64,000 nt of DNA, taken from positions 1 to 64,000 of the forward strand of contig JAQXEZ010000008.1 in NCBI GenBank assembly GCA_029250605.1, read 5' to 3'. How positions within the stretch are numbered: the stretch's first letter is position 1; each line of letters opens with the position of its first letter. The translations under genes were made by a program, and so were the position numbers. Shown piece by piece: positions 1 through 64,000 of this stretch. A model generated the notes under the pieces. It was not told where the DNA came from and made no database searches. It saw only the letters and a program-made list of their open reading frames with translations. This DNA is from Candidatus Thalassarchaeaceae archaeon. Its GTDB lineage: Archaea > Thermoplasmatota > Poseidoniia > Poseidoniales > Thalassarchaeaceae.

Positions 1-3000
1 GGAGACGCTCTGTTCGGACTCTCAACAGGATCCGATGGAGGATATGCTGCTAGAGCTGGCATCGTCTCCGACAGCGAGTCTTCCACCTTGGAACTAGACA
101 TCTACACTTCCGAGGGCTATGTTTCGTTCGACTACATGGTCTCCTCAGAAGAGAGGTACGACACACTGTCATTCAGCATCGATGGCATGGAGTACATGTC
201 CGTAAGCGGACAGGACTACCACTGGGAGTTCGTCTGCACAACTGCTGGATCGTACTCGGATCTATCTTGGGAGGATGCGTCACTGAACGATGGCTCCATC
301 CCAGGAAACTGGGTGAATGACGGAGTGGCAGATTGCGGCGACACCGACGGCGACGGAACATCCGACGACGAGGGCCTGAATAACTGGTATTCGTTGGTGG
401 AGGGAGAATTCGTAGCATGGGTCGATGAAGGAAACCACACCTTCTCGTGGACATATGCCAAGGATGGATCTGCAGACGGCGGAAACGACCGAGCATACTT
501 CGACAACATCGCGATTCCTTACGGAATGATGGGTGATGGGGAGTGCTCCGATGGAACAGACGACTGCAACACCGAGGACCTCGACGACGACAACGACGGC
601 GTAGACGACCTGAGCGACGACTGCCCCACCGACTCCGGAGAGCAGATCGACTCAGACGGCGACGGATGGTGCGACAACGCAGACGCTGACGACGACAACG
701 ACGGCACGTACGACTACAACGACGCCATGCCGCTGGACCCCAACGAGACCAGCGACTTCGACGGCGACGGGATAGGCGACAACGCCGACGACGACGACGA
801 CAACGACGGCTGCCTCGACGAGGACGACGACCTGCCATACGACGACTCCGACTGCAGCGACCTGGACGGGGACGGAGTAGGTGACAACGCCGACCCCGAC
901 GACGATGGCGACAACGTCATGGACGTCGACGACCCATTCCCGCTAGACGGGACCGCATGGGCCGACAACGACGGCGACGGCATACCAGACTACACTGGCG
1001 ACCCGCCATTCCTCGGAAACTTCGAGGGAGGGGCGATCCCGGCTGGCTGGACCACCTTCGGCAACGCTGACTGGTTCGTATGCGGAATGGGATCCTGCGG
1101 GACCACAACCGGCAACGCGATCAACGGCTCCTACATGGCAGAGTCCGGTGACATCGACAACTCGGAGACGAGCTCGCTCGAGGTCACCATGGACACATTC
1201 GCCGGCGACGTGTCATTCGACTACGAGACCTCCACAGAGGGCTTCTGGGACTACCTGAGGTTCTACGTGGACGGCAGCCTGACGCAGAGCTGGTCCGGAG
1301 TGACCTCCGGGACCTACACCACCACGGTGAGCGCAGGATGGCACAGCTTCGAGTGGATGTACTACAAGGACGGCAGCGTGAGCAGCAACGCAGACACGGT
1401 ATGGATCGACGACGTCACCCTGCCGATCTCGCAGAACCTGACCAACGATGACCCAGACGACGACAACGACGGCGTCTACGACGAGATGGACCTCTCCCCA
1501 ACGGACCCATGCGTGAGCCTGGACACCGATGGAGACGGACAGCCCGACACGGTCTTGACCGGGATCTTCGACATGAGCGGGACCGGTGACGAGAACTTCA
1601 CCGTCGACTGCGACATGACGATGTGGTACGAGGACTGGGACGACGATGGCGACGGCTGGTCAGACGAGGAGGAGTGGCTATGCGGATCCAACCACCTGGA
1701 CGGCGAAGAGTCCCCAGTGGACTTCGACCAGGACTGGATATGCGACGATCTCGACGACGACCTGGACAACGACGGTGCGCTCAACCCAGTGAACAACTGC
1801 GGTCTGTACCTGTCCTGGGATGACGAAGCGAGCTTCGTCGACTGCATCGCGGACGGATTCCACGTCGTAGACGCGGATGGCGACGGCGAGGGCTCCCTCA
1901 TGGAGCTCATGCACGCATGGGCCTTCCAGTGGGGAGGCTGTGCGGACTGCGCTGACGACGACGATGGCGATGAGGGCGATGGCGATGACATCGGCACCAC
2001 TAGCCACAACTCGTCCCACCTCGACGTCGAACTGTCCTTAGTGGACGATTTCGGAGATGTGGTGCAAACCCTCTACGGCTTCGACTGGGAGGAGATAGGT
2101 CTTGACGACAACTCCACCGAGGAGGATGAACTCGCGTTCATACTCGATAACATCGAGTACTACTTCGATTCAGAGGCAATGCAGCCGATGGAATGGTTCT
2201 TCGGCGGACTGACCGAGAACGCATCGTACGAGGTCGAATGGGGAGTAGAAGAAATCCCCGGACCGGATGGTGGCCCCACCTTCGTCTGCGGAAATGGCGA
2301 TGAGATTCCGTTCGACTACGTCAACGACGAGTATGACGACTGCGCGGACGGTTCGGACGAGCAGCAGTACAACGAGACCGGTGAGCCGATCAACTGGTTC
2401 GACTGCCACGACGGTTCCGAGATATGGGTCTACCAGGTCAATGACGGAATGGATGACTGCCCAGATGGCGAGGACGAGCACTGGGAAGGAGATGACTTCA
2501 ATCAGTTCTCGTTCAACAGCACTGGCAATGCCGAGACCATGCAGTGGGAGATGCACATCTCCAACGACACATGCCTGGTCTTCGCCGATGCCGTGATCTG
2601 GGGCTTTGACATGTCATCAGGTTCCGACGACCCAGCCAACTGGACCGCTCAAATGGGAACGTATGGGACGATAATGGCAGGACCTGCCTTTGATGCCGAC
2701 GAGGACATGGACGGCATACCCGACTGCCTAGCAGACGAGTTCGGAGACGACGGAGACGGAGACGGAGACGGCGACGGAGACGGTGACGGAGACGGTGACG
2801 GAAACGGCACCGGCGAGGAGCCGCCAGAGCCATGGCCATCCGCGGATGACTGGGACGCCTTCTACGAGAGCATCGGAGGATTCCTGCTGCAATGGGACGC
2901 TGACAACAGCTCCTCGTTCAGCTTCGACGAGTACTGGCAGTTCGTGACCGACACCAACGAAGGCTTCGACTACGAGAACCCAGGGTACACCGCGGACTCG

Positions 3001-4068
3001 ACCGAGTGGGATCAGTTCCCGTACGACCCATCCGAGCAAGTCGACACGGACATGGATGGAATCGGCGACAACGCTGACGGCGACGACGACAACGACGGCG
3101 TGCCCGACAGCCTAGACGCGTTCCCATACGACCCGACCGAGGACGCCGACCTAGACGGCGACGGAATCGGCGACAACTCTGACAACGACACCGATGGCGA
3201 CGGAATCGACAACGACGATGACGACTTCGACAGCGACCCAACGGCAACAGCCGACAACGACCAGGACGGAATAGACGACGCATCGGACTCCGATGACGAC
3301 AACGACGGCGTCCCTGACGTGGCCGACTGGGCACCTCTGGACTCGACCGAGCAGTACGACACGGACGGCGACGGGACAGGCGACAACGCCGACACCGACG
3401 ACGACGACGACGGAGTGGCAGACGGATCCGACGCATTCCCACTGGACGCCAGTGAGAGCGCAGACGCTGACATGGACGGAGTGGGCGACAACGCAGACCC
3501 CGACGATGACAACGACGGAACCCCAGATGGCCTGGATGCGTTCCCCAACGACGCGAACGAGCAGAGAGACTACGACGGCGATGGAATCGGCGACGTGGCA
3601 GACGCTGACAGGGACGAGGACGGCTACCTGAACTCCGACGACGCGTTCCCGATGAACGAGAACGAGTGGATGGACACCGACGGGGACAACGTCGGCGACA
3701 ACACCGACTCCGACATCGACGGCGACTCCGTGCTCAACGCAGACGACTGGGCACCGACAGATGCAGCTGAGTGGGACGACACCGACGGCGACGGAACCGG
3801 CGACAACGCCGACGACGACGACGACGGCGACGGCGTGCTGGACGGAGACGAGTACTCCTGCGGAACGGACTCGAAGAACGCAGCCTCAGTGCCATCTGAC
3901 TTCGATGGCGATGGGATCTGCGACGCCCTTGACGACGAGGACAACAGGGCTGACTCGATGAAGCTAGACGAACAGAAGGCGCCCGGATTCACTCCAGGCT
4001 TCGCTTCCGTGCTAGCTGTCGTTTCCCTGCTTGGCGCTGCCATGCTAGGTCGACGAAAGGACGACTGA
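1..4068 (+). CDS. Giant Asp/Gly-repeat surface protein with PGF-type C-terminal anchor (5' partial)
   Basis: The reading frame is open from base 1, so the N-terminus and signal peptide lie outside the window; about 1355 residues are visible. Two copies of a Trp/Tyr/Ser-rich beta-sandwich-like module (roughly residues 1-180 and 335-480) contain matching phrases such as SLEVTM/TLELDI and VSFDYE/VSFDYM. They are separated and followed by many DxDGDGxxDxxD units like thrombospondin type-3 calcium-binding repeats. Around bases 2280-2500 two Cys-containing segments of the form FxCxxGxEI...VNDxxDDCxDGxDE resemble LDL-receptor class A motifs. An EF-hand-like loop (DADNSSSFSFDE) lies near base 2900. 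The C-terminus has a PGFTPGF motif, a hydrophobic helix and a basic tail (GRRKDD), the layout of archaeosortase substrates. It is probably an exported, calcium-stabilised, lipid-anchored cell-surface protein. Its ligand or enzymatic role cannot be read from the sequence. Confidence 0.85.
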   Translation, partial: GDALFGLSTGSDGGYAARAGIVSDSESSTLELDIYTSEGYVSFDYMVSSEERYDTLSFSIDGMEYMSVSGQDYHWEFVCTTAGSYSDLSWEDASLNDGSIPGNWVNDGVADCGDTDGDGTSDDEGLNNWYSLVEGEFVAWVDEGNHTFSWTYAKDGSADGGNDRAYFDNIAIPYGMMGDGECSDGTDDCNTEDLDDDNDGVDDLSDDCPTDSGEQIDSDGDGWCDNADADDDNDGTYDYNDAMPLDPNETSDFDGDGIGDNADDDDDNDGCLDEDDDLPYDDSDCSDLDGDGVGDNADPDDDGDNVMDVDDPFPLDGTAWADNDGDGIPDYTGDPPFLGNFEGGAIPAGWTTFGNADWFVCGMGSCGTTTGNAINGSYMAESGDIDNSETSSLEVTMDTFAGDVSFDYETSTEGFWDYLRFYVDGSLTQSWSGVTSGTYTTTVSAGWHSFEWMYYKDGSVSSNADTVWIDDVTLPISQNLTNDDPDDDNDGVYDEMDLSPTDPCVSLDTDGDGQPDTVLTGIFDMSGTGDENFTVDCDMTMWYEDWDDDGDGWSDEEEWLCGSNHLDGEESPVDFDQDWICDDLDDDLDNDGALNPVNNCGLYLSWDDEASFVDCIADGFHVVDADGDGEGSLMELMHAWAFQWGGCADCADDDDGDEGDGDDIGTTSHNSSHLDVELSLVDDFGDVVQTLYGFDWEEIGLDDNSTEEDELAFILDNIEYYFDSEAMQPMEWFFGGLTENASYEVEWGVEEIPGPDGGPTFVCGNGDEIPFDYVNDEYDDCADGSDEQQYNETGEPINWFDCHDGSEIWVYQVNDGMDDCPDGEDEHWEGDDFNQFSFNSTGNAETMQWEMHISNDTCLVFADAVIWGFDMSSGSDDPANWTAQMGTYGTIMAGPAFDADEDMDGIPDCLADEFGDDGDGDGDGDGDGDGDGDGNGTGEEPPEPWPSADDWDAFYESIGGFLLQWDADNSSSFSFDEYWQFVTDTNEGFDYENPGYTADSTEWDQFPYDPSEQVDTDMDGIGDNADGDDDNDGVPDSLDAFPYDPTEDADLDGDGIGDNSDNDTDGDGIDNDDDDFDSDPTATADNDQDGIDDASDSDDDNDGVPDVADWAPLDSTEQYDTDGDGTGDNADTDDDDDGVADGSDAFPLDASESADADMDGVGDNADPDDDNDGTPDGLDAFPNDANEQRDYDGDGIGDVADADRDEDGYLNSDDAFPMNENEWMDTDGDNVGDNTDSDIDGDSVLNADDWAPTDAAEWDDTDGDGTGDNADDDDDGDGVLDGDEYSCGTDSKNAASVPSDFDGDGICDALDDEDNRADSMKLDEQKAPGFTPGFASVLAVVSLLGAAMLGRRKDD
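2743..2806 (+). repeat. GACGGA/GACGGC/GACGGT hexanucleotide tract
   Basis: About ten near-perfect hexamers encode an uninterrupted (Asp-Gly)n linker inside the surface protein. The third bases vary between A, C and T, so the tract is partly degenerate. It remains a likely site of slippage and length variation between strains. Confidence 0.8.
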
Positions 4069-4090
4069 TCCTAGGATCGGTAAAACGTAA

Positions 4091-4128
4091 CCCCGGGCCG
4101 GGGACCACCCGGCACCCGGCTCGGGGCC
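4091..4128 (+). terminator. GC-rich inverted repeats after the surface-protein gene
   Basis: Just downstream of the surface-protein stop, a 5-bp stem (CCCCG/CGGGG around GGC, bases 4091-4103) is followed by further CCCGG/CCGGG-type complementarity up to about 4128. There is no clear T-run, so this may be a transcript-end structure or simply GC-rich spacer. Confidence 0.3.
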
Positions 4129-4147
4129 ACAACCCAATGCTGATAAG

Positions 4148-4168
4148 TCCCCCATCGGACAAGGGGGA
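4148..4168 (+). other. Hairpin immediately before the aIF5A start
   Basis: TCCCCC (4148-4153) pairs with GGGGGA (4163-4168) around a 9-base loop, ending one base before the ATG at 4170. The 3' arm is also the only purine-rich stretch that could act as a ribosome-binding site, so the hairpin could mask it. If the mRNA is leaderless the hairpin would not be transcribed. Confidence 0.35.
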
Positions 4169-4169
4169 T

Positions 4170-4556
4170 ATGCCTGGCACGACTCGAGCCGAGATCAGGA
4201 CTCTGAAGGTAGGAAGATACGTGGCCATAGAGGAAGGCGCCTACAAGATACTAAGCATGTCCAAGTCCAAACCCGGTAAACACGGGTCTGCGAAGGCGAG
4301 GATAGAGCTCGAGGACATCTTCACCGGTCAGAAGCGATCGCACGTCGGGACTGTCACGGACACCATCCAAATCCCAATGATAGAGAAGGGGTCAGCAATA
4401 ATCACCCACATACAGGGGAACGAGGTCCATGCCATGGACAACAAGACCTACCAGACCCTCATCCTACCCGTCGAAGAGGGGATGAACCTCAAGTCCGGGG
4501 GAGAGATCCAGTGGATGGAAGCCATGGGCAGGTTCAAGATCAGCCGCGACCACTAG
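4170..4556 (+). CDS. Translation factor aIF5A
   Basis: This 128-residue protein is the archaeal homologue of eIF5A, which binds the ribosomal E site and helps peptide bond formation at difficult stretches such as polyproline. It has the two-domain layout of the family: an N-terminal SH3-like domain carrying the modification loop, then an OB-fold. The loop SKSKPGKHGSAKAR contains the lysine (K37 of this start) that deoxyhypusine synthase modifies. The start at 4170 gives MPGTTRAEIRTLKVG, matching family N-termini; an in-frame ATG at 4137 would add 11 residues with no family counterpart. The gene stands alone between the surface protein and the OPT transporter. No deoxyhypusine synthase is in the window, but a deoxyhypusine-hydroxylase-like gene lies at 53501-53977. 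Confidence 0.93.
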   Translation: MPGTTRAEIRTLKVGRYVAIEEGAYKILSMSKSKPGKHGSAKARIELEDIFTGQKRSHVGTVTDTIQIPMIEKGSAIITHIQGNEVHAMDNKTYQTLILPVEEGMNLKSGGEIQWMEAMGRFKISRDH

Positions 4557-4593
4557 TAGCTTTTCTCCACATTGCGCCCCCTCGGCCGCGAGA

Positions 4594-4601
4594 AGTATAA
4601 G
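4594..4601 (+). promoter_or_regulatory. TATA element for the OPT transporter unit
   Basis: AGTATAAG lies with its upstream edge about 38 bases before the ATG at 4632. An archaeal TATA box starts near -30, so this predicts a leader of under 10 bases. It argues against the longer TTG start at 4572, which would lie upstream of the box. Confidence 0.5.
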
Positions 4602-4631
4602 CGTCGTTCTCGTACGCTCAGAACGAGAGAC

Positions 4632-7025
4632 ATGTCAGACGTCGAGCGCTCGGCCTACAGGCAACCCGTAACCGCCTCCGGACTCGAGGCCATCGAATCG
4701 GGAACCCTGACCTGGCTCGACGAGGACATGTACAACAACCTGAACACCGGTCTGCTGGAGCAGTACCTGGAGGAGAAGAACCTCAACGAGTCTTTCGAGA
4801 TAAGCCACTGGGACACACGGAAGGTGCTAATCGGAATACTGGTGGGGGCCGTCTTCAGCGGGGTGACTGCTTACATCGGCCTCAAAATCGGGCTAGCTGT
4901 TTCAGCTGCTTGGTACGTTGCCTACCTGCTTGGGATGGCCCTTCAATGGTCCCCATCAGAGGTAAACATCGCAACCAGTGCCACTACCGGGGCGACCAAT
5001 GCCTCAATTGGCTTCATCTTCACATTCCCAGCCATCTTCCTCCTCGCGTACTCCGAGGACTACAAGGTCGGGGACGGGCACCTGATAGGCTCCGTGGACA
5101 CCCTCAACCTGGCATTCATCGGAATCACCGCATCCATGTTCGCCGGTTTCCTCGGAGTGATGTACTTCATCATCTTCAGACGAGTCTGGCTGGTCGAGGA
5201 CCCGCTCCCCATGCCGGGCTTCGAGGCCACTCTGAAGATGCTGGACATCTCATCCGACGTCAGCTCAGGATCCGCCGAGGCCGCTCGCGACTCACTGCGG
5301 ACCGTTGGAATCTGGACCATCCTCACGATGGGCCTGATGTTCGTCATCGACTACCCAATCCGGTGGTCGAAGAAGATAGTGGGCGTCCCAAGCAGCATAG
5401 CAGACTGGTTCGCAATGACCCTATCCGGCGAGAGGTGGGGACTTGCCTCGGTATACACGGAGAGGTGGATCCATCAGCCCAGCGAGCTCGCTGAGGGGCA
5501 TTACGCCCCCTACAACGGAATCACGACCTACGAGCAGGGAAACCCGATGTCATACACGTTCCTCGGAATAGAGATCAGCCCAACACTCTTCGCAATAGGC
5601 TGGTTCATGAAGTTCAGAGCCGCTCTCCTGGTGAACCTGGGAGCCATACTGGCATGGTTCTGGCTCATTCCGCTGGCCGTCCTCCAGGACGTTCCAGTGT
5701 ACGATCCCGCTCAGGGGGTATACGTCAACATCACCCAACTGGGTCCCATCGTTCAGTGGGAGGCATTCGGCTCAATCGTCCGAACCGTCGCAATTGGTGC
5801 GATTCTGGGCGGGGGCTTCCTCGGGCTGTTCAAGATGGCCCCGACATTCATCGGGATATTCGGGGACATCACCCAGGCATTCTCCGGAGAGCAGGGAGAG
5901 GAGTTCGTCGACGGAAAGGGGTGGTACGAATGGCCACTCTACCACATCCCAGTCTTCATGCTGATATCATTCATCGCAATCACGGCCATCTTCGTTCTGG
6001 GGGGTTATCCCGTAGTGCCCTCGCTGATATTCTCTATGGTCCTCCTGTCAACGACATTCCTCCTTGGTGCCATCGCCGTCAGAGTGATGGGCGAGACGGG
6101 GATAGAGCCCGTATCGGGGACCTCATTCATAGTACTCCTGATCCTCCTCATGGTCTTCCTGAACCTCGATGTGGGTCTGACCAAGGAGGAATCGATACTG
6201 ATGTCCCTTGTCGGCACCACCGTCTTCGGCTCGGCGATTAGCATGAGCGGGACCGTGGTCGGCGACTACAAGAACAGCCTATACATCGGAAACAGGCCAT
6301 ATCACATCTCAAAGGGCAACATCATGGGCGTAGTCCCAGGGGCGATCCTAGGTGCAGGGGTCGCAATATTCCTCTCCAAGCTGCTTGCCGATGGGACAAT
6401 AGAACTCCTAGCCCCACAAGCAAACGCATTCGCGTACTTCACCACGATACTGGCAGAGGGACAAGGGAATTGGAGCGCTCTGCTAATCGGCATGGCCCTG
6501 GGGGCATTCGCCGAATGGGCCACAGGAATGGGCACTTCATTCGGATTGGGCATGTACCTCCCCACTCCAGCGACATTCCCAATGCTGATCGGAGGGGCAT
6601 ACCGTTCATGGTGGGAGGAGCGCAGGCTCAAGCCCGTGGTAGAGTCGGTGAGAACCGAGGAAGGGTCACCAGCGGCTGAGAAGAAGAGCGCCCAGATGCT
6701 CCTACTGACATTCATGATAGCAGCAGGCGCACTAACCGGAGAGGCATTCTACGGGGTCGAGGCCGCTGTCCTAGCAGTCCTGGATGAGATTTCTGTCGGT
6801 GGACAAGTACTCTCACTATACTCGTGGTGGCCTATCGCTAGACTAGGCGGATTCGTGATGATAAACGTGCTTCTCGGGGTTATCGTATACGCACTTTTCA
6901 GCAAGGCTGGGATCATCGGGGGCGGCGCCTCGGGAGGCGTCCCACCAAAGCCCACTAAGGTCAGAGGCCCTGCCAAGGCGCCAAAGAAGAGCACTGGGGT
7001 AATGGATGCCGAGCTGGCGGACTGA
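4632..7025 (+). CDS. OPT-family oligopeptide/metal-chelate transporter
   Basis: This 797-residue polytopic membrane protein has about 15-16 hydrophobic segments. Family-typical stretches include the N-terminal GVTAYIGLKIGLAVSAAWY region and GETGIEPVSGTSFIVLL near the middle. OPT proteins import oligopeptides or siderophore/metal-nicotianamine-type chelates with protons; the substrate here is unknown. The start at 4632 (MSDVERSAYRQ) follows a TATA element and gives a short hydrophilic N-terminus. The gene ends two bases before the EamA transporter gene and probably shares its transcript. Codon use strongly favours C/G-ending codons, like the two preceding genes, which suggests high expression. 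Peptide uptake would fit a heterotrophic marine archaeon (inference). Confidence 0.9.
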   Translation: MSDVERSAYRQPVTASGLEAIESGTLTWLDEDMYNNLNTGLLEQYLEEKNLNESFEISHWDTRKVLIGILVGAVFSGVTAYIGLKIGLAVSAAWYVAYLLGMALQWSPSEVNIATSATTGATNASIGFIFTFPAIFLLAYSEDYKVGDGHLIGSVDTLNLAFIGITASMFAGFLGVMYFIIFRRVWLVEDPLPMPGFEATLKMLDISSDVSSGSAEAARDSLRTVGIWTILTMGLMFVIDYPIRWSKKIVGVPSSIADWFAMTLSGERWGLASVYTERWIHQPSELAEGHYAPYNGITTYEQGNPMSYTFLGIEISPTLFAIGWFMKFRAALLVNLGAILAWFWLIPLAVLQDVPVYDPAQGVYVNITQLGPIVQWEAFGSIVRTVAIGAILGGGFLGLFKMAPTFIGIFGDITQAFSGEQGEEFVDGKGWYEWPLYHIPVFMLISFIAITAIFVLGGYPVVPSLIFSMVLLSTTFLLGAIAVRVMGETGIEPVSGTSFIVLLILLMVFLNLDVGLTKEESILMSLVGTTVFGSAISMSGTVVGDYKNSLYIGNRPYHISKGNIMGVVPGAILGAGVAIFLSKLLADGTIELLAPQANAFAYFTTILAEGQGNWSALLIGMALGAFAEWATGMGTSFGLGMYLPTPATFPMLIGGAYRSWWEERRLKPVVESVRTEEGSPAAEKKSAQMLLLTFMIAAGALTGEAFYGVEAAVLAVLDEISVGGQVLSLYSWWPIARLGGFVMINVLLGVIVYALFSKAGIIGGGASGGVPPKPTKVRGPAKAPKKSTGVMDAELAD

Positions 7026-7027
7026 CC

Positions 7028-7978
7028 ATGGCGGACCCCAAGGCACCCCCGGCGGCAGCTTGGCTGACTCTGTCTGTAGCCGTCCTCGCAGTGTCCAGTG
7101 CTGGCATTGTGCTTCAGGAGATGTCCGAGGTGCCCCCGCTCCTCCGTGCTTCTTGGAGGATGCAAGGAACCGCTCTAGTCCTTCTCCCTGGATTCCTCTA
7201 CCAGTTCCTCCGCACCTCAGACTTCGAGATAAACCGCAATGACGCTCGACTAATCCTAGCCTCGAGCCTCTTCCTCGCAGCTCATTTCGGCAGCTGGGTC
7301 TGGTCATTGGACAACACCAGCCTAGTCCACAGCCTCCTGTTCGTCAACACGCACCCATTGGTGGTCGTGGCAATTATGCCATTCTTGGGCGAGGTCGTCC
7401 GCAGAGGTCACATTACAGGGGTGGTCTTGGGTTTCGTCGGTGCCACGCTCTCCCTTATCGACCTCGGTGACGGTGGCCAAGTCTCTCTTGTTGGGGACCT
7501 TGCAGCATTCGCTGGAGCAGTAACAGTGGTGGGGTACATCCTGGTTGGCAGGCACCTCAGGTCGGAGAGGGGCATGCCGATTTTCATTTACGCATTCCCC
7601 GTAACCATGGCAGCGGGGATTTGGCTCTCATTCGCGACGGTTTTCTTCGAGGGGTCTTCGTTGTCATCCATTGATCCATCCGACTCACTGACTGGTTGGT
7701 CCGATCCAATATGGATAGCATGGGTCGCATACCTATCCTTGGGTCCTGGGCTATGCGGACACACTGGGGTTAACACCGTACTTCGGTGGATTCCACCAAT
7801 CGTCGTGTCGATCGCTTTGCTGATGGAACCGGTGCTAGGCGCAATAATCGGATGGCTGTGGACCGACGAGGTCGTAATAGGGATGCCCACTGTAGCCGGT
7901 GGCTTGATGATGATGACTGGAGCAATCATAGTCACTCTCCAGGAGACGAGACAGAATTCCAGTGAATCGGTTTCATAA
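7028..7978 (+). CDS. EamA/DMT-superfamily transporter
   Basis: This 316-residue protein has about ten predicted membrane helices arranged as two five-helix EamA repeats. The first repeat includes the WRMQGTALVLLP and FVNTHPLVVVAIMPFLGEVVRRGH regions, and the second ends with LLMEPVLGAIIGWLWTDEVV. The motif of a terminal helix with ExxxGxxxGWLxxxE near the C-terminus is typical of drug/metabolite transporters. It follows the OPT gene by two bases, so the two are likely co-transcribed. The transported metabolite cannot be predicted from the sequence. Confidence 0.85.
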   Translation: MADPKAPPAAAWLTLSVAVLAVSSAGIVLQEMSEVPPLLRASWRMQGTALVLLPGFLYQFLRTSDFEINRNDARLILASSLFLAAHFGSWVWSLDNTSLVHSLLFVNTHPLVVVAIMPFLGEVVRRGHITGVVLGFVGATLSLIDLGDGGQVSLVGDLAAFAGAVTVVGYILVGRHLRSERGMPIFIYAFPVTMAAGIWLSFATVFFEGSSLSSIDPSDSLTGWSDPIWIAWVAYLSLGPGLCGHTGVNTVLRWIPPIVVSIALLMEPVLGAIIGWLWTDEVVIGMPTVAGGLMMMTGAIIVTLQETRQNSSESVS

Positions 7979-7979
7979 C
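7973..7979 (+). promoter_or_regulatory. TATA element for surE
   Basis: TCATAAC, overlapping the end of the EamA gene, lies about 29 bases before the ATG at 8002. This is the spacing expected for a leaderless mRNA starting at MTFPLLLTNDDG rather than at the ATG at 7996. Confidence 0.45.
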
Positions 7980-8001
7980 ATGATTTCCGGACGGGATGGC
8001 G

Positions 8002-8925
8002 ATGACATTCCCATTGCTCCTGACGAATGACGATGGCATCCACTCCCCAGGGCTGCAGGAATTGGCGTCATCTCTGAATGAGCGGGGCCATCCAGTAGTG
8101 ATCCTCGCTCCGCTAACCGAGCAATCCGCAGTGGGGATGAAACTCACACTTCGTGATGACATGGCATTTCAGGAGCACACTGACATAGCCGATAAGATTC
8201 GTGTCAATGAGGCGGCCCCACTCCGTGTCTTCTCTCTGGATGGGTCCCCATGCGATTGTGTCATTGTCGCGATAGACGGGGGTCTGAGGACATGGGTACC
8301 GGAGATCGAGCCATGGATGTGCATCTCAGGCATTAACAGGGGGCCGAACCTATCCGTCGACGTACTTCACTCCGGGACCGTTTCTGCAGCCCGTGAGGCC
8401 GCTCTGTATGGTTTACCGTCACTTTCTGTAAGCCTAGCTACCTACTCGAATGAGGACTACTCCGATTCCATAGGCGCGACGCTGGATGTAATTGTTCGAC
8501 TTTCCAGATTAGTGTCAAAGAAACCAGAAAATCTACTGAGGCCACGGGGGTCCAAGAAAGTACCACCAGTGGATTCCGCCCCCGACTCAATAAGGTCGTG
8601 GTTTCTGCAAGGTAACCTGTTTCTGAACCTGAATGTCCCGGAGGCATGGGGGGGCGCCTTCCAGACAGTCCCACTAGGTGCTAGATGGTATCACAATGCA
8701 ACAGACATGATACAAAATGACTCCATAGGGGTGGCTTTCGAGGTAGGGGCGGCCAGAATAGAGGACGAGGATATAGAAATGACCGATTGCAACGCTGTGA
8801 TTAACGGAAAGGCGGCGTTGACCCCACTAGCAAGCTGGCCTCAGAACCATCCACTGGGGGTACCTCAGTCTGTGATGGAAGCATCCAACAAGATGGGGGA
8901 AGATGGGATGCCAGAATGGTTCTAG
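8002..8925 (+). CDS. surE: 5'/3'-nucleotidase SurE
   Basis: SurE is a metal-dependent phosphatase acting on nucleoside monophosphates. The N-terminal LLLTNDDGIHSPGL contains the Asp pair that binds the metal. A Ser/Asn site follows in GINRGPNLSVDVLHSGTVSAAREAALYG, a highly conserved family block. The length of 307 residues is slightly above the usual ~250-270 because of an insertion around residues 175-200. The start at 8002 gives the canonical short N-terminus; an ATG two codons upstream is possible. The gene converges on trmY, overlapping its stop by four bases. Confidence 0.93.
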   Translation: MTFPLLLTNDDGIHSPGLQELASSLNERGHPVVILAPLTEQSAVGMKLTLRDDMAFQEHTDIADKIRVNEAAPLRVFSLDGSPCDCVIVAIDGGLRTWVPEIEPWMCISGINRGPNLSVDVLHSGTVSAAREAALYGLPSLSVSLATYSNEDYSDSIGATLDVIVRLSRLVSKKPENLLRPRGSKKVPPVDSAPDSIRSWFLQGNLFLNLNVPEAWGGAFQTVPLGARWYHNATDMIQNDSIGVAFEVGAARIEDEDIEMTDCNAVINGKAALTPLASWPQNHPLGVPQSVMEASNKMGEDGMPEWF

Positions 8926-9512
8926 TTCTCATCAAGAAGATAGTGAAGAATGGCAATGCACGAGTGCCCCTGAAGCCACCTTTCCCCCAGTGAAAGGGAA
9001 ACAGATCCCTTGAGTGATTGAGTATCAAGGTCAGTCAGCGGTTTGTCATCGGAGATGATGAAACCCAGATCCACCGAAGATGGGACATCGGAGAAATCAC
9101 TTCCATTTGCATCCAGAATAATGGGGCAAACACCCCTAGCAGACCATTCTCCGACCGTCTGTTCAATACCCCCTCCCGAGTGTAGAATTCCGCTGCTGAA
9201 CTCTCTGAAACGACCTCTGGGAGGGACTGCCTCCTTCATAATCCCCTTAATCTGGCCAGAAATAGATCTCTCGTCAGGCCTAACCCCGGCAAGAGAGGAA
9301 CCATTGAACCAAATCCTCCTGCTTGGGCCATCGCCACCCATCAGGTGGAGCAAAACATGACTATCTTTCCTAATTCCATGTGAGACGAAAAGCGCTGAAT
9401 TAACCGCCCTCGCAAGTACGTCCATCCTCCCTCCAGAACCAGCGAGGTCATTCAGGTTCAGAGTTCCCGAACTAGGCGCCCTATGGCCAATGATCGCGAA
9501 CCACCTTTCCAG
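8922..9512 (-). CDS. trmY: tRNA (pseudouridine54-N1)-methyltransferase TrmY, with non-canonical start
   Basis: TrmY methylates pseudouridine 54 in the T-loop of archaeal tRNAs and belongs to the SPOUT superfamily. The recognisable block is FAIIGHRAPSSGTLNLNDL followed by AGSGGRMDVLARAVNSALF. The C-terminus has the SPOUT knot region (LSLGERWLQGHSCIAILHYLLDE). The first ATG in frame (at 9425) would remove the first 29 residues of this conserved domain. Upstream, the frame is open to a TAG at 9513-9515 but contains no ATG, GTG or TTG, so translation probably begins at CTG (9512) or at an ATC/ATT shortly after. With the CTG start the length is 196 residues, as expected for the family. It follows srp54 after only four bases, so coupled translation is likely. 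Confidence 0.85.
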   Translation of the reverse strand: MERWFAIIGHRAPSSGTLNLNDLAGSGGRMDVLARAVNSALFVSHGIRKDSHVLLHLMGGDGPSRRIWFNGSSLAGVRPDERSISGQIKGIMKEAVPPRGRFREFSSGILHSGGGIEQTVGEWSARGVCPIILDANGSDFSDVPSSVDLGFIISDDKPLTDLDTQSLKGSVSLSLGERWLQGHSCIAILHYLLDEN

Positions 9513-9516
9513 CTAA

Positions 9517-10872
9517 TCACCCCAGATCGAGGTCGTCATCGATCCCCATCATAGATTGCATTTGACGCCTCATCTTCCTGTCTCCCCTGAAGCCTCGCAT
9601 CATCTTCTTGCTCCTATTCCACTGCGTTAGCAGCTCCTTGACCTCCTTTTCCTCACAACCCGATCCTCGAGCAATACGCCTAATCCTACTTGACTTGAGT
9701 AGAAGCGGGTCATCCTTTTCCTCTTGCGTCATTGAGTCCATAACAATTCGATATTTGTCGAGATTTGCCTGCATCTGCCTCTTCTGAGCCACACCCATAT
9801 TCCCCATGCCGCCGAACATCGTATCGGGCAAATGTGAGAGTACCTTGTCCAGCGTCCCAATCTTACTCATCATTTCCATCTGGGCATACATGTCCGTGAG
9901 CGTGAATCTGCCTGACATCAGCCTCTTCGTCAAGCGCATTGCTTCTTGTTCATCCAGATCCTCCGGGGCTAGATCGATTAGTCCTTTGATATCGCCCATT
10001 CCCAGCAATCGTGAAATGAACCTATCAGACTCGAACTTCTCGATATCACCTATCTTCTCCCCCTCTCCAACGAAGACAATAGGAGCACCAGTGGTTGAAA
10101 CTGCACTTAGAGCACCACCACCCCTTGCAGTACCATCTAACTTTGTCACTATGGTCCCAGTAACTCCCACTAGATCGTGGAATGTTTCGGCCATTGGGCC
10201 AGCAGCCTGTCCAACCTGGGCATCAATCACTAGGAATCTCTCAGAGGCATTTGCAATCCGGGCAATCTCGAGCAACTCATCCTTCAACTCCCCATCGAGA
10301 CTATCCCTTCCAGCAGTATCTATGATCACGACATCAGACGTTCCTACTTTCTTCAGGCCATTCCTGACTATTTCTGCTGCAATCTTAGACCCCGGCTCTC
10401 CGTAAACTTCTACACCAGTCCCTTCAAGCATCTGACTCAATTGTTCGAATGCCCCTGGACGGTGTACATCTGCCTCTATCACCGCTACCTTTGCACCATG
10501 GCTCCTCCTCCACCAATCTGCTAGTTTGGCAGTAGTTGTTGTTTTGCCCTGACCATACAGTCCAACCATTAGTACAGTCTGATTGTGGGGTTTGATTTCC
10601 CTAGGAGGGCCAAGAATCCTAACCATCTCCGTGTAAATTAGATTCATTGCATGGGTCTCTAGTTTAACTCCCGGACGAGGCTCCTCCTCGACCATCCCTC
10701 TTTCGACTCGCTCTGTGAGCTCCTTAGCCTGCCTCACATTGAAATCAGCCTCCAGAAGTGCCCTTCTGAGTGATTTACTGAGGTCCTTGACGGTATCTTC
10801 GTCAATCTTCCTCTTTCCCTTCAGAAGACCTATCGAACCTAGAACTCTATGCTTGAATCCCTCTAGCGCCAT
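9517..10872 (-). CDS. Signal recognition particle GTPase SRP54
   Basis: SRP54 binds signal peptides emerging from the ribosome and the 7S RNA, then docks with FtsY. The 451-residue product has the N domain (four-helix bundle beginning EGFKHRVLGSIGLLKG), the G domain with P-loop GLYGQGKTTTTAKLA, DTAGRD and TKLDGTARGGG motifs, and a Met-rich M domain with RIRRIARGSG. The start at 10872 (MALEGFKHRV) fits the family; a further ATG at 10968 would add 32 residues unlike any SRP54 N-terminus. It is the first gene of a minus-strand pair with trmY and is divergent from the membrane protein at 10978. Confidence 0.95.
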   Translation of the reverse strand: MALEGFKHRVLGSIGLLKGKRKIDEDTVKDLSKSLRRALLEADFNVRQAKELTERVERGMVEEEPRPGVKLETHAMNLIYTEMVRILGPPREIKPHNQTVLMVGLYGQGKTTTTAKLADWWRRSHGAKVAVIEADVHRPGAFEQLSQMLEGTGVEVYGEPGSKIAAEIVRNGLKKVGTSDVVIIDTAGRDSLDGELKDELLEIARIANASERFLVIDAQVGQAAGPMAETFHDLVGVTGTIVTKLDGTARGGGALSAVSTTGAPIVFVGEGEKIGDIEKFESDRFISRLLGMGDIKGLIDLAPEDLDEQEAMRLTKRLMSGRFTLTDMYAQMEMMSKIGTLDKVLSHLPDTMFGGMGNMGVAQKRQMQANLDKYRIVMDSMTQEEKDDPLLLKSSRIRRIARGSGCEEKEVKELLTQWNRSKKMMRGFRGDRKMRRQMQSMMGIDDDLDLG

Positions 10873-10977
10873 GAGTTTCGGCACCAATCGTGTGGTTTGA
10901 ACATTGTCTGGCCACCAAGGGTGATGAAGATCGCCTAATATCCGCTGTACTGAAAGGGAACCCGTCATGGGGGGGAT

Positions 10978-11769
10978 ATGGCTGAAGCGCCCATCGAGTT
11001 GTGGGAGATGCAGGTTGCCTTCGCAATCGGTCTTTTGGGGATATATGTCGGTTGGAGGGGAACTATAGCAAAAATGACAGGATTCTACGACTTATCCGGG
11101 GCCGTTAAGACGTTGCTATATGGGATAATTTCCGGGGTCTTGGCCGCTTCAGCCATTGATGTCCTGATACTATCAGAAGTCAGAAATGAGACTCAGAACA
11201 TCATCTCGATTAGTGCTATCGCACTAGTGATTGCTCTGGCCGAGTCTTCATTTGCGCTATTCGTTCTTGGTCGATCTAGAACTGTTGGATTGAGGGCCTG
11301 TGCCCCATATGGTTGGACATTCGGGTTGGGTTTTGGGGCAATGCGTTCGGCCCATCTGAACGTCCGATTATTCGACCCAGTAGTGTGGGAGGGAACTGGT
11401 TTCAGCATACAAAACATCGTCTTGGCATTGCTTCTCACTGTGGCAACCTGTCTTGGTCATGCATCAATTACTACATGGCAGGGATCCAGAATGATCGAAA
11501 ACAGTAGATTCCGACCAGTAGTTTACGCTTCCATCGCACGCTCTGCGCTGATTCTTGCCACAGTTCTCACAGTTTTCTTCCCGCCGACACTGGCACTAGT
11601 CGCCCCCATTGTGGCGTGGTCTTGGTTCCCTGCCCAGGAATCATGGCTGCCATCCGGGCTCACCCCTTCTGCAAGACAGGCGTATAGGAGAACAATACGG
11701 CAAGCGGAGATAATCAAATCCAAGGCAGACAGCAGAATCAGGGGAAAGTTAGTCGATTCCGAGGAATAG
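10978..11769 (+). CDS. Integral membrane protein of unknown function
   Basis: I do not recognise this 263-residue protein. It has about seven hydrophobic segments. A conserved-looking polar run inside the membrane region (ALAESSFALFVLGRSR, then FGLGFGAMRSAHLNVR and CLGHASITTWQG) carries Glu, Arg and two His residues. This loosely recalls the E...H...H arrangement of membrane-embedded proteases of the PrsW type, but the match is too weak to call. The C-terminal 45 residues are basic and hydrophilic. The ATG at 10978 is preceded by a G-rich stretch that could act as a ribosome-binding site. The gene is divergent from srp54 and lies upstream of trkA. Confidence 0.7.
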   Translation: MAEAPIELWEMQVAFAIGLLGIYVGWRGTIAKMTGFYDLSGAVKTLLYGIISGVLAASAIDVLILSEVRNETQNIISISAIALVIALAESSFALFVLGRSRTVGLRACAPYGWTFGLGFGAMRSAHLNVRLFDPVVWEGTGFSIQNIVLALLLTVATCLGHASITTWQGSRMIENSRFRPVVYASIARSALILATVLTVFFPPTLALVAPIVAWSWFPAQESWLPSGLTPSARQAYRRTIRQAEIIKSKADSRIRGKLVDSEE

Positions 11770-11813
11770 TGCGGGAAAAGGCAATTTTCTCAATTTTCCA
11801 GTCATGGCGCAGG

Positions 11814-11820
11814 ATTATAT
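11814..11820 (+). promoter_or_regulatory. TATA element for trkA-trkH
   Basis: ATTATAT starts 32 bases before the ATG at 11846, placing the transcription start at or next to the start codon (leaderless mRNA). Confidence 0.5.
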
Positions 11821-11845
11821 CCAATTCACATATGCATTTGGCTGA

Positions 11846-13270
11846 ATGCGAGTCATAATCGCAGGTGCCGGCGAGGTCGGCCGAGGTGTCGCCGCCGCGC
11901 TACGAGGTGAGAAGAGGGGTGTAGCGATGATTGACCCCGATCCCAATGCAATTAGTGACTCGCAATCTTTGGATTGTCTCTTGATTACTGGTAACGCACT
12001 CTCTAGGGACTCATTGGTAAGGGCTGGAATCAGCGACGCAGAAATTATCGTTTTCGCCACAAACGATGACAACGTGAACATTCTTGGTTGTGCATTTGCA
12101 AAACGAGTATTCAGTGAACAGGTAGGCGATAGAACCGCTTCTGGTTTGATTACGATAGCCAATGTTCGCGATTCTGAAATCACACATCCTACAAGGGGGG
12201 CGGGGCCATTGGAGAACTGGGCTCGAACAAACTTCGTCGTCTCACCTTCCACCGATGTCGTCGAACAATTGATTTCTGGTTTAGTTGCACCATCGCTTTC
12301 TGACATTATCCCCCTGGGTGACAATGCATGGATTGTCGAATCTAGCGTATCGATAGACTCGTCATTGATCGGTTCGACAACTGGAGATGCAAACTCTAGA
12401 TCTCGTTCAGACCCTGACTATCCTAGGATTATCGCGATGAAAGGACAAGGCAACAAGGGACGGATAGTTTCTGGGAATGAAATCATCCAGGAAGGCGACA
12501 TGCTGGTTTTCGTTATCGGTGCGACGAAATTCTTCGGAGAGGTCGCTAGAATGGTTGGAGATGTGGACTCAGAGATGCCAGAGAAGCCTAGGGTTGCTGT
12601 TTTCGGTGCAACAAGCTTTGGGAGCAAACTGGCTGAGCACTATCTCAGCAAAGGTTCGAATGTAGTGATTATCGAGCCAGACTTGGATGCAGCAAATGCA
12701 ATAGTTGGCTCACGAATAGGTGTAAACAAACGTCTCGATGTGATTCACGGTGACCCTCAGGACGAGGACTTGCTCAGGGAGCTCGCTGTTGAGGATCATG
12801 ATATTGCAATTTCTACTCTGAGTGATGACAACCTCAATATTTCAATCGCAATGAGGACCTTTGACAAGGGCGTTTCTAGGACTGGATTGATTCTGAAGGA
12901 CAGAGCACTTGTGGAGGCTATACAGAGAATTGGGCTTAGACCTGTCAGCAAGCGTAGAGTAGCCGTGAAGTCGATTCTCAAGGCAATCCACATGCATGTC
13001 CCGGGCCTTTACGAACCAATTCCAAGAATCCCGTCCCTAGTCTCAATGTCGGCTGAAATCAACCCCGGCAATTCACTTATGGGCAAAGAATTGGACGAAG
13101 TTGAGGGCATTATTGGGGCTAATCTTGTGATGCTAGAGAGGGTGGGGGCGGATGGGGCCTTCCACCATATCGTGGAAGGCAAAATTGGCTCCTTGGAAGA
13201 AGGCGACCGAATCTATCTAATTCTAGAAATTGACGATGTAGGGAAGGCCGAGGAGTCACTACGGAGTTAG
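11846..13270 (+). CDS. trkA: Trk potassium uptake regulatory subunit TrkA
   Basis: TrkA is the cytoplasmic NAD(H)-binding gating ring of the TrkH potassium channel. The 474 residues contain two RCK modules in tandem. The first Rossmann domain begins IIAGAGEVGRGVAAALRG, followed by a TrkA_C domain around residues 145-220. The second Rossmann domain begins VAVFGATSFGSKLAEHYL near residue 250 and ends in another TrkA_C domain. The second nucleotide loop reads GATSFGS in place of a standard GxGxxG. The gene ends one base before trkH, so the pair forms an operon. Confidence 0.95.
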   Translation: MRVIIAGAGEVGRGVAAALRGEKRGVAMIDPDPNAISDSQSLDCLLITGNALSRDSLVRAGISDAEIIVFATNDDNVNILGCAFAKRVFSEQVGDRTASGLITIANVRDSEITHPTRGAGPLENWARTNFVVSPSTDVVEQLISGLVAPSLSDIIPLGDNAWIVESSVSIDSSLIGSTTGDANSRSRSDPDYPRIIAMKGQGNKGRIVSGNEIIQEGDMLVFVIGATKFFGEVARMVGDVDSEMPEKPRVAVFGATSFGSKLAEHYLSKGSNVVIIEPDLDAANAIVGSRIGVNKRLDVIHGDPQDEDLLRELAVEDHDIAISTLSDDNLNISIAMRTFDKGVSRTGLILKDRALVEAIQRIGLRPVSKRRVAVKSILKAIHMHVPGLYEPIPRIPSLVSMSAEINPGNSLMGKELDEVEGIIGANLVMLERVGADGAFHHIVEGKIGSLEEGDRIYLILEIDDVGKAEESLRS

Positions 13271-13271
13271 T

Positions 13272-14873
13272 ATGCGCTGGGAGGTTGTTAGCCTAGTTCT
13301 TGGATGGACCATTGGTTTGGTTTCATTGCCTTTGGCCGTTGTTGGATTCTACAGCCTTTATTCTGAGGGCCTAGAGCCCGCAATTCGTACATTTGCAATT
13401 CCTACTCTGATTTCTATTTCTGCCGGATACGCACTAATCCTCCATTCTCGCGTTTCTGATCCTTCTGCAAGGGTAAGGGATAGAGAGGCATTTGCCTCAG
13501 TCGCCTTGGGTTGGATACCTGTGGTAATTGTGGGTGCATTGCCTCTTTGGCTGGGAGGGATGTTCCATGGTCCCTTCGGTGAATATTGGGACCCGGGCCA
13601 CGAGAATTCGATTAGTCAGATATTGTACGGCCTACTACATTCGTGGTTTGAGTCAATGTCAGGTTTTACGACCACCGGTGCCTCACTTGTAGATCCATCC
13701 ACTAGTCCTGTTTGTGGCTCTGGATTAGCCGGAATTAATGAATTTCAGGGAGACTGTCTGGGGAGTCAGAGGAAAAGCCTCATTCTTTGGCGCTCAGTAT
13801 CCCAGTGGATCGGCGGCATGGGGGTAATTATGCTAGGGCTCCTAATTTTCTCAAGGGCCCTCGGTGGGGGGATGGCGCTAGCCAGGGCCGAGCTAACCGG
13901 CCCCTCGGTCTCGAATCTTGGGACGACTCTAGAGGGAACAGCCCGGAAACTATGGGCCATTTACGTCGGTCTCACGCTCCTGGAGGCAGTTCTGCTGTTT
14001 CAGTTTACAAAGATGGGTTCCTTTGACTCGATTAATTATGCTCTAACGACAATGCCATCTGGTGGTTTTGGAACTACCGATGGGGGGATTATGCACTTCA
14101 ATGACGCCATCATTGAATCGATCGTAATGGTTTTCATGCTACTTACGTGCATTAACTTCAGCCTACTGTATTTTGCATTCTCGGGCAGATCAAACGACAT
14201 CTGGAAGGACGAAGAACTCCGGACATATCTGCTAATTGTTTTCATTGCATGGGTCGCAATGGCGATAAACATCTATCGTTCGGATGATCTGGGTTACGGT
14301 TTTTTGGAATCAATCCGGCACTCCATTTTCCAGGCCATTTCTATTACCAGTACTGGATTTTCTAGTGCCGACTTCTCCGATTGGCCTGTCTTCAGCCAGT
14401 TTGTCTTGCTACTCTTGATGATTATAGGCGCCAGTGCAGGGTCTACCGGAGGCGGCCTCAAGGTTCTTCGAATCAGAATTGCATTCGAACTGTCTAAGAG
14501 AGAAGTAATGAAAATAATTCAGCCACGGAGGGTTGTTGCGATTAGATTCAATCGTTCCGTAGTCGACGAGGAAAGGGTCTGGATTATCCTGGGGATGGTG
14601 AGTTCCTGGTTGGTCTTAGTCACTGCCTCCATGCTAACCATTTCTTTCCTAGAACCAAATCTAGACATGGATGACGTATTATCTGTCTCTATCTCATTAC
14701 TTGGCAATACAGGGCCTGCATTGGGTGATTTCGGCCCTTCCGGAGCCGCTGCTTCATGGGCTGCCATGAGCACTCCCTCTCTACTTGCGTCCACTATGCT
14801 GATGTGGCTAGGTCGCCTTGAACTTCTCACAGTTCTGGTGCTCCTCCATCCAAGGACTTGGGAGTCAGACTAG
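13272..14873 (+). CDS. trkH: Trk potassium uptake channel subunit TrkH
   Basis: This 533-residue membrane protein shows the four pore-loop repeats of the SKT superfamily. The selectivity-filter glycine segments are SGFTTTGA, PSGGFGTTDG, TSTGFSSAD and LGNTGPALGDFG. Conserved SQWIGGMGVIM and GASAGSTGGGLKVLRI blocks surround the second and fourth repeats. With TrkA it forms the potassium uptake system, expected in a marine organism maintaining turgor. It converges on rfcL with a four-base overlap. Confidence 0.95.
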   Translation: MRWEVVSLVLGWTIGLVSLPLAVVGFYSLYSEGLEPAIRTFAIPTLISISAGYALILHSRVSDPSARVRDREAFASVALGWIPVVIVGALPLWLGGMFHGPFGEYWDPGHENSISQILYGLLHSWFESMSGFTTTGASLVDPSTSPVCGSGLAGINEFQGDCLGSQRKSLILWRSVSQWIGGMGVIMLGLLIFSRALGGGMALARAELTGPSVSNLGTTLEGTARKLWAIYVGLTLLEAVLLFQFTKMGSFDSINYALTTMPSGGFGTTDGGIMHFNDAIIESIVMVFMLLTCINFSLLYFAFSGRSNDIWKDEELRTYLLIVFIAWVAMAINIYRSDDLGYGFLESIRHSIFQAISITSTGFSSADFSDWPVFSQFVLLLLMIIGASAGSTGGGLKVLRIRIAFELSKREVMKIIQPRRVVAIRFNRSVVDEERVWIILGMVSSWLVLVTASMLTISFLEPNLDMDDVLSVSISLLGNTGPALGDFGPSGAAASWAAMSTPSLLASTMLMWLGRLELLTVLVLLHPRTWESD

Positions 14874-16381
14874 CCGAATCTATCTAGGGTCGGCTGGGTT
14901 TCATCTTCGACTTGATCATCGGGAGGCTTCGATACTATAATTTCAGCACTCTCACCAGGTCCTTCTTCCCCGAATAATTCCATTATCTCCTTTGCACTCT
15001 TGCTAGATTTTGGAATCCCGTGCATGGCAAGATGATCCTCTGCGGACAAACCGATCTTCTTTGCCACGCTAAAGTCATTCTCAGATCCACCTAGGCTCGA
15101 ATTATGGATTGCGAGCAGAGTCGGCCACAGGTCTTCTCTAATCGACGATCGACTCGCCCCAAATTCAGCAGAAAGACTGGAAATCAGACTCCCTGTCCGC
15201 CAAGACTCACCCCCCCTCCTTAGAAAGTCCGGGAAACTGACGAATATCTCATTCTCACTTTCCGCCTTCGAGCCAGAAGCTATGGCTTGGGCAGGCAGTG
15301 CTGAACCCCAGTACCAGGACCTGAATGCTCGATTGGTGAATTTTGTGGCAAGAAATGAATCCGATTTGCACATAGCCACTGAAACTGCCTCCAAACTGGA
15401 AGCTTCCATTATCGATTGATTGTTCCAAGCGAACCAAGCCAACATCTCATCCGGATCCTTGTCGGAGTTCCGGACAATCTTGGAAATACTCGCGCCTGAT
15501 CGGGTCGTGTATGCTCTCTTTAGGGAGTTGAAAACGTTGATCTGCGAGTCCCTTACGACTGAATCCGAGAGGTCTTGTACCGAACTCATTTCTATGTGGC
15601 CGTCAACTACGCATGAAAGTGACTGTAGATCTCTGACTAGGGCTCTGAGATCGCCCGGATTTCCGTCAATTAGAGCATTAAGAGACTCGGGATCGATGCC
15701 GACCCCCTCAGAATCCAGAACTCTGAGGGCTATTCTCCTAAGGTCAGATCGATCCACCCTCTCGAAAATGACATTCTCCGAGACTCTCAGAACCCTATCT
15801 CTGTTGGATCTCCAATTTCCACCCCGCCCCCATAGCCTCATTGGGTCATTACAGGTCATTATCACTGGATTTTTGGTATTTTTTAGTAGGTTGAGAAGCT
15901 CTGCCTTGCCACCAGAGTCGCCCCTTAAAACAGCCCCATCATCCTCGGCCCCCATAGTCTTCTCAATACGTTCCTCAGAGACCTTGGCGAACCCCCCACT
16001 GAGATGGTCCACTTCGTCAAGCAGGATCACCGTCCTTCTGGTCGCAGCGGATTCCATTGAGAAATGTTCGAGCGAGAAATTCTGAGAGCCCCTCGTTGCT
16101 GAGCCTCGAATCGCAGCTGCATTCCTTTGCTCAGAAGCATTCAGTTCAACAACCGTCCACTCTCTTTCCTTGGCCAATGCATGCGCTAGGGTGGTCTTAC
16201 CGACACCTGGTGGACCGGAAAGAAGTAAACCCCTCTTTTTCGGCACCTTTCCCGCAGTCCAGCTATCTAACCACAACTTGACCCTTCTCAACTTGTCTCC
16301 GTTCCCTTCCATCTCCGAAAGTGTGGTAGGGCGGTATCGCTCTGTCCAGTCATCTGGTCTGATGCCTCCTTCCACAGACAT
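14870..16381 (-). CDS. rfcL: Replication factor C large subunit
   Basis: This clamp-loader AAA+ ATPase opens and loads the PCNA ring onto primed DNA. It is 503 residues long with Walker A GPPGVGKTTLA, Walker B LLDEVDHL, an archaeal RFC-L N-terminus (WTERYRPTTLSEMEGN) and an SRC-type arginine region. The last eight residues, QPTLDRFG, form a PIP-box-like QxxLxxF peptide for PCNA binding. The ATG at 16381 is chosen; a GTG six codons upstream (16399) is also possible. It lies 30 bases downstream of glyS on the same strand, suggesting co-transcription. The small RFC subunit is not in the window. Confidence 0.95.
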   Translation of the reverse strand: MSVEGGIRPDDWTERYRPTTLSEMEGNGDKLRRVKLWLDSWTAGKVPKKRGLLLSGPPGVGKTTLAHALAKEREWTVVELNASEQRNAAAIRGSATRGSQNFSLEHFSMESAATRRTVILLDEVDHLSGGFAKVSEERIEKTMGAEDDGAVLRGDSGGKAELLNLLKNTKNPVIMTCNDPMRLWGRGGNWRSNRDRVLRVSENVIFERVDRSDLRRIALRVLDSEGVGIDPESLNALIDGNPGDLRALVRDLQSLSCVVDGHIEMSSVQDLSDSVVRDSQINVFNSLKRAYTTRSGASISKIVRNSDKDPDEMLAWFAWNNQSIMEASSLEAVSVAMCKSDSFLATKFTNRAFRSWYWGSALPAQAIASGSKAESENEIFVSFPDFLRRGGESWRTGSLISSLSAEFGASRSSIREDLWPTLLAIHNSSLGGSENDFSVAKKIGLSAEDHLAMHGIPKSSKSAKEIMELFGEEGPGESAEIIVSKPPDDQVEDETQPTLDRFG

Positions 16382-16411
16382 AGATGCCCTCGGCGACACT
16401 TGAAGATTAGC

Positions 16412-18130
16412 CTAGAATAGGGATTGCAGAGATTTCGAAGTAAGGCTCTCAATCAGAGTATCGATGTCAACACGAACCTGCCTCTGGTCATCCCTTCTTC
16501 TGATTGTCAATGTGCCGTCATCAAGAGATTGGTGGTCAACTGTAACAGCCCAAGGGACACCAATCTCATCTGATCTTGCGTACCTTCTCCCGATCGATCT
16601 GCTAGTGTCAATTTCAGCGAAAATACCAGAAATTGAGCCAATCCGCTGCAAAACCTCTCTTGCCATTGCTCCCATTCCGTCCTTGTCGAAAAGAGGCAAC
16701 ACCACTAGGTCATAAGGTGCCACAGAAGGTTCCAGAGCCAAGATTGTGTACTCCTCTCCTTCCTTCTCCAATTCAAGATAGTTGTGATCGAGGATATGCC
16801 AGATGATTCTGTCTATCCCGAATGCCGGCTCGATTACGTGCGGTGTGAAGTACTCCCCGGAAACTACCGACTCTTGAAGACATCTTGTCACCATCCCCTC
16901 TTCGATTTCTACTGTAGTACCATCAGCAAGTGTGAGTGTAAATGGGATGATTTCAGGCAAATCAGTCAGTTCAGATAATGCTTCTGCAACGTCCGCAGCC
17001 CTTCCCCTGAAAGCCGGCCCGATCACCGAACCCACTGGCTTGAGGGTCTCACGACTCTCATTGACGGGGTATTCGAAGTTCCTCCACCCCCTCAATAGCC
17101 CGGACTTGGAATACTTCTCGTGAGACTCCAAATCGTGACATGTCCTATTGGCTATACCAACAACTTCAATCCACCCGTGCTCACCACTGAGTTCGCAGTC
17201 CCAGCAGTCAGATGCGTAATGAGCCATCTCAGTACTAGCGTGTTGCCTGAATCTAACTTTCTCGGGATCAACACCGACATCTACAAGGAATTGCATCGTC
17301 ATGGCTAGGAACCAAGCCACAGTTGGATGCTTAACAATTCCAGTCTCGAACGCTTCTTCGATAGTGGCCTCTATCTCACTCGAGTGGGGGCCATCGGGAT
17401 CGGGCAGCATACTGATTCTTCTTTGCCATCTGCTCAAATCAGTGGATGGTGGGTTTTCCGGGTCAATGAAATACTCCAATTCTGCCATATTGAACTCCCT
17501 GAGACGAATCATTCCCTGACGAGGGCTAATTTCGTTTCTGTACCCCTTTCCAGTTTGCATTGCCCCAAATGGCAACCTCTGTCTGAAATGTCTGTAGAGT
17601 GCTGGATAAAGCATGAACATCCCTTGGGCAGTCTCTGGCCTCATGTAAGCAGCCCTCGAACCCCCCATTGCACCAATACTCGTTTGAAACATCAGATTCA
17701 TCGGACTGGCTCCTGACCAGTCCTGGGAACCACAACTGGGGCACTTCACCCCATTCGTCGAAATCAACTCATCAAGATCCGAAGAATCCAGGATCTCCGG
17801 GTTGTCGTGGAGACCGTCAAGAAGGTGATCACTTCTGAATGCCCCACCACAGGATTTGCACTCAGACATTTTGTCATTAAATTCGCCAACATGACCGCTT
17901 GCAACAAGAACTGACTCGGGGGTAATCGTCGGCGAATCAATTTCCACCACATTCGGAACCTTGCCCCAGTGCTCAATCCATGAATTAACTACACGCCGCT
18001 TAATTCTGGCCCCAACCGGTCCGTAGTCAATCAGTCCAGAAACGCCGCCATATATCTCGAAAGATGGGAGCACAATACCCCTCCTGCGGAGCAGGGAGGA
18101 TAACCTCGACATCCTTCCTTTGTCGTCCAT
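16412..18130 (-). CDS. glyS: Glycyl-tRNA synthetase (alpha2 type)
   Basis: This class II enzyme charges tRNA-Gly. The 572-residue product is the archaeal/eukaryal single-chain type. The N-terminal GGVSGLIDYGPVGARIKR block is diagnostic. Motif 2 is in GYRNEISPRQGMIRLREF, followed by NMAELEYFIDPE, and motif 3 in PAFGIDRIIWHIL. The C-terminal anticodon-binding domain follows. Two CxxC pairs (CKSCGG and CPSCGS) lie in the insertion after the first block. The ATG at 18130 is preferred over a TTG six codons earlier. Confidence 0.95.
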   Translation of the reverse strand: MDDKGRMSRLSSLLRRRGIVLPSFEIYGGVSGLIDYGPVGARIKRRVVNSWIEHWGKVPNVVEIDSPTITPESVLVASGHVGEFNDKMSECKSCGGAFRSDHLLDGLHDNPEILDSSDLDELISTNGVKCPSCGSQDWSGASPMNLMFQTSIGAMGGSRAAYMRPETAQGMFMLYPALYRHFRQRLPFGAMQTGKGYRNEISPRQGMIRLREFNMAELEYFIDPENPPSTDLSRWQRRISMLPDPDGPHSSEIEATIEEAFETGIVKHPTVAWFLAMTMQFLVDVGVDPEKVRFRQHASTEMAHYASDCWDCELSGEHGWIEVVGIANRTCHDLESHEKYSKSGLLRGWRNFEYPVNESRETLKPVGSVIGPAFRGRAADVAEALSELTDLPEIIPFTLTLADGTTVEIEEGMVTRCLQESVVSGEYFTPHVIEPAFGIDRIIWHILDHNYLELEKEGEEYTILALEPSVAPYDLVVLPLFDKDGMGAMAREVLQRIGSISGIFAEIDTSRSIGRRYARSDEIGVPWAVTVDHQSLDDGTLTIRRRDDQRQVRVDIDTLIESLTSKSLQSLF

Positions 18131-18294
18131 ATGGCCAACGACAACCAATCGTGGTTTTCAAGCCATCCTAGTGACAAGGGCTATTGTCGCGATTGAGTAG
18201 CCATGACTAGTTTTTCCGCTACATTAAGCCAATTTAGGACGATTTTCTGAGAAGCATTCATTTATGCAATCGATAGCCTGAAACGCAAGGTGGT

Positions 18295-21200
18295 TTGAAA
18301 AAAATGCCAGAAATTACGTATGTCTCTGATATTTCTGAGACCGAGGATATTTTGGAACAACTCTCACCTCCTGTGAGAAATTGGTTTCAAGACAAGTTTC
18401 CCGATTTCACTGAGCCCCAGAAAGTTGCTATTCCTCAAATTCTGTCGGGAGAGCACCTGTTACTATGCTCGCCCACTGGTTCTGGTAAGACATTGACGGC
18501 TTTCCTTTCAATTATTGACGACTTGGTTCGGAAATCACTAGAGGGTAAGCTAACAGATACTGTGCAATGTATCTACATCTCACCGATAAAGGCTCTAGCA
18601 AACGATATCCAGAAGAATCTCATAGGTCCTCTTACAGAAATAAAGGAGAGATTCCTACCTAGTAGGGCCCAGGAAATCAAAGTAGGACTCAGAACCGGTG
18701 ACACGCCTCGGAAAGAAAGGGAGAGGATGCTGAGGAAACCCCCTCACATTCTGATTACTACTCCAGAATCATTAGCCCTCGCCCTCGCATCGAAGCGGTT
18801 CCGCCCACTTCTGAATGACTTGCAATGGTTAATTGTCGATGAGATGCATTCCCTTGTGCCTACAAAAAGAGGTACACATTTGTCTCTGAGTCTTGCACTT
18901 ATGGACTCAGTAGTGGACTCCGATGTTCAGAGGATTGGAATTAGTGCAACAATGGAGCCTCTTAGCGAAGTAGCAGAGTTCCTAGTTGCCAGTGATTCCA
19001 GGGAGGACCAAGGAAATCAACAGAGAGTCTCGATAGCCAAGATTTCTGGGTCAAGGAAACTAGATCTGGACATCATCCTCCCCACTCCAAGATTCACATC
19101 AATACCTATCAAGGAGGTCTTGGACCATAATATCGATAGAATCAAGGAACTAGTCGAGGCCCACACTACAACCCTTGTTTTCGTGAATACGAGGAACATG
19201 ACTGAGACGTTTGTACAACGTCTGAAAGTTGCCGGGGTTGCAGGGGTGGAGGGGCATCACGGATCAATGGACAAATCCATTCGTCTAGATGTAGAACAGA
19301 AACTCAAAGATGGAAAGCTGAGGTGCGTGGTTTCCTCATCGAGCCTGGAGATGGGGATAGACATCGGCTCAGTTGACTTGGTAATCCAGGTTGGCTCTCC
19401 CGGTTCCATTGCCACGGCACTGCAGAGGATAGGCAGGGCAGGGCATCAGGTAGGGGGCCTACCAAGAGCACGTTTCCTACCAACCTCCTCCCATGATCTG
19501 TTGGAGATTGTTGCACTACAGAACGGCATACTATCGGGAAACATGGATCTGCTTAAGTTCCCACAGAACTGCCTAGACGTTCTGGCCCAGTTCCTGATAG
19601 GATTGACAATTATCAGGGAATGGGATATCGACGAAGCCTACGAACTGGTTCAAGCGTCTTGGCCCTATCGTAATCTTCCCTATGACGACTACATCGAAGT
19701 GCTAGATCTCTTGGAAGAGGAGAGAAGAATTTGGGTCGACTGGGAGGAGAATCGTTTCGGAAAGCGGGGCTATGCCCAAATGATATACTACACAAACATA
19801 GGTACCATTGCTCCTGACAATAACTATCTTGTCTTCACTTCAGATGGTACCCTAGTCGGGCAACTCTCATCTTCATTCGTTTCGAGCATGAGGAATGGCG
19901 ATGTTTTCTTGCTGGGCGGCTCAACATACAGGGTTGCTAGCGTAATAGGAACAAGGGTGAACGTAACCCCAGCAACCGGATTCCGACCCACAATACCTTC
20001 GTGGACCGGAGAAGCGATGAGCAGGACCAGCGAACTAAGCGATGAGGTCCTCGGATTATTGAGTATCCTATCTGTCCAGTATAGAACTGGAAATTCGATC
20101 ACTCCGTTCCTAGTCGATGTCATGGGGCTCAATAAACCGGTAGCTAACGCTCTATCACAGTTCCTTGACGAGCACTCTGCGACTACCTTCCAGGTCCCTT
20201 CCCAGGATCGAATCCTAGTGGAGCAGGTAGAAGCCCCTCTGCCGACCTATGTCGTTACAACATGTAGGGGCAGGGCCTTCAATCTAGCACTAGGTTACCT
20301 CTTTGCCGGAATGGCGACCAGAGACGACATCATCGTGCATGAACTCTCTTTCGACGAGAATGGATTCATGGCAAAATTGAGCCACGAGGTCGAGGTTTCC
20401 CTGATCCCAGAAGTCTTCCGCGGCAAACGTAGCGAGGAAATCCTAAACAAGTACCTCATCGATTCGCAGCTCTTCGCAAAACGATTCCGTGAGGTTTCAT
20501 CTAGAAGCATGCTCAATCCCCGGAGGATCGGGGCCGAAGAAGTGAGCCCCAAGCAGTTCCAGGTCAAAGCAGAGCAGATCATGAACAAGCATAGGAAAAT
20601 GGATGAATCAGTAATCGTTAGAGAGGCGATGAATGAGATTCTTAATACTGACTTGGGAATGGGTCAATTAAGACAATTCATAGGGAGAATGGATGCTGAG
20701 GACGTCCGCATAGTCCATCGTAGGGTCAAGATCCCTTCCCCACTGGGCCTAACCCTATTCATGTCCTCTTTCGAAGACCTACTTTCACTCAGAACACGCG
20801 CATATCTAATCAAAGACGTAGATCCTGAGATTCTTAGGCGTCTTCTGGGAGCAAGGTCGCTAGCAACTGAGCTTGACAAGGAAAAACTCGGTGATTACTA
20901 TCAATCCAAGGTTTCGATACCAACAAGCGCCAATGAACTCCTCAGGCTGATGGACATGGGTGGCGGCCTAGAGAGGCAACTCACTCATCCATTGTATAGC
21001 GACAAGCTGAAGAACATCGAATTCGAAACATTGCGTGGTTGGGTCCACGATCTAGCAGAGAGGGGCCTAATCACCAAGATCAGGGGGACCGGCCTAGAGA
21101 AGATAGATGGCAAGTGGTTCTCGATGAGGATGACCGAAGTCCACGGAACCCTGGGTTGTCTCGCAGTAGCTGGAGCCGCCGAGATGGATGACCTCAGAGA

Positions 21201-23601
21201 ATTGTATACTGGCGGTCTGAACTATGAGGTCGGCGAAGGTTATGTTGGGGGGGAGGCATCCAATTGGAAAAAGAAATCACTCTCTGACCCAATGGACTGC
21301 CTAAGGCTCAAACTCCTAGATATGTTAGGATCAGAGGGCCCCCAGACAATTGAATCTCTCAGCGCCCGTTTGCCTTTCCCGACCGCCCAAGTAGAATCAG
21401 TGCTACAGGAACTAGAGATGCGAAACCTAGTCTCAATTGGTTTCTTCACTCAAACAGACGAGGGAGAGTTCATACTCAGAATAGATGAGTATAGAATTAC
21501 AGGCGGGGAATTCAATGTCATTGACTATCGAACCCTTCAGACATTGATTTTGAACAAGTCATTTTCTAGGTTTGTAGAACCAGCCGATGCAATTCGCAAT
21601 CTGACATTTGTCCAGAGGAGGGAGGAGTTGCTGCATCGAGTTGAGAACTATAGATTTCGTGATTGGAAGGACATTAAACACGATTCTGACGTTTACAATG
21701 GTAGATTACTCCACAATAGGGTTGGATACACCCTCAGTGAAAAACTACCCATGCTGATGGGACTCCGTTCAGAGCCATGGTTCGGGCCTCTGGAAGAGGA
21801 GCTGATTGAGAAGATTCCCGAAGAGGGAATATCCAGAAACGATCTATTCTCGGATTATCCCAAGGGCAAGGAAAATGCACATATCCAGAGGAGCCTGAAG
21901 TCCGCCCTCTCGAATATGGAGAGGCAGTTAGTGGTAGCGAAGCAATTCGTCGACGTCCCTAATCGAAAGAGGTCAATGGCCATATTCAAGAGGTTGCACG
22001 GTAGAGTCAAACCATTACCTTTCGACAAAGCCCTAACTGATTTAATTGCCAGAATAGGCCCCGTTCGTTTACATACTCTGAGGCTTTTCGTCTCTAGGCC
22101 CGTGGAGGAACTGGCCGATACACTTCGGGATCTTGAGAATCGAGGATTGATTGCTAGGGTTGTTGCACTACAACCAGATCCCACAGATTACTACGCTTCC
22201 CATGAAGACGCAGAAAGCCTCCTCTCACCTCTGCCAGAGGATAGGAAGATGCGCATTTTGGCGCAATCAGACCCATTCAGCAGCCGTTTCATTCAGGAGG
22301 TCAGACTACTCCTCAAGCAAGGATGGTACTACCCAGTCTTCAAGGGAGTTGATCCAATTGGCAGAGTCCTTATGTTCGTCGTGAACGACTACTTGGAAAT
22401 TAAGGACATCAACATCCCGCACTCATATCTGGATGACTTCAAGAAAACTTTCGCTGAATTGCTAGATAACTACCGGGACCGACTCGTGGATGTTTCCGTC
22501 CTCCATGCCTTCAACGGCGTCCCAGTCCACGACTGTGACGAGAACATCCAACAAATCCTAGCCGAATTGGGATTCTCATCTATGGGCGATGGAGAACGGT
22601 ATATCAGAGGAGGGGTGGTGGAACCAAGATCGAGAAAGGAAATCAACAGGATGCTTTTCTACCATCACTCAATTCACCAAAATAGTAGGTGGGAGAACGA
22701 GACCATCGCGCTCGAGAACTCCACAGAACTACGTGACGACTTCTCCCTTAGGGGGCGATGCGAGATGTTCAGAGTAAATCTTGACTCAATGGTCGCGGCC
22801 CACCAGTTGCATCAAGGATCAAATCTGCGAGGTCACCTTGTTTGGGCGCGATATCCACACTTCCAGAGACTCCTATCTATTCGGAACGTACCTACTGATC
22901 CAGAGGACGAGGAGACTCTTCAGTTCTTCAGAGAAACAAACGATCCTGCTTTGTTCATGGAAAGGAATGCAATGTCGAGATCCGAGTTCCGCAAAATAGT
23001 GTCGCCACTAGTGCGAAGCGGTCATCTGATCCAAGATTATCGAGGTGGCTTTCGGACGGTAGAACCTCTGCATAATGTGGATCTTTGGGATGCAAAAAGA
23101 AAGTATCTGAGAACGTTGGTGGAGGATTACCCAGTAATCTCTCTAAAGCAAGTAGAGAGGCTCGCCGGCTCTTCATTCGCACCCGAGGAGATTAGCGATG
23201 TGATGCATGACTTCGAGGATGATGGGACTTTGATCAAGGGATTCCTTGTGGATGATCTCCAGGATATATGCTGGGGAAGGCTCGATATGCTGGAGGGGGA
23301 GGAGAGCATTAGTCGAACTCGTGACTTGGTCATACCCCCCTCAGACCCCCTGATACATTATTTCGGTAGTCTACTCAGAGAGAGATTCGGCTTTGGATCT
23401 GCATACCTAGTTTTCCACAAGGAAGACCCAATTGCTGCATTCAAGGCTAATACGAGAAACAATAAGATCGAACTCACCGACTTCGTTGGTGACTCTGAGT
23501 TGGAGAAGGAAGCAATCAGAGTGATGAAGGAATTCGCTTGGGAGCACGATATGCCCTTATCGGGCAAGCTTTTCGAAAGAATCAGGTCAAGAATCGTCTA
23601 A
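18295..23601 (+). CDS. lhr: Lhr-type superfamily 2 helicase with long C-terminal extension
   Basis: This 1768-residue protein begins with an Lhr helicase core: Walker A SPTGSGKT (residues ~59-66), DEMH near 181, SAT near 215, and SLEMGIDIGSVD plus QRIGRAGH near 360-380. A DEAD-associated domain follows (RRVKIPSPLGLTLF). Archaeal Lhr-core proteins are usually about 850-950 residues, so the remaining ~800 are an extension rich in winged-helix-like units. Two segments near residues 1295-1382 and 1675-1765 resemble each other and the AlkZ/YcaQ-type (HTH_42) fold, sharing a SDPxxxxF start and a DPIG/DPIA phrase. Lhr enzymes translocate on single-stranded DNA and act in repair. TTG at 18295 is about 35 bases after TTTATGCA; the ATG at 18304 follows AAGGTGG and is a fair alternative. 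Confidence 0.93.
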   Translation: MKKMPEITYVSDISETEDILEQLSPPVRNWFQDKFPDFTEPQKVAIPQILSGEHLLLCSPTGSGKTLTAFLSIIDDLVRKSLEGKLTDTVQCIYISPIKALANDIQKNLIGPLTEIKERFLPSRAQEIKVGLRTGDTPRKERERMLRKPPHILITTPESLALALASKRFRPLLNDLQWLIVDEMHSLVPTKRGTHLSLSLALMDSVVDSDVQRIGISATMEPLSEVAEFLVASDSREDQGNQQRVSIAKISGSRKLDLDIILPTPRFTSIPIKEVLDHNIDRIKELVEAHTTTLVFVNTRNMTETFVQRLKVAGVAGVEGHHGSMDKSIRLDVEQKLKDGKLRCVVSSSSLEMGIDIGSVDLVIQVGSPGSIATALQRIGRAGHQVGGLPRARFLPTSSHDLLEIVALQNGILSGNMDLLKFPQNCLDVLAQFLIGLTIIREWDIDEAYELVQASWPYRNLPYDDYIEVLDLLEEERRIWVDWEENRFGKRGYAQMIYYTNIGTIAPDNNYLVFTSDGTLVGQLSSSFVSSMRNGDVFLLGGSTYRVASVIGTRVNVTPATGFRPTIPSWTGEAMSRTSELSDEVLGLLSILSVQYRTGNSITPFLVDVMGLNKPVANALSQFLDEHSATTFQVPSQDRILVEQVEAPLPTYVVTTCRGRAFNLALGYLFAGMATRDDIIVHELSFDENGFMAKLSHEVEVSLIPEVFRGKRSEEILNKYLIDSQLFAKRFREVSSRSMLNPRRIGAEEVSPKQFQVKAEQIMNKHRKMDESVIVREAMNEILNTDLGMGQLRQFIGRMDAEDVRIVHRRVKIPSPLGLTLFMSSFEDLLSLRTRAYLIKDVDPEILRRLLGARSLATELDKEKLGDYYQSKVSIPTSANELLRLMDMGGGLERQLTHPLYSDKLKNIEFETLRGWVHDLAERGLITKIRGTGLEKIDGKWFSMRMTEVHGTLGCLAVAGAAEMDDLRELYTGGLNYEVGEGYVGGEASNWKKKSLSDPMDCLRLKLLDMLGSEGPQTIESLSARLPFPTAQVESVLQELEMRNLVSIGFFTQTDEGEFILRIDEYRITGGEFNVIDYRTLQTLILNKSFSRFVEPADAIRNLTFVQRREELLHRVENYRFRDWKDIKHDSDVYNGRLLHNRVGYTLSEKLPMLMGLRSEPWFGPLEEELIEKIPEEGISRNDLFSDYPKGKENAHIQRSLKSALSNMERQLVVAKQFVDVPNRKRSMAIFKRLHGRVKPLPFDKALTDLIARIGPVRLHTLRLFVSRPVEELADTLRDLENRGLIARVVALQPDPTDYYASHEDAESLLSPLPEDRKMRILAQSDPFSSRFIQEVRLLLKQGWYYPVFKGVDPIGRVLMFVVNDYLEIKDINIPHSYLDDFKKTFAELLDNYRDRLVDVSVLHAFNGVPVHDCDENIQQILAELGFSSMGDGERYIRGGVVEPRSRKEINRMLFYHHSIHQNSRWENETIALENSTELRDDFSLRGRCEMFRVNLDSMVAAHQLHQGSNLRGHLVWARYPHFQRLLSIRNVPTDPEDEETLQFFRETNDPALFMERNAMSRSEFRKIVSPLVRSGHLIQDYRGGFRTVEPLHNVDLWDAKRKYLRTLVEDYPVISLKQVERLAGSSFAPEEISDVMHDFEDDGTLIKGFLVDDLQDICWGRLDMLEGEESISRTRDLVIPPSDPLIHYFGSLLRERFGFGSAYLVFHKEDPIAAFKANTRNNKIELTDFVGDSELEKEAIRVMKEFAWEHDMPLSGKLFERIRSRIV

Positions 23602-24547
23602 GTTTTACTACTGGACTCATGACCTTAGTTACGTGTTTATGAAGTTCAGGAAGTAGGTCGAAAAGGGCCAGTGCCATAAGGAACATTGCAAATAGACTAG
23701 CTACTTTCGCTGCATAGCTATGGGCGAAATCAAAGATCCCCATTCCCGATAGACTCCATTCAGGATAGGTGTCTGTAAGCCAGACAATTCCCGCGTTCCT
23801 GAAAACGTTCAGAACGTGTATAGTTGGTATGGCGATAACTAGTGCCCGTGCACGCCTCTTCCAGTGCACCGATTTTAATGCCACAATTGCCCCGATGAAG
23901 ACTGCCATAGACTGGAGGGCAGAGCAAGCCAGAATGAATGCAACTACCGATTCCCCCTCATCGTTAATCATTGGGGCGTAGAAGCCCCCCTCTCCTAGTG
24001 GTTCGCTAAGCACAAATCTATTCCCCTCCCAATCAGAAACAGGGATTGCGACTTCCCCATGCCTCTCGATCATCATTGAACCAATCTCGTAACCACTAAA
24101 ACCTGCAAACTCAAGCATCAACTCGGCACTAACTGCAGTGAATTGCACGAATGCCATATTTAGATAAGGAATCCCGAAAACAACGTAGTATGGAATCATC
24201 GACCAAACTACGAATCCCCTTAGCCAGACAATAGTATCATCCTCACTGCCATCGGAAACCCACTCCCAATACGAAATCGCAAGACCGGCTGGGAGGGCTC
24301 CAGCCGTCATGAAAATCAAAACGGGATCGGAAATCTCTACGAAATGCCCCGAGTATAGATAGAAGAAGAGGCCGATTAATGGCCATGAAATTATGGCGAG
24401 GACTTTAGAATTACTCTCAGAATGACGATGAAATGAAAATGACATCAGTACCAAACCAAGTGAGCCAATCAATAGCTGCATTGTCACATCAGAGATTCCA
24501 AGACTTGAGGCAAATGTACCAACAACGGCCGATATGGGGTCCTCCAT
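23582..24547 (-). CDS. artA: Archaeosortase-like transpeptidase
   Basis: This 321-residue protein has about eight membrane helices. The exosortase/archaeosortase catalytic residues appear in order: Cys in LACSALQSMAVF, Arg in NVFRNAGIVWL, and His in DFAHSYAAKVASLF. The family removes PGF-type C-terminal signals from exported proteins and replaces them with a lipid anchor. The surface protein at 1-4068 carries such a signal, so it is a plausible substrate. The ATG at 24547 gives a normal N-terminus; longer frames run into the divergent sugar-phosphate isomerase gene. Its 3' end overlaps the end of lhr by 20 bases. The exact archaeosortase subclass (A or another) is inference. Confidence 0.8.
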   Translation of the reverse strand: MEDPISAVVGTFASSLGISDVTMQLLIGSLGLVLMSFSFHRHSESNSKVLAIISWPLIGLFFYLYSGHFVEISDPVLIFMTAGALPAGLAISYWEWVSDGSEDDTIVWLRGFVVWSMIPYYVVFGIPYLNMAFVQFTAVSAELMLEFAGFSGYEIGSMMIERHGEVAIPVSDWEGNRFVLSEPLGEGGFYAPMINDEGESVVAFILACSALQSMAVFIGAIVALKSVHWKRRARALVIAIPTIHVLNVFRNAGIVWLTDTYPEWSLSGMGIFDFAHSYAAKVASLFAMFLMALALFDLLPELHKHVTKVMSPVVKLRRFLT

Positions 24548-24570
24548 GACCCTCTTGCTTTCATCAACCC

Positions 24571-24578
24571 GTAAATAG
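24571..24578 (+). promoter_or_regulatory. TATA element for the gmhA-gmhB-tiaS unit
   Basis: GTAAATAG lies about 35 bases before the ATG at 24606, in the 58-base gap shared with the divergent archaeosortase gene. Confidence 0.45.
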
Positions 24579-24605
24579 GATGCCCCCTCCCGAACAATCG
24601 GACAT

Positions 24606-25175
24606 ATGACTTTCGACTTCACTGAATTCGCCGAAGCATACGCCTCCTCCATAGTGGAGACAATAGGCAACTTGCCCATTTCGCAGATAGAAGAGTTCTG
24701 GCATCTAGTCGAGAATGCTAGAAATTCTGGCGCTACTGTGCACTTCATTGGAAACGGTGGAAGTGCTGGCACTCCATCACACAGTGCAGGCGACTGGTCA
24801 AAAGAACTGTCTCTCCGCACAATTTCTCATTCAGACAATGCATCATCTCTGACTGCGTGGGCAAACGACACTGATTACGAAAACGTGTTTGTCGGCCAAC
24901 TTTCCACCTTCATCAGAACTGGCGATGTAGTGGTAGGTTTCAGTGGATCAGGGAATTCTCAAAACGTAATCAATGGTATTGAATTCTCAAAAGAGAATGG
25001 TTGTAAAACAGTGGCAATAACTGGAAACTTCAGTGGATCGGGAGGAGGCAGGTTGGCAAAAATAGTAGATCTGTGCATTTTGGTGCCTTCTCAGTCAATG
25101 GAGAGGATTGAGGACACTCAATTGATAATCAATCATATCATAAAAGAGGCAGTAAAGTCGAATAACGGGTTGTGA
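24606..25175 (+). CDS. SIS-domain sugar-phosphate isomerase, GmhA-like
   Basis: This 189-residue protein has a single SIS domain. The phosphosugar-binding loop is FIGNGGSAGTPSHSAGDW, followed by KELSLR, GFSGSGNSQNVINGI and a C-terminal helix with IEDTQLIINHIIKEAV. This matches sedoheptulose-7-phosphate isomerase, which makes heptose 7-phosphate for nucleotide-activated heptoses. It lies four bases upstream of a GmhB-like phosphatase, supporting a joint role. No kinase/adenylyltransferase (HldE/HddA type) or glycosyltransferase is in the window, so the final sugar is unknown. Surface glycosylation is plausible given the neighbouring archaeosortase, but this is inference. Confidence 0.8.
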   Translation: MTFDFTEFAEAYASSIVETIGNLPISQIEEFWHLVENARNSGATVHFIGNGGSAGTPSHSAGDWSKELSLRTISHSDNASSLTAWANDTDYENVFVGQLSTFIRTGDVVVGFSGSGNSQNVINGIEFSKENGCKTVAITGNFSGSGGGRLAKIVDLCILVPSQSMERIEDTQLIINHIIKEAVKSNNGL

Positions 25176-25179
25176 GAAG

Positions 25180-25821
25180 ATGTTGCCACCTCATCGGCAC
25201 GATTCCCCTCTTGAAGCCCCATTAAGCCTGGGTGATTTGCCAGAGAATGCAGATTGGGACGGACGAATTGCATATCTGGATAGAGATGGTGTGTTAAATC
25301 GATGGAAGGAGAATTACGTCAATTCTCCTGACGATGTAGAAATATTACTCGGTTCGGGAAAGGCAATTACCAGTCTGAGGGGAATGGGTTTCAGGATTTG
25401 TGTAGTGACAAACCAATCTCCTATAGGGCGCGGTCTTTGGGGGCATGATGTCTTGGCGCAGATTAATGCGAAGTTACAGGAGCTCCTTCTCGAAGAGGAT
25501 CAGGGAGCCGAAATAGATTTGATTCTGTATAGCCCATATTTACCATCCGAGGGCTCTTGGTCGAGAAAGCCTAACCCCGGAATGCTTGAAGCGGGAAGAC
25601 AAATTGTTGACAATGCTCACCGATTCCCGGGAAAGCCGAATAATCTCTCATACGGTGACGACTGGATTGATCGGCCGGACGAATCCGACTCCATACTAAT
25701 TGGCGACCGGAAATCAGACATCATTGCGGCAGGGAGATTCGGAGTCAAAGGAATTCTATGCGACTCCGAATCAGGAATCTCAGGAGTCATCGACCAGATC
25801 CTATCCGACAAAGAGAGGTGA
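25180..25821 (+). CDS. HAD-family phosphatase, GmhB/histidinol-phosphatase-like
   Basis: This 213-residue protein is a HAD-IIIA phosphatase. The nucleophile motif is YLDRDGVLNRW, motif II is VVTNQSPIGRG, the Lys is in RKPNPGML, and the Asp pair is in IGDRKSDIIAAG. It resembles GmhB (D-glycero-D-manno-heptose 1,7-bisphosphate phosphatase). The usual Cys-His-Cys-Cys zinc loop before RKPxPGM is absent: the corresponding stretch reads SPYLPSEGSWS, with no Cys or His. The substrate therefore cannot be fixed from sequence; the GmhA-like neighbour favours a sugar bisphosphate. The stop codon lies four bases before the tiaS ATG. Confidence 0.8.
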   Translation: MLPPHRHDSPLEAPLSLGDLPENADWDGRIAYLDRDGVLNRWKENYVNSPDDVEILLGSGKAITSLRGMGFRICVVTNQSPIGRGLWGHDVLAQINAKLQELLLEEDQGAEIDLILYSPYLPSEGSWSRKPNPGMLEAGRQIVDNAHRFPGKPNNLSYGDDWIDRPDESDSILIGDRKSDIIAAGRFGVKGILCDSESGISGVIDQILSDKER

Positions 25822-25824
25822 TCC
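25815..25824 (+). promoter_or_regulatory. Strong Shine-Dalgarno site for tiaS
   Basis: GAGGTGATCC overlaps the gmhB stop and is fully complementary to the conserved archaeal 16S 3' end. The GAGG core lies seven bases before the ATG at 25826, which fixes that start over the longer upstream frame. Confidence 0.7.
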
Positions 25825-25825
25825 A

Positions 25826-27073
25826 ATGAGGTTGTGCCGTATCGGTCTCGATGACACGGATCATGTTGATGTTGGTTGCACAACTTCTAGTTTCGATCAT
25901 CTTCTTGCAGTGATTGACCAAGGGATGGACTGCAAAGTAATCGAAAGAAGACTTGTACGCCTTTGGCCGTTCGCCAGAAGAAGAACCCGTGGGAACGGAG
26001 CTCTCGGTGCGATTCTAGAGATTCCCGATAATGGGGCAGATGATATTGAGAAAATCTGCTACGAGTGGTTCTCTGAATTGTTGGAACAGGTTAGCAATCA
26101 CCCACCTTCTGAGTTCAAAGCCTCTCCTTGCCTAGTAATTTCGTTTGACCCAGCCCCTGATTATTGGTATTGGGACGCCGTCAGAAAACATGTCGATTCA
26201 GAAACATTGCTAGAAGATGCCACCCAGAGAGGGGCTATAGTGTTCCGCCCAGAGTCCACATTTGGAGTAGTCGGCGCCTGTGCTGCGATTTCCTGGGAAA
26301 ACACTGGCAACTCTTCGTGGGAACTTATCTCTTGGAGGGATGACTCTAGAATCGGTACGCCGAGGATTGTCTCATCTGAATCAGTCTTGGAATTGGAAAA
26401 AAGGCACCCAGAAACATTCCTTAATCGGGATCCTACCAAGGGAAAGGGGATGATCGCCCCCAGAACTCCATGTCCCGTCCTATATGGTATTCGGGGGTCA
26501 ACATACTCTGCAGTCGAAACTGCGCATCATTGGCTTCAATCTAGGAAGGATGTGGAGATAAGCAACTCTTTCGCAATTCATAGAACAAATCAGCTCAGTG
26601 ACGACCACATCGAGTCTTCAACATCAGGCACTGTAACCTCATTGCCGAAAGAGACCAGGGGGGGGCATGCACACATTTCCGTTTTCGCTTCTGGAAGGGC
26701 AGCCAATCTCGTTGCTTTCTCAGAGGGAGGACCAGTAAACAGGCTCCTAAGGTCTCTAATTCCAGGGGACAGGATTTCTTGGTCAGGATTGGTTTCTCCC
26801 GATGGATCTATACATCTGGAGAAAATAAAACTCGATTCCGCAACTGCTAGAATTGTAGGAAGGCCCGTTTGCTGCTCTAGAACGATGAGGAGTTCTGGTC
26901 GTGGACAGGGAATTCGTTGTTTATCGTGTGGGCGAATAGAGAGAAAATCATGGCAATGCATAGATTATGAGGCAGCAATGGGGCATTCTGTTGGCGAATG
27001 GAAAGAACCCTCCCCGTCCAATCGAAGACACCTGTCTAGGCCTCTTTCACACGGTTTTCCTGGGACAAACTGA
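25826..27073 (+). CDS. tiaS: tRNA(Ile2) 2-agmatinylcytidine synthetase TiaS
   Basis: TiaS attaches agmatine to C34 of tRNA-Ile(CAU) so that it reads AUA codons; this modification is archaeal. The 415-residue product begins IGLDDTDHVDVGCTTSSF, the signature of the catalytic TCKD domain. An FLD-like middle domain (GVVGACAAISW), an OB-fold segment (GDRISWSGLV) and a C-terminal zinc ribbon (CC...CLSCG...C) follow. The in-frame extension upstream of 25826 overlaps gmhB and lacks family similarity. It ends the gmhA-gmhB-tiaS run. Confidence 0.93.
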   Translation: MRLCRIGLDDTDHVDVGCTTSSFDHLLAVIDQGMDCKVIERRLVRLWPFARRRTRGNGALGAILEIPDNGADDIEKICYEWFSELLEQVSNHPPSEFKASPCLVISFDPAPDYWYWDAVRKHVDSETLLEDATQRGAIVFRPESTFGVVGACAAISWENTGNSSWELISWRDDSRIGTPRIVSSESVLELEKRHPETFLNRDPTKGKGMIAPRTPCPVLYGIRGSTYSAVETAHHWLQSRKDVEISNSFAIHRTNQLSDDHIESSTSGTVTSLPKETRGGHAHISVFASGRAANLVAFSEGGPVNRLLRSLIPGDRISWSGLVSPDGSIHLEKIKLDSATARIVGRPVCCSRTMRSSGRGQGIRCLSCGRIERKSWQCIDYEAAMGHSVGEWKEPSPSNRRHLSRPLSHGFPGTN

Positions 27074-27097
27074 AACGAGCCCCCCGAATCCGAAGCC

Positions 27098-27334
27098 ATG
27101 GTCGGACTTAGTGAGATTTTGGCTACATTCGTAATGATCGCAATTTCAGGTTATTTGGTGTGGTCCCTTCTAGGAATCAGGCAACGAAGAATGAAATTTG
27201 CTGCAGAAGGTGGCGATGATTACAGTGGAGGGGCCAAGGAGCCTGAGGCCCTGACAAATCCCGACGAAGAAGCCTTGGAAGACATGGACAATTTATTGGA
27301 ACAGGCTGGATTCACTATACCCGAGGAAGAATAG
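27098..27334 (+). CDS. Small single-helix membrane protein
   Basis: This 78-residue protein is not recognised. It has one N-terminal hydrophobic helix (residues ~4-27), a short basic patch (RQRRMK) and a strongly acidic C-terminal tail ending PEEE. The predicted topology puts the acidic tail in the cytoplasm. It lies 24 bases after tiaS and may be on the same transcript. The helix-basic-acidic layout and normal codon use support a real gene. Confidence 0.6.
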   Translation: MVGLSEILATFVMIAISGYLVWSLLGIRQRRMKFAAEGGDDYSGGAKEPEALTNPDEEALEDMDNLLEQAGFTIPEEE

Positions 27335-27372
27335 TCAGTAAGGATAATCCCTCTTAGTGCCCTCCGAGTAAT

Positions 27373-27591
27373 GTGCCAAAGGGAGTTAGTTCTACTGAGA
27401 GGATACCTCGTCGCCCACCTCCCGACTTTCTCGAATCCGATGCTTCTGTGATGGGAGGGGTAATTGAGGACGGGTTCTTCAGCGTTGCACTGGATGATGT
27501 AAACCAGTATGGCCCACATGCGATGATAATGCTACTTTTCGCCGTGGCATCGGTTACGGCGATTCTTCTGTTGATTCCATCACTTTTCTGA
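27373..27591 (+). CDS. Small tail-anchored membrane protein
   Basis: This 72-residue protein starts at GTG, about 30 bases after a GATAAT element. It has a basic Pro-rich N-terminus, a glycine-containing middle (VMGGVIEDGFF) and a single C-terminal helix. The layout recalls the archaeal Sec61-beta/SecG subunit, but I see no decisive motif, so this is only a suggestion. It converges on purB with a 12-base overlap. Confidence 0.55.
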   Translation: MPKGVSSTERIPRRPPPDFLESDASVMGGVIEDGFFSVALDDVNQYGPHAMIMLLFAVASVTAILLLIPSLF

Positions 27592-28935
27592 CGTTTCTTC
27601 TCTTGCAATTTCTATTGACCTATTCACTATCTGTAACGATGAACCAAGATGCGACTCGGGGTTGAATAGGCCAGAAATTTCATCCTCATCGAATAGGTCC
27701 ATTATCGATTCTGAATCCCTGCAGACTGCTTCAAGGTTAGAGCCCGAATCAACTGCAATCATTGAAGCAGACCTTAGAACCTCATGGGCCGTGTCTCTGG
27801 GCATTCCGCGATCGACCAATTCGAGCATGACTTTCTCGGCCATGATCAATCCATTTTGTGACTCTATGTTCTCCTTCATCTTAGCTCTATTAACTACCAA
27901 ACCCGAAAGAACCCTGTCACATTTTGCAATCACATCGTCAAGAAGTATCATGGAATGCGAAAGGGTAAACCTCTCGCTAGAGGAGTTCGCCAAGTCCCTT
28001 TCGTGCCACAATAGAGCGTTTTCGTATGAGGGTATAATCATCGAACGAACGATCCTCGCTAGTCCGCAAGCATTCTCGGAAGTAATCGGGTTCTTCTTGT
28101 GAGCCATAGTGGAAGAACCCACTTGTTTCTTTGAATCGAACGCCTCTGCGACCTCACTTATCTCTGTTCTCTGGAGATTCCTAATCTCTTGTAGAATCTT
28201 CTCTATGCTCGTTGCAACATTGGCCATCCATCCAACCCATTCTATGTACCGATCCCTTCCAACCACCTGTGTCGTTGCAATTGGAACTTCTAAATTCAGT
28301 TCCCCTAGCACTAAGTCTTGCAATTCCAGTGCCCTTTCTCCCTGCGCTGCACCAGTGCCGACCGCACCGAGGAATTTTCCTGTAATGCACCTAGGTCGGA
28401 TTTCCCTCAATCTTACCAGATGGCGCCTCATTTCATCAATCCAAACTGCAATCTTCAGTCCGAATGTAATGGGGACAGCTGCCTGACCATGGGTCCGTCC
28501 TAGCATCACAGTACCCTTTTCCCTATCTGCGATTTCACATAAAGTCTCAATCAGTTTGAGGAGAGATTGTTCCTGCAATTCAATGCTGTCTTTGATTTGC
28601 AGGGCCACTGCCGAGTCGACGATATCATTGCTTGTTGCACCTAGGTGGACACACCATCCAGCATCACCAGCTGCTTCAGCCATGGCCTTAGTTAGTGCCA
28701 TTATGTCGTGTTTTGTCTCTGCTTCGAGCTCATCCACTCTGTCAGCAGTAACAATGCCAGGATCGGCAATCTCAGCAATTGCATCGTAGTCTTCCGGAGA
28801 AACTCTGCCCATCTTGCTGTGGGCCCAGATCAATGCCCTCTCGACTTCCAACGAACGGGCGTGTCTTCCCTCTCGTGACCAGATCTCCTTGGCAACATCC
28901 CTTCCATACCTGTAATCCAAGGGGGAAACTGGCAT
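27580..28935 (-). CDS. purB: Adenylosuccinate lyase
   Basis: PurB catalyses two fumarate-releasing steps, making AICAR and AMP in purine synthesis. The 451-residue product has the superfamily signature SSTMAHKKNPITSE with the catalytic Ser, plus GATSNDIVDSA and GRTHGQAAVPITFG. The ATG at 28935 (MPVSPLDYRYG) fits PurB N-termini; the longer frame overlaps dph6. It lies 46 bases downstream of dph6 on the same strand. Confidence 0.95.
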   Translation of the reverse strand: MPVSPLDYRYGRDVAKEIWSREGRHARSLEVERALIWAHSKMGRVSPEDYDAIAEIADPGIVTADRVDELEAETKHDIMALTKAMAEAAGDAGWCVHLGATSNDIVDSAVALQIKDSIELQEQSLLKLIETLCEIADREKGTVMLGRTHGQAAVPITFGLKIAVWIDEMRRHLVRLREIRPRCITGKFLGAVGTGAAQGERALELQDLVLGELNLEVPIATTQVVGRDRYIEWVGWMANVATSIEKILQEIRNLQRTEISEVAEAFDSKKQVGSSTMAHKKNPITSENACGLARIVRSMIIPSYENALLWHERDLANSSSERFTLSHSMILLDDVIAKCDRVLSGLVVNRAKMKENIESQNGLIMAEKVMLELVDRGMPRDTAHEVLRSASMIAVDSGSNLEAVCRDSESIMDLFDEDEISGLFNPESHLGSSLQIVNRSIEIAREETSEK

Positions 28936-28981
28936 AACTACGAGACTTCCGACCGGGGTCTCCTGTTTGAGTATAGCGATT

Positions 28982-29728
28982 TCATGTAAGCCTGCAAGAT
29001 TTGACTTCCAAGACCCCTCTTGAGCCACGCCAAATCACCTCTCCATCCAGTAGTATCTTCCTCTTCATGTGCGGTGCGTCTGTTACTATGGTCTCGTATT
29101 CTCCTCCCTCTCCATCTAGGTTGAATCTGTATTCCCTAGATGCTTCTTTTAGTATCCTCAAGGATTCCCCATCTAGATTCCTACCAACCCATCCTGCATC
29201 CATCCCTTCGGTTGAAACCGAGGTGAAGACCACTTCGAATCCATGCTCCACTAGTGACTCCATGTGCTCGACTTGGTCTTTGTGCCAGAGAGGGCAGAAC
29301 GATCTAACATCCAGTCTTTCGCACATCCTCTCGATTCTGGTTTTCTGGTAGTCAGATCGAAGAGCCCCGACCACTAGTCCATCAATTTTCAGTGGTCCAT
29401 TGTGAATCTCAAGATCATTCGGGATCTCCACCCCTGCCGGCCAAATATCTTCGAGTGGAAAAGAAGCAGCTGATTTACCGGCCAACGCAATCTCTAAATC
29501 ATCAATTTCCTTTTCCTCCTCGCCGTTTGAAAAAACAGGCTTCCACGAAGTACCAATGGAAGATGCCTGAAGTCCAGCAATCCATGAATTCTGCAACTGG
29601 AACATCATCGAGTCTTCACCTCTAACCAGTACTGTGACCAGTGAGACAACTTCCCATCCCTGGAGGCCTGCCCACCAAGCAGCATACGTTGAGTCCTTGC
29701 CTCCAGAAGCCAGAATCGCTACCCTCAT
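28982..29728 (-). CDS. dph6: Diphthine-ammonia ligase Dph6
   Basis: Dph6 amidates diphthine to diphthamide on the conserved histidine of EF-2, using ATP and ammonium. The 248-residue protein has the N-terminal PP-loop ASGGKDSTYAAWWA and the diagnostic EGGEYETIVTDAP block. A KDQVEHMESLVEHGFEVVFTSVSTEG region matches the family middle. EF-2 lies 10 kb away in the same window. It is divergent from psmA, and an ATTATG-type element read on the minus strand sits about 30 bases upstream. Confidence 0.9.
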   Translation of the reverse strand: MRVAILASGGKDSTYAAWWAGLQGWEVVSLVTVLVRGEDSMMFQLQNSWIAGLQASSIGTSWKPVFSNGEEEKEIDDLEIALAGKSAASFPLEDIWPAGVEIPNDLEIHNGPLKIDGLVVGALRSDYQKTRIERMCERLDVRSFCPLWHKDQVEHMESLVEHGFEVVFTSVSTEGMDAGWVGRNLDGESLRILKEASREYRFNLDGEGGEYETIVTDAPHMKRKILLDGEVIWRGSRGVLEVKSCRLT

Positions 29729-29750
29729 TCTTCCACCGAACTATTTTGCA

Positions 29751-29758
29751 CATAATGG
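29751..29758 (-). promoter_or_regulatory. TATA element for dph6-purB
   Basis: Read on the minus strand, CCATTATG begins about 30 bases upstream of the dph6 ATG (29728), consistent with a leaderless mRNA. Confidence 0.4.
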
Positions 29759-29788
29759 ACACCCGATTGAGTCTTCCCCCGACCAAGA

Positions 29789-29796
29789 TTGATAAG
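29789..29796 (+). promoter_or_regulatory. TATA element for psmA
   Basis: TTGATAAG starts 36 bases before the ATG at 29825 but only 21 before the ATG at 29810. This supports the downstream start MQPSGRGYDHG. Confidence 0.45.
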
Positions 29797-29824
29797 AGTC
29801 CATTATGGCATGGGGTCGATAGCG

Positions 29825-30535
29825 ATGCAGCCAAGCGGACGAGGATACGACCATGGGGTCTCCACTTTTTCTCCCGACGGCCGTCTGTATCAGGTAGAAT
29901 ATGCACGTGAATCCGTCAAAAGAGGGACAACTACAGTGGGTTTGGTCTACAAGGATGGCGTTGTACTAATTGTCGATAAGAGGGTTCAGAGCAAGCTAGT
30001 AATCACAGACTCAATCGAGAAGATGTACCAGATAGACAATCATGTCGGAATCACGACATCCGGACTGGTAGCAGATGCACGTCAGTTAGTTGACAGGGCA
30101 AGAGTACAATGCCAGGTAAATCGAATGACATACGGAGACGATATCCCCGTCTCCACATTGGTCAAGAAGATGTGCGACTATAAGCAGTCATTCACCCAGT
30201 ATGGCGGTGCAAGACCATTTGGAACTGCACTTCTAATCGCCGGCTTCGACGATGATGGGGCTCATTTGTTCGAAACAGACCCTTCGGGTGCTTACCAGTC
30301 ATACAATGCCGGCGCAATCGGCCGTGGAAAGGCCACTGCTATCGACTACTTCGAGGCGAAGTGGAAGGGTGGACTAACTCAGAACGCTGCAATCAAGATG
30401 GGCCTGGAGTCTCTCCGTGAGTCTCTCGAAGAAGATCTGAACCCAGAAACCGTTGAGATTGGTTGTGTGGATAAGGATGGCTATGAAAAACTAGGAAGAG
30501 AAGCAACTCTGAAGCATCTCGGAAAACTGTCTTGA
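29825..30535 (+). CDS. psmA: Proteasome alpha subunit
   Basis: This forms the outer heptameric rings of the archaeal 20S proteasome that gate substrate entry. The 236-residue product begins MQPSGRGYDHGVSTFSPDG followed by RLYQVEYARESVKRG, the alpha-type signature that includes the gate-forming N-terminal helix. The RPFGTALLIAGFD and DPSGAYQSYNAGAIGRG blocks also match. Two further in-frame starts at 29810 and 29789 would add residues absent from homologues. It opens the conserved proteasome-exosome superoperon. Confidence 0.95.
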   Translation: MQPSGRGYDHGVSTFSPDGRLYQVEYARESVKRGTTTVGLVYKDGVVLIVDKRVQSKLVITDSIEKMYQIDNHVGITTSGLVADARQLVDRARVQCQVNRMTYGDDIPVSTLVKKMCDYKQSFTQYGGARPFGTALLIAGFDDDGAHLFETDPSGAYQSYNAGAIGRGKATAIDYFEAKWKGGLTQNAAIKMGLESLRESLEEDLNPETVEIGCVDKDGYEKLGREATLKHLGKLS

Positions 30536-30541
30536 ACCCCA

Positions 30542-30550
30542 TTATGATAA
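30542..30550 (+). promoter_or_regulatory. TATA element for the SBDS gene
   Basis: TTATGATAA lies about 30 bases before the ATG at 30573, in the short gap after psmA, suggesting the SBDS gene also has its own leaderless start. Confidence 0.4.
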
Positions 30551-30572
30551 GCCAAATGCCATATCGGCAGCC

Positions 30573-31262
30573 ATGGTAAGCCTGGATGACGCCGTTCTAG
30601 CCCGTCTTGAGAAGGGAGGCAGTAGATACGAAATTCTCGTCGATCCCGATTTGGTCGATATCTGGAAAGAAGATAACAACTCAGTCGAACTCGGAGATCT
30701 TCTCGCTATCGAAGAGATATGGTCAGATGCCCGAGCCGGGGAGAGGCCAACAGGAGAGGCACTGGAGAAGACATTCGGAACGACTGAAATTATTGCCTGC
30801 GCACGAATAATTCTAGACAAGGGGGGCATTCAACTCACCACTGCCCAAAGAAAGAAGATGGTCGAAGCAAAAAAACTCCAGATAATCAGTGAAATAGCCA
30901 GTACTGCTACAGACCCTAAGACAAAACTACCTCATCCGAGGACTAGAATAGAAACTGCACTTGATGAGATTCGATTCTCGATCGACCCCTTCAAGTCTGT
31001 AGAAAGTCAGGTTGCAGATGCAGTTTCTGCACTTCGCCCAGTCATCCCTCTTCAATTCATTACGATTCGTCTCGCATTCATGGTCCAGGGAAAGGACTAC
31101 GGGGGCGTGAGCCAGATGCTTAGGGATTCGATTCAGAAGGAAGAATGGACGAGTGATGGTAACTGGGTATGCGTCGTTTCAGTTCCAGGGGGGATGAAGA
31201 ACGATATTATCGACAAAGTTGCTTCTAGGTCGTCTGATGTTGAAGTAAGGGAATTAGACTGA
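30573..31262 (+). CDS. Ribosome maturation protein SDO1/SBDS
   Basis: In eukaryotes SBDS helps EF-2-like GTPases release eIF6 from the large ribosomal subunit; the archaeal protein is the orthologue. The 229 residues show the three-domain layout. The N-terminal FYSH domain includes RYEILVDPDLVDIWK, and a central helical domain has LTTAQRKKMVEAKK and PHPRTRIETALDE. A ferredoxin-like C-terminal domain ends with the WVCVVSVPGGM segment. It stands between psmA and rrp4, its usual archaeal location. Confidence 0.95.
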   Translation: MVSLDDAVLARLEKGGSRYEILVDPDLVDIWKEDNNSVELGDLLAIEEIWSDARAGERPTGEALEKTFGTTEIIACARIILDKGGIQLTTAQRKKMVEAKKLQIISEIASTATDPKTKLPHPRTRIETALDEIRFSIDPFKSVESQVADAVSALRPVIPLQFITIRLAFMVQGKDYGGVSQMLRDSIQKEEWTSDGNWVCVVSVPGGMKNDIIDKVASRSSDVEVRELD

Positions 31263-31289
31263 TTCTATCATTATCGCCAGCATCAACGG

Positions 31290-31297
31290 TTATGAAC
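31290..31297 (+). promoter_or_regulatory. TATA element for the exosome operon
   Basis: TTATGAAC starts 35 bases before the ATG at 31325. The ATG inside this element at 31292 is therefore unlikely to be the rrp4 start. A GC-rich inverted repeat (CGGGCC/GGCCCG) lies between the element and the start. Confidence 0.45.
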
Positions 31298-31324
31298 AGC
31301 GGGCCGGTCGCGCGGCCCGATAAC

Positions 31325-31990
31325 ATGGCAAAAAAGAATGGCGCGGCGGGGCCGCGAGGAAATATTAGAGGGCAAACCCTCGTAGTGCCCGGGGAAGACC
31401 TAGGCGATTCAGAAGATTTTGAGGCGGGGCATGGTGTAATGGCCATCTCCGGGCGCCTCAAGGCAGTAAAGCAAGGAAGACTAAGGGAAAAGGGAGGATC
31501 AATCTCGGTTGACCCTACTCACACTAGATACATCCCTAGGCCAGGAGATCTGGTAATTGGATATATCGAGGGTTGCACTAACAACCTCTGGTTCATTGAA
31601 TTGGGAGCACCGTTTAACGCAATTCTCCCAATGAGCCTTGGTCCGGGAAAGGTTGACTTCGGCGGAACCAGGTCAGTAATGGACATCGGAGACGCGGTCC
31701 TTTGTAGGATACAAGAAGTAGAGGAGACACACTCAAGCGTAGTCACGATGAAAGGAATGGGGCTACGGAAGATCAGGTCAGGGGTAATCGAAGAGATTGA
31801 CCCACACCTTCTAGGCAGACTAATCGGAAAGGGCGGAGAGTCATTAAGAAGGCTGAAAGCAGAAACAGAGTGCCGAATAGTCGTGGCAGACAACGGCCGG
31901 ATGTGGATTGACGGCGAACTTGATGGAATTCTTGATGTACGAAACAAACTTTCAGAAATTTCTCAGATAAACAAGGACGGTGAGAACTGA
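31325..31990 (+). CDS. rrp4: Exosome complex RNA-binding subunit Rrp4
   Basis: Rrp4 caps the archaeal RNA exosome and guides RNA into the Rrp41/Rrp42 ring. The 221-residue product has an N-terminal domain, an S1 domain (PRPGDLVIGYIEGCTNNLWF) and a KH domain (GRLIGKGGESLRRLKAET). MAKKNGAAGPRG at 31325 is chosen from the TATA spacing; a start at 31292 would add 11 residues. Its stop overlaps the rrp41 start by one base. Confidence 0.95.
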   Translation: MAKKNGAAGPRGNIRGQTLVVPGEDLGDSEDFEAGHGVMAISGRLKAVKQGRLREKGGSISVDPTHTRYIPRPGDLVIGYIEGCTNNLWFIELGAPFNAILPMSLGPGKVDFGGTRSVMDIGDAVLCRIQEVEETHSSVVTMKGMGLRKIRSGVIEEIDPHLLGRLIGKGGESLRRLKAETECRIVVADNGRMWIDGELDGILDVRNKLSEISQINKDGEN

Positions 31991-32706
31991 TGGGGGGTTA
32001 CGGAGACGTGCAAATGATCGACGAGAATGGCCTACGCATGGATGGCCGCTCACCAGGCGACATTAGAGATATCACAATCGAGACTGGAGTCATTCCCGTG
32101 GCAGACGGGTCTTGCAGGATGACTTGGGGCACAAACGAGGCGATTGTAGCTGTTTATGGCCCTATGGAAGCACATCCTCGAAAGATTCAGAGGCAGGACA
32201 GGGCGGTTCTGGATGTGGCATACAACATGGCCCCATTCTCTACTACCGACAGGATGCGTCCAGGATTCAATCGTCGAAGCAGAGAGATTAGCAAGGTAAC
32301 AAAGGACGCCCTTGAAAGCGTAGTTCTACTGGAACTATATCCTCGTTCGAAGATTCGAGTAACTATTGAAATCGTTTCAGCAGAGGCCGGAACACGATGT
32401 GTCGGACTAACCGCCGCGTCGGTGGCCTTAGCAGATGCCGGAATTCCAATGACTGATTTGGTTGTTAGTGTTGCTAGTGGGAAGATCAATGACGTAGTAG
32501 TTTGTGACTTGAACAAAGAAGAAGACAACTATGGCGAAGCAGACTTGCCTATGGGAATAATGCCAAATTCTGGAGAACTTGTCTTCTTGCAGATGGATGG
32601 AGACCTCTCTCAAGAAGAATTCAAGCAAGCGTGGCAGTATAACATGGACGCCGCTCAAGTTGTCCATGGGATGATGGTCGAGGCACTGAAAGGAGGTGGT
32701 TCCTAA
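31990..32706 (+). CDS. rrp41: Exosome catalytic subunit Rrp41
   Basis: Rrp41 is the RNase PH-type 3'-5' phosphorolytic exoribonuclease subunit of the exosome. The 238-residue product begins with the family RMDGRSPGDIR block and has an RNA/phosphate-binding Arg cluster (NRRSREISK). The segment DLNKEEDNYGEADLPM carries the catalytic Asp residues. TGATG coupling joins it to rrp4, and it overlaps rrp42 by one base. Confidence 0.95.
   Translation: MGGYGDVQMIDENGLRMDGRSPGDIRDITIETGVIPVADGSCRMTWGTNEAIVAVYGPMEAHPRKIQRQDRAVLDVAYNMAPFSTTDRMRPGFNRRSREISKVTKDALESVVLLELYPRSKIRVTIEIVSAEAGTRCVGLTAASVALADAGIPMTDLVVSVASGKINDVVVCDLNKEEDNYGEADLPMGIMPNSGELVFLQMDGDLSQEEFKQAWQYNMDAAQVVHGMMVEALKGGGS
32692..32699 (+). 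promoter_or_regulatory. Shine-Dalgarno site for rrp42
   Basis: GGAGGTGG at the end of rrp41 lies six bases before the rrp42 ATG at 32706. Confidence 0.65.
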
Positions 32707-33485
32707 TGGCCATCCCAATAGTTCCGAAACTGCTGCGTGCTCATCTTAACAATCTCGCTGAAAATGATGCCAGGATAGATGGAAGATCACAGTGGGAAGG
32801 AAGAAATCTAGAGATTGAGCATTCTGTTTTGCCTAGGGCTGAGGGATCAGCCAGAGTGAGAATGGGGGACACAATAGTTCTCGCTGGAGTAAAGTTCCAG
32901 ATTATGCAGCCTTACCCAGACCGACCAAATCAAGGCGGTTTGATGTGTTCCGCCGACGTTCGCCCCATTGCAGGACGCAATTGGGAAGCCGGACCACCCA
33001 GTCCCGAGGCAATCGAGCTCGGCAGAGTGGTAGATAGAGGAATTAGGGAATCTGGTTGTATCGATGTCGACTCCCTTTGCATAATCCCCGGTGAGAAGGC
33101 ATGGCAGGTAATCCTGGACCTCTTCGCAGTATCTGATGATGGAAATCTATTCGATGCGTTCGCCCTAGCAGGGATAGCTGCTCTCAGGAACGCCACTGTT
33201 CCTGCAGAGCGTTTTGAGGTAGGCGAAGATTACGCTCTACCAGTTTCAAAGACTCCAATAATGTGTTCATACCACAAGGTCGGCGGTCGTTTTGTCTACG
33301 ATGCCTGTTCAAGAGAGGAATTAGGTGGGGATGAGAGAATCCACATAACCCTTGGTGACGATGATAACGTCCACTCGCTTCAGAAGGGTCTAAAGGGAAT
33401 TTTCTCAACGGTGGAATTCGAAGAAATCATGACTAATGCCCAAGAAAGGACCAAGGAACTCAGAAAAATAGTAGATTCGATGTAG
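32706..33485 (+). CDS. rrp42: Exosome non-catalytic subunit Rrp42
   Basis: Rrp42 pairs with Rrp41 in the hexameric RNase PH ring and is needed for activity without itself carrying the catalytic Asp set. The 259-residue product has ARIDGRSQWEGRNLEIE, GDTIVLAGVKFQIM and DLFAVSDDGNLFDAFALAGIAAL, all typical of the family. It is preceded by a strong Shine-Dalgarno site and followed after eight bases by the eL43 gene. Confidence 0.95.
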   Translation: MAIPIVPKLLRAHLNNLAENDARIDGRSQWEGRNLEIEHSVLPRAEGSARVRMGDTIVLAGVKFQIMQPYPDRPNQGGLMCSADVRPIAGRNWEAGPPSPEAIELGRVVDRGIRESGCIDVDSLCIIPGEKAWQVILDLFAVSDDGNLFDAFALAGIAALRNATVPAERFEVGEDYALPVSKTPIMCSYHKVGGRFVYDACSREELGGDERIHITLGDDDNVHSLQKGLKGIFSTVEFEEIMTNAQERTKELRKIVDSM

Positions 33486-33493
33486 GTGCAATA

Positions 33494-33862
33494 ATGGCTA
33501 AGAGAACACAGAAGGCAGGGGCAACAGCAAGATTTGGCCCTAGGTACGGCGTAAGCGTAAGGCGAAGAGCTGGGTCTGCACTTGCAAAGAAATCAAGGAA
33601 ATACACTTGCCCAAGTTGTCACTACCCAAAGGTTAGGAGAAAGGCAGCAGGAATATGGGAATGTAGGAAGTGTGACCACACATTCTCTGGTGGTGTCTGG
33701 GAGCCTTACACAAGGGCCAGCGACGCCAACAAGAGGATAGTCAGGAGATCCCTGGAAGGGGCCACTGCAACGGATATGACGGTAATTGCCCAACAGGCGG
33801 CACTCGACTTCGAGAGAAAACTTTCCGAGAGAGATTCAGATGCAACAACAGAAGAGGAATGA
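33494..33862 (+). CDS. rpl37ae: Large ribosomal subunit protein eL43 (L37Ae)
   Basis: This zinc-ribbon ribosomal protein begins TQKAGATARFGPRYGVSVRRR. Its CPSCHYPKVRRKAAGIWECRKC ribbon holds four Cys ligands. At 122 residues it is longer than the usual 75-95: a C-terminal tail of about 30 residues, acidic toward the end, overlaps the start of pcc1 by 23 bases. It sits in the exosome superoperon as in many archaea. Confidence 0.95.
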   Translation: MAKRTQKAGATARFGPRYGVSVRRRAGSALAKKSRKYTCPSCHYPKVRRKAAGIWECRKCDHTFSGGVWEPYTRASDANKRIVRRSLEGATATDMTVIAQQAALDFERKLSERDSDATTEEE

Positions 33863-34076
33863 CTCGGTTTCACTGGAGTTGCTATTGGAGCACATCGATT
33901 CTGGACCACTTTCATCATCTCTAATCACAGAGGCCGAGTTCTCTCATTACGGTGACGAGATTTCGGTAACACTCACGGCAAACTCCTTCAGTGACATCCG
34001 GGCAAGATGGAACTCGATAATGAGAGCATTAATCGCTTCCGAGCAATCTCTCGTAGCAACGGATGGGGGTGAATAG
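33840..34076 (+). CDS. pcc1: KEOPS complex subunit Pcc1-like
   Basis: This 78-residue protein matches Pcc1 in size and layout. A beta-hairpin with AEFSHYGDEISVTLTANSF is followed by a helix (IRARWNSIMRALIASEQSL). Pcc1 is the dimerisation subunit of KEOPS, which makes t6A37 in tRNAs that read ANN codons. Recognition rests partly on position, since Pcc1 commonly lies between eL43 and prefoldin beta in euryarchaea. It starts within the eL43 gene and overlaps the prefoldin gene by 14 bases. Confidence 0.75.
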   Translation: MQQQKRNDSVSLELLLEHIDSGPLSSSLITEAEFSHYGDEISVTLTANSFSDIRARWNSIMRALIASEQSLVATDGGE

Positions 34077-34398
34077 AATCAGCGAGGAAGTTTCATCCGA
34101 AGAAATACAGTCGATAGCCAGAGAATTGCAGATTCTGAGGAATCAGATTCAAACAATCTCCTCACAGTCATCAGAGTATGGAATTACCGTAGAAGCCCTA
34201 TCCAAGCAAGACCCTGAGAGACCTGTTTTCCGTTCCTTAGGGAACATTCTCCTTGAGGTCAGTGATCGAGACTCATTGGAGTCAGAGTTGAAGGATGCAC
34301 AAGAAGCACTAAACGAGCATCTTGGCAGACTTGTCGAGAGGGAAGAAAGCATCCGTAAAAAGTACGAAGAAATGGCTGAGAGCTTTGAGAGGGCGTGA
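34063..34398 (+). CDS. pfdB: Prefoldin beta subunit
   Basis: Prefoldin is a hexameric chaperone that delivers unfolded proteins to the thermosome. The 111-residue product is two long coiled-coil helices around a central beta-hairpin (RPVFRSLGNILLEV). The N-terminal helix contains ELQILRNQIQTISSQ and the C-terminal helix LESELKDAQEALNEHL. This is the last conserved gene of the superoperon. It may start at the ATG at 34063 or the GTG two codons later. Confidence 0.9.
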   Translation: MGVNRISEEVSSEEIQSIARELQILRNQIQTISSQSSEYGITVEALSKQDPERPVFRSLGNILLEVSDRDSLESELKDAQEALNEHLGRLVEREESIRKKYEEMAESFERA

Positions 34399-34405
34399 AC
34401 TTGGG

Positions 34406-35236
34406 ATGGGCAAAGAAACCGCCCCCACAGAAAAAACAACATCGGACTCGCTACTTTTCCAGACATTATTGTCTGAAGGCAATACCGAGAAGGCTTTGAT
34501 CCTCAGTGAAAAGATCCTGGAACAATCAAGGAATCTAGGAGATAGGAATTTTGAGTCAGAGGCTTGGATTAGGATGGAAAGAGCCCTCTTGGGTGCAATC
34601 GCCCCAGAGAACGTTGGTAACGAGCTACGTTGGTGTGTCGATAGACTTGCTTCCATTAACCCGGGCTCTCCTCTGCACGGGCTTGCTCTATTGAATCTCG
34701 CATCTTGGCATCGAAATTCCAACGAGCGAATGATGGCTCTTGTAACACTCGCAGACATTTCATCGGATGCAGGCCACCCCGTAGATTTGATTGGGCTCTC
34801 GCGCCTTGAGTCGGGGAGAATTCTCGCCTCGATCGGTGATCTAGAACCTGCAATGAGGCACCTCTGGATGGCAATGAGGCGACTCTCATCATCGGACATG
34901 CCTGCAGAGGCAGTAGTATGTGCTATGGAATGGCTAGACATGGCATTAGACGACATCGACCCCAATTCACCAACCATGGATGAACGGATAGTCGATGCAA
35001 GACCCAGAGAAAACCCGGGAATGACAACAACTCCATCAAATCCTTCAGACATCAAGGAGTCAGTAGAGATAATACTCTCAAACGCACTAAAGGACGTCTC
35101 AGGGATGAAGAGAGATGACCTAGGATTGGTCTTGGATGCTAGCGAAACCTTGGAAGAAATACAATGGAGGGAAGCAATAGAAGAAAGGCAAAGTGAGATT
35201 CAAGACCCAAGGCTGATCGATGTGCTCCAATCATGA
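34406..35236 (+). CDS. Helical-repeat (TPR-like) protein of unknown function
   Basis: This 276-residue protein is almost wholly alpha-helical. Repeated helix pairs such as LLSEGNTEKALILSEKILEQSR, LALLNLASWHRNSNERMMALVTLADI and LESGRILASIGDLEPAMRHLWMAM are spaced like tetratricopeptide repeats. No catalytic motif is visible. It follows prefoldin beta by seven bases, so it is probably co-transcribed and could be an adaptor in protein quality control (inference). The ATG at 34406 is chosen because longer frames overlap prefoldin. Its end overlaps the convergent Nudix gene by 37 bases. Confidence 0.75.
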   Translation: MGKETAPTEKTTSDSLLFQTLLSEGNTEKALILSEKILEQSRNLGDRNFESEAWIRMERALLGAIAPENVGNELRWCVDRLASINPGSPLHGLALLNLASWHRNSNERMMALVTLADISSDAGHPVDLIGLSRLESGRILASIGDLEPAMRHLWMAMRRLSSSDMPAEAVVCAMEWLDMALDDIDPNSPTMDERIVDARPRENPGMTTTPSNPSDIKESVEIILSNALKDVSGMKRDDLGLVLDASETLEEIQWREAIEERQSEIQDPRLIDVLQS

Positions 35237-35586
35237 TCCCTGATCCTCTCAATCTCTTCATCCCCCCAAGCCGAATTCTCTGGAAGTTGTAGACACCAAC
35301 CAACTTCCTCTATGGCATCATCGGGCGATTTCCACGGTTCCGGGCTAACTGGCAAATCTACTTGGGCCAATACCACATGACCTCCCTTGATTAGCTTAGC
35401 ATCAATTGCCTTCGCAGTGCCAAGAACACCAGTTTCTTCGTATAATTCCCTCAAAGCCGCTTCCTCGGGGGCTTCATCTTGATTCACACGACCCCCTGGC
35501 AATTCCCAACCTCTGACCTTACTCTTCACCATTATCCAACACTCATCTTCTTCAGAAGAAAAGGCCCATACAACAACAAAACTCAA
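35200..35586 (-). CDS. Nudix hydrolase
   Basis: This 128-residue protein contains a full Nudix box, GRVNQDEAPEEAALRELYEETGVLG (Gx5Ex7REUxEExGU), directly after a WELPGG strand. Nudix enzymes cleave nucleoside diphosphates linked to another moiety; the substrate cannot be read from the sequence. It is the last gene of the UbiD-TPR-Nudix minus-strand run, two bases after the TPR protein. Confidence 0.88.
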   Translation of the reverse strand: MSFVVVWAFSSEEDECWIMVKSKVRGWELPGGRVNQDEAPEEAALRELYEETGVLGTAKAIDAKLIKGGHVVLAQVDLPVSPEPWKSPDDAIEEVGWCLQLPENSAWGDEEIERIRDHDWSTSISLGS

Positions 35587-35588
35587 AA

Positions 35589-36581
35589 TTAACCCTCCAA
35601 ATCTTGCAGTATTTGCGCTACCTTCTCTGCTGCACCATCAGCCCCTTCAGCGACCATTCTTCTTGCAAGAAAGAAAGCCTCCGTTGTTTTACCATCAGCC
35701 CTCAGCCTTTCAATCTTTGAGAACGGATCATACTCATCATCCTCAAAGATTTCTCCAACCTCCGCGCATTGATCTGTTTTGGTTAGATTACCAAGCCTAT
35801 CGAGAAAGGCAGCCCTGTCCGAGATAGAGGGTGCTATCCAGGGGTCACCCTCACCGCCTCCTACAATCGACTCCATTCTGGACTTGAACCGCTCTATTGC
35901 TGTCGAATCGGGAAAAACACTTTTCGCCTGGTCATAACAAAGCCAGGCTTCGTCGTTCTGTTCTCTTCTCTCATACATCATGCCCAATTCTTCCCACGCT
36001 TCGTGATTAATTGGCCTCTGTGAGAGAAGTATCCTCGTCAATTCAAGAAATAAATCTTCGAAACCACCTCTTCTGACTCTCTCAAGCCTTCTGGAGAATA
36101 GGATATTTGCTCTCTGATCCGAAACGTCAAGTCCTTTCAGCCTTTCAGAAAATGAGTCCATTCCGTCGGGTTCCCTGCTGATTTTATCCCACCAATTGTC
36201 TGGATCTAGCGGATCATTAGAAAAAGCCGCATGCAACATTCCCTCACACGAGTCTATGATGTCACGGTCCGCCAATTGCTCCATTAAATCGGGATCCCGC
36301 CCTAGGACCGAAAAGAGATCTGCTAGAACAGCTCTAGCTCCTTCGGAATCACGCATCAATACTTTTATTTTGATCAAAATTCCCCAATTTTCCTCATTCG
36401 TGAAGTCGTAGAGGACGCTTTGTTTGGCGCTCTGTTCTGCCCATGAGAGATTTTTGTCGTTTCCTTCCATTATTCTAAGGAACTTTTCAGCCTGACTCCT
36501 GTATCTGTTCCCCAGACTCCTACGGGGATGTTGAAGTGACTCTGATAGAAATCCATCTTCGCGCATTGGCCCCTCTCTCAT
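35589..36581 (-). CDS. TPR-like helical-repeat protein
   Basis: This 330-residue helical protein has recognisable TPR units. Examples are WAEQSAKQSVLYDFTNEENWGIL near residue 50 and HEAWEELGMMYERREQNDEAW near 200. The C-terminal DPFSKIERLRADGKTTEAFFLARRM also fits a helix pair. No enzymatic motif is seen. Its start overlaps the stop of the UbiD gene by four bases, so translation is likely coupled. It resembles, in general layout only, the other repeat protein at 34406-35236. Confidence 0.75.
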   Translation of the reverse strand: MREGPMREDGFLSESLQHPRRSLGNRYRSQAEKFLRIMEGNDKNLSWAEQSAKQSVLYDFTNEENWGILIKIKVLMRDSEGARAVLADLFSVLGRDPDLMEQLADRDIIDSCEGMLHAAFSNDPLDPDNWWDKISREPDGMDSFSERLKGLDVSDQRANILFSRRLERVRRGGFEDLFLELTRILLSQRPINHEAWEELGMMYERREQNDEAWLCYDQAKSVFPDSTAIERFKSRMESIVGGGEGDPWIAPSISDRAAFLDRLGNLTKTDQCAEVGEIFEDDEYDPFSKIERLRADGKTTEAFFLARRMVAEGADGAAEKVAQILQDLEG

Positions 36582-37849
36582 AGAACAGACTCGTATGGCG
36601 AACGATCAATCCCTGGCTCTATGGTTGCATCCATGCCAATTTTGCTTGTCGTGCCATCTGAAGAACGACTTGGGTCCAAACTAGAGCCCTTTTGGCTTGA
36701 AAGAATTAGGGTGTCTCTATCCGGCTGCCATCGCGTCATCAAGGCCCACTCTACCCTTGATGAATCAGTTACATCAATGTCATTGTCAACCACAATGACC
36801 TGCTTCATCGATTTATGGCCATCCAATGCTGCCTTTATGGCCTTCATGCCATCGCCACTTTCCTCTGGAATAATCTGGACAACAGATGACAACCATCCAC
36901 TGCCACCATCTGTCAGATATACGTCAGTACAGGTCACAACTTCCGATACTGCTGTTTTGATGGTAGGGGCTCTGGGCATCCCCATCAGAGTCATATGTTC
37001 TATTCCGGCCGGAATAAGTGCATGGAAAATTGGGTCATTCCTGTGGTGAATCTTGTCGTACTTGATAACTGGCTCAAGTCTAATGTCATCAACTGTCCCC
37101 GTAATATCCACATAAGGCCCCTCTTCCCCTGTGGAAGTTGTTATTCTCGCCTCCATGGCATATTCAGAAATTGCCGGGACAACAACACCGTTTGAAAGCT
37201 CCACAACTTCCAATTGGGAGCCATACAACCTTTCGTGAAGCGCTGCAGCAACTCTCAATTCGTCGAGTGGTTCGTCAAATGACATTGCTGCTGCTAGGAG
37301 GACTACTGGATCGGGACCATTGACAACAGCAATGGGAACCTCATCATTTTTCTCCTGAGCAGTATTTACCATTGTTCTCAGATGCCTGGGGACCAGTCTA
37401 ACACATGTGGTGCTCTCATCTTTTACCAATTGCCTATGGAAGGAAGTGTTCCGTAATCCCCCATATTGTGCTATGATTATAGAAGCTGATTGATACCTGC
37501 CGCCATCTTCTCTATAGTGCCAAGGAATTGGGATCCCCAATAAATCCGGAACAACCATGGTATTCTCCAATACAGGTGAGCCTTCACTTTCTATGAGAAC
37601 CGGATCAGAGGGATTTTCCATCGCCCACGAGAGTATGTCTATCAGCTCCCCGGGTTGTACTTCGAATGCTTCACAAAGCCTCTGACGAGTAAGTATGTTA
37701 ATCGCAGCCCTGTGTCCGGGAGACTCAATAATCTCATTGAATAGAATAGGTTCGTTTCCCGATGTTTCAGACTCCTCTTTCATGTCAAAATTGACGCTAA
37801 CTGGGACGTCACTTACTCGACTTCCATCGACAAGTTCCCTGAATCCCAT
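36578..37849 (-). CDS. UbiD-family decarboxylase, probable anhydromevalonate phosphate decarboxylase
   Basis: UbiD enzymes use prenylated FMN to decarboxylate alpha,beta-unsaturated acids. The 423-residue product shows family blocks RNTSFHRQLV, VRLVPRHLRTM, VVNGPDPVVLLAAA, VVPAISEYAMEARI (with the Glu residues used in catalysis) and EEGPYVDITG. In archaea a UbiD homologue of this length decarboxylates trans-anhydromevalonate 5-phosphate to isopentenyl phosphate in the modified mevalonate pathway. Isopentenyl phosphate kinase, the next enzyme, is encoded 5 kb away. Assignment to that step is inference from length, clade and neighbours; an aromatic-acid or quinone-pathway decarboxylase remains possible. 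Confidence 0.8.
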   Translation of the reverse strand: MGFRELVDGSRVSDVPVSVNFDMKEESETSGNEPILFNEIIESPGHRAAINILTRQRLCEAFEVQPGELIDILSWAMENPSDPVLIESEGSPVLENTMVVPDLLGIPIPWHYREDGGRYQSASIIIAQYGGLRNTSFHRQLVKDESTTCVRLVPRHLRTMVNTAQEKNDEVPIAVVNGPDPVVLLAAAMSFDEPLDELRVAAALHERLYGSQLEVVELSNGVVVPAISEYAMEARITTSTGEEGPYVDITGTVDDIRLEPVIKYDKIHHRNDPIFHALIPAGIEHMTLMGMPRAPTIKTAVSEVVTCTDVYLTDGGSGWLSSVVQIIPEESGDGMKAIKAALDGHKSMKQVIVVDNDIDVTDSSRVEWALMTRWQPDRDTLILSSQKGSSLDPSRSSDGTTSKIGMDATIEPGIDRSPYESVL

Positions 37850-37973
37850 ACTATCTTCCGGAAAACTACGCCGCTTGAATGTTAGGCTTCCAAAATTGTC
37901 TACAGTGCAAATATGCTGGATGTCTCACCCGTCAGTCTCATAAACGGACGGCAGGTCGCCGAGCCGTCATTTT

Positions 37974-37979
37974 GAGGTG
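37974..37979 (+). promoter_or_regulatory. Shine-Dalgarno site deciding the uS12 TTG start
   Basis: GAGGTG lies five bases before the TTG at 37985. A TATA-like CATAAAC at about 37939 would give a leader of roughly 15 bases that includes this site. Confidence 0.55.
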
Positions 37980-37984
37980 TATGC

Positions 37985-38425
37985 TTGGGACGAGGCCTAT
38001 TCTCCGGTTCGAAGATGAAGTCCGATCGTAAGAGGTACAGGTGGAAGGAGAGGAAGTTCCGTAACAGGCAAGCCAAGAGAAAACAAGGTGGAGTTCTGAA
38101 GCATGATCCTCTTCGCGGAAGCCCCCAGGCCAAGGGAATTGTGATCGAGAAGGTGGGATTCGAGGCTAAGCAACCCAACTCAGCAATCAGGAAGGCAGTG
38201 AAGATTAGCTTGATTAGGACAGGAAACAGACTCACTGCATTCGCCCCTGGAGACGGCGCAATCTCGTTTATCGACGAACACGACGAAGTTATGGTCGAAG
38301 GTATCGGTGGAAGTAAAGGACGTTCATATGGTGATCTACCTGGTGTTAGGTACAAGGTGATCAAGGTCAATGGCGTTTCACTAGATGAAATGGTAAGGGG
38401 CCGCAAGGAGAAACCAATACGCTGA
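37985..38425 (+). CDS. rps12: Small ribosomal subunit protein uS12
   Basis: uS12 lies at the decoding centre. The 146-residue archaeal/eukaryal-type protein contains [19 protein letters not shown] and [19 protein letters not shown]. Archaeal homologues start MGKGLF..., matching [12 protein letters not shown] here, so the start is TTG rather than ATG; an SD site supports this. The gene heads the uS12-uS7-EF-2 cluster. Confidence 0.95.
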
Positions 38426-38431
38426 GGTGAT
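38424..38431 (+). promoter_or_regulatory. Shine-Dalgarno site for uS7
   Basis: GAGGTGAT overlaps the uS12 stop and lies five bases before the uS7 ATG at 38437. Confidence 0.65.
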
Positions 38432-38436
38432 TTCTA

Positions 38437-39057
38437 ATGGATGATTCAGAGGAAATTGACCTGTCTGAGAATTCAGAGGCACCCATTGCGGGAATTGGTA
38501 CAATGGTATTTGGCAAATGGGACGCTAGTGAGGTAGTTTGTAGCGATCCGGGTATTTCTAGATATGTCAATCTGAAGATGATCGGCGCTCCTCACACGGG
38601 AGGTCGACATGCCAACGCTTGGTTTGGCAAGCAGGATCTTTCCGTTACTGAGCGCTTCATTAACAACTTGATGAGATCAGGAAAGTACAGTGGAAAGAAG
38701 CAATATTGTGCGAAATCACTGGACGAGGCATTTGATAGAATCAATGCTAAGAGTGGCCAAAACCCACTCCAGACATTCGTCGATGCAATCACAGAGGCAG
38801 CGCCTTGTGAAGAGACGACAAGAGTAAGAATTGGAGCAGTCAGCCAGCCAAAGGCAGTCGACTCGTCTCCGAGCAGAAGGCTCGACGTCGCACTACGAAA
38901 TCTTGCCATTGGTGCTGCATCTGCAACAATGAAGAGCAAGAAATCCCTTACCGAGGGAATCATTTCTGAGATTACGAAGGCATCAGACGGCGATGTCAAT
39001 TCCTTCGCAGTTGGGAAGAGGCACGAAGTAGAGAGGATTGCTGCCTCAGCCCGATGA
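38437..39057 (+). CDS. rps7: Small ribosomal subunit protein uS7
   Basis: uS7 binds the 3' major domain of 16S rRNA near the E site. The 206-residue product has archaeal-type features: ERFINNLMRSGKYSGKKQYC, the NPLQTFVDAITEAAP helix, and the C-terminal SSPSRRLDVALRNLAIGA. It follows uS12 by 11 bases and precedes EF-2, the order conserved across archaea and bacteria. Confidence 0.95.
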   Translation: MDDSEEIDLSENSEAPIAGIGTMVFGKWDASEVVCSDPGISRYVNLKMIGAPHTGGRHANAWFGKQDLSVTERFINNLMRSGKYSGKKQYCAKSLDEAFDRINAKSGQNPLQTFVDAITEAAPCEETTRVRIGAVSQPKAVDSSPSRRLDVALRNLAIGAASATMKSKKSLTEGIISEITKASDGDVNSFAVGKRHEVERIAASAR

Positions 39058-39149
39058 TTCAAAATTGTCCCACATTTATCCTATTCCCCGAAACTGCTCA
39101 ATTGTCTTTATGAACCGTTTTCAGGTCGGAAAAATTACTGGATGAGAAT

Positions 39150-41357
39150 ATGGGTCGTAAGGAAGACAACATCAAGCGCGCTACAGAGGTCATGCACATT
39201 CGCGAGCGGATAAGGAATCTAGCCATCGCTGCCCACATTGATCATGGAAAGACTACCCTATCAGACAACTTGATCGCCGGGGCAGGGATGATGTCCGAGG
39301 AGCTTGCAGGGAAGTCGCGAGTATTGGACTTCGACGAACAAGAAAGCGCCAGGGGGATCACAATCAATGCAGCCAGTGCATCTATGGTCCACGGAGTGAA
39401 TGGCGAGGATTACCTGATCAATCTTATTGACACTCCAGGACACGTAGATTTCGGTGGAGATGTTACTCGAGCAATGAGGGCCGTAGACGGGTGCATAATT
39501 CTCACCTGTGCCGTAGAGGGAGCAATGCCACAAACCGAGACTGTTGTTCGTCAGGCACTGAAGGAGAAGGTACGCCCTGTCCTGTTTATCAACAAAGTAG
39601 ACCGTCTTATCAACGAGCTCCAAGTTACTCCAGAGGATATGATGGCTAGGTTCCAAGAGCAAATAAAGAAGGTCAACGATCTAATCAGGACCTTTGCGCC
39701 TGAACAGCACAAGTCGGATTGGCAAGTTGACGTAGCCAAGGGCACGGTTGCTTTCGGGTCGGCATATCACAATTGGGGGATAACCGTCCCATTTATGCAG
39801 AAGACTGGGGTCAATTTCACTCAAATTTTCGAGTATTGCAACAATGACCAACAGAAGGATCTGGCTAAGAAGGCTCCAGTACACGAAGTTTTACTTGATA
39901 TGGCAGTGGAAAAGCTACCCTCTCCATTGATTGCTCAGGAATACAGGATTCCGAACATATGGCAGGGAGATCTTGATTCCGAAGTAGGAAAGACAATGAT
40001 CAATTGTGATGCAGATGGGCCTCTCTCTCTGATGATAACGAAGATTTGGATGGACCCACATGCGGGTGAGGTAGCTGTTGGCAGGGTTTACTCAGGCACC
40101 ATCAAGCAGGGTGAGACCGTATGGGCTAGCGGAGCTGGCAAGGCCGAGCGTGTACAGCAGGTCAGCATGATGGTTGGTGGAGATAGGATCCAGGTTCCCG
40201 GAGTATCAGCAGGCAATATTGCTGCATTGACTGGAGTCAGGAGCGCAGCGGCCGGTGTAACCATTACAAGAGAAAAGGATGACACGCCATTCGAGGCAAT
40301 ACGGCACTATTCAGAACCCGTCGTTACCGTGGCGATCGAGCCTAAATCAATGAAGGATTTGCCAAAATTCATTGGTGCATTACGAGGTCTGGCCAAAGCA
40401 GATGCATCTCTTTCAGTGGATACAAATCATGAGACGGGCGAGGCACTACTCTCCGGCATGGGGGAGCTACACCTGGAGATCACTATTTACCGTCTTGAGG
40501 AGGAGCAAGGAATCAAGGTCAACCAGAGTAATCCGATTGTTGTCTACAGAGAGTCAATCGGTAGTGACAACAAGGGACGAGCTTTCGAGGGCAAGTCCCC
40601 CAATCGGCACAATAGATTCTATGTCGAGGTAGAGCAACTTCCTGAGAATGTAATAATTGCCTTGAGAGAAGGGGATCTAGGGGACGGGCCAGTTAGAACC
40701 AAGGATGCAAAGGAAGTTGGAAATAAGTTTGGCGAACTCGGAATGGATAAGGACCTAATGCGGAAGATATACGCCATAAATGCCACAACCGTACTAGTAA
40801 ACGACACAAAGGGCATACAGAACCTCCATGAAACAAGAGAATTGATTATTGAGGCATTCAACGATGTATGCAAAAAGGGACCAATAGCCGAAGAACCTCT
40901 AACAGGGGTTATGGTCAGACTAGTGGATGCAAAGTTACACGAGGACGCTATCCACAGAGGTCCAGCCCAGACAATTCCAGCAGTAAGAAATTCAATCAAG
41001 GGCGCTCTTCTTAGGGCTAACTCAGTGCTCTTCGAACCAATTCAGAAGATTAGAATCGATGCCCCCACAGAGTGGGCAGGGGGGATTACCCGGCAATTAA
41101 TCACTCGAAGGGGCGTAATTGAAGACATGCCGGTCGAAAACGATGTTACTTGTGTGGTTGGTAAGATGCCAGTCGCCGAATCTTTCGGATTCTCCAATGA
41201 CATTCGAGCTGCAACCCAAGGTAGGGCAGTATGGAATACTGAGAATGCTGGCTATGATCAGGTCCCTCCCGAACTCTTCCACAAGATTGTTGGCGAAATT
41301 AGACAGAGGAAAGGCCTCAAAGAAGAGATTCCAGGTGAGTCTCAATACACTGATTGA
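39150..41357 (+). CDS. fusA: Translation elongation factor EF-2
   Basis: EF-2 is the translocase GTPase. The 735-residue product has G1 AHIDHGKTT, G3 DTPGHVDFGGD and G4 NKVD motifs, then domains II-V. In domain IV the loop HEDAIHRGPAQTIPAVR carries His602, the site expected to become diphthamide; dph6 lies at 28982-29728. The C-terminus has the family RGAVWNTENAGYDQVP-type block. A TATA-like TTTATGAA at about 39107 would give a leader of roughly 13 bases. Its stop abuts the stop of the convergent idi-prenyl-synthase fusion. Confidence 0.97.
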   Translation: MGRKEDNIKRATEVMHIRERIRNLAIAAHIDHGKTTLSDNLIAGAGMMSEELAGKSRVLDFDEQESARGITINAASASMVHGVNGEDYLINLIDTPGHVDFGGDVTRAMRAVDGCIILTCAVEGAMPQTETVVRQALKEKVRPVLFINKVDRLINELQVTPEDMMARFQEQIKKVNDLIRTFAPEQHKSDWQVDVAKGTVAFGSAYHNWGITVPFMQKTGVNFTQIFEYCNNDQQKDLAKKAPVHEVLLDMAVEKLPSPLIAQEYRIPNIWQGDLDSEVGKTMINCDADGPLSLMITKIWMDPHAGEVAVGRVYSGTIKQGETVWASGAGKAERVQQVSMMVGGDRIQVPGVSAGNIAALTGVRSAAAGVTITREKDDTPFEAIRHYSEPVVTVAIEPKSMKDLPKFIGALRGLAKADASLSVDTNHETGEALLSGMGELHLEITIYRLEEEQGIKVNQSNPIVVYRESIGSDNKGRAFEGKSPNRHNRFYVEVEQLPENVIIALREGDLGDGPVRTKDAKEVGNKFGELGMDKDLMRKIYAINATTVLVNDTKGIQNLHETRELIIEAFNDVCKKGPIAEEPLTGVMVRLVDAKLHEDAIHRGPAQTIPAVRNSIKGALLRANSVLFEPIQKIRIDAPTEWAGGITRQLITRRGVIEDMPVENDVTCVVGKMPVAESFGFSNDIRAATQGRAVWNTENAGYDQVPPELFHKIVGEIRQRKGLKEEIPGESQYTD

Positions 41358-43046
41358 TTAACTGATTCTAATCAATTGAAAGTCAGTCAACTCCCTTAGG
41401 ATCTCAACTGCTTGTGTGCTAGGAAGATTGTCCAAGCAATTGTGCGCCAACGAATGGTGATGCATAGCCCTGCTTCTCGCGTACTCTATTGATCCCGAAC
41501 TCTCCAATTCCAATACTGCCTTGGATAATGAATCTCCATCGGAATCACCAGAACCAAACACTCTTTCGAAATGCGGTAAATCATCTCCAGTCTGCTTTGC
41601 ATGAATGGCTATCAGTGTCATCTTTCCCTGAACTATGTCAGATCCGGCGGGCTTCCCTAGGGTCTCAGTGTCTCCAGTGATGTCGATTAGGTCGTCCATC
41701 AATTGGAAGCATAATCCTAGATTTAAGCCCCATTGTGCCATGTTTTCTACAGTCTCTTCATCCGCATTGGCTAGTATTGCTCCTGTTCTGGCACAGGTCT
41801 CGAACATAGCACTAGTCTTTCCTGCGATCATTTCTATGTAGTCTTGTTCGGAGACCTCGTCACGACTCTCAAATTCAATGTCCTCTTGCTGACCCTCTGC
41901 AACCTTCCTAACCATCTCACCAATCGAACGAATAAGGTGGCTGAGCCGATTGTCTGGGATGTCTTCTGACTCTGCCAGTATTTCGAATCCAACAGCCAAC
42001 ATTGCATCTCCAGCGTTTATTGCTGTGGCATCGTCGTATTGGACATGGACAGCATCAAGCCCCCTCCTAATTGGATCCTGGTCAATTATATCATCATGAA
42101 TTAAGGTAAAGTTATGGATAATTTCTATCGATGCACCTAGAATATAGTGGCCATCATTTGCACCCCCTACAGCCTCTCCTACGAGCCTTGGTAAAATCGC
42201 CCTAAGCCTCTTCCCACCCCCTTTGAACAGGTGAGTCATCGCTCCATGGAGGTTTTTCTGCTCCATCTTTCCTAGGCTACACATTATCTCTCCCTCTACC
42301 CTGTCTCGATGGTCAGATAGAGCATCTAGTAGCGCCTGTCCAGGATTAACTGATTCTCCATCCATACCTACTTCTCCACAGAAGATTATACTCTCATTTA
42401 TCGAACTTGCCATGGCATATGAGTCGCAATCGTGGGGAATAGCAAATTTCTCCCAGATCAATCTGAACCAAGGGGCAATCACTTCATTCTCCCAGTTTCC
42501 ATCGCCATCCATCATTCTGCTAATTTCTAATGAATCCGCCCATAGAACATCTGAGATTTCATTTTCATTATGATTTACTTCGGTATCGGCTTGAACTACC
42601 ATGATATGATCTATTTCCCTCTCTATCCAATCATTATCCCACCTGCAAGAATATTCCATTCTCCCAATGTGGTGGAAAGACCAAGTTTCAGTAATCCCCA
42701 CTGGAATTCCAAGCTCTTGCTCTATTTTTCTCCTAGCGGCATTCTCAACTCCATTCGATCCCTCATTTTCTGACACTATATCCAGAGGATGGCTACAGCA
42801 GCTGTTTGCCCATACTCCTGGGAATGTAATCTTCTCAGAAGATCTTTTCTGAACCAAAAGCCTTCCCAGTGAATCAAAAATTAGTACACTGAAGGCCCGA
42901 TGCCTAATTCCAACATCCTTGTGACAGACAAGTTTTGTCTCAGCACCAATGACATTATCATCACTATCTACAACTAGGCACATCTCACTCATCAACTCAG
43001 CCTGAATCGAATCATGGTCTTCCCCATCGTCGATTTCAGGGGCCAT
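41358..43046 (-). CDS. Fusion of type 1 IPP isomerase and polyprenyl diphosphate synthase
   Basis: The 562-residue protein joins two sequential isoprenoid enzymes. The N-terminal ~200 residues are a Nudix-type isopentenyl diphosphate isomerase, with RHRAFSVLIFD, the WANSCCSHPL active-site Cys and WIEREIDHIM. The C-terminal ~330 residues are a trans-prenyl synthase, with GGGKRLRAILPRL, first Asp-rich motif DDIIDQD and second DDLIDITGD; product length (GGPP or longer) is not predictable here. IPP could be isomerised to DMAPP and elongated on one chain. The ATG at 43046 is about 30 bases from a TATA element; a TTG at 43085 overlapping the IPK stop is the alternative. Confidence 0.92.
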   Translation of the reverse strand: MAPEIDDGEDHDSIQAELMSEMCLVVDSDDNVIGAETKLVCHKDVGIRHRAFSVLIFDSLGRLLVQKRSSEKITFPGVWANSCCSHPLDIVSENEGSNGVENAARRKIEQELGIPVGITETWSFHHIGRMEYSCRWDNDWIEREIDHIMVVQADTEVNHNENEISDVLWADSLEISRMMDGDGNWENEVIAPWFRLIWEKFAIPHDCDSYAMASSINESIIFCGEVGMDGESVNPGQALLDALSDHRDRVEGEIMCSLGKMEQKNLHGAMTHLFKGGGKRLRAILPRLVGEAVGGANDGHYILGASIEIIHNFTLIHDDIIDQDPIRRGLDAVHVQYDDATAINAGDAMLAVGFEILAESEDIPDNRLSHLIRSIGEMVRKVAEGQQEDIEFESRDEVSEQDYIEMIAGKTSAMFETCARTGAILANADEETVENMAQWGLNLGLCFQLMDDLIDITGDTETLGKPAGSDIVQGKMTLIAIHAKQTGDDLPHFERVFGSGDSDGDSLSKAVLELESSGSIEYARSRAMHHHSLAHNCLDNLPSTQAVEILRELTDFQLIRIS

Positions 43047-43070
43047 TAAACTACATGGGGCAGAGTGGTG

Positions 43071-43078
43071 TATATGAA
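43071..43078 (-). promoter_or_regulatory. TATA element for the isomerase/prenyl-synthase gene
   Basis: Read on the minus strand, TTCATATA begins about 30 bases before the ATG at 43046. The gene may therefore be transcribed on its own as well as from the IPK promoter. Confidence 0.45.
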
Positions 43079-43081
43079 GAC

Positions 43082-43876
43082 TCAACCGCTCAGAATCTTA
43101 GTCCCTATTGTTTCTCCAGATGTCAATAATTCAAGAACCCTGTCCGGTTTTCTACCATCAATAATCCATACTTCGTCGACGACCCTTGCAATCTCAAGAG
43201 ACCTTTCAATTTTCAATCCAATCCCCCCCGTGACGTCGACATTGGAATCATGTTCTCCCTTTATTTTCGTATCTGGGTCTAAATGCGTAATCAATTCTGA
43301 ATCCTTTTCACCAGGAGGTCCACTCAAAACACCCTCAGAATCTCCAATCAGAAAAATGCTGTGCGTGACTCCCAATTCAGTTGACAAACGTAGCATCAAA
43401 TCATCTCCTGACAATATCCCGAACTCAAACTCATCACCAGTATCAACAACGTCCCCGAATGTTACTGGGATTGGTTCCCCAGCTCCTCTTTCGAAGATTG
43501 AAATTTCACCCGAAAATCGGGCTCCGGTCCCCTTGGCCCAATCCGATGGTGGGTGGCAACTGCATTCCAAACCCTTTTCTGAGAATTTTCCCATGATCAG
43601 TTTATTCAATTCCCTCATGTCTGATCGAATTTCTCTAACTGCTTCCCACTGGCCCTTCTCTTCGTGAATATTCAATCCTTCTGCAATTCCCCATTTCTTT
43701 GCGAGTAGATGTCCAAAAGAGCCAGCCCCATGAACCAGAACAATTGAAGCTCCAAGTTCCGAAACAGAACATAGCGTTTCTACGACTAATTCCACTGCTT
43801 TGTGATTGAATATCTTCATCTTTCCCTTATCAGTAATTAGGCCTCCGCCTAATTTTATCGCCACTCTGATTGCCAT
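43082..43876 (-). CDS. ipk: Isopentenyl phosphate kinase
   Basis: IPK phosphorylates isopentenyl phosphate to IPP, the last step of the archaeal modified mevalonate pathway. The protein belongs to the amino-acid-kinase fold: IKLGGGLITDKG, then VLVHGAGSFGHLLAKKW with the glycine-rich loop and the His typical of IPK, and VTGGIGLKIERSLEIA near the C-terminus. With the ATG at 43876 it is 264 residues; an ATG at 43924 would add 16. It lies immediately upstream of the isomerase/prenyl-synthase fusion that uses its product. Confidence 0.92.
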   Translation of the reverse strand: MAIRVAIKLGGGLITDKGKMKIFNHKAVELVVETLCSVSELGASIVLVHGAGSFGHLLAKKWGIAEGLNIHEEKGQWEAVREIRSDMRELNKLIMGKFSEKGLECSCHPPSDWAKGTGARFSGEISIFERGAGEPIPVTFGDVVDTGDEFEFGILSGDDLMLRLSTELGVTHSIFLIGDSEGVLSGPPGEKDSELITHLDPDTKIKGEHDSNVDVTGGIGLKIERSLEIARVVDEVWIIDGRKPDRVLELLTSGETIGTKILSG

Positions 43877-43962
43877 ATGCGACCCAAGGTCCAGAGCCAC
43901 GTATTCTAACATTTTTGAAATCATGGCATACAGTTTAACGCATAGTACTCACTGGAAATAAT

Positions 43963-44283
43963 GTGATTGACACAGCCGAACTTGAAAGGTATCAGCGGTG
44001 GCTCCAGTCTGAGCTAGCAATCGCTACTTCAATTGAAGACAAAACTGATAGGGACCGTAGGCTTCTCCAGATTGAGATTGCTATATCTGAGGTTGTTCGT
44101 TATCGAGAGGTCCTAAGTAGCCTAGAAAGCACATCTTCTTCACCATTCGTAGAAAGGGATTCGACTGTCAAGGAACAGAGCAATACTGACGTAAAACCAG
44201 TAACGAAAACTGGGGAGTGCCACTCTTGTGGAGCGGAAAAAATCAGTGACTTGCAGTTCTGTCCAGTTTGTGGTGAGTTCTGA
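43963..44283 (+). CDS. Small coiled-coil zinc-ribbon protein
   Basis: This 106-residue protein is not assigned to a named family. Residues 1-55 form a charged helix likely to coil, residues 55-80 are a Ser/Thr-rich linker, and the C-terminus is a zinc ribbon (CHSCGAEKISDLQFCPVCG). Such ribbon-tailed small proteins are common in archaea, often as nucleic-acid or protein adaptors. It starts at GTG, is divergent from IPK and converges on kptA with its stop adjoining the kptA stop. Confidence 0.65.
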   Translation: MIDTAELERYQRWLQSELAIATSIEDKTDRDRRLLQIEIAISEVVRYREVLSSLESTSSSPFVERDSTVKEQSNTDVKPVTKTGECHSCGAEKISDLQFCPVCGEF

Positions 44284-45015
44284 TCACTCTTCTTCCGACC
44301 AGGTCTCTCTCAACAACGAGAGCTCTGGATCGTCTTCGCCCACTATGGACAAGTACTCCCCAGCTACGTTGTCAGTAAGGAACACAGTCACACCAGCGTG
44401 CCAGATTGTTTCTCCCGAAGCCACCATTCTTGCAGTATCTACTTCAATAATTGCAGGGTCATTGTGGTGGACCCTCCCCGCTTCTGCAGCATATCTGATT
44501 GAGGCTGAGAGATGAACGTGAGACCGATCGCCAGGGCTTATTCCCACTTCAACTAGATTTTCGGCCTCGGCAGGATCAGATGGGTAGTAAAGCGAATCGG
44601 GGATATCATTCGATGGGAGATCCAACTCAATTTCTACAGTGTGCCCGTAAGTAGCCCGCATCATATTCCCACGGACTTCATACCTCCCCTTGGTATCAGT
44701 TTCAGATATTGCTCTAAGATGATGTGGCCTTAGCCAATGTTGGGGTCTCCGCCCCCCATCTTTGAACTTCCTAACAATATCTCTAACGTCTATCCAACCG
44801 TTAATGTCCATTTCCAAGTCAAATTTCTCTGGCGCGTGCCTAAGTACAAGTGCCAACTTCCTTGCCATGCCATCTCTTTCTCTGGTACTCAAGATGAACT
44901 TGCCCTCAGAGTTGCATGCAGGACAAAGATCGTCATCGGAAAAATATCCATGCATCGAGCATTCCCTAATCATGTGTGCACCTCGATGTGGATTATTCAA
45001 GAACCCCACGGTCAT
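44284..45015 (-). CDS. kptA: RNA 2'-phosphotransferase KptA/Tpt1
   Basis: Tpt1 removes a splice-junction 2'-phosphate from RNA by transferring it to NAD+. The 243-residue protein has the family blocks ALVLRHAPEKFDLEMDINGWIDV, RYEVRGNMMRATYGHTVE and GDRSHVHLS. The N-terminal ~45 residues hold a Cys/His cluster (CSMHGYFSDDDLCPAC), a small zinc finger preceding the Tpt1 domain. Archaeal tRNA splicing is not thought to leave 2'-phosphates, so the physiological substrate is uncertain. The ATG at 45015 is preferred; longer frames overlap the divergent thiolase gene. Confidence 0.9.
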   Translation of the reverse strand: MTVGFLNNPHRGAHMIRECSMHGYFSDDDLCPACNSEGKFILSTRERDGMARKLALVLRHAPEKFDLEMDINGWIDVRDIVRKFKDGGRRPQHWLRPHHLRAISETDTKGRYEVRGNMMRATYGHTVEIELDLPSNDIPDSLYYPSDPAEAENLVEVGISPGDRSHVHLSASIRYAAEAGRVHHNDPAIIEVDTARMVASGETIWHAGVTVFLTDNVAGEYLSIVGEDDPELSLLRETWSEEE

Positions 45016-45040
45016 TAGATGAATCACATTCCCGGGAACC

Positions 45041-45048
45041 GTTATGGG
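45041..45048 (+). promoter_or_regulatory. TATA element for the thiolase gene
   Basis: GTTATGGG begins 29 bases before the GTG at 45070, predicting a leaderless mRNA starting exactly at the GTG. Confidence 0.5.
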
Positions 45049-45069
45049 CCAGCCTCCCGAGGAGGGCTT

Positions 45070-46203
45070 GTGCGGTCGGTAATAGTCGATTGGCGGAGGT
45101 CTCCGTTTACCAAGGCACACAAGGGTGCTCTTTCAGGTACAAGGCCAGATGACTTCGCCGGCCAGGTAATTCATGCACTCATGCGCAATTCCACAATTGA
45201 AACAAATGAAATCGACGACATTATCGTCGGCTGTGCTTACCCCGAGGGGGAACAAGGCTACAACATAGGTCGCCTAATGGCATTCCTAGGGGGATTTCCA
45301 TCAGAAGTCCCGGGTTCAACAATAAACAGACTATGCGGATCCTCAATGCAGGCAATCCTTACTGCATCGGCTCAGATTTCCGCGGGTTGGGGAGATTGTT
45401 TCTTGTGCGGAGGAATTGAGTCAATGTCCCGGATTAAAAGAAGGGGATTTAATTGGAGTCCGAACCCCACTTTGGAGAAAGAAATGCCTCAGGCTTACAT
45501 TAACATGGGAATTACCGCCGAAAATGTCGCGGATCTACACGGAATCTCCAGAGAAGAACAGGAAGAGTTCGCCCTCAATTCCCATTTGAAAGCGGTAAAG
45601 GCGAATTTAGAGAATAATTTCTCCGAGGAGTTGGTTTCCATAAATTCCGATGGCAGTGAAATCTCACAAGATGATTGTATAAGGCCAGAATCCAACCTTG
45701 ACTCAATGTCTAAGCTTAGGCCGGTATTTGTTGAAGGGGGCTCTGTTACTGCCGCAACATCATCGCCACTTACTGACGGGGCAGTATTCTCGTTAATTTG
45801 TAGTGAGGAGTTTGCAATTTCACACTCGCTTAGGCCTATGGCTGCAATCGTAGCTGGTGCAGTTACTGGATGCCATCCAGAATTAATGGGACTAGGCCCA
45901 ATATCTTCAACCAATCTAGCTCTCGAAAGAGCAGGATGGGATGTATCTGACATCGATGTATTCGAGTTGAATGAGGCCTTTTCGTCACAGAGTATTGCCT
46001 GTATCGGGGAATTAGACCTGAATCCAGAGATTGTAAATATTGATGGTGGGGCCCTTGCAATAGGTCACCCTCTCGGGGCATCCGGAGCAAGAATAGCTTG
46101 CAAAGCTGCGAGCATATTGTATAGAACAGGCAAACAAAGAGCCATGGCTTCCATGTGTATAGGAGGGGGAATGGGAATTTCCATAGCTCTCGAATCTTTG
46201 TGA
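45070..46203 (+). CDS. Thiolase (acetyl-CoA C-acyltransferase)
   Basis: Thiolases condense or cleave acyl-CoAs. The 377-residue product has the nucleophile Cys in NRLCGSSMQAI, the ELNEAFSSQS block, the catalytic His in GGALAIGHPLGASGARI, and the second Cys in MCIGGGMG. The GTG at 45070 gives MRSVIVDWRRSPF, matching the usual MREAVIVDAxRTP N-terminus; an upstream ATG at 45019 would add 17 unrelated residues. It looks more like bacterial FadA/AtoB than the archaeal thiolase paired with HMG-CoA synthase. It could therefore serve fatty-acid oxidation or supply acetoacetyl-CoA for mevalonate. Confidence 0.92.
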   Translation: MRSVIVDWRRSPFTKAHKGALSGTRPDDFAGQVIHALMRNSTIETNEIDDIIVGCAYPEGEQGYNIGRLMAFLGGFPSEVPGSTINRLCGSSMQAILTASAQISAGWGDCFLCGGIESMSRIKRRGFNWSPNPTLEKEMPQAYINMGITAENVADLHGISREEQEEFALNSHLKAVKANLENNFSEELVSINSDGSEISQDDCIRPESNLDSMSKLRPVFVEGGSVTAATSSPLTDGAVFSLICSEEFAISHSLRPMAAIVAGAVTGCHPELMGLGPISSTNLALERAGWDVSDIDVFELNEAFSSQSIACIGELDLNPEIVNIDGGALAIGHPLGASGARIACKAASILYRTGKQRAMASMCIGGGMGISIALESL

Positions 46204-46246
46204 TGCATATCGACGCCCTCATCAATGACCCACCAATAGCAAGGAC

Positions 46247-47440
46247 GTGAGTGAGGATACCGGCGTCACTGTCCAGGGACCCAGTCTGGAAGGAAAAAGA
46301 GTCATCCTTGCAGTTTCTGGGGGAATTGCCGCGACAGAGTCGATTAAGTTGGCGAGGGAGCTAAGAAGGCACGGGGCAGACGTTTTCCCTATGATGAGTA
46401 ATTCTGCAGAGGGGGTAATTTCCCCTCTTGCATTGTCCTGGGGGTCCGGAGTCGAAGTCATCACCAAGTGGGATCCAAAAATGACACAATTGGAAGATTT
46501 TGATGGACTAATTCTTGCACCTGCCACACGAAATTCAATTGCCAAATTCACTCATGGCATACTTGATTCTCCTATGATGATGGCGCTTTCTGCAGTATCA
46601 GGGCAACGGATACCAATGTTATTCGTACCATCTATGCACAACGACTTGTTCCATGACGCCGTAACATCGGACCTACTCTCGTCTTTGGAAGAACTAGGAG
46701 TGAAAGTGCTGTTGGAAGAGCCTTCTGAGGGTAGGAGGAAACAACCAAGTGCGACAAAAATTGTTGCTCAGTACTGCAATATGACAAATAGCAGACTGGA
46801 GCGGCGCAAGAGAGTTGTAGTGACATTGGGTGGAAACGTAGCACAAATCGACTCTGTAAGAAGAATCGTGAACTCATCCACGGGGAAAACCGGATGGGCA
46901 ATAGCAGAGCATCTGCATAGGATGGGGCATGATGTGGTGTGCGTAGTTGGCCATACAACCTGTGATTCTACATTTCCTCTACCGGACGTACGAATAGACG
47001 AATCACCAGGGGGGATGCTGAGCGAATCGATTCAACTTGCCAATACTTCACCAAATCCACAATTCTGGATTCATGCAGCTGCAATTCTAGACTATGAGCC
47101 CGAATATAATAGTGGAAAAATTCCTAGTGGCATTGACAATTGGAACATCGAACTCTCCCCCACAAAGAAACATCTCCAAGTTCTAAAGGAGCATGTTCGA
47201 GGCTCAAAGAGGATAGGATTCAAGCTAGAAGTTGGAGTGGATGAAGAAACGCTAATCTCCAAATCTATGGGTCTAATTTCAGACAACGATCTAGAAGCAG
47301 TCGTCGCCAATCTTCTGGACGAGGTCCATAACACATCCTCGAAAAGATGCAGAATAGTATTCTCGAATGGAAATGTGGAGAGCATCGAGGATTTGTCAGG
47401 ATTGTGTGAGAAAATTGAGGGAATTATCGCTTCAAATTGA
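46247..47440 (+). CDS. coaBC: CoaBC bifunctional coenzyme A biosynthesis protein
   Basis: The two activities join cysteine to 4'-phosphopantothenate and decarboxylate the product. The 397-residue protein has an N-terminal flavoprotein decarboxylase domain (VILAVSGGIAATESIKLARELRRHGADVFPMMS, with the LAPATRNSIAKFTHGILDS block). The C-terminal ligase domain starts VVVTLGGNVAQIDSVRRIVNSSTGK and includes IHAAAILDY. The ligase's usual GGTxExID is altered to GGNVAQID. The start is GTG, with AAGGA just before it. Confidence 0.92.
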   Translation: MSEDTGVTVQGPSLEGKRVILAVSGGIAATESIKLARELRRHGADVFPMMSNSAEGVISPLALSWGSGVEVITKWDPKMTQLEDFDGLILAPATRNSIAKFTHGILDSPMMMALSAVSGQRIPMLFVPSMHNDLFHDAVTSDLLSSLEELGVKVLLEEPSEGRRKQPSATKIVAQYCNMTNSRLERRKRVVVTLGGNVAQIDSVRRIVNSSTGKTGWAIAEHLHRMGHDVVCVVGHTTCDSTFPLPDVRIDESPGGMLSESIQLANTSPNPQFWIHAAAILDYEPEYNSGKIPSGIDNWNIELSPTKKHLQVLKEHVRGSKRIGFKLEVGVDEETLISKSMGLISDNDLEAVVANLLDEVHNTSSKRCRIVFSNGNVESIEDLSGLCEKIEGIIASN

Positions 47441-47491
47441 CTCTCGTAATTAAACGAATCATTCAAGCACTACGCCATATGGGAAAAGAAC

Positions 47492-49009
47492 GTGGCGAAT
47501 CATTCCAAGGCTAAGAGGGGAATCCCTCCAAAGTCCGATTTCAATTCATGGTACCCTGCAATTGTAGAGATAGCAGATCTTGTCGACAAGAGGTATCCCA
47601 TCAAGGGAATGGATGTCTGGAAGCCATACGGGCTTTCCGCAATGAACCTGATTGACCAACTAGCTAGAGGCGAGATGTTACGCACGGGCCATCAGGAGTA
47701 TCGTTTCCCTTTGTTGGTGCCCGAGGCGCTTCTTGACAAAGAGAACAGACTAGTTTCCAGGTTGAAGGCAGCGCGTGAAGCGGGTGTAGACCCTTCTGAA
47801 TTAAGATTAGACGAAGAGGAGTCTGGATTCAAGAAAGAAGTATACTGGGTAACTCACGGCGGTGAGAATAAATTGGAAATCCCGATGTTCCTGAGGCCAA
47901 CTTCTGAGACCCCTATGTACACAATGTTTTCACTATGGGTCAGGAGTCATGCTGATTTGCCATTGAAGACATTCCAGATTGTAAACACCTTCAGGTACGA
48001 GACAAAACAGACTCGTTCATTTATCAGAGTTAGAGAGATTCATTTCTTCGAGGCCCATACAGTACATGCCGATCAACATGGGGCAGATATGCAGATTCAG
48101 GAGGATGCGGAAATGGTCCAGAGGATAATGCATGATCTCTGCCTACCATCACTGGTTTCCCAGAGGCCGGTGTGGGATACATTCCCGGGCGCATGGTATA
48201 CCAAGGCAGCTGACGTTGTGATGCCTAATGGAAGGACATTGCAGGTAGCGACATATCACCACTATCGGGATCAGTGGGCCGGTGCTTTCGATCTGTCATA
48301 CGAAGATCCAAATGGCGAGACACAAATGTGTCACCAAACGACATTCGGAATGTCTGAGAGGCTACTAGGTGCAGTCGTCGGAATGCACGGTGATGACAAA
48401 GGACTGGTAATGCCACCTTCAATCGCTCCATTCCAAGTTGTGGTGATGCCCGTGGCTTCTCATTCGGATGGCAATGTAATTCCCGCTGTTCAGGCCCTGG
48501 CCGCCGACCTAAACGCCAGCGGTCTTAGGGCAACAGTAGATTCAAGAGACGTTAGACCAGGTGTGAAGCACTATGATTGGGAGATTAAAGGGGTCCCAAT
48601 CAGGGTTGAACTAGGGCCGAGAGACCTAAAATCGAGTAAATGCGTTGCAACTCTAAGAACTGGCGGGAAGGTTGAGATCGATTTGGACGAAGCACCTGCG
48701 AAGATTAGGCAAATGCTACTGGGGATCTCCGATGAACTGCGAAATAGGGCCAACTCGCTAGTATCCGATCTTGTTCAGGAATTCCCCATTGAGAATCTAG
48801 ATTCCAAAGATAACCTCGACTCCATAATTGATGAAGGAATTGTCTACGAGATTGCTTTCGATGGAAATGACTCAGATGCAGAGTTCCTCGAGAGGAAGAC
48901 AGGATTGACACTATTGGGAGAGTGCGATGATCCCTTTGCAGAACCAAGGGAATGTTTAGTTACTCATAACCCCACTACAAAGAAGCAGTACATTGCAAGG
49001 ATGTACTAG
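47492..49009 (+). CDS. proS: Prolyl-tRNA synthetase (archaeal/eukaryal type)
   Basis: This class II synthetase charges tRNA-Pro. The 505-residue product has motif 2 in NTFRYETKQTRSFIRVREIHFFEAHT and motif 3 in GMSERLLGAVVGMHGDDKGL. It ends with the C-terminal zinc/anchor extension finishing in the RMY triplet typical of the archaeal type. GTG at 47492 is the start; a TATA-like TAATTAAA lies about 45 bases upstream. It converges on the small membrane protein at 49006 with a four-base overlap. Confidence 0.95.
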   Translation: MANHSKAKRGIPPKSDFNSWYPAIVEIADLVDKRYPIKGMDVWKPYGLSAMNLIDQLARGEMLRTGHQEYRFPLLVPEALLDKENRLVSRLKAAREAGVDPSELRLDEEESGFKKEVYWVTHGGENKLEIPMFLRPTSETPMYTMFSLWVRSHADLPLKTFQIVNTFRYETKQTRSFIRVREIHFFEAHTVHADQHGADMQIQEDAEMVQRIMHDLCLPSLVSQRPVWDTFPGAWYTKAADVVMPNGRTLQVATYHHYRDQWAGAFDLSYEDPNGETQMCHQTTFGMSERLLGAVVGMHGDDKGLVMPPSIAPFQVVVMPVASHSDGNVIPAVQALAADLNASGLRATVDSRDVRPGVKHYDWEIKGVPIRVELGPRDLKSSKCVATLRTGGKVEIDLDEAPAKIRQMLLGISDELRNRANSLVSDLVQEFPIENLDSKDNLDSIIDEGIVYEIAFDGNDSDAEFLERKTGLTLLGECDDPFAEPRECLVTHNPTTKKQYIARMY

Positions 49010-49563
49010 TTCTTTTTCTTTGAAAGTACTCCGAAGACAGCAACTATAGTGAAAATTACAATTAGAATCAAGTCACCAATCAGTATCTCAGTCATTGGTT
49101 TGACCCATGAGTCAACCTCATGCAAACGATCGTAAGTATAGCCCTCCGTCCATACTACCTTAGTCTGGCCAAAATCATCATTGCAGATTTGCCTCATATT
49201 CGCCGCTCCGACAGAGCACATAGCAGCACCCATCCCTATTACCATATTGAAAACAGTTACAATGGAGCCAAAAACACCGGTAAATAATACAAACCAACGC
49301 CTTCGTCCACTATTGCCAGCATCCTTGATTTTCGTTTTGGATAATTCTGGTACGAAATCTGGGAGGCTAACGTCTTCAGAAATCACTCCAATATCTTCAA
49401 CTATTTCCAAGGGTTCAATTTGTGGAGCTTGGACCCCTAATTCCTCCAGAGCTTCACTTCCGTATATCCTCTCAGCCATAGAGTAAAGCTCAGTATCACC
49501 CTCTATTTCGGCAGGGTCAATTTCGCCAACTAGAAGTCGCCTAACTGCCTCTGGGTCGGGCAT
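49006..49563 (-). CDS. Two-helix membrane protein of unknown function
   Basis: This 185-residue protein is not recognised. The first ~95 residues are acidic and cytoplasm-like (MPDPEAVRRLLVGEIDPAEIEGD at the start). A membrane helix follows (VLFTGVFGSIVTVFNMVIGM), then a ~50-residue loop with two Cys that may be outside, then a second helix before a KKKN tail. The start is taken at 49563; an upstream in-frame start adds 11 residues. It lies just downstream of the transketolase genes on the same strand. Confidence 0.65.
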   Translation of the reverse strand: MPDPEAVRRLLVGEIDPAEIEGDTELYSMAERIYGSEALEELGVQAPQIEPLEIVEDIGVISEDVSLPDFVPELSKTKIKDAGNSGRRRWFVLFTGVFGSIVTVFNMVIGMGAAMCSVGAANMRQICNDDFGQTKVVWTEGYTYDRLHEVDSWVKPMTEILIGDLILIVIFTIVAVFGVLSKKKN

Positions 49564-49618
49564 ATGAAAAATTCTCGGAATCAAGGGACGTATCAAATGA
49601 ACCCCATTACGGACAAGT

Positions 49619-50575
49619 TCAAGAGGAGTTTTTCCGGTTTATCGAGTTCCGCGCTGACTGACAAATCGCTTCGCCTGTCAAACCTACTTCTTCCATTAGC
49701 TCTGATGTGCCCCCACTTTCCCCGAATCTGTCCCTTACTCCAACCATCTCGAGTGGAATCGGTTTGTTTGTAGAAAGCCATTCTGATATTGCCCCTCCAA
49801 GGCCCCCAATAACCGAGTGATCCTCGGCTGATACAAAGCATCCACATCTTTCAGCTAGACTTGCCAACAATTCCACGTCTAACGGTTTGATTGTATGCAT
49901 ATCAACTACAGTGCATTCGATACCTTCTTTGGCAAGTTTAGCTGATGCTTTGCGAGCCTGCTCTACCATCACCCCACATGCGAAAATAGCAACGTCATCT
50001 CCTTCTTCTAGGACCGAACCAACTCCAATGCTCAATCCCAATTTACTTCCTTCATCATACATTCTGGGCACTTTGTTCCTTGCAGTTCTCATGTAAGAGG
50101 GGCCTCGGATGTCTAATAGCTGTACGGTCAGCTCTTCCGCTGATAAATCATCACATGGGTGAATGACTGTCATTTTGGGGATTGATCTGTAAATCGACAA
50201 ATCTTCTATTGACTGCGCGCTGCTCCCATCAGTACCTGTGTGAATACCACCATGACTTCCGCAAATGTGCACATTCAGACCGGGTCGTGCTATACCGTTG
50301 CGTACCTGCTCGAAAGCCCTCTCAGTGAAAATAGCGAATGTGCTTGCAAAGGGAACCTTTCCCGAGGATGCCATTCCAGCAGCAACTAGCATCATATTCT
50401 GCTCTGCAATTCCCATCGATATTGTCCTCTCTGGGAACTTTTCACGGAAATGGCATGATTTTGTCGATTTCCCCAAATCCGCCTCTAATACTACTACACG
50501 TGGATCATCCGAGAGTCTGAGAAGTGCCTTCCCATATCCGTCACGCGAGGCCCCTCCGCTAGAGGGGGCGCTCAT
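49619..50575 (-). CDS. Transketolase C-terminal subunit
   Basis: This 318-residue protein carries the pyrimidine-binding domain (GIAEQNMMLVAAGMASSGK, with the Glu that activates thiamine diphosphate). The transketolase C-terminal domain includes AEDHSVIGGLGGAISEWL. With the next gene it makes a split transketolase, which moves two-carbon units in the pentose phosphate pathway. Its start overlaps the N-terminal subunit stop by four bases. Confidence 0.93.
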   Translation of the reverse strand: MSAPSSGGASRDGYGKALLRLSDDPRVVVLEADLGKSTKSCHFREKFPERTISMGIAEQNMMLVAAGMASSGKVPFASTFAIFTERAFEQVRNGIARPGLNVHICGSHGGIHTGTDGSSAQSIEDLSIYRSIPKMTVIHPCDDLSAEELTVQLLDIRGPSYMRTARNKVPRMYDEGSKLGLSIGVGSVLEEGDDVAIFACGVMVEQARKASAKLAKEGIECTVVDMHTIKPLDVELLASLAERCGCFVSAEDHSVIGGLGGAISEWLSTNKPIPLEMVGVRDRFGESGGTSELMEEVGLTGEAICQSARNSINRKNSS

Positions 50576-51399
50576 GATAATTCCTCCAGGGCGATAGCCA
50601 ACTGCTCATTGTCGGGGGCCTTTCCATGGAATTCGGGATTGTCCTCCATGTAGGAAACACCCCTTCCCTTAGTAGTGTTTGCAATAATTGCAATGGGCCC
50701 CAATTCAGAAGTTTCTGTCCAATGTAAAACCTCAACTAGCTCAGCCATGTTATGCCCGTCCACTTCTCGAACATTCCAACCAAAAGACTCGAATTTCGCA
50801 CCTATGTCTCCAATCTCCATCTGGGATTCCATGAAGTCATCATTCTGTATTCTGTTTCTATCAACAATCACCCGCAGATTATTCGCATTGTGATAATTTG
50901 CCGCCATCACAGCCTCCCAGACCTGACCTTCTTGTGTTTCACCATCGCCGAGCATGACCCAGATGCGCCTTTCGCTGGAATCCATTCTGGCTGATAACGC
51001 GCAACCTAGTCCGAACGACAGGCCCATTCCAAGACTACCGGCGGAAAAATCGACTCCATCTGTCCAATTCATATCTACGTGACCCTGACAAACAGAGCCC
51101 AGGGTCCTGAATCCCATTAGATCATTTTCCTCAAGAACACCCATCTGGTGTAGGATTGCATACATCGCAGGGCTTGCATGACCCTTACTCATCACAAACC
51201 TATCCCGATCATCCCAGTTTGGGTTGCTCGTGTCGAACCTTAGGCTGGTTCCATATAGTGCCACCATGCAGTCAATGGCTGATAGTGACCCACCGGGATG
51301 GCCTGCCCCTGCTGCATGAGTCATCTTAACAATATCAATTCTGCATTGTCTTGCCATTTCCTCTAGTTCCGCAATTCTGTCTTGCGCTGCCTCGCCCAC
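50572..51399 (-). CDS. Transketolase N-terminal subunit
   Basis: This 275-residue protein is the thiamine-diphosphate pyrophosphate-binding half of transketolase. The GDGETQEGQVWEAVMAANYHNANNL stretch is the GDG...N cofactor motif, and GHPGGSLSAIDCMVALYG and SKGHASPAMYAIL match family substrate-site blocks. Split transketolases are common in archaea. This gene lies upstream of the C-terminal half with an ATGA overlap. Confidence 0.93.
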   Translation of the reverse strand: MGEAAQDRIAELEEMARQCRIDIVKMTHAAGAGHPGGSLSAIDCMVALYGTSLRFDTSNPNWDDRDRFVMSKGHASPAMYAILHQMGVLEENDLMGFRTLGSVCQGHVDMNWTDGVDFSAGSLGMGLSFGLGCALSARMDSSERRIWVMLGDGETQEGQVWEAVMAANYHNANNLRVIVDRNRIQNDDFMESQMEIGDIGAKFESFGWNVREVDGHNMAELVEVLHWTETSELGPIAIIANTTKGRGVSYMEDNPEFHGKAPDNEQLAIALEELS

Positions 51400-51502
51400 G
51401 AATTAGAATTCTAGAGTAGGGCTATTGATAGTTTTCAATGTCCTTTTCACAACTATCTAGCAGAGTGATTCAAATCATACCATTTACTCGCATTGATTAG
51501 AG

Positions 51503-52702
51503 ATGCTACTGGAATCCATGTTAGAGAAAGATTGGAGGGCCGATCTGTCCAAAATTCCTATTCCAATTTCTGTGAAAAACGACACCTTGCTCTCACTTTC
51601 ACTGGAAACTCTAATCGAAGGGGGAAGGATTCCTAAGGAAATCGGTTCCGATTTGCACAGGAATTCCAATCTCCCTGGCCTTACTGCACTAGCAAGTATG
51701 ATCAAGCACTCCAGATTTGGAAATCATGTATTCTTTAACGAAAATCTACACGTAAATACTACGAATGTCTGTACTCTAGCTTGCCGTTTCTGCGCCTTCA
51801 GAAAGGGTTCACGGCATAATGAAGCATATTCACTTTCAGCAGAGGAGTTTGTCTCTAGGATTGAGCCATATCGTGGATTAATTGATGAGGTCCACGCTGT
51901 AGGTGGCCTGCATCCCGAATGGACCATAGAGAATTACTCGGAGATTTACGAGATGACAAAGACAAACTTCCCTGAAATTAGCATCAAGTCACTGACTGCC
52001 GTAGAAGTGAAGCACATAGCATCTAGATCGCAACTTTCGATAAAGGAGACTCTCAAGTCTCTGAAAAAATCTGGCCTAAATTCTCTGCCGGGCGGTGGGG
52101 CCGAAATTTTGGTAGACTCAATTAGAGATCGGATATGCATGGGGAAGGAGAAGTCATCGGAATACTTGGAAATACATGCGATTGCTCACGAACTAGGAAT
52201 CCCTACAAATTGTACAATGCTATTCGGAACCATAGAGACTATCGAGGATAGAATGACACACTTCGAATTGCTCAGAGATCAGCAGGACTCATCTGGCGGT
52301 TTCCAGTGCTTCGTCCCTTATCCTTTCCTGGAGGATAATACCCGACTCCCAGAAGCCAAGCTAGCATCAGGTGAGGAGATAATCAGAGTAATTGCTTTGT
52401 CTCGAATAATGTTAGATAACATTCCACACATCAAGGCTTACAGGATGAACATCGGTGATCATCTTGCTTCAATAGCAATCAATTCGGGCGCCGATGATAT
52501 AGATGGTACAGTCGGTCATGAGGAGATAATGCACGTAGCTGGGAGTACCACAAGTGTCGATTATGACAGTGCTAAACTAGCCCGACTAATCGAATCGGCC
52601 GGTCAAGAACCTGTAAAGAGGGATTCTACTTACGAACGATTCGAATCGATTGATTCCGAACTAATGAGCGAAATATTGGTTCTGCCAATAGTAGGTCAGT
52701 GA
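51503..52702 (+). CDS. mqnE: Aminofutalosine synthase MqnE (radical SAM)
   Basis: MqnE joins SAM to 3-[(1-carboxyvinyl)oxy]benzoate in the futalosine route to menaquinone. The 399-residue product has the radical-SAM cluster CTLACRFC (Cx3Cx2C), VHAVGGLHPEWTIENY and LPGGGAEILVDSIRDRICMGK. It also has NCTMLFGTIETIEDRMTHFELLRDQQ, all typical of the MqnE/MqnC/CofH group; the GGLHP and TMLFGTIE wording favours MqnE. It is followed after four bases by mqnA, whose product makes its substrate. The related dehypoxanthine futalosine cyclase (MqnC) is the main alternative. Confidence 0.85.
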   Translation: MLLESMLEKDWRADLSKIPIPISVKNDTLLSLSLETLIEGGRIPKEIGSDLHRNSNLPGLTALASMIKHSRFGNHVFFNENLHVNTTNVCTLACRFCAFRKGSRHNEAYSLSAEEFVSRIEPYRGLIDEVHAVGGLHPEWTIENYSEIYEMTKTNFPEISIKSLTAVEVKHIASRSQLSIKETLKSLKKSGLNSLPGGGAEILVDSIRDRICMGKEKSSEYLEIHAIAHELGIPTNCTMLFGTIETIEDRMTHFELLRDQQDSSGGFQCFVPYPFLEDNTRLPEAKLASGEEIIRVIALSRIMLDNIPHIKAYRMNIGDHLASIAINSGADDIDGTVGHEEIMHVAGSTTSVDYDSAKLARLIESAGQEPVKRDSTYERFESIDSELMSEILVLPIVGQ

Positions 52703-52706
52703 CATA

Positions 52707-53504
52707 ATGTCTTGGTCGAGGACTCTTGGCAGGGTTTCATTCATCAATTGTGATCCAATTTTCCATTCAATTGGCCCGAATTGGAATATTCTGGCTGCAC
52801 CACCTTCATGGCTAACGGGACATCTTCTTAGGAGGGATTGCATAACTGCCCCCATACCAGCAGCCGACTATGCAATAAATTGCAATGAACTAAATCTATT
52901 ACGTGACATAGGAATAGTTGGCAGGGAGTCTGTTGGTTCCGTCATTCTTTTCGGCAACAGATCCCTTGAGTCAATGCGTGACATCGCATTACCATCTGAC
53001 TCATCAACATCAAACATGCTCATGAAGTGGATTCTGGGACAGAGGGGCTTAGACCCAAAATTGGTTCCAATGGGCCCAGACATAGAAACGATGCTGGATG
53101 AATGTGATGGAGCGCTAATTATCGGGGACCGGGCATTATCAGCAGCACTCAGAAACCCCGAACTTGTTAGGATGGATTTGGGAAGGGAGTGGACAAACAT
53201 TACCGGGCTTCCAATGGTCTTTGGAGTATTCGCTGCAAGACACGACTCTTCTCCGAGTATTGTCGATGAAGCAAGGGAATCAATGCTCAGAAGCTACGAT
53301 GGGTTCCTGATTGATGATGATACAAGGGGTGATGTAGTTTCCATTGCGTCGCAGAAAATTGACCTCCCCTTGGACAGAATTGGCAAATACTTCGAATATG
53401 AGGTTTCGAATATTCTTGACAAATCCTCCATCGAAGGGCTGAGAGTTTTCCTCGACGAAGTGTGCAGGATGGATTCGCAACCACGTTGGTTCGAATCTAC
53501 TTAA
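52707..53504 (+). CDS. mqnA: Chorismate dehydratase MqnA
   Basis: MqnA dehydrates chorismate to 3-[(1-carboxyvinyl)oxy]benzoate, the first step of the futalosine pathway. The 265-residue product begins LGRVSFINCDPIF and has PIPAADYAIN, GSVILFG, DSSTSNMLMKWIL, GALIIGDRAL and DLGREWTNITGLPMVFGVF, the family order. It follows mqnE by four bases and overlaps the 3' end of the convergent HEAT-repeat gene by four bases. Confidence 0.9.
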   Translation: MSWSRTLGRVSFINCDPIFHSIGPNWNILAAPPSWLTGHLLRRDCITAPIPAADYAINCNELNLLRDIGIVGRESVGSVILFGNRSLESMRDIALPSDSSTSNMLMKWILGQRGLDPKLVPMGPDIETMLDECDGALIIGDRALSAALRNPELVRMDLGREWTNITGLPMVFGVFAARHDSSPSIVDEARESMLRSYDGFLIDDDTRGDVVSIASQKIDLPLDRIGKYFEYEVSNILDKSSIEGLRVFLDEVCRMDSQPRWFEST

Positions 53505-53977
53505 TCCGTGTAATCTAACCTATCGCTAGAAACCCAATTTAGTAAATCAATTGCCACTTCGCATGATTCCGCTACTACAATCTCATCGTCCATTGCAAAT
53601 TTCTCCAATGTCGACATTGCAATTCTGTTTCCAATGGCACCTAGAGCCTCAGCAGCCTCGTGCCTGACCATGACATCCTCTCCCATATCCTCCAATCGGC
53701 TAATCAGATGTGGGACTGCATGATCATCTTGCATCTGCCCCAGCACATATGCAACTTCATGCTTCAATAGTGCCGATGAAGAGTCAAAGGCAGCAGCCAA
53801 TGAGTCAACAGCATCCTTTCCCCCGATGTTCCTTAGAGCAAACAGGGCCCTCATTCGTTGGAACATTCGCTCTTCTTCATCACAGAGACTTGCCCTAAGG
53901 TCTACTACAGCCAAACTTTCGTTGGCCGGTGCGGGGTCAACTGAACCGAACTCGCTTACGTCTGGCCTTTCTGTCAT
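53501..53977 (-). CDS. Half-size deoxyhypusine hydroxylase-like HEAT-repeat protein
   Basis: This 158-residue protein consists of E-Z type HEAT repeats and resembles the C-terminal half of eukaryotic deoxyhypusine hydroxylase (DOHH), the diiron enzyme that finishes hypusine on eIF5A. It keeps a SVDPAPA segment near residue 12, LFALRNIGG, SALLKHEVAYVLGQMQ with His73-Glu74, MVRHEAAEALGAIG with His106-Glu107, and VVAESCEVAIDLL. The two HE pairs are 33 residues apart, as in each half of human DOHH as I recall it. Eukaryotic DOHH has four HE pairs from an internal duplication; this protein has two, so a diiron site would require a homodimer. It overlaps mqnD by four bases (ATGA). A structural HEAT protein of the PBS-lyase type is the alternative. 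Confidence 0.75.
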   Translation of the reverse strand: MTERPDVSEFGSVDPAPANESLAVVDLRASLCDEEERMFQRMRALFALRNIGGKDAVDSLAAAFDSSSALLKHEVAYVLGQMQDDHAVPHLISRLEDMGEDVMVRHEAAEALGAIGNRIAMSTLEKFAMDDEIVVAESCEVAIDLLNWVSSDRLDYTD

Positions 53978-54837
53978 TGTTCTTCAGCTCCAATGAACTC
54001 CATTCCTCTCGCATCGAAGGTACTTCTGACTAGGCCAACTTCCTGACCTCTTTCAAGGAATAACCTAACTGCCTCACGTCCCTCACGCCCATAGTCAATC
54101 GTTCGATCGTTCACATACATTCTGACAAACTCCTCGTTTGTATCCTCATCGATTCCTCTGCCCCACTTAATTGCATCTTGCAGAGCGAGTTCAGGATTGG
54201 AGAGGGAATACTCAATACTCATCTTGATATCATTAGAAATCTTCTTGCACGTTTCTTCTCCGAGATCCCTTCTCACAACATTCCCCCCAAGTGGTAATGG
54301 GAGGCCTGTGGTGCTATTCCACCAAACTCCAAGGTTGATGATCATGAACGCGCCTTCATTGGACCACGTTAGCTGGCCTTCATGAATTATCACTCCTGCA
54401 TCGTACTCACCGCTCAGAACACCAGGTTGTATTCTATCAAAAGGCACTTCCTTTACTTGGACATCACCCAATGCAAGAACAAGTGATAAGTAGGAACTTG
54501 TGCTCTTCCCGGGAACAGCGATCACCCTACTCTTTGCATCCTCGATGGTCATTTCTCTATTAGAAATTAGTATTGGCCCATAACCCTCTCCCATCGAAGC
54601 TCCACAATTCATCAGAGCGTACTCTTTGGATATCTTGGGGTACGAGTGTATACTTACAGCCGAAACCTCGAAGTGACCCTGTTGCGCTTCTTGATTAAGG
54701 GTATCAATGTCCACCAATACGTGCTCATATTTCCTCCCAGGGGTATCAATGAGGCCCTGAGTCAGGGCATGGAACATGAAAGCATCATCAGGGTCCGGCG
54801 AATGCCCTACTCGAATCGTCAGCACATCATCAACCAT
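53974..54837 (-). CDS. mqnD: 1,4-dihydroxy-6-naphthoate synthase MqnD
   Basis: MqnD converts cyclic dehypoxanthine futalosine to 1,4-dihydroxy-6-naphthoate in menaquinone synthesis. The 287-residue periplasmic-binding-protein-like enzyme has IRVGHSPDPDDAFMFHAL, EVSAVSIHSYPKI, GEGYGPILIS, PGKSTSSYLSLVLAL, YDAGVIIHEGQLTW and GLPLPLGGNVVRRDL, all family blocks. It is encoded opposite mqnE-mqnA and upstream of the DOHH-like gene. Confidence 0.92.
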   Translation of the reverse strand: MVDDVLTIRVGHSPDPDDAFMFHALTQGLIDTPGRKYEHVLVDIDTLNQEAQQGHFEVSAVSIHSYPKISKEYALMNCGASMGEGYGPILISNREMTIEDAKSRVIAVPGKSTSSYLSLVLALGDVQVKEVPFDRIQPGVLSGEYDAGVIIHEGQLTWSNEGAFMIINLGVWWNSTTGLPLPLGGNVVRRDLGEETCKKISNDIKMSIEYSLSNPELALQDAIKWGRGIDEDTNEEFVRMYVNDRTIDYGREGREAVRLFLERGQEVGLVRSTFDARGMEFIGAEEQ

Positions 54838-54902
54838 TATTCAATGCGCGAAGTTTTGAGTTGAAATGGGTTTTCGTCTACACCTCTCCTCGGAATGATG
54901 AA

Positions 54903-55121
54903 ATGGCCACCTCCAAAGGGACAAACATGGTCGACCCCTCCAAGCTGTCTACAGCATCCGGACAACTGGGGCCAGTCTGTGCAATAACCGGCAAGCCCCT
55001 CAAGTTCTCTGAGGCAATTGTTCTAGACAACGAGTATGTTTGTTGGGAGGCATATATCGAAGCAACCGGGGCTTCTCCATCTACCGATGGTAAGGAAGTT
55101 GGCGGTCTAAACCTGGGCTGA
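54903..55121 (+). CDS. Small protein of unknown function with CxxTG motif
   Basis: This 72-residue protein is not recognised. It contains PVCAITGKPLKFSEAIVLDN followed by EYVCWEAYIEA: a Cys-x-x-Thr-Gly pair and a second Cys about 20 residues on, somewhat like a reduced metal-binding knuckle. The ATG at 54903 gives MATSKGTNMVDPS; a TTG at 54861 in frame would add 14 residues. It precedes priS by 36 bases. Confidence 0.5.
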   Translation: MATSKGTNMVDPSKLSTASGQLGPVCAITGKPLKFSEAIVLDNEYVCWEAYIEATGASPSTDGKEVGGLNLG

Positions 55122-55127
55122 TTGAAA

Positions 55128-55134
55128 ATTTATG
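55128..55134 (+). promoter_or_regulatory. TATA element for priS
   Basis: ATTTATG starts 30 bases before the ATG at 55158, predicting a leaderless mRNA and excluding the TTG at 55122 as start. Confidence 0.5.
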
Positions 55135-55157
55135 GCCCTCGTCCCTATATTTGCCTC

Positions 55158-56360
55158 ATGGCGGGGGGCTGGAGTAGGTTCGCGTTGCGATTCTCTGAGT
55201 ATTACGACTCCATTTCGTCAAAATCAATCTGGACTCCACCAAGACTGAGAACAAGGGAATGGATGTTCATTCCTTGGGGTGGCGCCCCTCCTGACCGGCA
55301 CAGAGCATTCTCTGACAAGAGTTCACTTCATTCTTACCTTCGAAGCAGAGCACCACACTCTTGTTTTCATAGCACTGCGTACTATCAAGAACCATCTCAC
55401 CTAAAGATGGCCGAAAAGGGCTGGCTGGGTGCTGACCTAATTTTTGATTTGGATGGCGATCACCTACCAGGAGTATCAGATAATGACTTTCCAGCTATGA
55501 TCGAAGTTATCCAAGGTCAGGCTTGGCGGTTATGGAACGAATTTCTAGAGCCCGAATTTGGTTTCAAACAAAAGCATGCCCAATTCACATTCTCTGGACA
55601 CAGAGGCTTCCACATACACGTCAGAGATCCAAGCTTACTTCACCTAGATTCCAATGCTAGAAGGGAGATTGTAAATTACATCAGAGGCGAAGGAATTGAC
55701 ATTCAGTCAACAATCTCCGACAACTCCGAGTGGGGACGCAGAGCATTGCAAGGAATTGACTCGACCCTAGCAAAATTGTCTAGCATTTCTAGCGGAGCAA
55801 CGGGAAAGGGAGCTTTGCTTGATGAATTGCACGGGATTCTTAGAACGAGATCTAACTCTCCCCAGGTAAATCTGAAATCTTCTTCTAGGGCCAGTATAGA
55901 AGAACTCGCGAAGTTTTCTGATAACGAGGAAAAAGTTAGCAGGCTGAAGAATGACCCAAACCTTGCGGTTTTTGGCCCAAAATGCACACCAATATTCTGG
56001 GAACTAGTGAAGGGGGACTCTTCTGTAGTAATAGGAACTGCTGGCGAGACCGACGAGGTAGTGACCGTAGATACGAAGAGAGTGATCAGATGGGTAGGAA
56101 GCTTGCATGGAAAATCCGGCCTTCGCGTGACTGAGTTGCCTCTAGAAAGGCTAGACCCTGATTCCGGATCTAAATTCGACCCTCTTTCAGAGGCAGTGGT
56201 CTTTAGAGGGGGGACAGTGAAGGTGAGGATTCTGGCTGAAGACGTTACGGCAGAGATCTCTGGGGATAGGGTTGAACCAAGATTAGGGGATGAAATAGAG
56301 GTGAAGGAGTCAATGGCAATGTTCCTATGTCTGAAAGGCTGGGCGGAGATTTGCAAATGA
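55158..56360 (+). CDS. priS: DNA primase small catalytic subunit
   Basis: PriS makes RNA/DNA primers for replication with PriL. The 400-residue archaeo-eukaryotic primase has the catalytic DLIFDLDGDHL (DxD) and the SGHRGFHIHVRD block that binds nucleotide. A further Asp-containing strand and a C-terminal beta-rich region follow. The N-terminal RFSEYYDSI helix matches the family. PriL is not in the window. Confidence 0.92.
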   Translation: MAGGWSRFALRFSEYYDSISSKSIWTPPRLRTREWMFIPWGGAPPDRHRAFSDKSSLHSYLRSRAPHSCFHSTAYYQEPSHLKMAEKGWLGADLIFDLDGDHLPGVSDNDFPAMIEVIQGQAWRLWNEFLEPEFGFKQKHAQFTFSGHRGFHIHVRDPSLLHLDSNARREIVNYIRGEGIDIQSTISDNSEWGRRALQGIDSTLAKLSSISSGATGKGALLDELHGILRTRSNSPQVNLKSSSRASIEELAKFSDNEEKVSRLKNDPNLAVFGPKCTPIFWELVKGDSSVVIGTAGETDEVVTVDTKRVIRWVGSLHGKSGLRVTELPLERLDPDSGSKFDPLSEAVVFRGGTVKVRILAEDVTAEISGDRVEPRLGDEIEVKESMAMFLCLKGWAEICK

Positions 56361-56419
56361 GTCCGATTCTCCATAATCACTGAATAATTGATTCATCTCA
56401 ATTACGAAGCCACAGAATA

Positions 56420-57430
56420 TTGAATAGTGTTGAACTACGGAAACTATTCGTGATTGACCCGTTGGACGACGTTGATACCGATTCTGAAGGCCCCCCCAAG
56501 CCACTGCCACCCCCTCCACCTGGAATAAACATGCCAATACCAAAACAAGAAGTTCCATTGCCGGAGATTCCAACACTTCCCCCTATGCCAACACCTCCCC
56601 GGTTCGGCTTTGTGCCAGATACCTCTGCCGATAGCGACCTATTAGACGCTGCAAATTCACTATCTAGCAATTCTCCAAGTCCATCTGCGGATCAACCTTC
56701 TGATTTCAAATCAGTTTGGGATAGGAGGAAGACATCAAACCCCTCGATATCGAGTGGTTCAAGAGATAGCATATACAACCGAATAGACAGGATCTCTACA
56801 GGTCGAGGAGATTCTCTGATGGACAGATATGCCGACCGGTTCGGTTCCGATCTAGACAGGGAGATTATCGTTCTAAGGAAGAAGGATCAAGACGATTTGG
56901 CTACTATTAAGCCAACAGTTGAGCTTATCTCGGAGGCCAGTAAAAATGAAATGTCACTAGAAGAATTCCTTGAGGCCATGGGAGATTCTGATTTCGTGAG
57001 GCGTGTAGCGGAGAAGACAGGTGTCTCTGCGGACAAGATAGACGAACTAGATCTGGACTCTATGCAAGAGTTCTTCGAGAGCGCAGACAAAGATAACTCC
57101 GGATCGTTGGATTTCGACGAGTTTGTAAATGGAATTATCCAGAGCTTCAGGAGCTACGACGAGGATTTTTCACACTTCTTCACGGTGGTGAATGGACTCC
57201 TCGGCCAATTGCCCGATGACAAGACTCTAGAATTCATCGAATCGGACGGATTCAAACTATTCGAGGCAGTCGGTAATGACCCAAAGGCCATCGATAAGGG
57301 AGCAAGGGGCGAGTTCTTCACGATGGTTAATGAACTGCTTGTAGACCTGCCCGATGCAGTCATGAAGTCATTCACTGAATCTAATGATTTTGATTTGTAC
57401 AAGCTCATTGCTAGCAGGTATGGTGTTTGA
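56420..57430 (+). CDS. Proline-rich protein with EF-hand
   Basis: I do not recognise this 336-residue protein. Residues ~25-62 are strongly proline-rich (PPKPLPPPPPG, then PxPP repeats). Residues ~65-135 are Ser/Asp-rich and disordered-looking. The C-terminal ~180 residues are helical and contain a canonical EF-hand loop, DKDNSGSLDFDE, near residue 225. Two similar units (HFFTVVNGLLGQLPD and EFFTMVNELLVDLPD) suggest an internal repeat. It has no signal peptide, so it is probably cytoplasmic. It starts at TTG about 29 bases after a TGAATAAT element. It abuts the next gene (TGAATG), suggesting one operon. Confidence 0.7.
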   Translation: MNSVELRKLFVIDPLDDVDTDSEGPPKPLPPPPPGINMPIPKQEVPLPEIPTLPPMPTPPRFGFVPDTSADSDLLDAANSLSSNSPSPSADQPSDFKSVWDRRKTSNPSISSGSRDSIYNRIDRISTGRGDSLMDRYADRFGSDLDREIIVLRKKDQDDLATIKPTVELISEASKNEMSLEEFLEAMGDSDFVRRVAEKTGVSADKIDELDLDSMQEFFESADKDNSGSLDFDEFVNGIIQSFRSYDEDFSHFFTVVNGLLGQLPDDKTLEFIESDGFKLFEAVGNDPKAIDKGARGEFFTMVNELLVDLPDAVMKSFTESNDFDLYKLIASRYGV

Positions 57431-58252
57431 ATGGGTCTATTGGAGAAAGCTGGCCAGATTAATACCGGAGAAACAACCAACGTTGTCCCAGCTGCAACTG
57501 AGGTCAAGCCACAACCCGTCGCAGCTGAAACCGCCCCTGAACCAGAACAGGTTCAATCAAAGAAAAGATCCAGAAGGAAGAGGGCCCCAAGGAAGAAGAG
57601 GGAGCCGAGAGCGAAGAAAGTCCGTGCAGCCAAGGAACTACCAGAAGGCTTTGTGGAGGCATCCCGAAGTCAGAGGGTAATCAGGAGGGGGTCCGATTTC
57701 GCCGTTTCATACGGGTGGACCGTACCTCTTACCGTTCTAACAGCATGGGGGTCTTACTTCGACCCAACCTATGCCTTCCTACTGGGAATTCTTCTAATTA
57801 GCTTCAACCTTGGCTTCATGCCGTACACCACTGGACGGACAGTCGGGAACTGGATCAGTAGGACTACATTCATCACCACCAAGATGGGTACTCCTCACCA
57901 GTCATACCTTTTCCTAAAGGGGCTCACATTCCCATTGGTGATGATAGGACTGATTATGTTACTCACCTCAACCTCAGAGGGCTTCGGAAGCAAGACCGGA
58001 CAGATTCTCCTGGTGACCTCGTTAGCATTCCTATTCCCCCCTCTACTGGACTATCTTTTCTACCGTTTAAAGAGGGACAATCTAGGACTCTGGGACACCG
58101 TATACGGAGGAGTTTGGATGGTAAAGACCAGCAAATCAGCAGAGTCCAAGGGCTGGTTGAAGAGGCTTGAGCAGCTTGGGGACTACTCCGAGGCCCAAGG
58201 ATGGTGGTCTGACAATGAGTCTAACGAAGACTCCGGGACTACAGAAGGTTAA
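57431..58252 (+). CDS. Membrane protein with long basic N-terminal tail
   Basis: This 273-residue protein is not recognised. Residues ~15-45 are Pro/Glu/Thr-rich and residues ~43-68 are highly basic (KKRSRRKRAPRKKREPRAKK). About four to five membrane helices follow between residues ~90 and 210, then an acidic hydrophilic tail. The basic tail could bind nucleic acid or acidic lipid headgroups. Its start directly abuts the EF-hand protein, so the two may work together, perhaps with the acidic protein docking on this one (inference). It converges on the glycosylase gene. Confidence 0.7.
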   Translation: MGLLEKAGQINTGETTNVVPAATEVKPQPVAAETAPEPEQVQSKKRSRRKRAPRKKREPRAKKVRAAKELPEGFVEASRSQRVIRRGSDFAVSYGWTVPLTVLTAWGSYFDPTYAFLLGILLISFNLGFMPYTTGRTVGNWISRTTFITTKMGTPHQSYLFLKGLTFPLVMIGLIMLLTSTSEGFGSKTGQILLVTSLAFLFPPLLDYLFYRLKRDNLGLWDTVYGGVWMVKTSKSAESKGWLKRLEQLGDYSEAQGWWSDNESNEDSGTTEG

Positions 58253-58255
58253 CTT

Positions 58256-58885
58256 TCAGTATTCCACTGGAATCGGATCTAGTGACCTCCAAAGGAACCA
58301 ACATGCCGCACTCCGAAATGGACGCCACGCTTCAGCCACCTCTCGCATCTCATTGTTTGTCAGTGCCTCGGGAACGAGGCCTTGTATCCCCTTCACAACT
58401 CCAAGGTCCCCCAGACTAAGAACATCGGGCCGCATCAGTGAGAAAATGAGCATCATCTCTGCAGTCCATGGCCCCACTCCTTTGAAACGGACTAGATGTT
58501 TGAGGATGGAAGCATCATCCATCTCTTCAAAGCCTACTGGAAGTAATGGGATTTCGTTGATTGCGATTCCATGAATGTACTGGGACTTTTTCTGTGAAAG
58601 TCCGCAAGATGCTAATTCTTCTAGTGTACGGGACCCAATCGCCTCCCTGCTGATTCCACCGCACAGCACCTCCACGCGTCCGTGAATTGTATCCGCGGCC
58701 TTCACCGAAATCTGTTGTCCAACGATGCTTCTTACCAGGGTCTGGAAGATTTCGCCTCGCCCAGTCAAGAATCCGTCACTATACAATTGTACAATATCGC
58801 CGAGCAATGGGTCTCCTGAAAGGTGGGCTATTGCTTCGCCCCACCATTCGGGCTTTCCTTTCTGCACATACTGATTAGAGGACAC
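58256..58885 (-). CDS. AlkA-type DNA-3-methyladenine glycosylase
   Basis: This base-excision repair enzyme of the HhH-GPD superfamily has 209 residues. It contains LVRSIVGQQISVKAADTI, the helix-hairpin-helix LVRFKGVGPWTAEMML, and the downstream catalytic Asp in VLSLGDLGVV. This wording matches AlkA/MAG-type glycosylases, which remove alkylated purines. It lacks the N-terminal TBP-like domain of long AlkA. It is transcribed opposite the membrane-protein gene before it. Confidence 0.88.
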   Translation of the reverse strand: MSSNQYVQKGKPEWWGEAIAHLSGDPLLGDIVQLYSDGFLTGRGEIFQTLVRSIVGQQISVKAADTIHGRVEVLCGGISREAIGSRTLEELASCGLSQKKSQYIHGIAINEIPLLPVGFEEMDDASILKHLVRFKGVGPWTAEMMLIFSLMRPDVLSLGDLGVVKGIQGLVPEALTNNEMREVAEAWRPFRSAACWFLWRSLDPIPVEY

Positions 58886-58948
58886 TACTCTATGAAGATA
58901 GATGTCAGTGACTCACCTTAATTCAATCCTGCAACACGTGACAGTACT

Positions 58949-59992
58949 CTATTCAGCGTCTGAGTCGTACCTACTCCTGGCCAACTCTCTCATGTCTTCA
59001 TGGAGAACCCCATCATCTATGGCATCTTGATCAGACTCATCTACAATCTCAACACCGAGTAGAGTCTCAATGATGTCCTCCATGGTTACAAGTCCCGCGG
59101 TCCCCCCAAATTGGTCCTTAGCTACCAATAACTGCTCCTTGTTCTCTAGAAGGATGTCAAGAGCCTTGTCAACTGATGTGTCCACATCGCATGCAACTAT
59201 CACTCTACATAGATCCTTCATCTTGGTATCGAAATCATCGTCTGCAGCTCTCCTCAGAATCTCGCTCCTCAGTACCAAACCAGACATCTCGTCCACATTT
59301 TCTCCGAAAACTGGCATCCTGCCATGAATCATTATAGGCAGCCTATCCATGACTTCCTTGACGGTTTCAGTTGACTTCACAGAAGTCATCACAACTCTTG
59401 GTGTCATTATTTCGGTGACCTTCATCTCCCTCAGCTTCAACAGATTCTGGATCACAGCCTCCTCATCCTCTTCGATAACATCCGATTCCTCAGCGATATC
59501 TGCTAGAACTGAGAGCTCGTTACGAGTTACCGTTTCAGTCTCAACCTGTGGGAATGGGGCCCGCATTAACTCAATGATGACGACTATCGGCCAGAGTACC
59601 CACATCAACCAACCAAGTACGTGGTAGGAAGAAACAGTCATTCTCCTCCAGTATAGTGCCCCTATGGTTTTTGGAAGGATCTCGCTCAACAGTAGTATTG
59701 CGATGGTTAGGACTGCCGCCGACCCCGCAACAACGTACTCTCCCTCGAAGTTGTTCTCGACCTCTGAACCAACCCCAAGAGCCCCAACTGTGTGGGCAAT
59801 TGTGTTCAGTGTCAGAATTGCTGTGAGGGGCCTCTCAGGGTCATCTTTCCATTTCGACCATGTAGCACTGACCTTCGCATGTGTGTCTTTCAAAGCCACA
59901 ATGTGTCCGTGAGAGGTCGAGAGCAGCACCGCCTCGAGTATACTGCATAGGAAGGAGGCCCCCAACGCCAGAACGGCGTAAGCGATCATCAT
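58949..59992 (-). CDS. CNNM/CorC-type membrane protein with CBS pair
   Basis: This 347-residue protein has an N-terminal DUF21 (CNNM) membrane domain of about four helices (SFLCSILEAVLLSTSHG, ILLLSEILPKTIGALYWRR). Two CBS domains follow (EIMTPRVVMTSV and GGTAGLVTMEDIIETLLG). The CorC_HlyC C-terminal domain is missing. Family members are linked to magnesium or divalent cation transport. The start is taken at one of two adjacent ATGs (59992); a frame extending to 60103 would cover the metG promoter and adds residues without similarity. Confidence 0.88.
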   Translation of the reverse strand: MMIAYAVLALGASFLCSILEAVLLSTSHGHIVALKDTHAKVSATWSKWKDDPERPLTAILTLNTIAHTVGALGVGSEVENNFEGEYVVAGSAAVLTIAILLLSEILPKTIGALYWRRMTVSSYHVLGWLMWVLWPIVVIIELMRAPFPQVETETVTRNELSVLADIAEESDVIEEDEEAVIQNLLKLREMKVTEIMTPRVVMTSVKSTETVKEVMDRLPIMIHGRMPVFGENVDEMSGLVLRSEILRRAADDDFDTKMKDLCRVIVACDVDTSVDKALDILLENKEQLLVAKDQFGGTAGLVTMEDIIETLLGVEIVDESDQDAIDDGVLHEDMRELARSRYDSDAE

Positions 59993-60100
59993 GGTGTAAT
60001 CAGCCAATTCTGATGCCTCTAGGAGTCTTTGTGTGTATTGAGAATGACCCGGTTTGGTTTTCCACAGCGTTTGTCTCCATGCTGTTCCGGGCGAACATGA

Positions 60101-60110
60101 CATAAATATC
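60101..60110 (+). promoter_or_regulatory. TATA element for metG
   Basis: CATAAATATC lies with its core about 34 bases before the ATG at 60138. A perfect 8-bp palindrome (GAACGTTC, 60121-60128) sits between it and the start and could be an operator. Confidence 0.5.
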
Positions 60111-60137
60111 TAACTTGACGGAACGTTCGGGCTAAGA

Positions 60138-62330
60138 ATGGGATACGTCACTATTTTCATGGCCTGGCCTTACGCAAACGGCCCACTTCACCTTGGTCAT
60201 GTAGCAGGAAACTGCCTTCCAGCTGACATTCAGTATAGGTACGAGCGTGCTCGTGGTAGAAGGGTGCTGATGTGTAGTGGCTCTGACGAACATGGGACGC
60301 CAATCACACTAACCGCAGAGGAGATGAGTATTAGCCCCCAGGACGTCGTGGACAAGTTCCACGAGGTTAACACCCAGGCCCTGGCCGATCTAGGTTGCTC
60401 ATGGGTAAATCCTGTTGATCCACGGGGGATAGAATTTGGGGGTGCCTTGTACAATCGTACTTCCGACCCTATGCATAAGGAAATCGTTCAGGAGGTGTTC
60501 GCCCAATTGCTTAACTCTGGTTTTCTAGAACGCGAATCCATGCAGCAGTATTGCTCAGTCAACAAGGATGGAAAGGTCAGGTTTCTACCAGACAGATACG
60601 TAGAGGGGAAGTGCCCTTCGTGCTCAGAGGATGGTGCCAGGGGAGATCAGTGTGACTCTTGTGGTGCCACTTATGAGGCTCACGAACTCATCGACCCCTG
60701 CTCTAAGTTAGACTCTGAGTCTGATATCGAAGTTAGGGACACAGAGCATTATTTCCTTCGTCTTAATGACTTCCAGGAATCATTGGAGGCTCATTCATTA
60801 GAGAGAAAAGGTGTTTGGAAGGCAAACGTACGCTCTATGTCCAAGAATTGGCTTGACATGGGCCTTCGACCGAGGGCTGTTACCAGAGATATCGAGTGGG
60901 GCATAGAAATACCACTCGAAGGTGAAGATTGGAGGACTAAGAGAATCTACGTTTGGTTCGAGGCTGTACAGGGATACTACACATGTGCTCGTATCTGGGC
61001 CGAGCGTTACGCTGACCCATCCGGGCATTCAGATGGGCTTGATGCATGGAAGAATTGGTGGTTGGTCCCCGAAGAAGGAGAAAGCCCACGGCACATCTAC
61101 TTCATGGGTAAAGACAACATCCCATTCCACACAATTATCTGGCCCGCAATACTGATGGGTCTGAATGCTAATGATGCAAGCGAGGTTTCTCACCAACCAA
61201 GTCCTGGTCAGATGGTTCTGGAGGACAATGTCTCTTCGAACGAGTACCTGATGCTACAGGGTGGTCAATTCAGCAAGAGCAGGAGACATGGAGTTTGGCT
61301 CCCGTCGTACTTGGAGAGGTATGATCCTGATGCACTCCGATATTATCTGTCCATCAACATGCCAGAGACACATGACACAGATTTCAGGTGGGATGAGTAT
61401 GTTGACAGGGTGAATAACGAGTTAATCGGAACATATGGCAATTTCGTACACAGGGTCATGACTTTGACGCATCGTCTGCAGAGTGAGGGGGGGAATCCAC
61501 TTGCGACCTATGATGATAATGAGTTACACAAGGAAACAATCGCATCGGTAAACGAGAAGATCTCCAGCGCTATCGATTCGATGGAGAGGCAGCGTTTCAA
61601 AGAGGCACTGAGAAGCATCATGGGTATCGCCCAGATCGGCAACTCTGTACTTCAGGAAGCCGCTCCATGGAAGCATCTCAAAGGGGAGGAATCGGCAGAA
61701 AGGCAACTATCCCTCTCTTCATTGGCCCTATCATGGAGGATTTGCAGTTGTCTAGCTGTCTGTATGCGGCCATTCATCCCCTTCTCCTCCGAGAGGCTAT
61801 GGTCGATGCTCGGGAACGAGTCCGACATCGACACCATACTATTGGAGGACTCAATGAATGGGGTGGAGCCACTATCATGGAATCCAGAATCACCTAAACC
61901 ACTATTCGCACGTTTAGACTTGGAAGAAATACTAGAGAGCGAGGAATCATTGTCTGACAGCAAGGACAATGACTCTCCTGCCCCTCCCGAGAAAGGAGGG
62001 GATTACATCGACTTCGATGATTTCATGAAGGTTGAGATGAGAACGGGGAGGATTGTCTCCGTGGAGGACCACCCCAATGCGGACAAGCTTTTCGTGATCA
62101 CAATCGATGAAGGAACAGACTCCACTAGAACTGTCTGTGCAGGTCTCAAGGGGCATTACGAGCCATCTGACTTGGAGGGTCTGAACGTTGTATTCGTAGC
62201 TAATCTGGAGCCCAGGAAGCTCAGAGGGGTATTGTCTGAGGGGATGATCCTTGCTGCAGACGATGGTGAAGGCGGGGTCAAGGTTCTGACCACCGAGGGT
62301 GATATCATATCTGGTTCGAGGGTCAGGTAA
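60138..62330 (+). CDS. metG: Methionyl-tRNA synthetase with C-terminal tRNA-binding domain
   Basis: MetRS charges initiator and elongator tRNA-Met. The 730-residue product has the HIGH-like AWPYANGPLHLGHVAGN and GSDEHGTPITL. A zinc knuckle with two Cys pairs (CPSCSEDGARGDQCDSCG) follows. The KMSKS loop reads QFSKSRRHG. An anticodon domain is followed by a C-terminal OB-fold (FMKVEMRTGRIVSVEDHPNADKL...VFVANLEPRKLRGVLSEGM) of the EMAP/Arc1p type. In many archaea that OB-fold is a separate gene; here it is fused, as in many bacteria. The mRNA is probably nearly leaderless. Confidence 0.96.
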   Translation: MGYVTIFMAWPYANGPLHLGHVAGNCLPADIQYRYERARGRRVLMCSGSDEHGTPITLTAEEMSISPQDVVDKFHEVNTQALADLGCSWVNPVDPRGIEFGGALYNRTSDPMHKEIVQEVFAQLLNSGFLERESMQQYCSVNKDGKVRFLPDRYVEGKCPSCSEDGARGDQCDSCGATYEAHELIDPCSKLDSESDIEVRDTEHYFLRLNDFQESLEAHSLERKGVWKANVRSMSKNWLDMGLRPRAVTRDIEWGIEIPLEGEDWRTKRIYVWFEAVQGYYTCARIWAERYADPSGHSDGLDAWKNWWLVPEEGESPRHIYFMGKDNIPFHTIIWPAILMGLNANDASEVSHQPSPGQMVLEDNVSSNEYLMLQGGQFSKSRRHGVWLPSYLERYDPDALRYYLSINMPETHDTDFRWDEYVDRVNNELIGTYGNFVHRVMTLTHRLQSEGGNPLATYDDNELHKETIASVNEKISSAIDSMERQRFKEALRSIMGIAQIGNSVLQEAAPWKHLKGEESAERQLSLSSLALSWRICSCLAVCMRPFIPFSSERLWSMLGNESDIDTILLEDSMNGVEPLSWNPESPKPLFARLDLEEILESEESLSDSKDNDSPAPPEKGGDYIDFDDFMKVEMRTGRIVSVEDHPNADKLFVITIDEGTDSTRTVCAGLKGHYEPSDLEGLNVVFVANLEPRKLRGVLSEGMILAADDGEGGVKVLTTEGDIISGSRVR

Positions 62331-62441
62331 GTCACAAGCACCTCTGCCTACGAACATCGATCATCCCGAGAGAAGGCAAAAGATGAGCATGACTGCCACA
62401 AATAATTGTTTCATCATGGTTTAGGGGCTAAGTAGGGCAAA
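62331..62441. other. Non-coding gap between convergent metG and folA
   Basis: These 111 bases separate two convergent stop codons. I see no tRNA cloverleaf, no ORF and no strong hairpin with a T-run. Confidence 0.5.
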
Positions 62442-62951
62442 TCAACTCTTTGTCCATACCGAGTATGTTGTCGCATGTTCATTGTGCTCATCCACTGTTG
62501 TTTGCTCAATGACTGTCTCGGACCAATCCGATCTGTCCCATTTGGGGAAGGAAATGTCACCGCTACCACTGACGTGGACAGTAGTTACGTGGATCTCTTC
62601 CACCCTGTCTAGGAACATCTCATAGATCTGCGATCCACCAATGACCCAGCACTCTTCACTGCCCTCTGCAAATGCAATCTCAATTGCCCTACCGACGTAT
62701 AGGGCCGTGTCTGCTCCGTCAGCATTCCAGTTCGTATCCCTAGACATCACTATGTTGGCCCTCTCAGGAAGGGGCTTGAATTCATCAGGAAGCGAGTCCC
62801 AGGTCCTCCTGCCCATGATTACTGAATTGAAACCGTCTCCCTCTGTAAGGGTCTTGAATCGCATCATGTCGCTCTTTAGTCGCCAAGGGAGCTCGCCTGA
62901 GGAACCTATGTTCTCATCCTCGTCCATTGCGACGATCATTGCCATCTTCAT
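62442..62951 (-). CDS. folA: Dihydrofolate reductase
   Basis: DHFR regenerates tetrahydrofolate from the dihydrofolate made by ThyA. The 169-residue product has MIVAMDEDENIGSSGELPWRLKSDM with the substrate-binding acidic region, VIMGRRTWDSLP, and CWVIGGSQIYEMFLD. The ATG at 62951 (MKMAMIVAMDE) follows the thyA stop by seven bases; a longer frame into thyA is not needed. ThyA-DHFR adjacency is functionally expected. Confidence 0.94.
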   Translation of the reverse strand: MKMAMIVAMDEDENIGSSGELPWRLKSDMMRFKTLTEGDGFNSVIMGRRTWDSLPDEFKPLPERANIVMSRDTNWNADGADTALYVGRAIEIAFAEGSEECWVIGGSQIYEMFLDRVEEIHVTTVHVSGSGDISFPKWDRSDWSETVIEQTTVDEHNEHATTYSVWTKS

Positions 62952-62958
62952 GGTATCA

Positions 62959-63753
62959 CTATATGGAAATGGGGGCTGATATGTGAGGGTGGTGGTCATA
63001 TCCTTCGATAGTTATGTGCTCGTATCTGAATTCATCGATGTTGGAAATGGATGGGTCGAGTAGTAAAGTCGGAAGCTCCCGTGGCTCCCTCTCAATCTGC
63101 ATCTTAGCTTGCTCCATGTGATTGAGATAGAGGTGACAGTCACCGCCAGTCCAAACGAACTCACCGGGCTCCAGCCCACATACCTGGGCAATCATGCAGG
63201 TTAGGAGGCTATACGATGATATGTTGAATGGCACACCTAGGAAAGCATCGGCACTCCTCTGATATAGATTGCAGGACAACTTCCCCTCATTCACATAGAA
63301 CTGGAAGAAGGCATGGCATGGCATCAGCGCCATCTCTTCCAATTCCCCTACATTCCATGCAGAAACGATGATCCTTCTACTTCGAGGGTTGTTCTTTATC
63401 AGATCTATTGCGCCTTCGATTTGGTCAATGGCCTTACCATCATTTGACTCCCAGAACCTCCATTGCTTTCCGTAAACCGGCCCGAGATCACCATTTTCAT
63501 CTGCCCACTCATTCCAGATTCTTACATTGTTCTCCTTCAGGTATGCTATATTGGTCTCTCCTGAGAGGAACCAAAGCAACTCATGAATTACACTGGGCCA
63601 GTGGACCTTCTTCGTGGTAACAGCTGGAAAACTCTCAGATAGATCGAACCTCATTTGATGCCCAAATACGGAAACTGTCCCGGTCCCAGTCCTATCGCCT
63701 TTGGCTGCGCCCTCATCGAGAATCCTCCTCAGTAGATCGAGATACTGCTCCAT
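62959..63753 (-). CDS. thyA: Thymidylate synthase ThyA
   Basis: ThyA methylates dUMP to dTMP using methylenetetrahydrofolate, yielding dihydrofolate. The 264-residue protein has [19 protein letters not shown], the nucleophile Cys in [14 protein letters not shown], and [20 protein letters not shown], with the conserved C-terminal [14 protein letters not shown]. Length and sequence match the compact bacterial type. It lies upstream of folA in one probable operon. Confidence 0.97.
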
Positions 63754-63794
63754 GTACCATACACGGTGCGAGCAGGTAGTCCATCAAGAATGCG

Positions 63795-64000
63795 CTAAGG
63801 GGCGCCCCTCATTTTCTGGGTCTCAATAAACTGATCCGCGAATTTCCTGTAAAGGGACCTCATGGCATCCTGCCTCTGCGCGATTCCTTGCTCCGCCACC
63901 CCCACCACCCAGTTATCGTCGATTCCTCCGCCTTCTGGGTGTTGTGCCCACTCAGCGAATGTAATGGGATCATCAACAATCAACTCGATCCTCTTCCATG
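63795..64000 (-). CDS. Truncated CDS at window edge, unknown function
   Basis: The frame is open to the right edge, so the 5' end lies outside. The visible C-terminal ~67 residues are hydrophilic and helical (WAQHPEGGGIDDNWVVGVAEQG, ending QKMRGAP), with no recognised motif. It is on the same strand as thyA-folA and stops 41 bases before thyA, so it may head that operon. Confidence 0.5.
   Translation of the reverse strand, partial: WKRIELIVDDPITFAEWAQHPEGGGIDDNWVVGVAEQGIAQRQDAMRSLYRKFADQFIETQKMRGAP

Follow-up and report, generated by a model that had tools for sequence, protein, structure and literature searches.

Human deoxyhypusine hydroxylase (DOHH) is built from eight HEAT repeats arranged as a symmetrical dyad (PMC11203672), in which mutagenesis has shown that the HE residues anchor a diiron site and, together with two glycines printed as G65 and G214, bind the deoxyhypusine side chain of the one protein on which the enzyme acts (PMC9117371). 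The emergence of an oxygenase from a repeat protein through the pairing of halves has been discussed for DOHH, with no known intermediate (PMC9040561). Archaea possess deoxyhypusine synthase, DOHH has not been identified in them, and their pathway was called unsolved in 2016, 2018 and 2020 (PMC5178350, PMC6105217, PMC7773846); no report of an archaeal DOHH was found in open-access full text to August 2026. Sulfolobus, which has archaeal aIF5A and deoxyhypusine synthase in common with the organism studied here, is reported to make hypusine with an unknown hydroxylase as its second enzyme and with no DOHH-like protein found (PMC6105217), and archaea thus have at least one other route. The hypusine record of the Thermoplasmales is contradictory, deoxyhypusine with little or no hypusine having been reported for the group (PMC5178350) and T. 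acidophilum being listed as hypusine-containing (PMC9599864).

The window analyzed here, a whole stretch of 64,000 nucleotides from a Candidatus Thalassarchaeaceae archaeon, encodes a 158-residue protein (ORF with an ATG start at 53501..53977, minus strand) that shares with eukaryotic DOHH (human, 4D4Z; yeast, Lia1) the HEAT hairpin fold, the metal- and substrate-binding residues and the SVDPAP and ESCEVA elements. Whereas the eukaryotic enzyme carries eight hairpins and four HE pairs and builds its diiron site within a single chain, the protein of the archaeal host has four hairpins and two pairs and would have to pair with another chain. We called it a half-size variant of DOHH (half-DOHH) because it falls short of the eight repeats and four HE pairs per chain that define the canonical enzyme. 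It is probably a homodimeric diiron hydroxylase of a half-length DOHH lineage, which would convert deoxyhypusine to hypusine on aIF5A. A half-size DOHH-like protein occurs in many marine archaea that respire oxygen, and a candidate from such abundant organisms makes the archaeal DOHH question testable with one small gene.

Homology, fold and conserved residues

A sequence-only reading of the window had taken the protein for a half-size DOHH homologue, and sequence, profile and fold all favored this assignment over a generic PBS-lyase HEAT protein. A sequence search against all solved structures returned human DOHH as the top match, with two separate matches to its N half (112 bits) and its C half (123 bits), whereas the printed stretches of generic alphaRep HEAT designs reached at most about 44 bits each, their totals being high only through the summing of many repeats; the resemblance to DOHH thus goes far beyond chance. 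Human DOHH was also the top match for a profile of 34 homologues and for two distant relatives from other families. The PBS-lyase HEAT proteins NblB and CpcE belong to the same repeat superfamily, and the window protein matched the broad Pfam families HEAT_PBS (above its cut-off) and HEAT_2; however, its scores with the NCBIfam models of NblB (40 bits; cut-off, 300) and CpcE (34 bits; cut-off, 330) were far too low, and the profile search that had been proposed as a check thus came out on the side of DOHH. Within the Thermoplasmatota, a broader profile gave true members scores of 185 bits or higher and generic HEAT proteins scores no higher than 55 bits, and in six of the generic HEAT proteins from this phylum HE motifs were absent altogether, in contrast to half-DOHH.

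The monomer, modeled with AF2 from 34 sequences (pLDDT, 89; pTM, 0.82), is predicted to form eight helices arranged as four hairpins, of which the second and the third each carry an HE pair in their second helix; pLDDT is low at the N terminus. In Foldseek, human DOHH (4D4Z) ranked first (E, 7.4e-11; TM-score, 0.87 by query length; 48% identity by structure alignment), followed by designed HEAT proteins (E, 4.5e-5). Homology of the window protein to DOHH is secure, and identity as a generic HEAT protein was rejected on the low scores of generic stretches, the NblB and CpcE scores below cut-off and the invariance of the ligands. None of the outcomes named beforehand as fatal to the assignment, such as best matches to generic HEAT proteins or HE residues that vary among close relatives, came true where they were open to testing.

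The two HE motifs lie 33 residues apart, the same spacing as between human H56 and H89 and between H207 and H240. His73-Glu74 (53756..53761, minus strand), the predicted metal and substrate ligands, corresponds to human H56-E57 and H207-E208, and His106-Glu107 (53657..53662, minus strand), the predicted metal ligands, to H89-E90 and H240-E241. Gly80 is the equivalent of human G214, to which G63 of the human N half aligns in the sequence used here. Among 65 full-length Poseidoniales homologues, H73, E74, G80, H106 and E107 are invariant (65/65), and both HE pairs also occur in nine distant members, so that the HE residues are indeed kept in relatives. The SVDPAP segment (residues 12-17; 53927..53944, minus strand), the counterpart of which opens the C-terminal half of human DOHH, is poorly ordered in the monomer model; S12, D14, P15, A16 and P17 are conserved in 100% and V13 in 98% of the same homologues. 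The ESCEVA element (residues 137-142; 53552..53569, minus strand), placed in the last helix as in the human C half, is present in 100% of the 65. The human C half contains SVDPAPP and VVRESCEVA, matching SVDPAPA and VVAESCEVA in the window protein, whereas the human N half is without the SVDPAP segment and has EVAETCQLA in place of the ESCEVA-type element. All the motifs listed in the sequence-only reading are therefore present in the protein, and its view of them as features of the C-terminal half of DOHH stood for SVDPAPA and VVAESCEVA and fell for the HE pairs, which are found in both human halves.

Genomic setting, spread and losses

The start of the half-DOHH gene overlaps by 4 bp an mqnD-like gene (VitK2_biosynth, PF02621, E 9.7e-70; 53974..54837, minus strand), which was not judged part of its function, and its 3′ end abuts the end of a convergent mqnA-like gene (VitK2_biosynth, PF02621, E 1.8e-43; 52707..53504, plus strand), beyond which lies an mqnC/CofH-type radical SAM gene (51503-52702). 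The aIF5A gene, previously reported from the same window and encoding the presumed substrate, was confirmed as an ORF with the SKPGKHG hypusine loop (4170..4556, plus strand; PF21485, E 1.9e-13), the lysine to be modified in the GKHG loop being encoded at 4278-4280. The full open frame of this gene runs from 4137 to 4556, and the ATG at 4170 appears a likelier start than the frame start at 4137, because relatives align from about there. The shared window is weak evidence of a functional tie, since about 49 kb separates aIF5A from half-DOHH, the immediate neighbors of which are menaquinone genes.

Other features of the window are of separate interest. An 86-residue ORF with no Pfam match (54861-55121, plus strand) is flanked by mqnD and the gene for the small subunit of primase, a placement kept across the Poseidoniales. 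Two adjacent ORFs (49619-51399, minus strand), assigned by eye and not by profile, resemble the halves of transketolase as separate genes, in an order kept in relatives, and a 1326-residue ORF (88-4068, plus strand) with many Asp-repeat motifs and a hydrophobic C-terminal segment is likely a surface protein.

A species-level scan, with one genome per species and exact peptide patterns taken from the query, recovered 67 loci from close relatives only, titled Poseidoniales or marine group II with a few labeled only Euryarchaeota or Thermoplasmatota. By profile, among 390 Thermoplasmatota genomes, the majority of the Poseidoniales proved to carry the gene, as did nine genomes belonging to other families, which represent two further classes and six families; a broader profile, applied to the two classes to which two of the distant carriers belong, was positive in 5 of 7 genomes of one and 4 of 80 of the other. 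Identity to the window protein ranges from 41 to 59% among the distant members, which retain the two HE pairs at a spacing of 32 (in several) or 33 residues and, in nearly all cases, have a DPAP-like N terminus. All are half-size by match extent, and the longer open frames that surround some of them in G+C-rich DNA were judged to be spurious extensions; a tandem form was not seen among the 390 genomes. Outside the Poseidoniales, genomic context varies from locus to locus, as for a stand-alone enzyme. Two different half-DOHH copies (L027 and L031) came from one assembly (SAT218), and several sampled genomes had a copy on each of two contigs, perhaps because strains were mixed. A viral or plasmid gene was rejected as an identity: relatives were found neither in phages or plasmids with the window protein nor in viral contigs with either a profile or human DOHH as the query, and the human protein gave only weak HEAT matches (about 30% identity) in four plasmids.

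The association with oxygen respiration was observed outside the Poseidoniales, where COX1 (heme-copper oxidase) occurred in all nine carriers versus 75 of 263 genomes (p 9e-6; counts from printed tables); its weight was lowered because the carriers share ancestry, which was considered only as family counts (nine carriers, six families). In the 80-genome class that includes G063, the four genomes with COX1 were also the four carriers; the class of G022 contained two COX1 genomes without half-DOHH, and many such genomes occurred in other classes. Oxygen respiration looks necessary for having half-DOHH and, since many COX1 genomes are without the gene, not sufficient. Deoxyhypusine synthase was present in all 22 genomes tested and aIF5A in 21 of them, with GKHG in each of the 20 for which the N-terminal part was recovered, in carriers and non-carriers alike. 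In the stretches fetched at distant carrier loci, half-DOHH was not found beside aIF5A. The Poseidoniales also possess a second, weaker gene of the DHS family (G000:C20:23187-24086, L070, and equivalents), probably the homospermidine synthase SpeY, which has been described in this order (PMC10407285), and several distant carriers have two strong DHS copies.

In several Poseidoniales, the half-DOHH gene is missing between intact neighbors. It has been excised or cut to a stub of ~20 codons beside intact mqnD in three genomes (G078, G179 and G130) and survives as a decayed remnant beside intact mqnD in four others (G092, G200, G206 and G106); the cut-down or decayed loci are L142, L147, L150, L179, L180, L181 and L112. 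These losses were apparently independent of one another. Because several Poseidoniales lost half-DOHH and retained aIF5A, deoxyhypusine synthase and COX1, the gene is dispensable, and DOHH is likewise not needed for the survival of yeast (PMC5178350). The repeated losses provide genomes for matched comparisons between presence and absence of the enzyme.

Proposed reaction and competing functions

The homology to DOHH, the half length, the conserved ligands, the modeled monomer fold and the co-occurrence with aIF5A, with deoxyhypusine synthase and, beyond the Poseidoniales, with oxygen respiration are shown by the present analysis; that half-DOHH dimerizes, binds iron and hydroxylates aIF5A is inferred. 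The human enzyme being a symmetrical dyad, its two halves could in principle be two chains. Each archaeal chain would contribute four HEAT hairpins and one ligand set (His73, His106 and Glu107, with Glu74 near the substrate), and two identical chains would pair face to face, like the two halves inside one eukaryotic DOHH chain, holding two irons between them. A search of the genome found no HEAT_PBS protein besides half-DOHH, which makes the same chain the obvious partner. Deoxyhypusine synthase would first place deoxyhypusine on the GKHG-loop lysine of aIF5A, after which the diiron site would activate O2 and hydroxylate this residue to hypusine. Half-DOHH would then offer a natural test of the transition from repeat protein to oxygenase via paired halves.

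There is a small chance that the protein, while still a HEAT-type diiron oxygenase from the DOHH lineage and a homodimer, acts on another protein or on a small molecule and not on aIF5A. Such a role would fit the loss of the gene where aIF5A and deoxyhypusine synthase stay, as well as the lack of linkage to aIF5A in the stretches fetched from distant carriers; on the other hand, human DOHH binds the side chain of deoxyhypusine through Glu residues and a glycine that are invariant here, and about half of the residues match human DOHH, an enzyme of one protein (PMC9117371). A non-catalytic HEAT-repeat binding protein with a chance likeness to DOHH is very improbable, given that both DOHH halves score far above generic HEAT stretches, that the ligand residues never vary and that a gap of 185 versus 55 bits divides members from generic HEAT proteins in the phylum. 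What speaks for it are the broad HEAT_PBS and HEAT_2 matches and the general tendency of HEAT proteins to be non-enzymes.

An accessory or hydroxylating enzyme of menaquinone synthesis (futalosine pathway), as might be read from the place between mqnD and mqnA, has the least claim to belief: the gene overlaps or adjoins mqnD in the Poseidoniales, and the association with mqnD is positive outside the order too (p 0.007; both track aerobic lineages), but mqnA/D occurs without half-DOHH in 38 non-Poseidoniales genomes, no mqnA/D match was obtained in four distant carriers, including a genome that is 92% complete, distant genomes with both have them on separate contigs, and half-DOHH is deleted, reduced to a stub or decayed beside intact mqnD in seven genomes. 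Adjacency to mqnD thus holds only in the Poseidoniales, and a menaquinone gene role was rejected on the inconstant co-occurrence with mqnA/mqnD and on these deletions.

Origin of the half-length form

Half-DOHH as a homodimeric hydroxylase could be the unduplicated ancestor of DOHH or a fragment acquired from a eukaryote. The N and C halves of human DOHH are 37% identical to each other, and the archaeal proteins average 42% identity to the N half and 46% to the C half. Similar identity to both halves, above that between them, fits a sequence outside the duplication, and this equal similarity, together with the deep archaeal spread, leads us to lean toward the unduplicated ancestor. We tentatively propose, as a possibility of somewhat less than even weight, that half-DOHH represents the unduplicated form and that the gene of an archaeal homodimer was duplicated and fused to give eukaryotic DOHH; if true, the last hypusine step in eukaryotes would trace to an oxygen-using archaeal enzyme.

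A tree of 30 rows and 153 columns, with human DOHH as the one eukaryotic representative and with long branches that include the outgroup, joined the human and archaeal halves against the generic HEAT proteins (support, 89/93), and none of four tested groupings was rejected (p-AU, 0.18 to 0.43). It seems unlikely that an archaeon acquired a C-terminal DOHH half from a eukaryote and that this half then spread in the Thermoplasmatota. The sharing of SVDPAP and ESCEVA with the human C half only fits such a fragment, and a grouping of the archaeal halves with the human C half, leaving the N half outside, survived the test (p-AU, 0.26); against it, the human halves as a pair equally survived (p-AU, 0.18), the archaeal proteins resemble the N and C halves alike and more closely than these resemble each other, and the archaeal members, at about 41-47% identity, are as distant from one another as from the human halves.
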